Assembly: GCA_019695235.1 (NCBI GenBank)
Contig: JAIBAI010000021.1
Span: forward strand, 1 to 42,122
From: Bacteroidia bacterium
GTDB lineage: Bacteria > Bacteroidota > Bacteroidia > M30B66
Direction of reading: 5' to 3'
Length of the DNA stretch: 42,122 nucleotides
Positions 1-42,122 of this stretch are shown one piece after another. Each line of letters begins with the position of its first letter. Position 1 is the first letter of the stretch. Below the pieces are notes generated by a model that had not been told where the DNA came from, did no database searches, and saw only the letters and a list, made by a program, of their open reading frames with translations. The translations under genes were made by a program, and so were the position numbers.

Positions 1-64
1 GGCCACCTTCGGCTTCCCTGATGGCTTTGACAATCTGTGTTTCTGTGAATCTGGTCTTTTTCAT
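1..64 (-). CDS. IS3-family transposase OrfA, N-terminal fragment (cut by window edge)
   Basis: Reading the minus strand from the ATG at 64-62 gives MKKTRFTETQIVKAIREAEG and then runs off the window. This is the characteristic start of the helix-turn-helix OrfA of IS3-family elements (IS407-like group), which binds the terminal inverted repeats and is joined to the OrfB integrase by programmed frameshifting. Only about 21 residues are visible, so whether the element is intact, frameshifted or degenerate cannot be judged. The gene points out of the window and its likely terminal repeat lies at 88-133, so the element occupies the left edge. Confidence 0.8.
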   Translation of the reverse strand, partial: MKKTRFTETQIVKAIREAEGG

Positions 65-87
65 GATAGTTTAAAATTAAGGTTTTA

Positions 88-133
88 TCCAATTTTAAAC
101 CAGTCCGGATTTTAGGAACACTTACACTTTACA
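88..133 (-). repeat. Probable terminal inverted repeat of the IS3-family element
   Basis: Upstream of the OrfA start the minus strand begins TGTAAAGTGTAAGTGTTCC, followed by a C/A/T-rich stretch up to the gene. IS3-family ends usually begin with TG, and the distance to the OrfA start (about 70 nt) suits such an end. A second TG-starting option is position 126. The opposite end is outside the window, so the repeat cannot be paired and no target duplication can be checked. Confidence 0.5.
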
Positions 134-351
134 ACGCCGACCCGGGGAAATTACAAATAGAAAACAAAAATTAAACTGCGTTGTTTCGGTAAGAGTGTTT
201 TTGGATTCCCTGATAAAAAATGGGCGAAAACAAAAATGTGATAATTTTTTTACTACCAGCCATGCCCCATTTAATAATAGATGCCCAGCGCCGCACTCAG
301 CACCGGAAGCAAATGCCTTATCTTAACAACTAAACTAAACCACCAATAAAA
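134..351. other. Non-coding stretch between the IS end and the reductase remnant
   Basis: AT-rich sequence without a convincing gene. It includes a 23-codon ATG frame at 261-332 without recognisable similarity, and ends in CCACCAATAAAA just before the next start codon, a typical Bacteroidota A-rich translation leader. No clear TAnnTTTG element or terminator was found in it. Confidence 0.5.
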
Positions 352-606
352 ATGACCAACCTAAAAATAATCACTTCTACCACCCGCCCTGGCAGAGCAG
401 GGATAGCTATAGAAAAATGGATTCAAGTAGTGACCACACTAAGCATGATGCCATTGGCCGTGCAAGTGAATATCCCTTTCTTTGCAAAACTGATTGATGA
501 AAATGGAGTTTTTCAGGCCAATGAAATCATACTCAAATCTGCCGAGCAAACTTTGGAAGAACTTAAAAAATGGAGCGATGCGCTGAAACTCATGCGGAAA
601 AATTAA
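352..606 (+). pseudogene. NAD(P)H-dependent FMN reductase, in-frame internal deletion remnant
   Basis: The 84-residue product starts like the family (TNLKIITSTTRPGR, the N-terminal strand and phosphate-binding loop of flavodoxin-fold NADPH-dependent FMN reductases) and ends like it (VVTTLSMMPLAVQVNIPFF, then a helix rich in E and K). The central flavodoxin core, including the segment that binds the isoalloxazine ring, is missing. Intact members are about 180-190 residues, so roughly 100 residues were lost without shifting frame. The join lies near residues 24-27 (KWIQ-VV), around nucleotide 420-432. A flavodoxin fold cannot form from this, so I treat it as a pseudogene; a short expressed peptide is possible. 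The next gene starts 15 nt downstream and may share its transcript. An IS end lies 220 nt upstream. Confidence 0.75.
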
Positions 607-621
607 TGCTAAACTATTGAA

Positions 622-1623
622 ATGAATTGGGCTTATCTTACCCTCACCTTAGTCTTATCAATTGGAACAATAAGCTGCAAAGCGCAAACAAAACCAAAAA
701 TGGAAAACAACAATCCTTTGCTGTGCAAGCCAGACAGTGGTATCTGCGAAATGCCTGGCCAGCAATCATCTAATACCCAAACGAAGAATACTACCTCGCT
801 CCAAAAACCTATAAGGGTAATTTATTTTACTGATCCAATTTGCTCATCCTGTTGGGGCATTGAACCGCAACTGCGGAAATTAAAACTTGAATACGGTGAT
901 AACATTCATGTTGAATATAAAATGGGCGGCCTGTTACCCGACTGGAATTACAACAGTGGCGGAATCAGCAAACCATCTGATGTAGCCCAGCATTGGGATG
1001 AAGTGAGCGCTTACTATGACATGCCTATTGATGGCGACGTATGGCTTGAAGACCCTTTACACTCCTCCTACCCCCCTTCAATTGCGTTTAAAGCAGCTCA
1101 AATGCAGGACAATGAAAAAGCGATCTTGTTTCTCCGGGTAATCAGGGAGATGGTGTTCTTGCAAAAAAAGAATATCACAAAATGGGAATATCTGAAGCAA
1201 GCCGCAAAAATGGCCGGTTTAGATGATGTACAGTTAAAAAACGACTTTGACAACAAGGCAATTGAACACTTTCAGGAAGACCTGAAACTGGCAAAGCAAA
1301 TGGGTGTAAGAGGCTTCCCTACATTGTTCTTTACCAACAAACAGGGCAAAACTGAAATTGTATATGGTGCTAAACCCTACGCATCCTTTGAGAATGCCAT
1401 TGTTAAACTCTACCCGGATGGAATTAAACTTGCATACGAGAAAAGCCACACAGCAGTTTTCGCACAATACCACTCTCTTACAGCAAAAGAATTTGCCGAG
1501 CTAACAGGTACTCCACGGCAACAATCCGAACAAATTCTTGATGAACTAACACGTACGGGAGTACTACATAAACAAACTACCAAAAACGGGGCAATCTGGG
1601 AATTAACAAATAAGGCCCGTTAA
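622..1623 (+). CDS. DsbA-family thiol oxidoreductase (FrnE/SpxH-like) with signal-type N-terminus
   Basis: Thioredoxin-fold protein of 333 residues. The redox motif is CSSC (residues 74-77) in the context TDPICSSCWGIEP, typical of the FrnE/YjbH (SpxH) branch of DsbA-like proteins, and the cis-proline is in GFPT (about P233). The helical insertion between them contains the Trp-rich GGLLPDW segment. A winged-helix-like tail follows (about 288-333, from LTAKEFAEL). The N-terminus has a hydrophobic stretch (4-18) ending in TISC-K, which could be a lipoprotein signal although the lipobox is imperfect. An internal Met27 (nt 700) begins a segment, NPLLCKPDSGICEMPG, that looks like the start of cytosolic relatives, so the true start and location are uncertain. 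Substrates are unknown; SpxH relatives act as ClpXP adaptors, and clpS lies just downstream, which may be coincidence. Confidence 0.75.
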   Translation: MNWAYLTLTLVLSIGTISCKAQTKPKMENNNPLLCKPDSGICEMPGQQSSNTQTKNTTSLQKPIRVIYFTDPICSSCWGIEPQLRKLKLEYGDNIHVEYKMGGLLPDWNYNSGGISKPSDVAQHWDEVSAYYDMPIDGDVWLEDPLHSSYPPSIAFKAAQMQDNEKAILFLRVIREMVFLQKKNITKWEYLKQAAKMAGLDDVQLKNDFDNKAIEHFQEDLKLAKQMGVRGFPTLFFTNKQGKTEIVYGAKPYASFENAIVKLYPDGIKLAYEKSHTAVFAQYHSLTAKEFAELTGTPRQQSEQILDELTRTGVLHKQTTKNGAIWELTNKAR

Positions 1624-1662
1624 TAAGCATAACAAATACATTTATTAAAAGCCCTTAGCATT

Positions 1663-1704
1663 CTATCAGACAATACATGTAATTTTATTACCTTTGTCTG
1701 ATAG
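1663..1704. repeat. 11-bp perfect inverted repeat over the clpS promoter
   Basis: CTATCAGACAA (1663-1673) is exactly mirrored by TTGTCTGATAG (1694-1704), with a 20-nt AT-rich spacer. The right arm overlaps the end of the -7 element TACCTTTG (1689-1696) and the expected start point. There is no T-tract behind it, so it does not look like an intrinsic terminator; an operator or a 5' mRNA structure fits better. Confidence 0.6.
1689..1696 (+). promoter_or_regulatory. clpS promoter, -7 element TACCTTTG
   Basis: Exact match to the Bacteroidota -7 consensus TAnnTTTG, 19 nt before the chosen clpS ATG. No good -33 TTTG is seen at the usual spacing. The predicted start point near 1702 makes an ATG at 1707 too close to the mRNA end and favours 1716. 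Confidence 0.6.
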
Positions 1705-1715
1705 TTTTGATTGCC

Positions 1716-2000
1716 ATGCCATTGTTGAACCCCGATATTCTCAAACAGGAAGAAGAAACTGACGTACTGGTTGCATCAGATTTATACCAATTGGTGGTTT
1801 TCAATGACGACTTCAACACCTTCGAAGACGTTATCCAATGGCTCGTCGAAATTTGTGACCATGCTCCAATTCAGGCTGAGCAATGCGCCATTCTGATTCA
1901 TTATACCGGAAAATGCTCAGTTAAATCAGGCGAATACGATGATTTAAAACCACGTGCCTCTGCCCTGCTCGACCGTGGTCTTTCTGTTGAAATTCAGTAA
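1716..2000 (+). CDS. clpS: ATP-dependent Clp protease adaptor ClpS
   Basis: A 94-residue adaptor that binds the ClpA/ClpC N-domain and delivers proteins with destabilising N-terminal residues. Visible hallmarks are the strand and acidic loop YQLVVFNDDFNTFEDVI, the helix leading to the conserved His in LIHYTGKC, and the final strand GLSVEI. Length and motif order match ClpS. The frame can also begin at 1707 (MIAM...), but the promoter position and the family make the second Met (1716) preferable. The gene has its own TAnnTTTG promoter with a palindrome over it, and the methyltransferase gene follows after 19 nt, probably co-transcribed. Confidence 0.92.
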   Translation: MPLLNPDILKQEEETDVLVASDLYQLVVFNDDFNTFEDVIQWLVEICDHAPIQAEQCAILIHYTGKCSVKSGEYDDLKPRASALLDRGLSVEIQ

Positions 2001-2019
2001 CCCATCTTTATACCGCTGA

Positions 2020-2895
2020 ATGCTCCTGCTTAGCCCGACCAATTTTTCGGATTATGAACTGATTGATTCCGGAAACTTTGAAAAACTCGAACGTTTTGGC
2101 CAATATATTACCATCCGGCCAGAACCCCAGGCATTATGGAATAAAATACTGCCTGAAAAAGAATGGCTAAAAAAGGCACATGTACGCTTTGAAGCCAAAA
2201 GTAGCTCCAGCGGAACATGGCAAAAACTCAAACAAATGCCCGACCGTTGGCTGATACAATACAAAAAAGCAAACGTAAACCTAAAACTTCGCCTGGCCCT
2301 TACCAGTTTTAAGCATGTTGGCGTGTTTCCTGAACAGGCAGTTAATTGGGACTATATTGGTGAATCTATTTCATTGCTTCAAACATCCCAGCCCCGTTTC
2401 CTGAACCTTTTTGCCTACACCGGGGCAGCCTCTCTCGCTGCCAGATCTGCCGGTGCCGACGTAACACATGTTGATTCAGTTAAACAGGTAGTTACCTGGG
2501 CTAACGAAAATCAAGCCCACTCCTCCCTAAACGGTGTGCGTTGGGTAGTAGAGGATGCCATGAAGTTCGTTAAACGCGAAATCAGACGAGGAAACAAATA
2601 CCAGGGCATCATCATGGACCCACCGGCCTACGGACACGGCACCGATGGCGAAAGCTGGAAACTTGAAAAACAACTCAACGAATTGGTAAACGATACCACC
2701 CAACTGCTCGACCCTAAAGAGCACTTCATGATACTTAACACCTATTCGCTCGGGTTCTCATCACTTATTCTCGGAAATCTCTTCCCTCAAAACCGCAAAC
2801 TTGAAAGCGGCGAACTCTTCTTACAAAGCAGCTCCGGCCAAAAACTGCCCCTTGGCGTGTTCGGACGATTCCGGCAATTGAATAAAAAAGCCTGA
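2020..2895 (+). CDS. Class I SAM-dependent methyltransferase (RlmI/RlmK-like)
   Basis: A 291-residue protein with a Rossmann methyltransferase core. The SAM loop is FLNLFAYTGAASLAA (about 127-141), the ribose-binding acidic residue follows in HVDSV (about 150-154), and the catalytic-type motif is DPPAYG (200-205). This arrangement is that of the PF10672-type domain of the 23S rRNA methyltransferases RlmI/RlmK. The N-terminal 90 residues are a small beta-rich domain and not a clear PUA domain. RNA is the likely substrate; the modified base cannot be read from sequence. It sits between clpS and rpsO and shares the transcript of clpS by position. Confidence 0.8.
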   Translation: MLLLSPTNFSDYELIDSGNFEKLERFGQYITIRPEPQALWNKILPEKEWLKKAHVRFEAKSSSSGTWQKLKQMPDRWLIQYKKANVNLKLRLALTSFKHVGVFPEQAVNWDYIGESISLLQTSQPRFLNLFAYTGAASLAARSAGADVTHVDSVKQVVTWANENQAHSSLNGVRWVVEDAMKFVKREIRRGNKYQGIIMDPPAYGHGTDGESWKLEKQLNELVNDTTQLLDPKEHFMILNTYSLGFSSLILGNLFPQNRKLESGELFLQSSSGQKLPLGVFGRFRQLNKKA

Positions 2896-2905
2896 AAAGC
2901 CCACT

Positions 2906-2944
2906 AATACTGAATTTTATTTTTTTTTCGGGGGTATCAGTATT
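2906..2944. repeat. 8-bp inverted repeat upstream of rpsO
   Basis: AATACTGA (2906-2913) and TCAGTATT (2937-2944) are perfect inverted copies around a 23-nt T-rich loop. It lies between the methyltransferase stop and the rpsO -7 element. It could be an operator, or a weak 3' end for the upstream transcript, though the T-run sits in the loop and not behind the stem. Confidence 0.35.
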
Positions 2945-2949
2945 TTGCT

Positions 2950-2957
2950 TAGCTTTG
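2950..2957 (+). promoter_or_regulatory. rpsO promoter, -7 element TAGCTTTG
   Basis: Exact TAnnTTTG, 27 nt before the rpsO ATG. No -33 element of the usual form is present; the upstream sequence is a T-run followed by GGGGG. Confidence 0.6.
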
Positions 2958-2984
2958 CGCCTCTATTTAAGAAGCTCATTCACA

Positions 2985-3254
2985 ATGGCATTGACATCTG
3001 AAGAAAAGAAAACCATTTTCAAGAAACACGGAGGGGTTGAAACCAATACAGGCTCATCGGAAGGCCAGATTGCCCTCTTTACCGAACGCATTAACCAACT
3101 TACAGGCCACCTGAAAGTTAATAAAAAGGATTTCGGAACTCAACGTTCACTTATCCGCCTGGTCGGAAAACGCCGCAGTCAGCTCGACTACCTCAAAGAC
3201 CGCGACATCAACCGCTACCGGGAGATAATCAAGGTACTGAATATACGGAAGTAA
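2985..3254 (+). CDS. rpsO: 30S ribosomal protein S15
   Basis: An 89-residue protein beginning MALTSEEKK at 2985. It shows the S15 core: the [21 protein letters not shown] helix region and the [17 protein letters not shown] 16S rRNA-binding helix, ending in LNIRK. The frame is open 30 nt further upstream, but that extension would start on the promoter itself and is not part of S15. It is followed by a strong terminator and then pnp; rpsO-pnp adjacency is widely conserved in bacteria. Confidence 0.97.
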
Positions 3255-3271
3255 TTCTACCGCAGATAATA

Positions 3272-3307
3272 GAAAAGGCAATTTTCCAATTGCCTTTTCG
3301 TTTTTTT
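3272..3307 (+). terminator. Intrinsic terminator behind rpsO
   Basis: A perfect 12-bp stem, GAAAAGGCAATT (3272-3283) with AATTGCCTTTTC (3288-3299), has a TTCC loop and is followed by G and seven T. It separates rpsO from pnp, so pnp expression depends on read-through or on its own start. Confidence 0.92.
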
Positions 3308-3330
3308 ACACCTTACCAAATACACACAAG

Positions 3331-5466
3331 ATGAATATCGGAACGCAAAAAACGTTTGTCATGCCCGATGGCCAGGAAATTACCATCGAAACAGGCAAAC
3401 TCGCCAAGCAGGCCCACGGATCAGCGGTGATTCGCATGGGTGGAACGATGCTGCTGGCAACCGTGGTGTCAAATCAGGATGCCATGGATGGGATTGATTT
3501 TCTCCCGCTTACCGTTGACTACCAAGAAAAATATGCCTCAACCGGAAAATTCCCCGGCGGCTTCTTCAAACGCGAAGCAAGACCATCTGAAAATGAAATC
3601 CTGACCGCCCGCTTAGTTGACAGAGCCCTTAGGCCATTGTTCCCTGACGATTACCACGCAGATACTCAAGTGATGATTTCTCTGATTTCATCCGACAAAG
3701 AACACCTCCCCGATTCACTGGCTTGCCTTGCAGCTTCTGCAGCTATCTCAGTGAGCAATATCCCATTTAACGGCCCTGTGTCGGAAGTACGCGTTGCCCG
3801 CATCAATGGCCGCCTGGAAATCAATCCACGCTACGAACTGCTCAAAAACGCCGATATAGACCTTATTGTTGCTGCTTCTGATGACAGCATCGTGATGGTA
3901 GAAGGTGAAATGCAGGAAGTAAGCGAAGCCGACATGCTTGAAGCCATCAAAACTGCCCACGCCGCTATTAAAGTTCAAATCAATGCCTTGCGCGAACTGG
4001 CTGCAATGATTCCGGCTGCAAGTCCGAAACGTACCTACAACCACGAAACACATGACCCGGTGCTGCGCGAAAAGGTAAACAGCTTTTGCTACAATAAACT
4101 GCTCGATGTGGCCCGCTCACGCACTGCCGACAAGAAACTTCGCAGTGATAATTTCAAAGCAATAAAAGAAGAATTTGTTGCCAGCCTGAGCGCAGAAGAA
4201 GCTGCTGCCGGGAAAGCCCTGATAGGCCGCTATTTCCATGATGCTGAAAAGAAAGCTGTACGCCAGGTGATGCTTACCGAAAAGGTGCGCCTCGACGGTC
4301 GCGGAATGACCGACATTCGCCCCATCTGGTGCGAAGTAGATTACCTTCCCTCAGCACACGGTTCAGCTATCTTTACACGCGGAGAAACCCAGTCGCTCAC
4401 AACAGTTACATTGGGTACGAAAATGGACGAGCAGAAGATTGACGGTGCGGTATTAGAAGGCACAAACACCTTCCTGCTTCACTATAACTTCCCTTCATTC
4501 TCTACCGGTGAGGCCCGCCCAAACAGAGGTACCAGCCGCCGCGAAATCGGACATGGCAACCTTGCTTTGCGTGCTTTAAAACCACTTATTCCCGGAGGCG
4601 AAAACAACCCTTATACTATACGTGTTGTTTCTGATATTCTTGAATCAAACGGCTCTTCTTCTATGGCAACCGTTTGTGCCGGTACGCTTGCTCTCATGGA
4701 TGCCGGTGTGCAAATTGCCAAACCGGTATCTGGTATAGCAATGGGTCTTATCACCGACGATGGAAGTAACTATGTTGTTCTCAGCGATATTCTCGGCGAT
4801 GAAGACCATCTGGGTGATATGGACTTCAAAGTTACCGGAACCCGCGATGGTATTACCGCATGCCAGATGGACCTGAAAGTGCACGGCCTCAGCTACGACA
4901 TCATGCTGAACGCCCTCAATCAGGCTAAAGAAGGCCGACTGCATATCCTCAATGAAATGGCGAAAGTAATCAGCCAACCAAGGGAAGATTACAAACCACA
5001 TGCTCCTAGAATCGTTGAAATTCGAATTCCGAAAGAGTTTATCGGCGCCGTTATCGGTCCGGGTGGTAAAATCATTCAGGAAATGCAGAAAGAAACCAAT
5101 ACCGTTATCGTTATCGAAGAAGTAAACGAACAAGGTGTGGTGCAAATCTCTTCGAGCAATAAAGAAAATATAGATAAAGCACTTGCCAGAATACGTGCTA
5201 TCGCATCAACTCCCGAAATTGGGGAGGTTTACACCGGCAAAGTGAAATCAATTGTTCCTTTCGGTGCATTTATCGAAGTGATGCCAGGAAAAGATGGCCT
5301 ACTTCATATCTCGGAGGTTGAATGGCGACGCCTTGAAAACCTTGATGGTATCATGAAAGAAGGTGACATCGTTACCGTTAAACTGATTGATATTGACAAG
5401 AAAACCGGCAAACTGAAACTCAGCCGCAAAGTGCTCCTTCCGAAACCGGAGCCTGCAACCAATTGA
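3331..5466 (+). CDS. pnp: Polyribonucleotide nucleotidyltransferase (PNPase)
   Basis: A 711-residue protein of standard length that phosphorolytically degrades RNA from the 3' end and takes part in mRNA turnover. Domain order: first RNase PH-like domain (about 1-215), helical linker, second RNase PH domain (about 305-540, with [14 protein letters not shown] and later the active-site stretch [17 protein letters not shown]), KH domain (about 555-615, with the GPGG loop in VIGPGGKII) and S1 domain (about 630-700, starting [17 protein letters not shown]). The start at 3331 gives a normal N-terminus. A terminator follows 19 nt after the stop. Confidence 0.97.
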
Positions 5467-5485
5467 TTGTAAATATTTTACGTAG

Positions 5486-5513
5486 AAAGCCGCAGCACCC
5501 CTGCGGCTTTTTT
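5486..5513 (+). terminator. Intrinsic terminator behind pnp
   Basis: A 10-bp GC-rich stem, AAAGCCGCAG (5486-5495) with CTGCGGCTTT (5501-5510), has a CACCC loop and its T-tract continues to 5513. It lies 12 nt before the promoter element of the next gene. Confidence 0.9.
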
Positions 5514-5524
5514 ATTGCCGGTCG

Positions 5525-5532
5525 TATATTCG
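5525..5532 (+). promoter_or_regulatory. Promoter of the 7TM-HD gene, -7 element TATATTCG
   Basis: One mismatch to TAnnTTTG. Only 4 nt separate it from the ATG at 5537, so the transcript would start at or within a base or two of the start codon (predicted leaderless mRNA). It is placed directly behind the pnp terminator, which leaves no other room for a promoter. Confidence 0.45.
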
Positions 5533-5536
5533 CAAA

Positions 5537-7594
5537 ATGAACCGCAGTCTCTTTTACCTTTCAAGCCAGCATAACATCCTGGTAAGGCTGCTGATTTACC
5601 TTGTAAGTGTGGCCCTCATTGTTTGGATGTTGCCACATGAACATAAGTTCAGGTACGAGTTTAACGCCGGTTCAAATTGGCTCAACGAAGATTTCTATGC
5701 CCCCTTCTCCGTTGCCATAAGAAAGGCCCCTGATGAAATTACCCGCGAAGCTGATGATATCATCCGTACCAGCAAACCTGTGTACGTTTTTGACGAAAAC
5801 ATCCCTATACAGCTCAAGGCAGAAATTAGTTTCCGATTGGATGCCTTTCTGAATAAAGCCAACTTTCAGATACCATCTGAACAGCTTGACTTTATCAGGC
5901 AACATGCCGGTCTTTGGATTGACTCCATTTATAAACGCGGAATCATTGTTGAAATGGCTGGGATGGACCTCCCTGACTTGCTGCTGGAGACACGTAACGA
6001 CAGGGTACGTGAAGTACAACCTATTGAATACTTTACAAAAAAGCAAGCATTGCGCTTTATTGCCGAAAAGCTGAATGCCCGCCCCACATTTGATTCACCG
6101 GCTTTACGGCAGTTTTTTGAGCAATACCTCCAGCCAAATGTGTTGTTTAATGAACAAAAAACGGAAGCCTCCAGAAAAAAACTGATTGAAAATATCTCCC
6201 CCACCAGAGGTATGGTAAGCAAAGGAGAACTGGTGATAGAAAATGGCGAAAAAATCAGTCCTGAAAAATTCAGAATCCTTGAATCTATCCGAAATGAATA
6301 CGAAGCACGCCCCAACAACGCCACTTCTGATTTCTGGCTTATTGTAGGCAAAACAATTATCGTTTTCATCCTGCTTGGCATGGTGTTGCTTTTTCTTATT
6401 CTGCTCCGGAAAGACCTCTTCCGCGACTCAGTCAAGATTAGCTTCCTCTTTACCCTGATGGTAGCAATGGTTTTCATGGCCGCAATGGCCAGCAGAACAA
6501 CTACCATCAGCGCTTACCTTATTCCTTATTGCGCCCTCCCAATCATTATCCGGGCTTTCTTTGACACTCGCCTTGCCTTGTTTGCTCATGTGATTACCAT
6601 GTTCATCGTGGGCCTGTTCGTTCCTAACCCCTTTGAGTTTGTTACCATTCAGGTAGTTGGGGGTATGTCGTGCATCTTTAGCGTAGTGAATCTGCGTAAA
6701 CGCTCACGTTTATTCCTTACTATCGCTTTGCTGCAGGTAGTATATATCAGCATTTTTAGTGGGTTTACTTTAATGGCCGGAGAGGTTGTTTTACCAGAAC
6801 ACCTTGAACAAATTATCTGGTTTGTAGCCAGTGCCGCCCTCACTTTATTTGCCTACCCTATCATCTATCTTATCGAAAAAGTATTTGGCTTTACAAGCGA
6901 TGTTTCACTTTTAGAACTATCCGATACCAATAACCCCTTGCTGAAAGAAATGGCGCTGAAGGCTCCCGGAACCTTTCAACACTCTCTTCAGGTGGCCAAC
7001 CTGGCCGAAGCTGCGGTGTTTAAAATCGGCGGAAACACACTGCTTACCCGAACCGGTGCCCTCTACCACGATATAGGTAAAATTGAAGTAGCACGCTACT
7101 ACATTGAAAATCAGGTGACTGGCGTAAACCCTCACGATGAGCTTGATTTTGACGAAAGTGCCCGCATCATCATTAGCCACGTAAAAAGAGGGGTACAACT
7201 TGGGCGAAAATACAAATTGCCGGATGCTATTCTTGACTTTATCCGAACGCATCACGGCACAAGCAGAGTGCAATACTTCTACCGCTCATTTTTAAAAAGC
7301 TTCCCCGATGCCGATGTTGAAGAAAATGCTTTCCGTTATCCCGGCCCCAACCCCTATTCACGTGAAACTGCCGTGGTAATGATGGCTGATGCCGTTGAGG
7401 CTACCTCCAGAAGTTTAAAATCAATTGACAGTGAAACAATTGACGCAATGGTCGAGGCCATCATCAATGAACAAATTGCCGACAATCAGTTCATCAACGC
7501 CGATATCACTTTTAAAGATATCACTACTATTAAAAACATCTTCAAGAAAATGTTGATGAATATTTACCATGTCAGGATGGAATATCCGCGCTAA
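5537..7594 (+). CDS. 7TM-HD family phosphohydrolase (PgpH/YqfF-like, probable c-di-AMP phosphodiesterase)
   Basis: A 685-residue membrane protein. A first membrane helix (about 14-33) is followed by a large extracytoplasmic 7TMR-HDED domain (about 40-262). A block of membrane helices comes next (about 266-460), and then a cytoplasmic HD domain (about 475-640) with the metal ligands in TFQHSLQVANLAE, the HDIGK motif (511-515), and later ligands in IISHV, RTHHG and MMADAVEA. This is the architecture of PgpH, which hydrolyses cyclic di-AMP; that activity is inferred from family and was not shown for this protein. No substrate partner is encoded nearby. The gene is monocistronic by its flanks: a terminator upstream and a separate gltX promoter downstream. 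Confidence 0.88.
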   Translation: MNRSLFYLSSQHNILVRLLIYLVSVALIVWMLPHEHKFRYEFNAGSNWLNEDFYAPFSVAIRKAPDEITREADDIIRTSKPVYVFDENIPIQLKAEISFRLDAFLNKANFQIPSEQLDFIRQHAGLWIDSIYKRGIIVEMAGMDLPDLLLETRNDRVREVQPIEYFTKKQALRFIAEKLNARPTFDSPALRQFFEQYLQPNVLFNEQKTEASRKKLIENISPTRGMVSKGELVIENGEKISPEKFRILESIRNEYEARPNNATSDFWLIVGKTIIVFILLGMVLLFLILLRKDLFRDSVKISFLFTLMVAMVFMAAMASRTTTISAYLIPYCALPIIIRAFFDTRLALFAHVITMFIVGLFVPNPFEFVTIQVVGGMSCIFSVVNLRKRSRLFLTIALLQVVYISIFSGFTLMAGEVVLPEHLEQIIWFVASAALTLFAYPIIYLIEKVFGFTSDVSLLELSDTNNPLLKEMALKAPGTFQHSLQVANLAEAAVFKIGGNTLLTRTGALYHDIGKIEVARYYIENQVTGVNPHDELDFDESARIIISHVKRGVQLGRKYKLPDAILDFIRTHHGTSRVQYFYRSFLKSFPDADVEENAFRYPGPNPYSRETAVVMMADAVEATSRSLKSIDSETIDAMVEAIINEQIADNQFINADITFKDITTIKNIFKKMLMNIYHVRMEYPR

Positions 7595-7622
7595 ACCCCT
7601 TCCTGCACTTGCCGGGAAATGC

Positions 7623-7630
7623 TAATTTTG
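7623..7630 (+). promoter_or_regulatory. gltX promoter, -7 element TAATTTTG
   Basis: Exact TAnnTTTG, 19 nt before the gltX ATG and 28 nt after the preceding stop codon. Confidence 0.55.
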
Positions 7631-7649
7631 CCCCCCTTATCATTCTAAG

Positions 7650-9182
7650 ATGTCAAGCCGAAAAGTACGCGTAAGATTTGCCCCAAGCCCCACCGGAACC
7701 CTACATATAGGAGGTGTGCGCACCGCATTATACAATTACCTCTTTGCCCATCACCATCAGGGTGAGTTTATCCTGCGCATTGAAGATACCGACCAGACCC
7801 GATTTGTTCCGGGAGCAGAAGACTATATCATGGAATCGCTTCGATGGCTTGGAATTGAACCAAGTGAAAGTCCCCTGCATGGCGGGCCACACGCACCCTA
7901 TCGCCAAAGTGAACGGAAGCCGCTTTACCGGAAATATGTAGATCAACTGCTCGATAGTGGACATGCTTATTACGCATTTGACACGCCGGAAGAGTTAGAC
8001 GAAATGCGCCAAAGACTCAGTGCTGCTAAGGTTGCTTCACCACAATACAACGCCATCACCCGGCATAACATGAAAAACTCACTGACCCTTGCTGACGACG
8101 AGGTGAAGCGAAAACTCGACAACAACGAACCATACGTTGTACGTATTAAACTCCCCCGCCAGGAAGAGGTGCGCTTCTTCGACAACATAAGGGGCTGGAT
8201 AGTAGTACACACTCAGAATATGGATGATAAAGTGCTGTTCAAATCTGACGGCATGCCCACCTATCACATGGCAAATGTGGTTGATGATTACCTGATGCAA
8301 ATTACGCATGTAATCAGGGGCGAAGAATGGCTCCCCTCTGCTCCGCTGCATGTACTGCTTTACCGATACCTTGGCTGGGAAGAACAAATGCCACAATTTG
8401 CCCACCTGCCTCTGATTTTAAAGCCGGATGGCAATGGCAAACTCAGTAAACGTGATGGCGACCGGCTGGGATTCCCGGTAGCACCACTCGACTGGAAAGA
8501 CCCACATACCGGTGACACCACCAGCGGTTATCGTGAGAAAGGCTATTTCCCCGAAGCCGTACTGAACTTCCTGGCATTGCTTGGCTGGAACCCCGGAACA
8601 CAACAGGAACTGTTCAGCCTCGATGAACTTGTTCAGGCATTTAGCCTTGAAAGAGTAAGCAAGGCCGGTGCCAAATTCGATTTCGAAAAAGCCAAATGGG
8701 TCAACCAACAATACCTCTGGAAACAAAGTAATGATCAGCTTGCAAATGATTTTGGCAAACTTCTTCAATCAGCAGGTATTGCCTTTGAACCCCAAAAACT
8801 CCCGCGAATAGTTGCACTGGTAAAAGAGCGCTCCTACTTCGTCAATGATTTCCTGACACAAGCTGCTTTCTTCTTCAATGACCCCACGCAATACGACGAA
8901 GCTATACTTGCAAAAAGGTGGAACGAACAAAGTGCCGGTATCCTCTCCGGATGGAAAAATTCGCTGGCCGCAACAGAACCATTTCTGGCAGCAGATATTG
9001 AACTTGCTTCTAAGACATATCTCGAGCAGGCTGGTATTCCTATCGGACAGGTACTTCAACTGTTTAGGGTAATGATTACAGGTGCTGCCGCCGGCCCCGG
9101 AATGTTCGAAATCTGCGAGCTCCTCGGCAAAGAAACCGTTATCAAACGACTTGAAAATGGCATAAGCCATCAATCAAAATAA
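7650..9182 (+). CDS. gltX: Glutamyl-tRNA synthetase
   Basis: A 510-residue class I aminoacyl-tRNA synthetase that charges tRNA-Glu. The HIGH motif appears as HIGG (about 19-22) within APSPTGTLHIGGVRTALYN, and the KMSKS loop as KLSKRDGD (about 264-271). The N-terminal catalytic domain carries the LRIEDTDQTR signature, and the rest is the helical anticodon-binding domain. It has its own promoter. folB follows after 39 nt without a visible promoter or terminator, so the genes 7650-9814 probably form one unit. Confidence 0.96.
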   Translation: MSSRKVRVRFAPSPTGTLHIGGVRTALYNYLFAHHHQGEFILRIEDTDQTRFVPGAEDYIMESLRWLGIEPSESPLHGGPHAPYRQSERKPLYRKYVDQLLDSGHAYYAFDTPEELDEMRQRLSAAKVASPQYNAITRHNMKNSLTLADDEVKRKLDNNEPYVVRIKLPRQEEVRFFDNIRGWIVVHTQNMDDKVLFKSDGMPTYHMANVVDDYLMQITHVIRGEEWLPSAPLHVLLYRYLGWEEQMPQFAHLPLILKPDGNGKLSKRDGDRLGFPVAPLDWKDPHTGDTTSGYREKGYFPEAVLNFLALLGWNPGTQQELFSLDELVQAFSLERVSKAGAKFDFEKAKWVNQQYLWKQSNDQLANDFGKLLQSAGIAFEPQKLPRIVALVKERSYFVNDFLTQAAFFFNDPTQYDEAILAKRWNEQSAGILSGWKNSLAATEPFLAADIELASKTYLEQAGIPIGQVLQLFRVMITGAAAGPGMFEICELLGKETVIKRLENGISHQSK

Positions 9183-9221
9183 ACTTTCAGACCGGGCTGC
9201 TGTTTCTACTATATACAAGGC

Positions 9222-9590
9222 ATGAAAGCACAATCAGGTCGGATAACTTTAGAAGGAATGCGGTTTCATGCCTATCATGGTGTGTATCCCGAAGAACAAA
9301 CACAGGGAAATACATTTCTGGTAGATGTATCATTTAATGTAAGTATTGAAAAACCTGGCATTTCAGACAATCTTGACGACACCATTGATTATTCCGCTGT
9401 TTACAAAATCATTGCCGAACAAATGGCTGTTCCATCGCAACTTCTTGAACACCTGATGCGTCGTATGCAATTGGCAATCACAGGCCACTTCCCACAAATG
9501 GCAGACCTTGAGATTTGCATACGAAAAATTAATCCACCCATGGGCGGTGAAATATATGCCGTTTCGCTCCGCACCAACAATAGCTTATGA
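9222..9590 (+). CDS. folB: Dihydroneopterin aldolase
   Basis: A 122-residue folate-pathway enzyme that cleaves 7,8-dihydroneopterin to 6-hydroxymethyl-dihydropterin and glycolaldehyde. The signature is ITLEGMRFHAYHGVYPEE near the N-terminus with the substrate Glu, then the DTIDYSAVY segment, and the lysine in CIRKINPP. The length is standard for FolB. Its last four bases (ATGA) overlap the start of the next gene, implying translational coupling. Confidence 0.92.
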   Translation: MKAQSGRITLEGMRFHAYHGVYPEEQTQGNTFLVDVSFNVSIEKPGISDNLDDTIDYSAVYKIIAEQMAVPSQLLEHLMRRMQLAITGHFPQMADLEICIRKINPPMGGEIYAVSLRTNNSL

Positions 9591-9814
9591 AAGCCCTCAG
9601 GAGATTCTTCCTCAAATTATTTCGGTACAAGGATTGCTCACGCTGTGGCAAAACATTTCGCTGTCGTGTGGGGGGTAACTGCTGGTGCGATTCGGTGAAT
9701 GTAAGCCGTGAAAACCTGGCAAAGATGCGCCGATGTTATATGGATTGCCTTTGCTATGATTGCCTGGTCGCAGTTGAAGCAGGCCAATCACTATGCCCTG
9801 ACCCGAAAGCATAG
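9587..9814 (+). CDS. Small cysteine-rich CWC-type protein
   Basis: A 75-residue basic protein with ten cysteines, arranged as CSRCGKTFRC, then GNCWC, then RCYMDCLCYDC, and one near the C-terminus. The CWC triplet and spacing match the cysteine-rich CWC domain family (PF14375), whose function is unknown; metal binding is likely. It starts inside the folB stop by a 4-nt ATGA overlap. It ends about 100 nt before a strong hairpin. Confidence 0.8.
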   Translation: MKALRRFFLKLFRYKDCSRCGKTFRCRVGGNCWCDSVNVSRENLAKMRRCYMDCLCYDCLVAVEAGQSLCPDPKA

Positions 9815-9913
9815 CACCCGCTGTATATTTCATAAGCTATCAGGTAATATGCGCCATGCTGAGGCTTGAAGAAGAAGAAGTATTGGTGTTCGTGAATCCG
9901 CTCGTGCATTTAC

Positions 9914-9947
9914 AAAGAAAGGCTGCCTTTTCAGGCAGCCTTTCTTT
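9914..9947. terminator. Bidirectional terminator between the folB unit and tRNA-Cys
   Basis: A perfect 15-bp stem, AAAGAAAGGCTGCCT (9914-9928) with AGGCAGCCTTTCTTT (9933-9947), has a TTTC loop. T-rich ends occur in both orientations, so it can end the plus-strand folB/CWC transcript and the minus-strand tRNA-Cys transcript, whose 3' end lies only 3 nt away. Confidence 0.8.
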
Positions 9948-9950
9948 CAG

Positions 9951-10021
9951 AGGTTCCGAGCGGATTTGAACCGCTGTACAAGGTTTTGCAGACCTCTGCC
10001 TAACCACTCGGCCACGGAACC
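9951..10021 (-). tRNA. tRNA-Cys (anticodon GCA)
   Basis: Read on the minus strand, the 71-nt gene begins GGTTCCGTGGCCGAGTGGTT, with acceptor stem GGTTCCG pairing with CGGAACC. The D arm has GTGGTTAGGC, the anticodon loop is CTGCAAA (GCA), and the T arm reads GCGGTTCGAATCCGC. The unpaired discriminator is U, as expected for Cys. CCA is not encoded. It has its own promoter upstream and a terminator directly behind. Confidence 0.96.
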
Positions 10022-10036
10022 TTTTCTAAAGGTTTG

Positions 10037-10066
10037 CAAAATTAAGAACTTAAACGGTTCTGCAAA
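10037..10066 (-). promoter_or_regulatory. tRNA-Cys promoter (TTTG-N18-TAATTTTG)
   Basis: On the minus strand a -33 TTTG (10066-10063) is followed by 18 nt and the -7 element TAATTTTG (10044-10037), 15 nt before the tRNA 5' end. This is the most complete two-part Bacteroidota promoter near a stable RNA in the window. Confidence 0.7.
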
Positions 10067-10084
10067 ATCTGATTTACATTTATC

Positions 10085-11104
10085 TTACCTCAACCGGGCT
10101 TCTAAAATACGAATCTCTCTTGAGGGGGAACTGTGCTCATATAGTATGCGGTAAACAAAATCACAAATCGGCAAATCTACCCCAAGACCTTTGTTTACTT
10201 CATGTATTGACTGAGCAGCATAATACCCTTCGGCTACCATATTCATCTCCAGTTTGGCTGATTGAACCGTGTAACCCTTCCCAATCATTTGACCAAAATT
10301 TCGGTTGCGGCTAAACTGCGAATAGGTTGTCACTAACAAATCACCCAGATAAGCACTCTCATTTATATCACGCATGGGGTTAGGTACAGCTGCATCTAAA
10401 AAACGCTTCATTTCCTGCATCGCATTGGCTACCAATACCGCCTGAAAATTGTCGCCATAATTCATCCCCCGCGTAATGCCTACCGCCAACGAAACAATAT
10501 TTTTTAGTACGGTGGCATACTCAATCCCCTGCACATCTCCGGCAATAACATGGGTATGTATATACCTGCATGCCAGCAACTGTGCCATCGAAGATGCCAC
10601 CGCTTTATCTATCGCCGAAATCGTAAGATACGACTGACGCTCCAATGCTACCTCTTCTGAATGACATGGCCCTGCAACAATACCTATCTGATGCGGCTTT
10701 AAATGATAATGCGCCATCAAAAAGTCAGAAACCAACAAATGATGACCAGGAATCATGCCCTTGATGGCCGAAAACACCTGCATCTGGCTTATCTTCTCAC
10801 TATTACACCTCAGCAGCGTTTCTTCTAAATAAGCCGCCGGAAGGGCCAACAACACCATATCTGACTGGCTGATAACCTCATCAAGATTATTTGAAGGAAA
10901 TACACGCTCAAGGTCGAGCTGTACATCACTCAGGTACTTCGGATTATGTGAAAACTGCCGAACATGCGCTACTGAGTCAGGCGAATGCATCCACCAATTA
11001 ATGCGAATCGGCGCTTCACTTAAAATTTTTACAAGGGCAGTAGCCCAGCTTCCGGCCCCAATAACCGCTAAAACCGGCATGTGTGCTGATGGAGTACTGC
11101 TCAT
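10085..11104 (-). CDS. gpsA: NAD(P)-dependent glycerol-3-phosphate dehydrogenase
   Basis: A 339-residue enzyme that reduces dihydroxyacetone phosphate to glycerol-3-phosphate for phospholipid synthesis. The dinucleotide loop is VIGAGSWATAL (about 14-24); later motifs are SAIKGM, VAGPCHSEEVA (usually AGPSHAEEVA, so slightly divergent) and the catalytic lysine in VLKNIV; the C-terminal domain contains MNMVAEGYY. The start overlaps the stop of the upstream desulfurase gene by 4 nt (ATGA), which supports this start; Met9 (11080) would also give a complete Rossmann fold. tRNA-Cys lies 63 nt downstream on the same strand but has its own promoter. Confidence 0.93.
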   Translation of the reverse strand: MSSTPSAHMPVLAVIGAGSWATALVKILSEAPIRINWWMHSPDSVAHVRQFSHNPKYLSDVQLDLERVFPSNNLDEVISQSDMVLLALPAAYLEETLLRCNSEKISQMQVFSAIKGMIPGHHLLVSDFLMAHYHLKPHQIGIVAGPCHSEEVALERQSYLTISAIDKAVASSMAQLLACRYIHTHVIAGDVQGIEYATVLKNIVSLAVGITRGMNYGDNFQAVLVANAMQEMKRFLDAAVPNPMRDINESAYLGDLLVTTYSQFSRNRNFGQMIGKGYTVQSAKLEMNMVAEGYYAAQSIHEVNKGLGVDLPICDFVYRILYEHSSPSREIRILEARLR

Positions 11105-12246
11105 GCCTGTGACAAGGTTGCCGGTTTAAACAGCTCCTGTAGCCGCTCTACAGTATAATCTACCTCGTCAATTGTATTGAACCTACTGAACGAAAAACGC
11201 ACATTGGCACGTTGTGGCTCCACCTTCATCGCCCTTAATACATGTGAGCCTATTTCTGAGCCGCTTGAACAAGCACTCCCACCGGAAGCTGCAATTCCGG
11301 CAATATCTAAATTGAACAAAAGCATCTCACCTGCTTCACCTGCCGGAAACGAAACATTCAATACAGTGTACAGCGATTTCTCACAGATATCGCCATTGAA
11401 CTGCACACCCGCAATCTTTTCCCTTAGACTTTCAACCATCCGGTTTTTCAAACCCATAATATGTGCCTGATGCGCATCCATATCCCGATGGGCAATCTCA
11501 AGTGCCTTCGCCAGGCCAATAATACCATAAAGGTTCTCAGTACCCCCACGCATATTGCGCTCCTGAGAGCCTCCATGTATGAAAGGTGAAATCTGCATCC
11601 CTGAACGGATGAAAATAAAGCCTACCCCTTTAGGGCCATGAAACTTATGCGCGGCTCCGTTGATCATATCCACAGGAACTTCCTGTAAATTAATCCGGTA
11701 ATGACCCATGGTTTGAACTGTGTCAGCATGGTAAATACCATCGTTATCTTTCACTAAACGGGCTACTTCTTTCAACCGGATACGCGTACCGGTTTCATTA
11801 TTCGCATGCATCAGTGAAACAAATGCCCCTTTATGCTTTTTCAATAACTCCTCCAACTGCTGAATATCCGGGTACCCTAAGGCATCTACATCAAGCAAAT
11901 GCAAATTGATTGCGCCTGATTTCGCCAGTTCCTCAAGGGTATGCAATACAGCATGATGCTCAGTGGGAGAGCTAATGACCGTTTGAATATTACGGGCTTT
12001 AATCGTACTGTCAATAGCCATATTATCAGCTTCAGTACCACCTGAAGTGAAAAATATCTCAGCCGGTGATACATGCAACAGGCTTGCAACGGTTCTTCGT
12101 GCCTGCTCGATGGCCGAACGGGTAGTACGCCCAAAAGCATGTATAGATGACGGATTGCCATAATGCTCACGCATATAGGGCAACATAGCATCAATAACCT
12201 CCTCATCTATGGGCGTGGTAGCCGCATTGTCAAAATACACTTTCAT
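11101..12246 (-). CDS. Cysteine desulfurase (IscS/NifS class)
   Basis: A 381-residue PLP enzyme that takes sulfur from cysteine for Fe-S clusters, thiolated tRNA or other cofactors. The start is YFDNAATTPID; PLP Lys201 is in AAHKFHGPKG; the sulfur-accepting Cys326 is in SGGSACSSGS, placing it in the class with a mobile catalytic loop. The GGSQERNMRGGTENL motif is also intact. No IscU, SufE or other Fe-S gene is next to it, so its acceptor is not clear; it is often a free-standing gene in this phylum. It lies 14 nt after glmM and overlaps gpsA by 4 nt, so the three are probably one operon. Confidence 0.92.
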   Translation of the reverse strand: MKVYFDNAATTPIDEEVIDAMLPYMREHYGNPSSIHAFGRTTRSAIEQARRTVASLLHVSPAEIFFTSGGTEADNMAIDSTIKARNIQTVISSPTEHHAVLHTLEELAKSGAINLHLLDVDALGYPDIQQLEELLKKHKGAFVSLMHANNETGTRIRLKEVARLVKDNDGIYHADTVQTMGHYRINLQEVPVDMINGAAHKFHGPKGVGFIFIRSGMQISPFIHGGSQERNMRGGTENLYGIIGLAKALEIAHRDMDAHQAHIMGLKNRMVESLREKIAGVQFNGDICEKSLYTVLNVSFPAGEAGEMLLFNLDIAGIAASGGSACSSGSEIGSHVLRAMKVEPQRANVRFSFSRFNTIDEVDYTVERLQELFKPATLSQA

Positions 12247-12260
12247 CTCCGTCCCGATAT

Positions 12261-13667
12261 TTAAGCCCCAAGAATCATCTCAGATGTGAATTCCTTAATA
12301 TCCATTATAATCTTATTGGCCAAACTATCAGCAGTTGCCGGATTCTCGGCTTCCGAATAAATCCTGATAATTGGCTCTGTATTTGAACGCCGCAAATGAA
12401 CCCAGGTTTTGTCGAATTCTATCTTCACCCCATCAATTGTGTTAACGGGTTGCTTACTGTATTTATCCTTAATACGCTCCAGAATCTGGTCTACATCTAT
12501 CTCAGGCGTTAATTCAATTTTATTTTTTGAGATAAAATAATTCGGATAGCTGGCCCTTAACATTGACACCGTTTTACCAAAATGTGCCAACTGGGTCAGG
12601 AACAAAGCTATGCCCACCAATGCATCACGTCCATAATGCAACTCCGGATAAATGATACCTCCATTTCCTTCGCCCCCTATCACTGCCCCTTGCTTCTTCA
12701 TCTCCTCAACCACATTTACCTCACCAACGGCGGAGCTATAATGATGCTGGCCTGCTTTAGCAGCAACTTCCCTTAAGGCTTGTGTTGATGAAAGATTCGA
12801 TACCGTTGGCCCCGGGGTGTGCTTCAAAATATAATCAGCAACAGAAACAAGTGTATATTCTTCACCAAACATCTCGCCGTCTTCGCATACCAGCGCCAAA
12901 CGGTCTACATCCGGATCTACAGAAATTCCTAAATTGGCTTTTTTACGTATCACCTCTTCACTTAAATCACGCAAATTCTCAGGCAAAGGTTCCGGGTTAT
13001 GGGCGAACTTCCCATCCGGTGTACAATACAACTCAATGATGTTTTCTACCCCAAGCGCCTTTAATAATGCTGGCACGGCAATGCCTCCAGTTGAATTTAC
13101 CGCATCAACCACGATTTTAAAATTTGCCTTCCGGATGGCTTCAACATCCACCAACGGTAACTGCAAAATTCGCTCAATATGCTTGTGTATATAGCCATCA
13201 ACCAAATGATGACTTCCCAATTGGTTCACATCAGCAAAATGAAACTGCTCTGATGCTGCAATGGCAAGCACTTCTTCACCGTCTTTGCCGGATATGAATT
13301 CTCCTTTCTCGTTCAGCAGCTTCAGGGCATTCCATTGCTTGGGATTATGACTGGCTGTAAGGATAATACCTGCCTGTGCATTTTCCATCGTTACTGCCAT
13401 CTCCACCGTAGGCGTGGTGCTTAAGCCAAGGTCTATCACATGAATGCCCATCCCCTGCAATGTACCCACTACTAAATTACGGAACATTTCTCCTGAAATA
13501 CGCGCATCACGACCTATTACAACCGTAATCCGGCCCTGATCATTGCGCTTTCGAATCCAGGTGGCGAAGGCAGCCGTAAATTTTACAATGTCAATGGGCG
13601 ACAACCCTTCACCAGGTGCTCCTCCAATGGTACCCCTGATACCTGAAATAGACTTGATTAATGCCAT
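12261..13667 (-). CDS. glmM: Phosphoglucosamine mutase
   Basis: A 468-residue alpha-D-phosphohexomutase that interconverts glucosamine-6-phosphate and glucosamine-1-phosphate for UDP-GlcNAc and hence peptidoglycan and glycans. The phosphoserine is in TASHNP (about Ser106), the metal loop is DPDVDR, the sugar loop is GEGNGGII, and the phosphate loop is RRSNTEPIIRIY. I start at the Met of MALIKSISGIRG (13667); an upstream TTG in frame would put the start inside a terminator stem. The ATG directly follows the T-tract of the upstream gene's terminator. Confidence 0.93.
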   Translation of the reverse strand: MALIKSISGIRGTIGGAPGEGLSPIDIVKFTAAFATWIRKRNDQGRITVVIGRDARISGEMFRNLVVGTLQGMGIHVIDLGLSTTPTVEMAVTMENAQAGIILTASHNPKQWNALKLLNEKGEFISGKDGEEVLAIAASEQFHFADVNQLGSHHLVDGYIHKHIERILQLPLVDVEAIRKANFKIVVDAVNSTGGIAVPALLKALGVENIIELYCTPDGKFAHNPEPLPENLRDLSEEVIRKKANLGISVDPDVDRLALVCEDGEMFGEEYTLVSVADYILKHTPGPTVSNLSSTQALREVAAKAGQHHYSSAVGEVNVVEEMKKQGAVIGGEGNGGIIYPELHYGRDALVGIALFLTQLAHFGKTVSMLRASYPNYFISKNKIELTPEIDVDQILERIKDKYSKQPVNTIDGVKIEFDKTWVHLRRSNTEPIIRIYSEAENPATADSLANKIIMDIKEFTSEMILGA

Positions 13668-13713
13668 AAAAAAGCGCAAGAAATTCCTGCAAAAGTACAG
13701 AATTTTCTTGCGC
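13668..13713 (-). terminator. Terminator of the oxoamine synthase gene, abutting the glmM start
   Basis: On the minus strand GCGCAAGAAAATTC (13713-13700) pairs with GAATTTCTTGCGC (13686-13674), with one bulged base and a 13-nt loop. It is followed by TTTTTT (13673-13668) and then immediately by the glmM ATG. The loop carries a TAnnTTTG promoter element. Confidence 0.8.
13690..13697 (-). promoter_or_regulatory. glmM promoter, -7 element TACTTTTG inside a terminator loop
   Basis: An exact TAnnTTTG on the minus strand lies in the loop of the upstream gene's terminator. The predicted start point falls in the descending arm, leaving a short leader of about 15-17 nt before the glmM ATG. No convincing -33 element is seen. 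Confidence 0.5.
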
Positions 13714-13739
13714 CTGATAAAGCCTTTCGGCGATGAACT

Positions 13740-15026
13740 TTATATCTTGAATGCTTTGTAAATATCTTCCATCGAAGAATCATTGTCTTTCAGCGCATAA
13801 GGCAACTGATCAGCAATCACCTGCAACAGATTATAGATATCTTCAAAGGTGTGGTTTACAGTCAAAGGTATACGCAAACCAGTGTTTTTGTAAGGTACAC
13901 TTGGGAAAACACTCAGGTTAATATAAAAACCTTTGTTCATAATCCGTGTTACCATGTTGTAACCTACACCGGGCCGTCCTACACCAATAAAGAAAATAGG
14001 TGAGTTTGATTCGCCAATCAATGGTAATTTCAGACTCTTACAGGTCTCAACAAAATAATCAATCCGTTTTTGCAACTCCTGCTGGTAAAACTTAATCTCA
14101 TTGCTCAGGTGCAACTTTGCCGAAGCAATAATGGCACCCAACATGGGCGGCTGAATCGGCCCTGAGAAAATAAATGTACCACCGCAGTTACGCACCCTGC
14201 GCTTCAAACGCTCATCAGGGAATACCAATACCCCACCACAGGCAGCAAAACTTTTGGCCAGACCGGCTACCAGATACAAACGCTCATGGAATGGCTTCTG
14301 ACTCAATACATATCCGGCTCCATTCTTGCCCGCCCAGCCCGTTCCGTGCGCATCATCAACATATAACTGCAATTGTGGATACTTGTCTAACAAATCATAC
14401 AACTCATTGATTGGCAAAAAGTCGCCATACATCGAGTACACCCCATCAGCCATGTACCAGATTTTGTCAAATTTATCTTTCAGCTCCAGGATACGCTCTT
14501 CTAAAATATCCATCCTGTTGTGCCTGATAACCTCAACATGCACCCCACGTGCTTTTACCAACTGAGCAGAGGTCTGTACACAGGCATGTACCTGTAAATC
14601 AAGAATTACCGCATCACGATCGCCTACCAGCGTTGGTATGTTCGACATGTGACCCAATGTAACTGTTGGGGCAAGTAATGCCGGACGATCAAAAATTTCT
14701 TCCATCAAACGTTCTGCCTCTTCGTATAAAGTTACCGAAGCATAAGCCCTTGATGAAGAAAACTGTGAACCATACCTTTTTACCGCATCAACAACACCCT
14801 CAATCAGCTTGGGATGCTTCTCCAAACTCAGATAGCTGCACGAACCAAAGTTCACAACCTCTTTGCCACGCACTACCATTGTTCTGCCATCCAACTCCTG
14901 ATCTTCAAGGGTTAAATGCGCAATGCCTAAATTCGACGAGATATTGGTTACCTCGTCAATGGTGTCTAAAACTTGTTCATGTCTTGTTTTCGACAAAGTT
15001 GATGTAGTGGGGTCAGATTGACTCAT
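13740..15026 (-). CDS. Alpha-oxoamine synthase family acyltransferase (SPT/KBL/BioF-like)
   Basis: A 428-residue fold-type I PLP enzyme that, by family, condenses an amino acid with an acyl thioester and releases CO2. The PLP pocket is readable: VNFGSCSYLSLEKHP, VHACVQT (stacking His), ADGVYSMYGD, DDAHGTGWAG (224-233) and AGLAKSFAACGG (PLP Lys about 258). The segment usually reading like YGxGxxGSRxxxG in serine palmitoyltransferase, KBL and BioF is YGSQFSSSRAYASVTLYEEAE here, so it belongs to a divergent branch. Candidate roles are sphingolipid or sulfonolipid (capnine-type) base synthesis or a CqsA-like signal synthase; no neighbour decides between them. There is no biotin operon nearby. It has a TAnnTTTG element upstream and a strong terminator behind. 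Confidence 0.75.
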   Translation of the reverse strand: MSQSDPTTSTLSKTRHEQVLDTIDEVTNISSNLGIAHLTLEDQELDGRTMVVRGKEVVNFGSCSYLSLEKHPKLIEGVVDAVKRYGSQFSSSRAYASVTLYEEAERLMEEIFDRPALLAPTVTLGHMSNIPTLVGDRDAVILDLQVHACVQTSAQLVKARGVHVEVIRHNRMDILEERILELKDKFDKIWYMADGVYSMYGDFLPINELYDLLDKYPQLQLYVDDAHGTGWAGKNGAGYVLSQKPFHERLYLVAGLAKSFAACGGVLVFPDERLKRRVRNCGGTFIFSGPIQPPMLGAIIASAKLHLSNEIKFYQQELQKRIDYFVETCKSLKLPLIGESNSPIFFIGVGRPGVGYNMVTRIMNKGFYINLSVFPSVPYKNTGLRIPLTVNHTFEDIYNLLQVIADQLPYALKDNDSSMEDIYKAFKI

Positions 15027-15060
15027 AAGATGAAGGTTAAAAAGGGTTCTTTACATATTG

Positions 15061-15149
15061 ACAGCTCAAAAGTAGCCGTATTAACAACTGAGATTCTGCC
15101 GTACTTGTATCAAGATATAGACAAGTTTATTAACAGCCTACAGCTCAAA
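15061..15149. repeat. Paired direct repeats in the divergent intergenic region
   Basis: ACAGCTCAAA occurs at 15061-15070 and 15140-15149, and TATTAACA at 15079-15086 and 15128-15135, all on the same strand. One ACAGCTCAAA copy overlaps the minus-strand -7 element. They may be binding sites serving the divergent pair or may be chance. Confidence 0.3.
15067..15074 (-). promoter_or_regulatory. Promoter of the oxoamine synthase gene, -7 element TACTTTTG
   Basis: An exact TAnnTTTG on the minus strand, 40 nt before the ATG, in the 191-bp divergent gap shared with the aminopeptidase gene. Its outer part overlaps one copy of a repeated ACAGCTCAAA motif. Confidence 0.5.
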
Positions 15150-15191
15150 TTCAGCATAAGCCATTCCGGAGTTTCTTCCTCCAATAAACTT

Positions 15192-15199
15192 TACATTTG
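15192..15199 (+). promoter_or_regulatory. Aminopeptidase promoter, -7 element TACATTTG
   Basis: Exact TAnnTTTG, 18 nt before the ATG at 15218. Confidence 0.6.
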
Positions 15200-15217
15200 T
15201 CGCATTAGAAATTCTCC

Positions 15218-16645
15218 ATGCGCATAAGAAAAGTAAATTCAGTAAACGACAAGCACCTCGTTATTTTAACCGGAAAAACAAGCAGTCTGAAAGATCTTGG
15301 CCTTAACCCGCTGGCTGCCAAATACGCCGATGAGCAAGTTAAATCCGGTAAAAAGCTTATTCATACATTCCACAATGGCTACCATACCTGGATTTGCCAG
15401 GCTGAAGATACCAAGTCACTTGCGCTGAGCTTCGAAAGTCGCCGCTTGCAGGGAGCCCAGACCGCTGCGCTGGTAAACGGATTTAAACTGAAATCAGTAG
15501 TGGTGCTTGACCATGCAAAAAAACCGCATGAAACCATAGCCTTTGTAGAAGGAATGGCACTGGCTGGATACCAGTTTCTAAAATACCGCGCCAAAACCAA
15601 AATAGCCCCCTATACCCTGAATGAAATTCAAATCTATGCTGATGGAATAGAAAATACTCAGTGTAAACAACTTGAAACGCTTGTTGATGCCGTTTACCAG
15701 GGCCGTGACCTTGTAAACGAGCCCCTCTCAGGTCTGAATGCCGAACAATTTGGCAAAGAGGTACAAAAAATGGGCAAAAAAGCCGGTTTCAAAGTGGAGG
15801 TGTTCAACAAAGCCAAAATAAAAAGCCTGAAAATGGGGGGACTCCTGGCTGTAAACCTTGGCAGTATTGACCCTCCTGTATTTGTTACCATGGAATACAA
15901 ACCCCGTGGAGCAGTGAACAAGAAACCCTATGTATTTGTGGGTAAAGGGGTGGTTTACGATACCGGCGGCCTGAGCCTGAAACCTACTGATGGCATGGCT
16001 ACTATGAAATGTGATATGGCCGGTGCTGCTGCTGTGGCTGCTGCCATGTATGCCATTGCTGCCTGTAAACTGCCGGTTTGGGTGGTGGGGCTTACCCCTG
16101 CAACTGATAACCGCCCTGATGGAAATGCCGTTGTTCCGGGTGATGTCATAACAATTTCTGACGGCACAACCGTTGAAGTGCTCAACACCGATGCCGAAGG
16201 CAGACTTATCCTCAGCGATGCCCTTGTGTATGCAAAAAAATACAAGCCCGAACTGGTTATTGACCTCGCAACCCTTACCGGTGCAGCATCACGCGCAATT
16301 GGCAGATATGGCATAGTAGCTATGGGCAATGCCGGAAAAGACTTTGAACGCCTTAAAGAAAGCGGCGACAGAGTGCATGAGCGCCTGGTGGAATTCCCAT
16401 TATGGGACGACTATGCTGATTTGATTAAAAGCGATATTGCTGATTTGAAGAATATCGGTGGTATTGTTGCAGGTGCCAATACTGCCGGAAAATTCCTCGA
16501 ACATTTTACAGATTATCCCTGGATTCACCTTGACATCGCCGGCCCTGCATTTACCGAATCACCTGACTCCTACCGTGGGAAAGGTGGTACAGGCTCAGGC
16601 ATACGTCTATTATTTGACTTTATTCTAAACAAAGCCGAAGTATGA
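15218..16645 (+). CDS. pepA: Leucyl aminopeptidase, M17 family
   Basis: A 475-residue cytosolic di-metal aminopeptidase that removes N-terminal residues from peptides. The C-terminal catalytic half carries the metal ligands Lys243 and Asp248 in VGKGVVYDTGG, Asp266 in MKCDMAGA, and Asp/Glu in the family signature NTDAEGRL (323-330). The N-terminal macro-like domain (about 1-165) is poorly conserved, as usual. The start follows a good promoter element. Its last 4 nt overlap the start of pdxA, so the two are translated in tandem. Confidence 0.92.
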   Translation: MRIRKVNSVNDKHLVILTGKTSSLKDLGLNPLAAKYADEQVKSGKKLIHTFHNGYHTWICQAEDTKSLALSFESRRLQGAQTAALVNGFKLKSVVVLDHAKKPHETIAFVEGMALAGYQFLKYRAKTKIAPYTLNEIQIYADGIENTQCKQLETLVDAVYQGRDLVNEPLSGLNAEQFGKEVQKMGKKAGFKVEVFNKAKIKSLKMGGLLAVNLGSIDPPVFVTMEYKPRGAVNKKPYVFVGKGVVYDTGGLSLKPTDGMATMKCDMAGAAAVAAAMYAIAACKLPVWVVGLTPATDNRPDGNAVVPGDVITISDGTTVEVLNTDAEGRLILSDALVYAKKYKPELVIDLATLTGAASRAIGRYGIVAMGNAGKDFERLKESGDRVHERLVEFPLWDDYADLIKSDIADLKNIGGIVAGANTAGKFLEHFTDYPWIHLDIAGPAFTESPDSYRGKGGTGSGIRLLFDFILNKAEV

Positions 16646-17709
16646 GCGAAAACAACGAGGCACCTATCCGGATAGGCATTACCCACGGAGATTACAACGG
16701 TATCGGCTATGAAGTGATTATCAAAACCTTTGTAGAACATGGTATGCTTGAACTGTGCACCCCGGTAGTGTATGGACTTCACAAGGCAGCTACCTTTTAT
16801 CGGAAACAATTACAGGTGAACGACTGGAGCTTCTTTGGAGTTCACGAAGCGGAGAAAGCCGCAAAACACCACTGCAACTTACTGAGCATCAACGACAACG
16901 AGCTCGACATTCAACCTGGCAACGTTACCCAACATGCCGGAAATATGGCGGTTGTGGCACTCGAAAAAGCTACAAATGACCTCATCGCAGGGAAAATTGA
17001 TGTTTTGGTTACCGCTCCCATCAATAAACACAATGTTCAATCTGAAAAGTTTAAGTTTCCAGGCCATACTGAGTTTCTCGCTGAAAAAGCAGGCGTGAAA
17101 GATTTTCTAATGCTCCTTGTCAGCGGCAATTTGCGCGTAGGCACTGTTACCGGTCATATTCCCATTCAAAGTGTCGCACAAACACTCAGCACTGAAAGGA
17201 TTCTTTCAAAATTACGTATCCTGAACCAGTCATTGTTGCAAGACTTTGGCATCCGCAAACCCCGTATAGCCGTTTTGGGCCTGAACCCTCATGCCGGAGA
17301 CAACGGATTAATCGGACAGGAAGAAAAAAACATCATCCTGCCAGCAATAGAAAAAGCCCAAAATGAAGGAATACTTGCATTGGGCCCTTATGCCGCCGAC
17401 GGATTTTTTGGTGGAGGCTCCTGGGTGAAATTTGATGCCATCCTGGCAATGTATCACGACCAGGGTCTCATCCCCTTTAAGTCAATTGCATTTCACAGCG
17501 GTGTGAACTTTACGGCTGGCCTGCCTTTTATCAGAACATCTCCTGACCATGGAACCGGGTACGACATCGCCGGAAAGAACCAGGCTGACCCCTCCTCCAT
17601 CCGCGAAGCGGTTTACCTGGCCATTGATATATACAGGCAAAGGAAACTATTTCGCGAAATTTCTGCCAACCCATTACAACAATTGCAAAAAAGAGAACGG
17701 GAAAGATGA
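16642..17709 (+). CDS. pdxA: 4-hydroxythreonine-4-phosphate dehydrogenase
   Basis: A 355-residue metal- and NAD-dependent enzyme of pyridoxal phosphate synthesis (DXP-dependent route). It opens with IRIGITHGDYNGIGYEV, the family's N-terminal signature. The three metal-binding histidines lie in FPGHTEFLA, GLNPHAGDNG and AMYHDQGLIP, and the C-terminus has SPDHGTGYDIAGK. All motifs are present. The 4-nt overlap with the aminopeptidase gene suggests coupling. Several enzymes in this window use PLP, but no operon link is visible. Confidence 0.95.
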   Translation: MSENNEAPIRIGITHGDYNGIGYEVIIKTFVEHGMLELCTPVVYGLHKAATFYRKQLQVNDWSFFGVHEAEKAAKHHCNLLSINDNELDIQPGNVTQHAGNMAVVALEKATNDLIAGKIDVLVTAPINKHNVQSEKFKFPGHTEFLAEKAGVKDFLMLLVSGNLRVGTVTGHIPIQSVAQTLSTERILSKLRILNQSLLQDFGIRKPRIAVLGLNPHAGDNGLIGQEEKNIILPAIEKAQNEGILALGPYAADGFFGGGSWVKFDAILAMYHDQGLIPFKSIAFHSGVNFTAGLPFIRTSPDHGTGYDIAGKNQADPSSIREAVYLAIDIYRQRKLFREISANPLQQLQKRERER

Positions 17710-17710
17710 G

Positions 17711-17739
17711 TTGGCGAATACTGATTTATTCTATATTTG
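17711..17739 (+). promoter_or_regulatory. secDF promoter (TTG-N18-TATATTTG)
   Basis: TTG at 17711-17713, 18 nt, then TATATTTG (17732-17739). The leader that follows is 47 nt, very T-rich, and contains TTTTTTAAG twice (17754-17762 and 17770-17778). Confidence 0.65.
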
Positions 17740-17786
17740 CCGCCAATTTTTATTTTTTTAAGATTTTAATTTTTTAAGTAACCAAC

Positions 17787-20700
17787 ATGCAAAATAAAGG
17801 CGCCATAAGCTTTTTTGCGATTTTACTCGCTCTGGTATGTCTGTTCGAATTATCATTTACCTTCGTGGTAAGCGGTGTTGAAAAAGATGCCAAAGAACAT
17901 GCAGCCGGAGATCCGGTAAAAGAACGAGCATATCTCGACTCCATCTCTAACGAAACGGTTTACAATATCGCCCTGAAAAAATACACCTATCAGGAGTGTA
18001 AAGAAAGGGAGCTTAACCTGGGTCTTGACCTTAAAGGCGGTATGAACGTTACCCTTGAGGTGGCAGTACCGGATGTGGTGCGCTCATTGGCCAGAAACAG
18101 CCAGGACCCCGTTTTCCGCAAATCAATGGACGATGCTATTGCCCAAATGAAGGCATCCGGCGGAAATTTCCTCGACTTGTTTGCCAACGCAGTAAAAAAG
18201 AATGACCCCAACGCACGTCTTTCTTCTCCTGCTTTCTTCGGCAATCAGGATATGGCAGAGGTGGTTAACTCCAGAATGACGAACGACGAGGTACTCGCAC
18301 AGGTGCGTATCAAGGTTCAGTCATCTGTTGACAATGCCTATAACGTTTTGCGTAACCGTATTGACAAATTCGGCGTCGTGCAGCCTAATATCCAGCGCCT
18401 GGAAGGTACCGACCGCATCTTGGTTGAACTTCCGGGAGTAAAAGACCCTGAGCGGGTTCGTAAACTCCTACAAGGTGCAGCTAAACTTGAGTTTTGGGAA
18501 ACTTTTGATATCGGTGAAATTTTTGGAGATATCCAGAAAGCAAACGATAAACTGAAAGACCTCAATGCCCTGGCAAAAGGTGATTCATCATCTGTTCTGC
18601 CAAAAGATACAAGTGCACTTGCCGCAGCCGACAGCCTTAACAACAAGGCAACTGCTGCAAATGATACCGCTAAACTTAGCCTTGCAGAGAAACTGGCTCA
18701 AAAGTCTGACTCCGCTAAGTCTGACAGCACCGGCAATACACAAATGAGCGATGCCGAAACAAAAAAACAATTCCCTCTGCTTTCAATCCTTATCCCTTAT
18801 ACTGATGCCCAGGGCCGTCTTGCTCCCGGTCCACGTATTGGGTACAGTATTGTTTCTGATACCGGCAAAGTAAATGCTATCCTGAACCGTCCTGAAATTA
18901 GAAACACCATGCAGCGTAAAGATGTACGCTTCTTATGGTCGGCCAAACCCATTGAAGGCAGCAAAAATATTTTCGACCTGATTGCTATTAAAATACCACG
19001 CGATGGCAATCCAAGACTTACCGGCGACCATGTTACCAATGCAACTGTTGAATACGGTCAGCTAAACAACAAACCAGAAGTAAGCATGACCATGGATGGC
19101 CCTGGTGCCAATACATGGCGCAGGATGACCAAAGAAAATATCAAGAAAAGTATCGCAATTGTACTTGATGGCTACGTTTACAGTTTCCCTACCGTTCAGA
19201 GTGAAATTGCCGGCGGTCGTTCTTCTATTTCCGGAAACTTTAGCCCTGAAGAAGCAAAAGACTTAGCCAATATCCTGAACTCAGGTAAAATGGATGCCCC
19301 TGCACGTATCGTTCAGGAAGCCATCGTTGGACCTTCTTTAGGTAAAGAGGCCATCAATGCTGGTTTGATTTCATCACTGGCCGGTTTGATTCTGGTATTC
19401 CTCTTTATGGCATTCTACTACAGCAGCGCCGGTTTGGTGGCCGACATTGCGCTTATGGCCAACGTGTTCTTCCTTATCGGCGTAATGGCTTCTCTGCAAG
19501 CTGTACTCACCCTTCCGGGCATTGCTGGTATCGTACTTACTATCGGTATGTCGGTTGATGCGAACGTACTTATTTACGAACGTATACGTGAAGAACTTGC
19601 CGCAGGAAAAGGGTATAAACTCGCTATTGCCGATGGTTTTAAAAATGCCTATTCTGCAATTATTGACTCTAACGTGACGACCCTCCTTACAGGTATTATC
19701 CTGCTTGTTTTCGGTAGCGGGCCGATCAAAGGCTTTGCAACTACACTGGTAATTGGTATTCTAACTTCTCTGTTCTCTGCTATTTTCATTACCCGGATTG
19801 TATTTGAAATGTTCAGCAAACGTAACAAACAGCTGAAGTTCTCTATTCCACTAACCGCCAATGTTTTCAAAGGCAGTAACTTTGATTTCATTGCACAGCG
19901 GAAACGCTTTTACATCGTATCTCTTATCATCATTGGTATTGGTTTAATCTCAATGTTTACCAAAGGTTTTGGCTATGGTGTTGATTTTGAAGGCGGCCGC
20001 TCGTACGTTTTGCGTTTTGAAGAACCTGTAAATACCCAACAGGTACGTGAAACCCTCTACAATGCCTTTAAACAAAATCCGGATGTAAAAATTTACGGTA
20101 GCTCAAACCAGGTGCAGATTACCACTGACTATATGGTTGACAACGATTCGCCTCAGACCGATTCTCTGGTCGAAAACATGGTGCTCAGCGAAATGACCAA
20201 AATGGCAGGCAAAACACCAGAGGTTATTCTCCAACATAAAGTAGAAGCAACGGTTGCGAATGATATTAAAGAATCAGCAGTATTGTCAGTTATTTTCTCG
20301 CTCCTGGTAATGTTTGTTTACCTGCAAATTCGTTTCCGGAAATGGCAGTATGGGGTAGGTGCTATCGCTGCGCTGGCTTATGTTGTACTGTTTATCCTTT
20401 CTATTTTCAGTATCTTTAGAAATATCCTGCCCTTCTCGCTTGATATTGACCAGTCGTTTATTGCCGCTATCCTTACAGTTGTTGGTTATGCCATCAACGA
20501 TACCGTGGTAATTTTCGACCGTATACGCGAATACCTTGGCATGCACAGTCAGAAGAAAGAAGAAATGGCAACGGTAATTAATAACGCACTAAATAGCACC
20601 CTGAGCCGTACAGTTGTTACCGGTATGAGTACCATCGGCGTACTCTTGATTCTGTTCATCTTCGGAGGTGAAGTTATCAGAGGCTTCTCATTTGCTATGC

Positions 20701-20810
20701 TCATCGGCGTTATCGTTGGTACCTATACCTCTCTGTTTGTTGCCTCACCCGTTGTGGTTGACTTATCGCGCAGGGTTGCAACTGACGCAAAATCAGATGC
20801 AAAGAAATAA
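17787..20810 (+). CDS. secDF: Protein translocase subunit SecDF (fused)
   Basis: A 1007-residue inner-membrane protein that uses proton flow to pull proteins through SecYEG. The first helix (about 5-28) is followed by the SecD periplasmic domain (from LNLGLDLKGGMNVTLEV, about 75), the remaining SecD helices (about 520-690, with GMSVDANVLIYERIREE), then the SecF half (about 710-1000, with FGYGVDFEGGRSYVLRF and GYAINDTVVIFDRIREYLG). Fusion of SecD and SecF is usual in Bacteroidota. An unusual feature is a low-complexity insertion rich in Ala, Ser, Lys and Asp in the periplasmic domain (about residues 246-328). The gene has its own promoter, and tatA follows at 24 nt. Confidence 0.96.
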   Translation: MQNKGAISFFAILLALVCLFELSFTFVVSGVEKDAKEHAAGDPVKERAYLDSISNETVYNIALKKYTYQECKERELNLGLDLKGGMNVTLEVAVPDVVRSLARNSQDPVFRKSMDDAIAQMKASGGNFLDLFANAVKKNDPNARLSSPAFFGNQDMAEVVNSRMTNDEVLAQVRIKVQSSVDNAYNVLRNRIDKFGVVQPNIQRLEGTDRILVELPGVKDPERVRKLLQGAAKLEFWETFDIGEIFGDIQKANDKLKDLNALAKGDSSSVLPKDTSALAAADSLNNKATAANDTAKLSLAEKLAQKSDSAKSDSTGNTQMSDAETKKQFPLLSILIPYTDAQGRLAPGPRIGYSIVSDTGKVNAILNRPEIRNTMQRKDVRFLWSAKPIEGSKNIFDLIAIKIPRDGNPRLTGDHVTNATVEYGQLNNKPEVSMTMDGPGANTWRRMTKENIKKSIAIVLDGYVYSFPTVQSEIAGGRSSISGNFSPEEAKDLANILNSGKMDAPARIVQEAIVGPSLGKEAINAGLISSLAGLILVFLFMAFYYSSAGLVADIALMANVFFLIGVMASLQAVLTLPGIAGIVLTIGMSVDANVLIYERIREELAAGKGYKLAIADGFKNAYSAIIDSNVTTLLTGIILLVFGSGPIKGFATTLVIGILTSLFSAIFITRIVFEMFSKRNKQLKFSIPLTANVFKGSNFDFIAQRKRFYIVSLIIIGIGLISMFTKGFGYGVDFEGGRSYVLRFEEPVNTQQVRETLYNAFKQNPDVKIYGSSNQVQITTDYMVDNDSPQTDSLVENMVLSEMTKMAGKTPEVILQHKVEATVANDIKESAVLSVIFSLLVMFVYLQIRFRKWQYGVGAIAALAYVVLFILSIFSIFRNILPFSLDIDQSFIAAILTVVGYAINDTVVIFDRIREYLGMHSQKKEEMATVINNALNSTLSRTVVTGMSTIGVLLILFIFGGEVIRGFSFAMLIGVIVGTYTSLFVASPVVVDLSRRVATDAKSDAKK

Positions 20811-20821
20811 AGGTTCATTCG

Positions 20822-20829
20822 TACCTTTG
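20822..20829 (+). promoter_or_regulatory. tatA promoter, -7 element TACCTTTG
   Basis: An exact TAnnTTTG ending 5 nt before the tatA ATG, which predicts a leaderless or near-leaderless message. It could alternatively be unused, with tatA read from the secDF transcript. Confidence 0.45.
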
Positions 20830-20834
20830 GGGCG

Positions 20835-21074
20835 ATGAATGCTGCTGTTTTACTGTTTTTTGATATTGGCGGGGGCGAGCTGTTTGTAATCATGCTCTTT
20901 GTGCTGATTTTCTTCGGCGCTGATAAAATTCCTGATTTGGCCAGAGGTCTTGGCAAAGGAATCAGAGAATTCAAAGATGCTTCTAACGGCATCCGGCGTG
21001 AATTGGAGAAAGAAACCAAGCAAATCAAAGAAAGTGTTGATATTGAGAAAGATATCAACGATTTGACCAAATAG
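20835..21074 (+). CDS. tatA: Sec-independent translocase protein TatA/E
   Basis: A 79-residue protein with the TatA layout: a short hydrophobic helix ([20 protein letters not shown]), the glycine hinge and amphipathic helix ([19 protein letters not shown]), and a charged tail. TatA multimers form the pore for folded proteins carrying twin-arginine signals. The first Met gives the usual short N-terminal extension. No tatC is in the window. The position directly behind secDF puts Sec and Tat export genes side by side. Confidence 0.92.
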
Positions 21075-21088
21075 GCCGGAGAATTTTC

Positions 21089-22129
21089 ATGTATAAGTTC
21101 TTCATTCGCCCCTTGCTGTTCTTGTTAAATCCTGAACAAGCACACCATTTCACTGCCCTGCTGCTAAGGATATTAATGGCTGTGCCCGGAGTTCCGGGTA
21201 TTTGCCGGAAACTTTTTGTGATTTCATCTGATCAACTGCGATTCACAAAGCAGGGTTTGACTTTCCCCAACCGTGTAGGGCTTGCAGCAGGGTTCGATAA
21301 AGATGCCCTGATGTACAAAGACCTGGCGAATTTCGGTTTTGGTTTTCTCGAACTGGGGACCATCACACCACTTGCACAACCCGGTAATCCCAAACCCCGC
21401 CTTTTCAGACTTCCGGCAGATAATGCGCTTATTAACCGGATGGGCTTTAACAACAAAGGTGTAGCCCGGATGCGTGAGCAGCTGCTCTCAAGAAAATCAC
21501 TGCCGCTGATTGGTGGCAACATCGGCAAAAACAAGAACACACCCAACGAAAAAGCACTTGATGATTATATCATCTGCCTCAAACAACTGCACGACCTGGT
21601 TGATTATTTTGCAGTCAACGTTAGCTCACCCAATACACCGGGGCTGCGTAACTTACAGGAAAAAGAACCCCTCCTGCACCTTTTAAATACCCTCCGGAAG
21701 GAAGCACTTCAACTCAATTGCAACAAACCTATCCTGCTAAAAATTGCCCCTGACCTGAGCGACGAAGCTTTAGTAGATATTGCCGAAGTAGTGAAAGAAT
21801 CAGGCATTCAAGGGATTATCGCCACCAATACCTCCATCGAAAGAAGAGGCCTTATCACACCCAAAGCCCAGGTTGATGCCATCGGCGCAGGAGGCCTCAG
21901 TGGGAAACCTGTTTTTGAACGCTCAAATCTGATTCTCAAGAAATTACGCGATCTATTAGGCCCCGACTTGCTGATTATCGGCTCAGGAGGTATTCATTCT
22001 GCTCAGGATGCCCGGGCAAAATTAGATGCAGGTGCAGATGTGGTACAGGTTTTCACCGGATTTATTTACGAAGGCCCTGCACTGGTGAAAAACATCAATA
22101 AACATCTTCTGGAAACCGCTGTTAGATAA
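21089..22129 (+). CDS. pyrD: Dihydroorotate dehydrogenase (quinone), class 2
   Basis: A 346-residue flavoprotein that oxidises dihydroorotate to orotate in pyrimidine synthesis and passes electrons to the quinone pool (menaquinone here, judging by mqnB). The N-terminal 40 residues form the class 2 membrane-associating helices (FFIRPLLFLLNPEQAHHF). FMN and active-site motifs follow: GLAAGFDKD, GNIGKNKNT, and the catalytic serine in VNVSSPNTPGLR, then TNTSI, GAGGLSGKP and GSGGI. The gap to tatA is 14 nt, and the next gene starts 3 nt after its stop. Confidence 0.95.
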   Translation: MYKFFIRPLLFLLNPEQAHHFTALLLRILMAVPGVPGICRKLFVISSDQLRFTKQGLTFPNRVGLAAGFDKDALMYKDLANFGFGFLELGTITPLAQPGNPKPRLFRLPADNALINRMGFNNKGVARMREQLLSRKSLPLIGGNIGKNKNTPNEKALDDYIICLKQLHDLVDYFAVNVSSPNTPGLRNLQEKEPLLHLLNTLRKEALQLNCNKPILLKIAPDLSDEALVDIAEVVKESGIQGIIATNTSIERRGLITPKAQVDAIGAGGLSGKPVFERSNLILKKLRDLLGPDLLIIGSGGIHSAQDARAKLDAGADVVQVFTGFIYEGPALVKNINKHLLETAVR

Positions 22130-22132
22130 GTG

Positions 22133-22999
22133 ATGGCGCGCAAACTATACATTACTGAATGTCCGCGTGATGCAATGCAGGGTATCCGTACCCTGATTCC
22201 TACAGCTGAAAAGGTAGCCTATCTCAACCTCCTGCTTCAGGTAGGCTTCGACCGCATTGATGCCGGCAGCTTTGTATCACCGAAAGCCATTCCGCAAATG
22301 GCTGATACATCTGAGGTTTTTAAACAACTCGACCTACGTAACTGCCGCTCAGAAATCCTATCAATTGTAGCCAACCTGCGTGGTGCCGAACAAGCAGCCG
22401 ATTACGAAATGGTACAATTTCTGGGTTTCCCTTTCTCAGTTTCAGAAACATTTCAGCAAAGAAATACCAATGCCGGTATGACTGAAAGCCTGCAACGCCT
22501 GGAGGAAATCCAGAATATCTGCACCAGAAAGCACAAAAAATTGCAGGTGTACCTTTCTATGGCCTTCGGAAATCCCTATGGTGACCCCTGGTCGCCCGAG
22601 TGGGTGCTACAATGGGCATTGAAAATAAAAGACTTAGGCATCCGGCATATCGCTCTTGCCGACACAACAGGGGTTTCTGACGCCACTACCATCAGTACCC
22701 TCTTCTCACAACTTATCCCTGCGCTTCCGGAGATTGAAATTTCAGCACACCTGCACGCTCTGCCTTCAGACGTTGCCTCAAAAGCAAAACTGGCATGGAC
22801 AGCAGGTTGTAACCATTTTGACACCGCGCTTAAAGGGCTGGGGGGCTGTCCGATGGCCAGCGATGCACTCACCGGGAACATGGATACAGAGCTGCTTTTC
22901 AACAGTTTGATACCCGAAGGAGCGCAGCACCAACTCGATATACATGCACTCGGGCTGGCCGCTGAAGCTGCACAAAAGCTCTTTAACAAATACCACTGA
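22133..22999 (+). CDS. Hydroxymethylglutaryl-CoA lyase-like TIM-barrel enzyme
   Basis: A 288-residue member of the HMGL-like/DRE-TIM metallolyase family. The catalytic Arg-Asp pair is in ECPRDAMQG, the metal histidines in SAHLHALPS, the loop cysteine in the signature GLGGCPMAS, and the C-terminal Glu in GNMDTE. These are the residues expected for HMG-CoA lyase (leucine breakdown to acetoacetate and acetyl-CoA), but the first motif differs from the common VGPRDGLQ. A GTG at 22130 precedes the ATG; I take the ATG at 22133. It is packed 3 nt behind pyrD, so it is likely in the same operon without an obvious pathway link. Confidence 0.82.
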   Translation: MARKLYITECPRDAMQGIRTLIPTAEKVAYLNLLLQVGFDRIDAGSFVSPKAIPQMADTSEVFKQLDLRNCRSEILSIVANLRGAEQAADYEMVQFLGFPFSVSETFQQRNTNAGMTESLQRLEEIQNICTRKHKKLQVYLSMAFGNPYGDPWSPEWVLQWALKIKDLGIRHIALADTTGVSDATTISTLFSQLIPALPEIEISAHLHALPSDVASKAKLAWTAGCNHFDTALKGLGGCPMASDALTGNMDTELLFNSLIPEGAQHQLDIHALGLAAEAAQKLFNKYH

Positions 23000-23026
23000 G
23001 TCGTTTTTTTGCTTATTTTGTGGGCA

Positions 23027-26000
23027 ATGAAACACCCCTATAAGATTTTCCTTATCATGCTCACTGTGTGCATTTTCGGACTGTTTCCCGGTAATGCCCA
23101 AACAGATGGCTACATACCCGGCCAATTATATGTTCGGCTCCAACAGCCCTCAGGCCCTAACAATACTTATATCCCTTCTGAAAAGGTAATGTCGTTTTTC
23201 GGTCGTTACCGTGAAGCGTACGGCATTACCAAGGTGCTCGGCACGTTTTATTTCGCTGATGACCAGCAGCTTAGAAATACATTTCGGGTGTACTTTGCAC
23301 ATCCGGAAAAGGCCGGCGAACTCATTAAGGCCCTCGAAAGCAACAAAGCCGTAGTGTACGCCGAGAAAATACCACAAGACCGCTTTTTCTTTACCCCCAA
23401 CGACATTGGCAGCAACAGCAATACCGGCAACGGACAATGGTATTTGTATAAACTCAGGGCACTTCAGGCCTGGGACATACAGCGGGGCAAGGCCTCGGTG
23501 AAGGTGGCAGTAGTAGATGATGCCGTGCAAGTTGACCACCCTGATTTAGATGGTGTATGCCTGCCCGGTAGAGATGTTGCCGAAAACAAAGCATCTCCTA
23601 CTCCCCCCGATTCTACCTTTAGCCATGGCACCCATGTTGCCGGAATTATTGCTGCAAAAACCGACAATAGCTTTGGTATCGCATCACTGGCACACGGAGT
23701 TTCAATCATTCCGATAAAAATAACCCTCACCGGCCAGCCGGGTACCCCTACTGCTGGTTACGAAGGCATCTTATGGGCTATTTCACAAGGTGCAGATATC
23801 ATCAATGTTAGCTGGGGAAGTGAAATGGTATCGTATTCAGCACAGTCTGTAATCGCCAGTGCTGTTGCAGCAGGTATCACCGTTGTGGCTGCTGCCGGAA
23901 ACTCAAACAATGCAACTGTGAATTACCCTGCCGGCTATCCGGGCGTTATCAGTGTAGCAGGTACCAACAACGTAGATAAAAAACACGGCTCCTCAAGCTT
24001 TGGCAACTGGATTGATATCTGTGCACCAGGCGAACTCATACGCTCCACCATCCCCTTTAATATTTACGGTTTTAAAAGTGGTACTTCATTTGCTGCCCCT
24101 ATGGTTTGTGCCGTAGCCGCCCTGATGCTATCGAAAGATTCAACCATGACCAGGGCAGAAATTGAAAACTGCCTCAAACAATCAGCAGATAACATTGACG
24201 TATTTAACCCTGACTTCCCTGGACAATTGGGCGCCGGTCGCCTTAATGCTGAAAAAGCTTTGCAGTGTGCCCGCGCAGGTATTTCTACCTGTGACCTGAG
24301 CCTCAGCAGCGTACAAAGCCCCTCAACAGCATCCTGCCAAAATACTTTTCAACCGGGCATCCGCATCCTGAACAATGGGCTTGATACCATCTTTTCATTC
24401 CGGCTGAACTACCAGCTCGACAATGCATTTCCGAAAATTTACATTTTTAACGATACACTTCCCCCGGGAAAGGATACCCTGCTGCATTTACCCCAGATGC
24501 AAGCAGCCATTGGTACACACACACTCAAATTCAACATCCATCCAAACATCAATGCCAACTGCACTGATGCTTTTGCGCAAAACAGCGCCCTGAATCACCC
24601 TTTTACAGTGCTAAGTCCGGTAAGCCGTGTACTCCCTTACAACGAAGATTTTGAAAGCGGTTATTTTACCTCAAATAATTGGCAAATTGAAAATCCTGGC
24701 TCTGAATTCGGATGGGAAATCGTAAAAACTGCCGGATTGCCTTCAAGTACCAAATCGGCACGCCTACCCTATTTCATTGATTCAAAGATTGGTGAAAGAG
24801 ACTACCTCACTACACCTGCCCTGAACTTTAGCGGATACAGCGCGGTAAACCTCAGCTTTAAACATGCCTATATCACCCATGGCGGCCCGGCTCCGTCTGA
24901 TTCTTTCATTATCAGCATCTCCACTGATTGCGGTGAAACATGGTCGCGCCTCAAAACCTTTGTCGAAACAGGTACAAAAACCTTCTCCACCCGAAAAACA
25001 GATGGGTACTCTTTCAACCCGGTCATTGCCACCGACTGGTGCGGAGCAAGCGGATGGGCAGCCTGTTCAAATATCAATCTGACCGCCTATAAAGGCCTTG
25101 TTGGCGTACGCATTCGCTTCGAGGGCTACAATGCTAACGGCAACAATATCTATCTCGACAATATAAGTATCACCGGAACACCCGTAAATATCCGGCCCGA
25201 AGCCAACTTCACCGCCTCCGGAAACGAAGAAATTTGTGAAAACCAAACCGTTCAGTTTAGTAACCTCAGCCTGAACAGACCTACCAGCCTGAAATGGTAC
25301 TTTGAAGGCGGTGTGCCTGATTCATCCGACCTTGAACAGCCACTCATTACTTACCCCACAGCAGGTACCTATGCAGTAAGGCTTATCGCTGAGAATCCGG
25401 CCGGTAAAGACACCCTCCTCCTTGACTCACTCATCCGGGTTAGTCAGGCACCTGCCATTTCCGTTACAGCACAGCCCGACAGTATTTGTAAAGGGCAACA
25501 GAGCCTGCTGATTGCCAGTGGCGGCAATGCCTATTCATGGTCAGAACACAGCAGTCTTTCGGTTACAAACAATGATTCAACCATAGCAACACCCACTGCA
25601 ACAACCAATTACACCGTTTACACCCTCACCCCTGAAGGCTGTAGTGGTAGCGAAACTGTGCAGGTGGCCGTTTATCCTCAACCATCTCAACCTCAAATAA
25701 GCACCCAGGGAGATTCATGCACCTTAGAAAGCAGTTTGGCAACAACCTACGAATGGTACTACAACGGTAGTTTGCTCAGCGGAAAAACCGAACGAACACT
25801 CCAGGTGAACAAACCGGGCAACTACAACGTTCGTATTGCCGACCATAACGGCTGTACCGCATTTTCTGCACCTTTCAAATCTTTATGCAGTACAACAGGT
25901 ATCGAACTTATGCCCCCACTGCTGATTCGTCCCAACCCGACAGCCGATTTTCTCCTGCTTGAAGGCCTTACGCAACCAGCCCGCATCAGCCTGTATAACC

Positions 26001-26149
26001 TGTCCGGTGCCCTGCTCATCGCCCCCCAACAGGTTAATTCTTCCGTACATCAATTGTCGCTGGAGGGCCTGGCTAATGGTATCTATCTGCTGCAAATCAT
26101 TCAGGCTGAACACATTCAGCATGTAAAGGTGCTTAAATTCAACCCTTAA
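23027..26149 (+). CDS. Subtilisin-like serine protease with type IX secretion C-terminal domain
   Basis: A 1040-residue secreted multidomain protease. Signal peptide about 1-25 (ending GNAQT); propeptide-like region to about 135; S8 catalytic domain about 140-415 with Asp164 (VAVVDD), His200 (SHGTHVAG), oxyanion Asn292 (AAAGNSNN) and Ser354 (SGTSFAAP). Then come a beta-rich region (about 420-535), a jelly-roll/MAM-like domain (about 537-718), a PKD domain (about 724-808), Ig-like segments (about 809-950) and a type IX C-terminal domain (about 963-1040, from RPNPTADF through NLSG to the final VKVLKFNP). It should cross the outer membrane by type IX secretion and be surface-bound or released. 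I start at Met7 of the longer frame because it begins the signal peptide. Confidence 0.9.
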   Translation: MKHPYKIFLIMLTVCIFGLFPGNAQTDGYIPGQLYVRLQQPSGPNNTYIPSEKVMSFFGRYREAYGITKVLGTFYFADDQQLRNTFRVYFAHPEKAGELIKALESNKAVVYAEKIPQDRFFFTPNDIGSNSNTGNGQWYLYKLRALQAWDIQRGKASVKVAVVDDAVQVDHPDLDGVCLPGRDVAENKASPTPPDSTFSHGTHVAGIIAAKTDNSFGIASLAHGVSIIPIKITLTGQPGTPTAGYEGILWAISQGADIINVSWGSEMVSYSAQSVIASAVAAGITVVAAAGNSNNATVNYPAGYPGVISVAGTNNVDKKHGSSSFGNWIDICAPGELIRSTIPFNIYGFKSGTSFAAPMVCAVAALMLSKDSTMTRAEIENCLKQSADNIDVFNPDFPGQLGAGRLNAEKALQCARAGISTCDLSLSSVQSPSTASCQNTFQPGIRILNNGLDTIFSFRLNYQLDNAFPKIYIFNDTLPPGKDTLLHLPQMQAAIGTHTLKFNIHPNINANCTDAFAQNSALNHPFTVLSPVSRVLPYNEDFESGYFTSNNWQIENPGSEFGWEIVKTAGLPSSTKSARLPYFIDSKIGERDYLTTPALNFSGYSAVNLSFKHAYITHGGPAPSDSFIISISTDCGETWSRLKTFVETGTKTFSTRKTDGYSFNPVIATDWCGASGWAACSNINLTAYKGLVGVRIRFEGYNANGNNIYLDNISITGTPVNIRPEANFTASGNEEICENQTVQFSNLSLNRPTSLKWYFEGGVPDSSDLEQPLITYPTAGTYAVRLIAENPAGKDTLLLDSLIRVSQAPAISVTAQPDSICKGQQSLLIASGGNAYSWSEHSSLSVTNNDSTIATPTATTNYTVYTLTPEGCSGSETVQVAVYPQPSQPQISTQGDSCTLESSLATTYEWYYNGSLLSGKTERTLQVNKPGNYNVRIADHNGCTAFSAPFKSLCSTTGIELMPPLLIRPNPTADFLLLEGLTQPARISLYNLSGALLIAPQQVNSSVHQLSLEGLANGIYLLQIIQAEHIQHVKVLKFNP

Positions 26150-26313
26150 ACCGCTATTTGTTGTTGATCTTCACTGCTCTCATACCAGATAGCTGACAAA
26201 CAAACCCTTACATATTCACAATTTGTTAATAAGACTGTTAAAGACATATTGATAAGCTTTTTCAGTTTTGAAGGCTGCAAACTTCTATATTTACGCCCCT
26301 TAAAATAGACTGT
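26150..26313. promoter_or_regulatory. Intergenic region with probable dnaN promoter
   Basis: 164 bp of AT-rich DNA between the protease and dnaN. TATATTTA (26286-26293), one base off TAnnTTTG, lies 20 nt before the dnaN ATG. No hairpin terminator for the protease gene was found. Confidence 0.4.
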
Positions 26314-27438
26314 ATGAAATTCATTATTTCCAGTGGTTACTTGTTGAAACAACTTCAAAACATTTCAGGTGTACTAAGCAGTAATGTCAGTTTGCCGATT
26401 TTAGATGACTTTTTGTTTGACATCACAGGTGGTGATTTAACCGTTTTTGCATCCGACCTTGACAACACCGTTAGTATTGGCCTGAATGTTGAATCCAAAA
26501 GCAAAGGAAAAATCGCAATCCCGGGAAAGATGCTGCTTGATACATTGAAAAGCTTCCCCGACCAACCGCTGACATTTGATATAAACACAGATAATTTCGG
26601 CATTGAAATTTCTTCCGGATACGGTAAATACAAGCTCAATGGCCACAATCCTGAAGATTTTCCTAAAATCCCTGAAATTGAAGATGCCAATGACTTCAAA
26701 GTTGACGGCTCTATTTTATACAGTGGTATCAATAAAACCTTATTCGCCACCGGCAACGATGACCTTCGTCCGGCCATGTCTGGTGTTTTGATGCAGGTAG
26801 CCAATGACTCGCTTACAATGGTTGCAACCGACTCACACCGTTTGGTTCGCTATCGCCGACTTGATGTAAAATCAGAAACAGAAGCATCATTCATCCTGCC
26901 TAAAAAACCATTGAACCTCCTCAAACATCTGCTTGGCTATGCCCAGTCGGAAGTACAAATCAGCTTCAATGCGAAGAATGCTTCTTTTATATTCGATAAT
27001 TTCAGTCTTATTTGCCGCTTAATTGACGGTAAATACCCGAATTACGAAGCGGTAATCCCTAAAGAAAACCCGTTTACCCTCAGTATGCAACGCGATGATT
27101 TGATGAACTCCATCCGCCGGGTGGCCATCTTCTCAAGCAAAAGCACCAATCAGGTAAAACTGAATATCCAGGGCTCAGAGCTGCAACTTACCGCCGAAGA
27201 CCTTGACTATTCAAACTCTGCCAGCGAACGTCTTACCTGTAACTACGAAGGTGAAGACTTGGAGATTGCCTTCAACTCAAAGTTCATTAGCGAGATGCTG
27301 GGCAACCTCGACTCAGAGCGTATCAACCTGAAAATGAGCGCATCCAACCGCGCCGGCATCCTGCTTCCTGAAACAGAAACACCCGATAAGGACGAAGACC
27401 TGCTGATGCTGGTAATGCCGGTGATGCTTAACAACTAA
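26314..27438 (+). CDS. dnaN: DNA polymerase III beta subunit (sliding clamp)
   Basis: A 374-residue clamp of three similar domains that tethers DNA polymerase III to DNA. It begins MKFIISSGYLLKQLQNISGV, contains ATDSHRLVRYRR in the middle, and ends with the conserved LLMLVMPVMLNN. Length and ends are normal for the family. It is not next to dnaA or recF here, so this is not the classical origin-proximal dnaA-dnaN-recF cluster. Confidence 0.96.
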   Translation: MKFIISSGYLLKQLQNISGVLSSNVSLPILDDFLFDITGGDLTVFASDLDNTVSIGLNVESKSKGKIAIPGKMLLDTLKSFPDQPLTFDINTDNFGIEISSGYGKYKLNGHNPEDFPKIPEIEDANDFKVDGSILYSGINKTLFATGNDDLRPAMSGVLMQVANDSLTMVATDSHRLVRYRRLDVKSETEASFILPKKPLNLLKHLLGYAQSEVQISFNAKNASFIFDNFSLICRLIDGKYPNYEAVIPKENPFTLSMQRDDLMNSIRRVAIFSSKSTNQVKLNIQGSELQLTAEDLDYSNSASERLTCNYEGEDLEIAFNSKFISEMLGNLDSERINLKMSASNRAGILLPETETPDKDEDLLMLVMPVMLNN

Positions 27439-27458
27439 AACATGAAGCCATACAGGAG

Positions 27459-28109
27459 ATGAAAATACTCCTTGTTGCTGCTACCCGGGCCGAGTTACCC
27501 CTACTTCAGAAGCAGAGCGGCCTCGAAGTGAAAACCCTGGTTACCGGTGTGGGTATGGTGGCAAGCGCATTTTCACTGGGGCAGCGCCTTGCGCAGGAAC
27601 ATTTTGATTTGGTAATCAATTGTGGCATCGCCGGTGCCATTGACCGCAGCTTTCATCCGGGTGAAGCACTCGTTGTATCAAGCGACAGGTTCTACCGGTT
27701 CGGTGCTGAAGACGGTGAACAGTTTCTTTCTGTATTCGACCTGAACCTGCTTGCACCCGATGTACCTCCATTTAAAAACGGCCTCCTGCACGGGCTTGGG
27801 AAGGACCACTTCGCCGCAACTACCCATTTGCGCGAAGCAGAAGGCATCACCGTTCAACTGGTGCATGGCAATGCCAAAAGCATAAAAGTGCTTAGAGAAT
27901 CAACGCCTTCGGCCCAAGTTGAATCAATGGAAGGTGCAGCTGTTTTTTATGCCGCCACAAATGCAAATATTCATTGTTTGCAAATGCGAACCATCTCTAA
28001 TTATGTTGAAACGCGCAACAGGGCATCCTGGGATATCCCTCTGGCATTACAGGTACTGCATAAACAAGTAGCAATACTCATTGATTCTATCGCCGGTATA
28101 GCCTTATAG
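27459..28109 (+). CDS. mqnB: Futalosine hydrolase
   Basis: A 216-residue nucleoside phosphorylase-fold enzyme that removes hypoxanthine from futalosine in the alternative menaquinone pathway. The glycine-rich segment VTGVGMVASAF and NCGIAGAID form the nucleoside site, ESMEGAAVFYA carries the catalytic Glu, and SNYVETRNRASWDI matches MqnB more than MTA/SAH nucleosidase, which is the alternative. It lies 20 nt behind dnaN and is probably co-transcribed. Its presence implies that menaquinone is the respiratory quinone. Confidence 0.85.
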   Translation: MKILLVAATRAELPLLQKQSGLEVKTLVTGVGMVASAFSLGQRLAQEHFDLVINCGIAGAIDRSFHPGEALVVSSDRFYRFGAEDGEQFLSVFDLNLLAPDVPPFKNGLLHGLGKDHFAATTHLREAEGITVQLVHGNAKSIKVLRESTPSAQVESMEGAAVFYAATNANIHCLQMRTISNYVETRNRASWDIPLALQVLHKQVAILIDSIAGIAL

Positions 28110-28124
28110 ATGCCTTAACATTCA

Positions 28125-28132
28125 TACCTTTG
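28125..28132 (+). promoter_or_regulatory. lysS promoter, -7 element TACCTTTG
   Basis: Exact TAnnTTTG, 16 nt before the lysS ATG and 15 nt after the mqnB stop. Confidence 0.55.
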
Positions 28133-28148
28133 CAGCCCAATTTATAGC

Positions 28149-29675
28149 ATGAGCGAGCACCTGACTGATTTGGAACTCCAGCGCCGTGAAAGTCTGGAAG
28201 AAATGTACCGATTAGGCATTAATCCCTATCCTGCCGAACTGTTTCCGGTGGATGTAACCGCCAGAGACATTCACAAGAACTACGAATCAGACAAGTTGAG
28301 CTATAAACATGTGCAACTTGCCGGCCGGATTATGACCCGCCGAATCATGGGCAACGCCTCTTTTGCAGTGCTTCAGGATGCTACCGATAAAATTCAGGTT
28401 TACATTCGCCGAGATGATATTTGTCCGGGCGAAGACAAAACCCTTTACAATACCGTATTTAAGAAATTGCTTGACATCGGTGATATCATTGGAATTGTAG
28501 GCTATGTTTTCACTACACAGACCGGAGAAATTACCATTCACGTTACCTCGCTGAAGGTGCTTTCAAAATCGCTGCGCCCCCTACCCATCGTAAAAGAAAA
28601 AGACGGAGAGGTATTCGATGCATTTGCTGACCCTGAATTGCGTTACCGCCAACGGTATGTTGACCTTATCGTAAACCCGCAGGTGAAAGAAACCTTCGTT
28701 CGCCGCACCCAGATGGTCAATTCAATCAGGAATTTCCTCAATAACAGAGGCTACCTTGAAGTAGAAACGCCCATCCTGCAACCTATATACGGTGGTGCCG
28801 CCGCAAGACCTTTCAAAACCCACCACAATACGCTCGACATGACCCTGTACCTGCGTATTGCCAACGAACTTTACCTGAAAAGGCTTATCGTTGGCGGTTT
28901 CGACGGGGTGTATGAGTTTGCAAAAGACTTTCGCAACGAAGGCATGAGTCGTTTCCATAACCCGGAGTTTACACAGGTTGAACTCTATGTAGCCTATAAA
29001 GACTACAACTGGATGATGGAACTGGTAGAAGAGATGGTTGAAAATGCAGCCATCGAAATTCATGGTACCACAGAAGTGCAGGTAGGTGAAAACCTCATCA
29101 ACTTCGCCCGGCCATGGAAACGCATGACCATGTACGATGCAATTCAGCATTTTAGCAAAGTGGATGTTTCTGAAATGGACGAAACCACGATGGCAGAAGC
29201 TGCCCGCAAACTTGGTGTTGAAGTTGACTCAAGCATGGGGCGCGGTAAAATCATTGATGCCATCTTCGGCGACCTCTGTGAACCCTACCTGATACAACCT
29301 ACGTTTATTACAGACTACCCGGTTGAAATGTCACCCCTGGCAAAAAAACACCGCAGTAAACCTGGTTTGGTCGAACGCTTTGAAGCTATCTGCAATGGCA
29401 AAGAAATGTGCAATGCCTTCTCAGAATTAAACGACCCTATTGATCAGCGTAAACGCTTTGAAGAACAATTAGAACTTGGTAAAAGAGGAGATGATGAGGC
29501 TATGGTGCTTGATGAAGATTTCCTTCGGGCCATCGAATACGGCATGCCACCTACTGCCGGACTGGGCATCGGTATTGACCGGCTTGCCATGATGATGACC
29601 AACTCAAAGTCAATTCAAGACGTGCTGTTCTTCCCGCAAATGCGCCCGGAAACTACCGATAGCAACCAGGATTAA
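28149..29675 (+). CDS. lysS: Lysyl-tRNA synthetase, class II
   Basis: A 508-residue class IIb synthetase. The OB-fold anticodon domain (about 55-165) is followed by the catalytic core with motif 2 ([18 protein letters not shown]) and motif 3 ([13 protein letters not shown] near the C-terminus). The length is normal for LysS. It has a promoter of its own. The next gene is convergent, with only 13 nt between stops and no clear terminator hairpin in that gap. Confidence 0.96.
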
Positions 29676-29688
29676 CCCTCAAAACCTT

Positions 29689-31167
29689 CTAATGCTTCTC
29701 CTTCGAAGGGTCACTCCCTTTGCAGTTGAAGGGTACTAAATCAGGTAACGGACTTACCGGGATTTTACCCTTGCGGTGATTGTCGAGGAAATCAGCCAAC
29801 TGATCTACCTCAAGCCGCTTGGCAATAATGCGCTTGTCTTTATCAAGCAGGTAAATCACCGGAGTTGAATAAATATCATAGTACTTGCGGAATTGCGCTC
29901 TCCCCAGAAGGTCTGCGGCGTTTATCCAATTCAGGTGCTTCTCACGGATGTATTTAAACCATTCGGTGGTATCGGCTTCAATGTAGATACCAAGCACTTC
30001 CAGATCGTATTTCTTGCGCTCCTTATCATAAAACTCCTTCAACTTGGGCGTAACCTTCTGACAATGACCGCAACTTGGGTCCCAAAAATAAACAATGGTA
30101 TAGGTGTTTTTTATTTCATTGAGTGAAACAGGATGAAAATCAGCCTTTAACAAACCTTGCATGGGATTGGCTTTACGGCCTATCAGACATGGGTCTAATG
30201 CTTTTACCCGGTCGCATATTTTTTCCATCTGGGTAGAGTCAATCCAAAAAGCCTTGCCACTGAGGTAATAGTTCTTTGCCATATAGGTAAATACTGCATC
30301 CATGCCCATCACCTGCGATTTCTCGTATGTATTGGTGATGAAGTACACTAAGTATTTAAAAATATCACTGGTGGGATTGGTAAGGCTTATCATATAATCA
30401 GCCGACTTATTAATTGAATCAGGCACCTGGGGCGTCAGCCGCTCGATGTACTGCTTTACTTTGTTTGCAAGCACCGGGGTACGCAAAAGGCGGTCGTCTT
30501 TCATATCAACCTCATCAAAGAAATGAGCCTTGTAATAACGATACGCAAAGGTTGAGTCTTTCTTACCATTTACCACTGGTGCTTCGGGTATCTCCGGCTC
30601 TGAGGAGGCTTTAAAAACCTTGGTCAAAAAACGCTCCGGATGCTCATTCATGAACTTGTGTTTGTACTCCTTCACCGCTTTGTCAAGGGCAAGTTGTTTT
30701 TCTCTTATTTCAGCCGATTTGGCTTTATCATCCTTCAATTGCTCCGCTTCCTTTCGCAATGCCTCCATCTCTTTGCCTCTGGCTGTAATCCATTGCAGGT
30801 ACTGGTAAAAGAGTTCATTGTCTTTTGAGCCTTTTACCTTCATGTGATGTACAAAATCGCTGGTATCAGTTGCCAAAGCAAATTGCTGCTCCTTGTCAAC
30901 TACCAATTCAAAATACTTCTTATTGGGCATCACCGCCAGATAAATGCCCCCCGGCAGGGTTTCATCCCCCTTAAATACTACCTTGCCGCTAGCATCAGCC
31001 CTTGCCGAATCTTTGATGTATTGCTTGTCACCAAAATAATACGCCAGCTGGCAGCTTGAATCACGCACCCCCTGTACAGTGATGCTTATTTCATAGCCCT
31101 TACCTGCAGTCTGAGCCAATAAAAAGCTACATTGTAGCATTGCCAAACCAAGGATCTTTAACTTCAT
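29689..31167 (-). CDS. DUF4369-like N-terminus fused to a thioredoxin domain (TlpA/ResA-like)
   Basis: A 492-residue exported protein. The signal peptide is about 1-19 (ending LLAQT). A beta-rich DUF4369-like domain (about 24-115) is followed by a charged helical stretch (about 128-175, coiled-coil-like) and a helical DUF5106-like middle region. A C-terminal thioredoxin fold (about 345-470) has the redox motif CGHC (366-369) in FWDPSCGHCQKVTP and cis-proline in YSTPVIY. Such proteins are abundant in Bacteroidota and probably reduce or oxidise periplasmic thiols; the exact client is unknown. It ends convergently to lysS. Confidence 0.82.
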   Translation of the reverse strand: MKLKILGLAMLQCSFLLAQTAGKGYEISITVQGVRDSSCQLAYYFGDKQYIKDSARADASGKVVFKGDETLPGGIYLAVMPNKKYFELVVDKEQQFALATDTSDFVHHMKVKGSKDNELFYQYLQWITARGKEMEALRKEAEQLKDDKAKSAEIREKQLALDKAVKEYKHKFMNEHPERFLTKVFKASSEPEIPEAPVVNGKKDSTFAYRYYKAHFFDEVDMKDDRLLRTPVLANKVKQYIERLTPQVPDSINKSADYMISLTNPTSDIFKYLVYFITNTYEKSQVMGMDAVFTYMAKNYYLSGKAFWIDSTQMEKICDRVKALDPCLIGRKANPMQGLLKADFHPVSLNEIKNTYTIVYFWDPSCGHCQKVTPKLKEFYDKERKKYDLEVLGIYIEADTTEWFKYIREKHLNWINAADLLGRAQFRKYYDIYSTPVIYLLDKDKRIIAKRLEVDQLADFLDNHRKGKIPVSPLPDLVPFNCKGSDPSKEKH

Positions 31168-31347
31168 ATTTGAAAAAATTTACGCCGTCTTCTATCAAAA
31201 ATTGTGCTAATGTAAAATGAATGGGCTTTGCTTTTTGAAAAAATTGTCAAAAGCAGCCTGTTTCCTGAAAAACCAACAATGTGTACTTTCGCAATTGAAA
31301 GCCCCTCAAAAGATTATGTATTACTTTGGCGCTGATTTGATACACCG
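31168..31347. other. Divergent intergenic region with imperfect inverted repeat
   Basis: 180 bp between the thioredoxin-domain gene and the first GT-C-like gene. GGCTTTGCTTTTTG (31224-31237) and CAAAAGCAGCC (31248-31258) are imperfect inverted copies. TACTTTCG (31284-31291), one base off TAnnTTTG, could serve the plus strand. An 11-codon ATG frame (31316-31351) ends in a TGA overlapping the GTG start of the next gene. TAAATTTT near 31175-31182 could serve the minus strand. Confidence 0.35.
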
Positions 31348-33009
31348 GTGAACCGTTTAGAACCTATTATTCAGAAAAGACCCTGGCTGTTTGCAGGCAG
31401 CCTGAACCTGATTTTGTTCAGTAGCTTGTTTTTGTTTTGCGAAATACGCTACGAAACCAACGATGACTTTTTCATGAACAGCATCGTATCGGGTTATAGC
31501 GGCGGTATGCCTGATGCACATTTACCCTATACCCACTTCTTCATCGGCCTGGCCTTATCAGGGCTTTACAAACTAAGTACCGCCCTTAACTGGTATGCCT
31601 TGTACCTGTTGCTCACCCATTTTGTATCTTGGCTTATCTTGTTTCGCTGTTTTGCAGCTAAAAAAGCACCTTTGTATCCTCTATTGGCACTCAGCGGATT
31701 GTTCATTGCGCTTGAACCGGTATTTTTCACCAACCTTCAATTTACTACCAGTGCCACCCTCGCTGCCCTTGCAGGCATGTGCCTGATACACTTTGCATTC
31801 ACAACAAATCAATTGCGCCGTAAAACCCTCTTTGCCGGAATGGCTTTGGTGCTTTTCGCTGCGATGATTCGCGAATCATCTGCCATCATGGCAATTCTGT
31901 TTTGCATGCTGACTTTTGTCAATTTCCGCAATATGAAAGCGATGTTGCCCCCTCTGCTGGTAGCAGGGCTGCTGCTGGCATTCATCTGGGGGCTGCAATT
32001 TGCCAATCGCCTGTACTTTGAGCAATCGCCGGAATGGTCGGCATATTACCACAATGTAAAAAGTGGCAATCGCTTTAACGACAATCCCGCATTCTACAAC
32101 AAGGTGGTGAATGTAAACATGAACGTAAGGGCTATCAATGGCTGGAGTCAGAACGACCTGAACCTGTTTGGTGCCTTCTTCCGTAACTACGAACCGGTTT
32201 ACAATATTGAGGCCTACGATAAACTCTATAAAAGCTACGCTTCTTTCAGTCCCTTGCCGCTGCGCGATTTCATCTATTCGTTCAGAACCGGATTTGGCCT
32301 GCCATTTGTACTATTTATTCTCTTGTACGCATTTTTCAATGCCCAAAAAGACGAAAAACTGCGTTTACTACTTCAGGGTATATTATTGCTGGTGCTTGCC
32401 TGGTATATCTATGCCGCACTTCAGATGAAAGAACGTGCCCTGCTCTCGATGCTCATGGCCTTTTGTATTGGGGTATTGCTTATTCCGGATGGGCAAAACC
32501 TAAGCGGCAAATTGCGTTTAGTTTCAGGCCTGTTTATTGCCGGAATTTTGCTCAGCGGGATGATGTATCAGCATGGTAAAAGGGCTGCCATCAGCACTAA
32601 AACACAAAAAGAGCGGACAATAAGTGCCGGAATTCTCAAGCAAATGCAGCAACACCCGGCCAAGTGGATGGTATGGGGGCCGGCGCTGCCAACTGAGAGC
32701 CTCAACCCGCTTACAACTTCATTTCATTTCAACGACAAGCGTCCGCAGATATACCCCATTGTGATATTTAACAAATCACCTTTATACCAACAAGCTTCAG
32801 GCAAAACATTTGAGCAATTGCTGGTAGATTCAAACACACGTGTGTTGAGTATGACTGACAACTGGGTTACTTTTACCCCTGAACGCCTCGACACCTTTTA
32901 CCGTGAACACCTGCATTGTACTTTAATCGCCGGAGGTGATTCAACCGACCAGCTTAGTGGCCGTAGAATCTTTTGGTTCAAAGGCTGTATGCCCAATCAG
33001 ACGCCGTAA
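31348..33009 (+). CDS. Polytopic membrane protein, GT-C-like, paralog 1 of 3
   Basis: 553 residues with about eight to ten membrane helices (about 14-31, 65-100, 108-150, 160-215, 315-330, 340-360, 365-382, 390-407), then a soluble C-terminal domain. The acidic motif YETNDD (35-40) directly after the first helix resembles the catalytic Asp site of GT-C glycosyltransferases (ArnT/PMT type), so transfer of a sugar from a polyprenyl carrier at the periplasmic face is a reasonable inference, not a proven role. Other blocks shared with the next genes: NWYALY, QFTTSA, MIRE, FNDNPAFY, GWSQND (265-270), TPERLD (510-515) and FWFKGC (542-547). The GTG start keeps the conserved KRP before helix 1. The 3' end overlaps the convergent aminotransferase gene by 13 nt. 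I do not recognise a named family. Confidence 0.7.
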   Translation: MNRLEPIIQKRPWLFAGSLNLILFSSLFLFCEIRYETNDDFFMNSIVSGYSGGMPDAHLPYTHFFIGLALSGLYKLSTALNWYALYLLLTHFVSWLILFRCFAAKKAPLYPLLALSGLFIALEPVFFTNLQFTTSATLAALAGMCLIHFAFTTNQLRRKTLFAGMALVLFAAMIRESSAIMAILFCMLTFVNFRNMKAMLPPLLVAGLLLAFIWGLQFANRLYFEQSPEWSAYYHNVKSGNRFNDNPAFYNKVVNVNMNVRAINGWSQNDLNLFGAFFRNYEPVYNIEAYDKLYKSYASFSPLPLRDFIYSFRTGFGLPFVLFILLYAFFNAQKDEKLRLLLQGILLLVLAWYIYAALQMKERALLSMLMAFCIGVLLIPDGQNLSGKLRLVSGLFIAGILLSGMMYQHGKRAAISTKTQKERTISAGILKQMQQHPAKWMVWGPALPTESLNPLTTSFHFNDKRPQIYPIVIFNKSPLYQQASGKTFEQLLVDSNTRVLSMTDNWVTFTPERLDTFYREHLHCTLIAGGDSTDQLSGRRIFWFKGCMPNQTP

Positions 33010-34139
33010 AAAGAAAGTACCGCATCAATTACACGTTCTTGCGATGCTGCATCTAACTCATAATAAAGCGGCAGGCGTAACAAACGATCAGTGTAATAAT
33101 CAGCCCGGGGTAAGGCACGCCCATCGTGCTTTTCGGCATAAAACTTACTGCTGTGCAACGACAGATAATGAAAAACTGCCATGATGCCCCTTGACTTTAA
33201 ATGCGCTATCAAACCACTGCGTTCATCTAAGCTATTGCATACCAGATAGAACATGTGTGCATTATTGGTAGCATAATCCGGAATGCGTGGTCTTTGCAGT
33301 TTCCCAGCCTTTTCAAGTGGTTCAAAGCATTCAAAATAGCGCTCCCACAATGCTTTCCGCTTTTGCTGAATTTGCGCTAAATTCTCTAACTGCGCATACA
33401 GAAATGCAGCAATTATCTCAGAAGGCAAAAATGAAGAGCCCATATCAACCCAACCATACTTATCAACTTCACCCCTGAAAAAAGCCGACCTGTTAGTCCC
33501 TTTTTCACGAATTATCTCAGCCCTTGCATCAAATTCAGGCTTGTTCACAGCCAACATCCCCCCTTCGCCGCTGATAACATTTTTGGTTTCGTGAAATGAA
33601 AAAGCGCCAAAAGTACCAATACCGCCAAGCGGACGGCCCTTGTAATATGAATCAATCGCCTGTGCAGCATCTTCTACAATATGCAATGGATATCGCTGGC
33701 TGAGCGCCATAAGACTGTCCATTTCACAAGCCATTCCGGCATAATGCACCGGTATAATTGCTTTGGTTCGGGGCGTAATCAGCGCCTCTACCTGCTGATG
33801 GTCTAAATTAGGTGTATCTTCAGCACTATCGGCAAAAACAATTCTGGCTCCTCTTAGAATAAAAGCATTTACCGTTGAAACAAAGGTGTACGAAGGGGCA
33901 ATTACCTCATCTCCTTCACGGATATCGAGAAGGATAGCTGCCATCTCCAGGGCATCGGTGCAGGAAGTGGTAAGCAAAGCCTTATGAAACCCAAAGCGCT
34001 CTGTAAAGAATTGGTGACACTTACGTGTAAACAGGCCGTCGCCGGAAATCTTGCCCGATTCAACCGCCTGCCGGATATAGTCAACTTCACGCCCTGTCAG
34101 GAAAGGCTTGTTAAAAGGAATAGATTCAGGATTTGCCAT
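32997..34139 (-). CDS. rffA: RffA/WecE-type dTDP-sugar aminotransferase
   Basis: A 380-residue DegT/DnrJ/EryC1-fold PLP enzyme. The combination SGDGLFTRKC (32-41), LTTSCTDALEMAA and SFHETKN (PLP Lys186) is that of dTDP-4-amino-4,6-dideoxygalactose transaminase, which converts dTDP-4-keto-6-deoxyglucose to dTDP-Fuc4N for surface glycans. It sits on the minus strand between two paralogous membrane-protein genes and overlaps the end of the first by 13 nt. A TAAATTTG element ends 4 nt before its ATG (predicted leaderless message). The dTDP-sugar donors (RmlA, RmlB) are not encoded in this window. Confidence 0.9.
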   Translation of the reverse strand: MANPESIPFNKPFLTGREVDYIRQAVESGKISGDGLFTRKCHQFFTERFGFHKALLTTSCTDALEMAAILLDIREGDEVIAPSYTFVSTVNAFILRGARIVFADSAEDTPNLDHQQVEALITPRTKAIIPVHYAGMACEMDSLMALSQRYPLHIVEDAAQAIDSYYKGRPLGGIGTFGAFSFHETKNVISGEGGMLAVNKPEFDARAEIIREKGTNRSAFFRGEVDKYGWVDMGSSFLPSEIIAAFLYAQLENLAQIQQKRKALWERYFECFEPLEKAGKLQRPRIPDYATNNAHMFYLVCNSLDERSGLIAHLKSRGIMAVFHYLSLHSSKFYAEKHDGRALPRADYYTDRLLRLPLYYELDAASQERVIDAVLSFYGV

Positions 34140-34143
34140 GCAA

Positions 34144-34151
34144 CAAATTTA
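34144..34151 (-). promoter_or_regulatory. rffA promoter, -7 element TAAATTTG
   Basis: An exact TAnnTTTG on the minus strand with 4 nt between it and the ATG (34139), predicting a start point at the start codon. It shares a 99-bp gap with the divergent promoter for the next membrane protein. Confidence 0.5.
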
Positions 34152-34178
34152 TGAATTTACCTTCTTTGCCGCTCCTGC

Positions 34179-34208
34179 TTGTTTAAAATGGAAATCTGTA
34201 TAGATTTG
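34179..34208 (+). promoter_or_regulatory. Promoter of GT-C-like paralog 2 (TTG-N19-TAGATTTG)
   Basis: TTG at 34179-34181, 19 nt, then TAGATTTG (34201-34208), a good two-part Bacteroidota promoter. It leaves a 30-nt leader to the GTG start at 34239. It likely drives paralogs 2 and 3 and possibly the MBOAT/SGNH genes. Confidence 0.65.
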
Positions 34209-34238
34209 CCTGAATGACAAAAAATATTTTCGGCACAG

Positions 34239-35963
34239 GTGATACACGATAAGATACATCAGGCGCTCAGTGCCCTGCACAAACGCCCATTCGCTATGGC
34301 CTTTGCCTTGCCACTGGTGCTGATTTTAATACTGTTGGCATGGTACCCCGCCCGTTACGAAACAAACGACGACTTCTTTATGAACCTGATTGCATCTGGC
34401 TTTTACAGCGGCAGTCCGGATGAACACCTTACCTATTCGCACTTTTTACCCGGCCTGGTTGTTTCAAGCCTTTTTAAGTTGTATGCCGGAATCAATTGGT
34501 ACTTCTTCTACCTGCTTTTTTTCCATTGGTTAGGTTGGTCGCTCATACTGTACGCATGGTTTCGCAATACCAGCAACACATTTGTGATACCTGCCTTACT
34601 GGTAGTAATGGTATTGTTTGAAACGTATTTCTACCTGAATTTTCAGTTTACCACCACTTCTGCAATTCTGGCCTGCGGTGGTATGAGCCTGATTCTTACA
34701 GGCGACAACTGGAGCCGCCCTTTGCAACGTTCTAACCTGCTGGGTCTGGCTGCCATTGTTGTGGCTTCTATGATACGTTACGAACCTGCCCTGCTGGTTT
34801 CCTTCCTCAGTGCTCCGCTTATTCTATTAGGTACTCACTGGCGAAAATGGCCGGGTACAATTATCCTGTTGCTGATGCTTCCGGCAGGCATCTTTCTCTC
34901 TGAAAAGCTCAATAAAAGCTATTATTCACTCCAGCCTGAATGGAATACTTTCTTTACCGAACTGAAAACAGGCAATAAGTTCAATGATAATCCTGCCTTT
35001 TACCAAACCATTATCAACGAACGTAAAAACCTTCAACAAATCAATGGCTGGTCTGAAAACGACATGCTCTTGTTCGGGGTCTTTTTCAGGAACTACGCCC
35101 CGGTGTATAATGTTGAAGCCTACCAGCGCCTGTACCAGTCGTATAACCAATTGCGCGCCAAACCTTTCAGAGATTACTTCTATCTGTTCAGGCATGATTT
35201 TGGGAAATTGCCCGTTTTGCTCCTGGCAGTTTTGGCCTTTGCACTTGGCAGCACAAGAACCCGCTGGATAATTCTGGTGCAATTCATTGTACTGGGCCTG
35301 ATAACCTATTATATATATTCTTTCCTGCTAATGAAAGAAAGGGTAATTTACGGCATACTCCTTTGCCTGTCAGTAAACTACCTGTACCTTATTTCAAAAG
35401 CACCTGCAAAGCCCCAGCTCTACAAAATACGCACAAGCTTAATTCAGCAGACAGGCCTGGTTTTACTGGTAATTGTTGCAGGCTTACTGCTGAACACCCA
35501 GGTTACGAAATTGTTTGCACGTCATAAGGCACAGGCAGAACAACTGCAAAAAGACCTTCCTTTGCTGGCCGATAAAAATGCCTGTTACGTAATTTATGGG
35601 GGCTGCATCCCTTTTGAAGGCATTCCACCTATTGAGAACCGTTTTACCTGGCAAAAACGTGAATTTACGATGTTCTCACTTTCGGCATTCCATAAATCAC
35701 CACTCAACAAGCCCAATCTGGCGCGCTTTAACCAAAGCGCTCTTGAAACAGCTTTTGCTGACCCCCGGTATAAGGTAATTACTTTTGCTGATTCAGCGAT
35801 GATTCCGCTGACCCCCGAACGGCTCGACCGTTTTAGCATTGCCCATTTGGGTTGTTCGCTTCATTTAGAAAGCGACAGCTTTATTGCCAACAGCAATAAA
35901 AGATTATTTTGGTTCAAGGGATGTGAACCAATACAAACAGATAGCACTTCAACCGTCAGATAA
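34239..35963 (+). CDS. Polytopic membrane protein, GT-C-like, paralog 2 of 3
   Basis: 574 residues, clearly homologous to the gene at 31348 along the whole length. First helix about 18-37, acidic motif YETNDD (40-45), a membrane block to about 225, a loop with FNDNPAFY and INGWSEND (268-275) followed by FFRNYAPVYNVEAY, further helices (about 324-420), and a soluble tail with YGGCIPFEG, TPERLD (525-530) and FWFKGC (557-562). The GTG start is chosen because it keeps the KRP segment shared with paralog 1; the first in-frame ATG is at 34296, inside the first helix. A glycosyltransferase role is inferred only from the topology and acidic motif. The next gene starts 7 nt after its stop. Confidence 0.7.
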   Translation: MIHDKIHQALSALHKRPFAMAFALPLVLILILLAWYPARYETNDDFFMNLIASGFYSGSPDEHLTYSHFLPGLVVSSLFKLYAGINWYFFYLLFFHWLGWSLILYAWFRNTSNTFVIPALLVVMVLFETYFYLNFQFTTTSAILACGGMSLILTGDNWSRPLQRSNLLGLAAIVVASMIRYEPALLVSFLSAPLILLGTHWRKWPGTIILLLMLPAGIFLSEKLNKSYYSLQPEWNTFFTELKTGNKFNDNPAFYQTIINERKNLQQINGWSENDMLLFGVFFRNYAPVYNVEAYQRLYQSYNQLRAKPFRDYFYLFRHDFGKLPVLLLAVLAFALGSTRTRWIILVQFIVLGLITYYIYSFLLMKERVIYGILLCLSVNYLYLISKAPAKPQLYKIRTSLIQQTGLVLLVIVAGLLLNTQVTKLFARHKAQAEQLQKDLPLLADKNACYVIYGGCIPFEGIPPIENRFTWQKREFTMFSLSAFHKSPLNKPNLARFNQSALETAFADPRYKVITFADSAMIPLTPERLDRFSIAHLGCSLHLESDSFIANSNKRLFWFKGCEPIQTDSTSTVR

Positions 35964-35970
35964 GACACCT

Positions 35971-37614
35971 ATGCTCAAACAACTACAGGCGAAAGTTTGG
36001 TCAAACAAAGAGGCTGCTTTGCTCTCTGCCGGAATATTGCTATTACTGTATATCATCAGTTTTGCATATTGGTATCCTGTTTATGAGTCAAATGACGACA
36101 TGTCATTTCAGCTATTTGCAACAGGGTTTTATACCGGACAGCCGGAACCTTTTCTTCGGTTCACCAATATCCTCTTCGGGTATCTGCTGGTAGGCCTGTA
36201 CGGTATTTCAGAAAAACTGAACTGGTACACCCTCTGCATTCTTACAGCTCAGTTTGTTTCGTTCTGGAGTATTTTGTATTTTTCAATTAAAGGACGAAAA
36301 GGTGTTTTACCCTTTCTGTTTGTTACAACCTTATTTGTCATGCCCGCATGGTATGTTGTGCTTAGTATCAATTTCACTACCACTGCGGCACTTGCATCTC
36401 TTGCCGCATTCATTGTCTTATCTTGTGCAGCAAGTCGCAAAGCGTATGCCTGGGCATTGCTGATTTATAGCATAGGTATTATTATTCGTTGGGAGTCGGT
36501 TGTAATGACACATCTGATTCTTGGCCCCTTGTTTTTAGTTCGGTTCGGGTTCAGGAAATCCTTTCAGCAATTCTGGCCTGTTGCGACGGTGGCAGTGGTA
36601 TTCATTTTCCTGAATATGCTGAGCGTTTCTGACCAATGGCAGGAAGTTGCAAAACTGGGAGAAGGAAAAGCACTTGTTGACTTCCCGGTGAGCAGAGAAC
36701 TGGCTAACCTTAGCGAGGAGCAGCTCAAAAAAGCCGGCTGGTCACGTAATGATGTAGATATGTTCAGGAACTTCTTCTTCGAAGATACCAGTATTATGAC
36801 CACAGAACATATTCAAAAACTCCGGTCGCAATTAACACCACCAGGTCTAAATCCGCTTGGCCAATGGCGGCAGCTCTTGCGCAACACCATTCACTGGTTC
36901 GGTTTATTGCCCCCATTAGCCTATCTGCTGTTGGCGGTTGGTTTTGTACTTTGCCTACGAATGCAGTGGAAAGAGAGCCTCTTGCTCGGCATCCTGTTTG
37001 TTGCTGTAACGGTTCTTTTTGCATGGACCTATCTTCCCCGCATCAGAGGAATGGTAACGATAGAGCTGACAGTATTGGCTTCTATGCTATGGATAATCAG
37101 CCAAACTGCCTACCCTTCAAAGAAACCCTGGCTATTGGTCATGGGTATCATTGCAGGAACCGGGCTTTTTATAAGCGAAACACAAAAGCACCTGCCCAAT
37201 GCAAAGGCACTGCGACAAATGGCCGAGTCACGTTTCAACTATGTTAAAGAAAATCCGGAATATAACTATGTTGTATTCACCACAGCCATGCGTTTTGAAG
37301 GCTTAAACCCGCTCAAACAATACTGGACCACTGCCAACCACGACATGCGATTTATCTGGGCAGCCAATTTAGGTGGTACCCCTTACCAGGCAGCCGCATT
37401 AAAGCGACTTCAAACCCCGGATGTATTTACACTGCTAAGCGACAGCAGCAAAGGTCGTCTGCTCAGCCGTTATGAATTCGAACCCGAAATGCTTCGCAAA
37501 TACTTCGAAGAACGCAAAAACGAATCATACACCTTTAAAGCTATAAAACCCCAGGATGAGTTTTATGTTTGGAAGTTTGAGAAAGAAACTATTGAAATGC
37601 CTACAGAGAATTAG
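35971..37614 (+). CDS. Polytopic membrane protein, GT-C-like, paralog 3 of 3 (divergent)
   Basis: 547 residues from the ATG at 35971. The frame is open further upstream (to 35884), but that part lies inside the previous gene and lacks any family feature. The layout is the same: first helix about 17-36, YESNDD (38-43), NWYTL, INFTTTAAL, IIRWES, then AGWSRND (255-261) and FFFED. The C-terminal domain keeps FEGLNPL but lacks TPERLD, and the end reads VWKFEKE where the others have FWFKGC. It is the most diverged of the three and may use a different acceptor or donor. MBOAT begins 52 nt downstream with no terminator between. Confidence 0.68.
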   Translation: MLKQLQAKVWSNKEAALLSAGILLLLYIISFAYWYPVYESNDDMSFQLFATGFYTGQPEPFLRFTNILFGYLLVGLYGISEKLNWYTLCILTAQFVSFWSILYFSIKGRKGVLPFLFVTTLFVMPAWYVVLSINFTTTAALASLAAFIVLSCAASRKAYAWALLIYSIGIIIRWESVVMTHLILGPLFLVRFGFRKSFQQFWPVATVAVVFIFLNMLSVSDQWQEVAKLGEGKALVDFPVSRELANLSEEQLKKAGWSRNDVDMFRNFFFEDTSIMTTEHIQKLRSQLTPPGLNPLGQWRQLLRNTIHWFGLLPPLAYLLLAVGFVLCLRMQWKESLLLGILFVAVTVLFAWTYLPRIRGMVTIELTVLASMLWIISQTAYPSKKPWLLVMGIIAGTGLFISETQKHLPNAKALRQMAESRFNYVKENPEYNYVVFTTAMRFEGLNPLKQYWTTANHDMRFIWAANLGGTPYQAAALKRLQTPDVFTLLSDSSKGRLLSRYEFEPEMLRKYFEERKNESYTFKAIKPQDEFYVWKFEKETIEMPTEN

Positions 37615-37666
37615 CGCTTTCATTACAATTTTACCCCGAAACAATCATTGTAAATTAACCTAAAAG

Positions 37667-39130
37667 ATGCTTTTTAACTCTATAGAATTTGCAATATTCT
37701 TACCGATAGTATTTATGCTCTATTGGTTTGGTACAAACAAAAACCTGAAGCTTCAGAATGCATTGTTGCTGTTTTCAAGTTATTATTTTTATGCATGTTG
37801 GGATTGGCGATTCATGTTCCTGCTCATGTTCTCAACCCTACTTGATTATTACACCGGCTTAAAAATGCAGGATGCCATAAACCATCAAGGTAAACGGTTT
37901 TGGTTCTGGCTGAGTGTTATTGTCAATCTTGGCTTCCTGGCCGTATTTAAATATTATAATTTCTTTGCCGGGTCATTTGCCGAAATGGTAGCGCAGTTCG
38001 GATGGGAAGTGAGCCCCCTGATGATTCATGTAATACTACCGGTGGGCATTTCCTTTTACACCTTTCATGGTTTATCGTATGTTATTGACATATATAACGA
38101 TAAGATAAAGGCCGAAAGGAACTTTGTTGACTATGCGGTTTTTGTAAGTTTTTTTCCCTTACTCGTAGCCGGGCCAATTGAACGTGCAACCCACTTGCTG
38201 CCACAAATTAAAAGAGCCCGGACTTTCGATTACAAAAAGGCAGTTGACGGGATGCGACAGATTCTTTGGGGCTTATTCAAAAAGATTGTAATTGCTGATA
38301 ATTGCGCCGAATTTGCCAACCAGATTTTTAATAATTCTGCCGACCTAAATGGGGCAACGTTGGTTCTCGGGGCACTGTTCTTTACCTTCCAGATTTATGG
38401 CGATTTTTCAGGGTACTCAGATATTGCTCTCGGCACCGCCCGCTTATTTGGAATTGACTTATTGCGCAATTTTGCATTCCCCTATTTTTCAAGAGATATT
38501 GCGGAGTTCTGGCGTCGTTGGCATATATCTCTCTCTTCCTGGTTTAAAGATTACCTGTACATACCACTTGGAGGCAGCAAAGGAGGTAATTGGATGCGTA
38601 TCAGAAACACATTCATCATATTTATCGTCAGTGGATTCTGGCATGGTGCAAACTGGACTTTCATCGCATGGGGTTTTTTAAATGCGCTTTTTATCATGCC
38701 TTCCATCATTATGAAAACCAACCGGAACAACTTGGAAATTGTTGCGCAAGGCAGGCTGCTCCCTTCTTTAACGGAGTTTTTGCAAATAACCGTAACCTTT
38801 TCACTGGCTGTTTTTGCATGGATATTTTTCAGGGCAGAAAGTATGTCACATGCACTTCAATTCATTCAGGATATGTTTGCAGGGCTGTTCAGCAAAGCCG
38901 GGTATATTGAAGCATTCAATTTCATGTACTGGAAGGTGGGTGCTTATCTCCCACTTTTGCTTTTAGCCTTTCTCATCATTGAGTGGCTGGGCAGGGAAGA
39001 GCAGTTTGCGCTTGCCAAAATCGGGCTAAACTGGAAACGCCCCTTGCGCTTTGCACTGTATTATTCAATCATCATTGCCATTTTCTGGTTTGCCGGAAAG
39101 GAACAGCAATTTATTTACTTCCAGTTTTAA
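37667..39130 (+). CDS. MBOAT-family O-acyltransferase (AlgI-like)
   Basis: A 487-residue polytopic inner-membrane protein of the AlgI/DltB/PatA branch, which passes acyl groups (commonly acetyl) across the membrane for O-acylation of exported polymers. Visible signatures are LPVGISFYTFHGLSYVID, FPLLVAGPIERA, FWRRWHISLSSWFKDYLYIP and the invariant histidine His326 in SGFWHGANWTFIAWG. The substrate is presumably the glycan built by the neighbouring gene products. The SGNH-type partner gene starts 3 nt after its stop, the usual pairing for this family. Confidence 0.92.
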   Translation: MLFNSIEFAIFLPIVFMLYWFGTNKNLKLQNALLLFSSYYFYACWDWRFMFLLMFSTLLDYYTGLKMQDAINHQGKRFWFWLSVIVNLGFLAVFKYYNFFAGSFAEMVAQFGWEVSPLMIHVILPVGISFYTFHGLSYVIDIYNDKIKAERNFVDYAVFVSFFPLLVAGPIERATHLLPQIKRARTFDYKKAVDGMRQILWGLFKKIVIADNCAEFANQIFNNSADLNGATLVLGALFFTFQIYGDFSGYSDIALGTARLFGIDLLRNFAFPYFSRDIAEFWRRWHISLSSWFKDYLYIPLGGSKGGNWMRIRNTFIIFIVSGFWHGANWTFIAWGFLNALFIMPSIIMKTNRNNLEIVAQGRLLPSLTEFLQITVTFSLAVFAWIFFRAESMSHALQFIQDMFAGLFSKAGYIEAFNFMYWKVGAYLPLLLLAFLIIEWLGREEQFALAKIGLNWKRPLRFALYYSIIIAIFWFAGKEQQFIYFQF

Positions 39131-39133
39131 GCT

Positions 39134-40036
39134 ATGAGAAAATTTATTCAACAACTGGGCTTCTTTACAGCTGTCTTCATATGTATAATTCTCCTCTTTG
39201 AATTGTTCTGCCACATAAGCATCCCAAAGATTTCGCACCACAATATTCATGCAAAAAGCCAATTGTTAATTCCGCAGATTGATTCTAATGCTGTAGTAAT
39301 CTTGGGCGACAGCCGCCTTGAATGGGGCTTAAAGACACAAGAAATGGCTCAGGGTAAGGAGCATATCCTCAACCTGGCATTTCCGGGTAGCAATGGTTTC
39401 GACATCATTCGTTATATGATAAACAACGAAATCTATCCTAAAAAAATTCTACTTGGGTTCACGCCTAATTATTGGACGTATCATAACCATCAAATGGATA
39501 AGGAAGAATATTCTACCATGAATTTATTCAAAACCACTATCAAATACTGGTTAACCCAACATTCGTTTTTATATGACAAAACCTCTTTAGACCTCTATTT
39601 CAAAGGAGAAAAACCATATTTCATTCACCATGATTATGATGAATACGGCAATGTGCTTGTAAAAGAAAGAGGTGATTTTCACGAAAGAGAAAAACACCAA
39701 TTGGAATTATACGCTGATCTCAACAAAAAATTCAACCGCGACAGCTTGAATACATACTTGAATGAATTGGCGCAGCTACTTGATGAATTAAAAGGCAGAA
39801 CGAGTGTTTATGGGATATATATGCCGGTTTCAGATACCATTTTCTCACTTGAAAAACCCCATTATCAGCCCTCCGAAGTCAATGCAATTTTTGAGAACTT
39901 CCTCGACTTTTCTTCTTCATTCGCAAATAACGACAGTACTATTTTCTACGATGGCAGCCATCTAAGTCCCGGCTTTGCCCGTGAGTTTTCAAAGAATCTC
40001 GCAGCAGCCGCCAAGCAAAAGCAAGGCGGCAGATAG
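39134..40036 (+). CDS. SGNH-fold acyltransferase-type partner of the MBOAT protein
   Basis: A 300-residue protein with an N-terminal membrane anchor (about 8-27) and a periplasmic SGNH-like domain. Block I is ILGDSR (56-61, nucleophile Ser60), a glycine block follows in LAFPGSNG (82-89), and the catalytic dyad is in YDGSHLSP (Asp273, His276). The pairing with an MBOAT gene parallels AlgI-AlgJ/AlgX and DltB-DltD, where the SGNH protein moves the acyl group onto the polymer outside the membrane. It is divergent from named families, so the function is inferred from motifs and position. Codons of this gene look more AT-rich than the upstream housekeeping genes. Confidence 0.7.
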   Translation: MRKFIQQLGFFTAVFICIILLFELFCHISIPKISHHNIHAKSQLLIPQIDSNAVVILGDSRLEWGLKTQEMAQGKEHILNLAFPGSNGFDIIRYMINNEIYPKKILLGFTPNYWTYHNHQMDKEEYSTMNLFKTTIKYWLTQHSFLYDKTSLDLYFKGEKPYFIHHDYDEYGNVLVKERGDFHEREKHQLELYADLNKKFNRDSLNTYLNELAQLLDELKGRTSVYGIYMPVSDTIFSLEKPHYQPSEVNAIFENFLDFSSSFANNDSTIFYDGSHLSPGFAREFSKNLAAAAKQKQGGR

Positions 40037-40047
40037 ATTCAAAAGCA

Positions 40048-41175
40048 TTAAACACCCAACGCTTTCCGAAACTCAGCAATAACAGTTTCAATTTCAGACA
40101 GCTCCATTGGTATATACAGCGGGATAATTATTGAACGGTCGGCCAAATCTTCTGAAACAGGCAAACGCAAGCCAGGTGCTTTTATGCTGTATGCTGTTTC
40201 ACGGTGGGTAGTCATCACACCACGCCGGGTAGAGATGCCTTTGTCAAGTAGATTTTGCATTAACTCATTGCGGCTAACAGGGCATTCTGGCTTTAAATAG
40301 ATGCTGTATGATTGCCAGTTGGTAATGCAATCCTCTGGCTCTGAAGGTAAACGCAGGAAAGGTATATCGCCGAATGCTTCCTGATAACGTGCAGCAATCT
40401 TCCGGCGTTCAGCTACCAGCCAGTCGAGCTTTGCCAATTGGTGAATACCTACAGCGGCCTGTATATCGGTCATCCGGTAATTATACCCTACCTCGATATG
40501 GTCTTCAAATATCACTTTAGAAGATTCATGCCGCACCCGGTCGTTGACCGACATGCCATGTTGGCGCAGCAGTTTCATACGCTGATACCATGCTTCATTT
40601 CCGGTGGTAACCATTCCACCGTCGCCGGTAGAAATCACCTTGCGTGGGTGAAATGAAAAACACACCAAATCTGAATGACTGCCTATTTTCTTGCCTTTAT
40701 ACGAGGAGCCTGCTGCACAGGCTGCATCTTCAATAAGCACCAATCCGTGTTTATCGGCCAATGCCCTGAAACCGTCAATATTACCAGGCAAGCCTATTTG
40801 GTGTACCAACAAAATCGCTTTGGTACGGGGGCTTATTTTACGTGCTGCATCTTCAAGGTCGAGGTTGTAATCTGTACCTACTTCGGCAAATACCGGCACA
40901 GCACCCACATAAGTTACCGAGTTGGCAGAAGCGATATAGCTCATTGAAGGACAAATCACCTCATCGCCAGGTCCAATACCAGCAACCAACATGGCAAGGT
41001 GCAAGCCTGTAGTGCAGTTCGACACCGCCACAGCATATTTTGCCCCGGTATAGGCTGCAAATTTTTCTTCAAATTCGGCAACACGAGGCCCCTGCGTAAT
41101 CCAGCCCGTGAGGATGGTGTCGTAGGCGGCCTGGGCTTCCAATTCGCCCAAATACGGTTTTGCTATAGGTATCAT
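40048..41175 (-). CDS. DegT/DnrJ/EryC1/StrS-family sugar aminotransferase
   Basis: A 375-residue PLP aminotransferase for nucleotide sugars. It begins with IPIAKPYLGELE; the PLP pocket shows SNCTTGLHLAM, EDAACAAGSSYKG and the lysine in FSFHPRKVISTGDGG (about Lys179), and GYNYRMTDIQAAVG is present near the active site. It is more like perosamine/LegC-type aminotransferases than the RffA paralog at 32997, but the sugar cannot be fixed from sequence. It is translated behind the epimerase gene with a 4-nt overlap, so the pair likely acts in sequence: dehydration or epimerisation, then amination. It ends 11 nt from the convergent SGNH gene. Confidence 0.88.
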   Translation of the reverse strand: MIPIAKPYLGELEAQAAYDTILTGWITQGPRVAEFEEKFAAYTGAKYAVAVSNCTTGLHLAMLVAGIGPGDEVICPSMSYIASANSVTYVGAVPVFAEVGTDYNLDLEDAARKISPRTKAILLVHQIGLPGNIDGFRALADKHGLVLIEDAACAAGSSYKGKKIGSHSDLVCFSFHPRKVISTGDGGMVTTGNEAWYQRMKLLRQHGMSVNDRVRHESSKVIFEDHIEVGYNYRMTDIQAAVGIHQLAKLDWLVAERRKIAARYQEAFGDIPFLRLPSEPEDCITNWQSYSIYLKPECPVSRNELMQNLLDKGISTRRGVMTTHRETAYSIKAPGLRLPVSEDLADRSIIIPLYIPMELSEIETVIAEFRKALGV

Positions 41176-42122
41176 ACTTTATTTGCTTCCTGTTTTTCGA
41201 AATACCAATTACTCAATTCAACCATACCCTGCACTAAAGAAACAGAAGGAGCGAAATTTAACAATTTCTTAGCCTTATTTATATCAGCCAAGCGTCGAGA
41301 AACCGGGTTTACGGTGTTCGCTTCAATAAATTCAGGTTGTAATTGCGAATTATTTACTTTCAATAAGACCTCCAACAATTGTTTAAGACTGGTTTCTTCA
41401 CAGTTGCCAATATTAAATGCTTCATCACTTGCATCGGATACCAAAGCAGCAATATTAGCTTTTGCGATGTCGCGTACGTATACAAAGTCCATTGTTGTAC
41501 TGCCATCACCGTGAATAACAGGTCCTTTCCCATCACGAATGCAGTCAAGCCATTTAATCATCACCTCTGTGTACTTACCATCGGTATCCATTCTTGGGCC
41601 ATACGCATTGAAGTAGCGTAATGCAACATAGTCAAGACCATACATAAATTTAAAACTTCTAAACAGTTGCTCACCCCACATTTTTGCTGCGCCATAAAAT
41701 GTTTGATTATCGTAAGGGTTATCAGTTTCAGGTGTAGGGAAATTTTGTGCAAAGCCATATACGGAAGCACTGGAGCTATACACTACTTTCTTCACATTAT
41801 GTTTTACACATAGTTGAGCCAGATCAAAAGTTGCTTTTAACATCACATCAAAACCCTCCGCAGGGTTTGCAGCACATGCATTAATACGAAGTGCCGCCAT
41901 GTGAAACACAAAATCTGAAACAGATACGCATCGTTCTAAAAGGTCAAGGTTGCGAATATCTCCTTCATGAAATTCAACAATTGCATTGTTCTCAAATGAT
42001 TTCATGTTATTGCGGCTGCCACGAATGAAGTTGTCAATAATGATAATCTTTCGGGGCTGAAGTAGCAATAGCTCTTCTATTACAAATGAGCCAATAAATC
42101 CGGCCCCTCCGGTAACAAGGAT
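41172..42122 (-). CDS. NAD-dependent nucleotide-sugar epimerase/dehydratase, 5' end cut by window
   Basis: An extended short-chain dehydrogenase whose frame stays open to the window end. The most N-terminal visible residues read ILVTGGAGFIGSFVIEEL, the NAD-binding glycine motif, so only a few residues are missing. Further motifs are the acidic residue in IIDNF, HMAALR, the SSSASVYG strand, and the catalytic Tyr/Lys in FYGAAKMWGE. UDP- or dTDP-sugars are the likely substrates; the exact reaction is not readable. The stop overlaps the start of the aminotransferase gene by 4 nt, which indicates a coupled pair. Confidence 0.9.
   Translation of the reverse strand: MLVTGGAGFIGSFVIEELLLLQPRKIIIIDNFIRGSRNNMKSFENNAIVEFHEGDIRNLDLLERCVSVSDFVFHMAALRINACAANPAEGFDVMLKATFDLAQLCVKHNVKKVVYSSSASVYGFAQNFPTPETDNPYDNQTFYGAAKMWGEQLFRSFKFMYGLDYVALRYFNAYGPRMDTDGKYTEVMIKWLDCIRDGKGPVIHGDGSTTMDFVYVRDIAKANIAALVSDASDEAFNIGNCEETSLKQLLEVLLKVNNSQLQPEFIEANTVNPVSRRLADINKAKKLLNFAPSVSLVQGMVELSNWYFEKQEANKV

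Follow-up and report, generated by a model that had tools for sequence, protein, structure and literature searches.

The genes designated A, B and C (Table 1) lie in a 42,122 nt stretch of DNA from an uncultured Bacteroidia bacterium, hereafter called the window. They code for what are likely to be GT-CA-type membrane glycosyltransferases of an unnamed family, which take their sugars from polyprenyl-phosphate donors and act by the mechanism proposed below. Very probably, these proteins act on surface glycans, to which they add sugars on the outer side of the cytoplasmic membrane. The outer, variable portions of bacterial glycans are made by GT-C enzymes, and new families of them are still being founded enzyme by enzyme, as was GT136 in 2024 (PMC11127046). 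The class of enzyme is an established one, but its present sequence family appears to be new to the libraries searched (Pfam, NCBIfam). Homology, fold class, topology, conservation of the DD pair and of arginine on the periplasmic face, and the association with synthase genes in relatives were all obtained by computation, and from these we infer the activity of A, B and C, the roles of individual residues and the use of a monosaccharide-phosphate donor.

Table 1. Features of the locus, with positions in the window.
Feature	Position	Strand	Description
Gene A	31348..33009	+	GTG start at 31348; 553-aa GT-C family membrane protein; family profile match 8e-114
YETNDD of A	31447..31464	+	Residues 34-39; DD at tip of first juxtamembrane helix, proposed catalytic acid(s)
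WecE-like DegT aminotransferase (dTDP-4-amino-4,6-dideoxygalactose transaminase)	32997..34139	-	Between A and B
Gene B	34239..35963	+	GTG start at 34239; 574-aa GT-C family membrane protein, sister of A
YETNDD of B	34356..34373	+	Residues 40-45; helix 43-53 of the model starts here
R180 codon of B	34776..34778	+	Near-invariant Arg (59/60), periplasmic end of TM5
D250 codon of B (FNDNPAFY block)	34986..34988	+	Near-invariant Asp (58/60), large periplasmic loop after TM7
Gene C	35971..37614	+	ATG start at 35971; 547-aa divergent GT-C family membrane protein
YESNDD of C	36082..36099	+	Residues 38-43; helix 41-51 of the model starts here; D42/D43 near-invariant
MBOAT O-acyltransferase	37667..39130	+	Downstream of C; PF03062 E 5e-27; DltB structures E 4e-25
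SGNH-like partner of MBOAT gene	39134..40036	+	Translation contains ILGDSR and DGSHLS

BLASTP comparisons at a fixed database size gave 34% identity between A and B (567 columns, E 1e-98), 25% between A and C (505 columns, E 9e-15) and 23% between B and C (493 columns, E 1.5e-16). By this measure the three proteins are full-length homologues with similarity far above chance, which bears out the first-pass annotation, where homology along their length and a set of named sequence blocks had been claimed; all of these blocks were found. Common to the three are YETNDD or YESNDD, NWY, QFTTS/QFTTT/NFTTT, MIR/IIR and GWSxND, while FNDNPAFY, TPERLD and FWFKGC are present in A and B and absent from C. 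The same annotation had described the genes as tandem paralogs, and this holds for B and C, which are 7 bases apart, but A and B are split by a minus-strand DegT aminotransferase gene that shares 13 bases with the 3' end of A. The frame of C in the ORF list reaches upstream to a TTG at 35884. B, C, the MBOAT gene and the SGNH-like gene form a plus-strand series, in which the two gaps downstream of C are 52 and 3 bases.

The surroundings of A, B and C include nucleotide-sugar and acylation genes. The product of the WecE-like gene scores 571 bits against NF008687 (cut-off 375) and 532 bits against TIGR02379 (cut-off 435). A Pfam search with the protein downstream of the MBOAT enzyme gave no match, and its two motifs suggest an SGNH-like identity; together, the two genes probably code for an extracytoplasmic O-acylation pair. 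The WecE-like, MBOAT and SGNH-like genes presumably serve the same glycan as A, B and C. At the contig end (40048-42068) are genes for a PseC-like aminotransferase and an NAD-dependent epimerase, the amino-sugar synthesis part of a locus truncated by assembly. Promoter and terminator scans gave no clear excess over shuffled sequences, and an Rfam scan found no family near A, B and C, the only hit being a tRNA elsewhere. Further upstream (23009-26149) is a gene for a subtilase that has PKD and a Por secretion tail and is probably a protease secreted by the type IX system.

Dozens of homologues were retrieved from whole genomes of relatives, and 60 of them, all from Bacteroidota, were aligned. 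The family thus has at least 60 members in this phylum, with no named family above the Pfam cut-off. It is patchily distributed, being present in 6 of 395 genomes sampled phylum-wide and in 58 of 291 genomes of one order, usually with one copy per genome. A search of the 2.83-Mb genome with the 60-member profile returned A, B and C as its sole members, and a cluster of three in 6.3 kb is unusual. A scan of genome contigs gave only two loci, apparently identical to loci already found. An origin from phages or plasmids was rejected, as tblastn searches of B against phages and of a second member (L073) against plasmids were without a match. In two genomes, members of another branch (L071, L072) directly adjoin a 1674-aa ORF.

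Six alignment columns are at least 90% conserved across the 60 members, corresponding in B to D44, D45, G54, W87, R180 and D250. D44 is kept in 59 members and D45 in 58, and a further arginine, R368, is kept in 50. The pattern [ST]NDD, R180 and D250 is a candidate catalytic signature of the family. The earlier emphasis on GWSxND and WFKGC as family motifs did not survive the wider alignment, where both are markers of subclades: a loose form of GWSxND occurs in 9 of the 60 members, and the C-terminal FWFKGC block is likewise not family-wide. FWFKGC would instead supply one cysteine of a pair, C539 and C562, which co-occur in A, B and their sister L002, a sequence from the same taxonomic family, and neither of which is found in C. 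In the model of B the two cysteines belong to neighbouring strands of a hairpin (539-549, 554-564), C539 opening the first and C562 being close to the end of the second, and given this placement a disulfide between them is likely.

In the phylogenetic tree A and B are sisters (support 100/99) and are joined by L002 (100/99), while C, with a long branch of 2.25 changes per column, belongs to a broader clade of eight (97/81). The tree gives a clear case for one duplication within the lineage, that of A and B. Given its clade and long branch, C is, on this tree, an older branch or a separate arrival, and need not stem from the same expansion. The proposal that the family expanded here so that each copy could serve its own donor or acceptor in a single glycan pathway is supported only in part, with A and B as sister duplicates. 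The long branch of C, together with its lack of FNDNPAFY, TPERLD and the cysteine pair, also raises the question of whether one or more of the copies, C above all, is degenerate or structural and has kept a GT-C fold without catalysis; a broken relative with several stops does occur elsewhere (G501:C7). C nevertheless has an intact 547-aa frame and retains all six near-invariant residues plus R368, and loss of catalysis is considered very unlikely.

Profile searches of A, B and C against Pfam and NCBIfam returned nothing above cut-off, in keeping with the earlier description of the family as unnamed, and no clear match to a characterised non-glycosyltransferase family appeared in the library searches. 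When all 60 members were compared with the Pfam GT-C families, none matched at E 0.01 or better and there were weak rows only. A single member reached the NCBIfam model of WsfD (E 9.6e-6), and it was not among the 20 members that were scanned individually. WsfD is a hexose transferase of S-layer glycan synthesis that is thought to use lipid-linked glucose made by WsfH (PMC2943079). DUF6057 (PF19529) was considered as a parent family and rejected: A scores 19.7 bits against a cut-off of 29.8, two of the 60 members give a weak match, and true DUF6057 members lack NDD and, by eye, have a different make-up.

Against sequences of the PDB, the family profile matched PglB (E 8.8e-8) and no other entry below E 0.5, the match being confined to the last TM helices and periplasmic domain of the C-terminal half and due partly to hydrophobic bias. 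The N-terminal half of PglB is unmatched by sequence and its structural rank is lower. PglB is a GT66 enzyme that uses lipid-diphosphate-linked oligosaccharides, so this match, along with OST structures at Z 7-10 in the fold ranking described below, would suit a reading in which the three proteins act as oligosaccharyltransferases or ligases and move complete glycans to protein or lipid acceptors. For O-glycosylation in Bacteroidota, both the OTase and the ligase have been described as undiscovered (PMC12871550). The family is too patchy, at 6 of 395 genomes, to be the phylum-wide OTase of that system, and this candidate was rejected. Enzymes that use lipid-phosphate-linked monosaccharides (ArnT, PMT, DPY19, ALG9/12) rank equal or higher, and the genomic association of the family is with lipid-phosphate-sugar synthases of the GtrB/ArnC type. 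We regard an oligosaccharyltransferase or ligase role as unlikely.

AlphaFold models of B and C, built on the 60-member alignment, had pLDDT values of 89.9 and 89.8 and pTM values of 0.92 and 0.90, respectively. Foldseek was not significant on its own, giving no match below E 0.001 (best 0.021, ALG9). The VIA structural ranking of PDB entries began, for both models, with members of the GT-C superfamily alone, which fill the first 44 rows for B (Z from 11.9 down to 6.2) and the first 43 for C (Z from 11.6 down to 5.6). These are DPY19, PMT, ArnT, ALG9, ALG12, AftA/B/D, Emb and OST/PglB, and below them the ranking falls, at about 5, to unrelated folds such as receptors, transporters and other membrane proteins. 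Since VIA Z values below about 13 can arise among helical proteins, the argument for GT-C lies in the consistency of this ranking, in which similarity to solved GT-CA enzymes exceeds that to unrelated membrane proteins. The alignments to ArnT, ALG12, DPY19 and AftA span the whole chain, including the periplasmic domain. The label GT-C-like, given originally from the letters alone, is thus well supported by the predicted structures of B and C, which match GT-C structures (ArnT, PMT and OST included) over their full length. In B, the helices at the N-terminus are TM1 (17-35), JM1 (43-53), JM2 (69-81) and TM2 (87-110), and those of C are alike; both models show the arrangement that defines GT-CA, a core of TM1-7 in which two juxtamembrane helices follow TM1 and precede TM2 (PMC12041299).

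Topology was deduced by reading the model helices together with hydropathy, and indicates 11 TM helices with the N-terminus inside. The fraction of K+R is 0.234 in cytoplasmic loops compared with 0.089 in the periplasmic loops EL1 + EL4, and when mapped onto the alignment this positive-inside bias is in the same direction in 60/60 members, which places the DD pair in the periplasm, at the start of helix 43-53 of B. A cytoplasmic location for NDD, which would have spoken against the original proposal, is therefore contrary to the deduced topology. R180, D250 and R368 also fall on the periplasmic side. In GT-CA enzymes, the JM1 tip carries a conserved catalytic Asp, which in AftB forms part of a DD motif (PMC12041299). 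By helix positions in the models, the conserved Asp of the present family is also at the JM1 tip and extracytoplasmic, which would put the near-invariant DD pair at the GT-CA catalytic position.

Wzy-type repeat-unit polymerases and O-antigen ligases (GT-CB or polymerase clans) share several general traits with this family: they are multi-spanning, often have glycan genes as neighbours, occur in one or few copies and are highly divergent. The GT-CA layout, with its JM helices, DD after TM1 and C-terminal periplasmic domain, argues against such an identity for A, B and C, as does a VIA ranking led by GT-CA structures. In polymerase clans GT-C1/C2, unlike A, B and C, it is a long loop close to the C-terminus that holds the conserved residues (PMC10920833). 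O-ligase or SEDS structures were absent among the VIA rows listed, an absence that we do not take as evidence. A polymerase or O-antigen ligase function is the least probable of the alternatives we considered, and a highly improbable one.

The donor of the proposed glycosyltransferases is pointed to by the gene neighbourhoods of their relatives. Among 43 members from 36 genomes, nine have a gene for a GtrB/ArnC-type polyprenyl-phosphate glycosyltransferase within 5 kb, one of these members being a broken copy (G501:C7), while 34 have no GtrB-like gene within this distance. From genome-wide density 0.40 cases were expected (Poisson tail 5e-10), an expectation that ignores contig ends, which would lower it, and a p-value that shared ancestry among loci would weaken. 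The association suggests donors of the lipid-phosphate-sugar type. At the best locus to start from (L069), the family gene shares about 17 bases at its start with the gene of a GtrB homologue (E 4e-57 to structure 5ekp); elsewhere, the family gene is flanked by a DPMS-like GT2 and BacA (L054), or lies beside genes for a DegT aminotransferase and a putative glycosyltransferase (L058). Such neighbourhoods vary widely, and so imply no single pathway. The window holds no polyprenyl-phosphate-sugar synthase gene next to A, B and C; the genome encodes DPMS-like and ArnC-like synthases, as well as five PMT_2-type proteins above cut-off. With a candidate catalytic signature and an adjoining donor synthase gene in some genomes, the family is directly testable. 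The broken copy mentioned above (G501:C7:239726-241364) has several in-frame stops and lies beside a GtrB-like gene.

According to the mechanism we favor for these GT-CA-type enzymes, a cytoplasmic enzyme of GtrB/ArnC/DPMS type would load one sugar onto undecaprenyl (polyprenyl) phosphate, and the loaded carrier would be flipped across the membrane. The predicted architecture would present to it 11 TM helices, with a pair of JM helices that separates TM1 from TM2, a large loop in the periplasm following TM7 and, at the C-terminus, an alpha/beta domain that is also periplasmic. Conserved arginines (R180, R368) would hold the lipid phosphate, direct contact by R180 being possible, and one Asp of the DD pair at the JM1 tip would activate the acceptor hydroxyl or, in a retaining variant, serve as the nucleophile. 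The sugar would then be joined to a periplasmic glycan or glycolipid.

One of the closest known systems is ArnT (GT83, the Und-P-Ara4N:lipid A transferase), which has the GT-CA fold over the whole chain (about 420 residues aligned; Z 9.7 for B and 11.5 for C), a periplasmic catalytic Asp after TM1 and an Und-P-sugar donor from an ArnC-type synthase, the last being proposed for A, B and C. Identity with ArnT is 8–10%, however, the Pfam GT-C models miss A, B and C, and these conserve NDD, R180 and D250 instead. AftB, like other mycobacterial arabinosyltransferases, has 11 TM helices plus a periplasmic domain and DD at JM1 (D62 in AftB; PMC12041299), with Z 10.6 (B) and 9.3 (C), but no sequence-family link was found, and AftB serves actinobacterial arabinan synthesis and is reported to be retaining. 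The lipid-phosphate-mannose-dependent PMT, DPY19 and ALG9-ALG12 are the top structural matches (Z 10.2–11.9; DPY19 11.9, PMT 11.4–11.6), but are eukaryotic, act on protein or lipid-linked oligosaccharide and share 5–11% identity. GT136 (ORF12 of Citrobacter youngae), by description, and WsfD of Paenibacillus alvei, linked by its one weak match in 60 members, are GT-C(-like) side-chain enzymes with a dedicated polyprenyl-phosphate-sugar synthase. Tentatively, the NDD family might found a GT-CA family, and a CAZy family, of its own, with a role in side-chain glycosylation outside the cytoplasm of Bacteroidota, and the three diverged members here might, together with the MBOAT/SGNH pair, add different sugars to a single surface polymer.

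In four genomes of a single genus (g80; L074, L082, L083 and L084), the family gene is flanked directly by ORFs of about 480–510 and 390 aa. A Pfam search with one of these (L074:8200-9675) gave no match. In the pairs that were read (L007, L008), both flanking ORFs code for multi-spanning membrane proteins that carry motifs of the DFTDEGLY and SDFPAH types after helix 1 and may represent additional GT-C-like enzymes.
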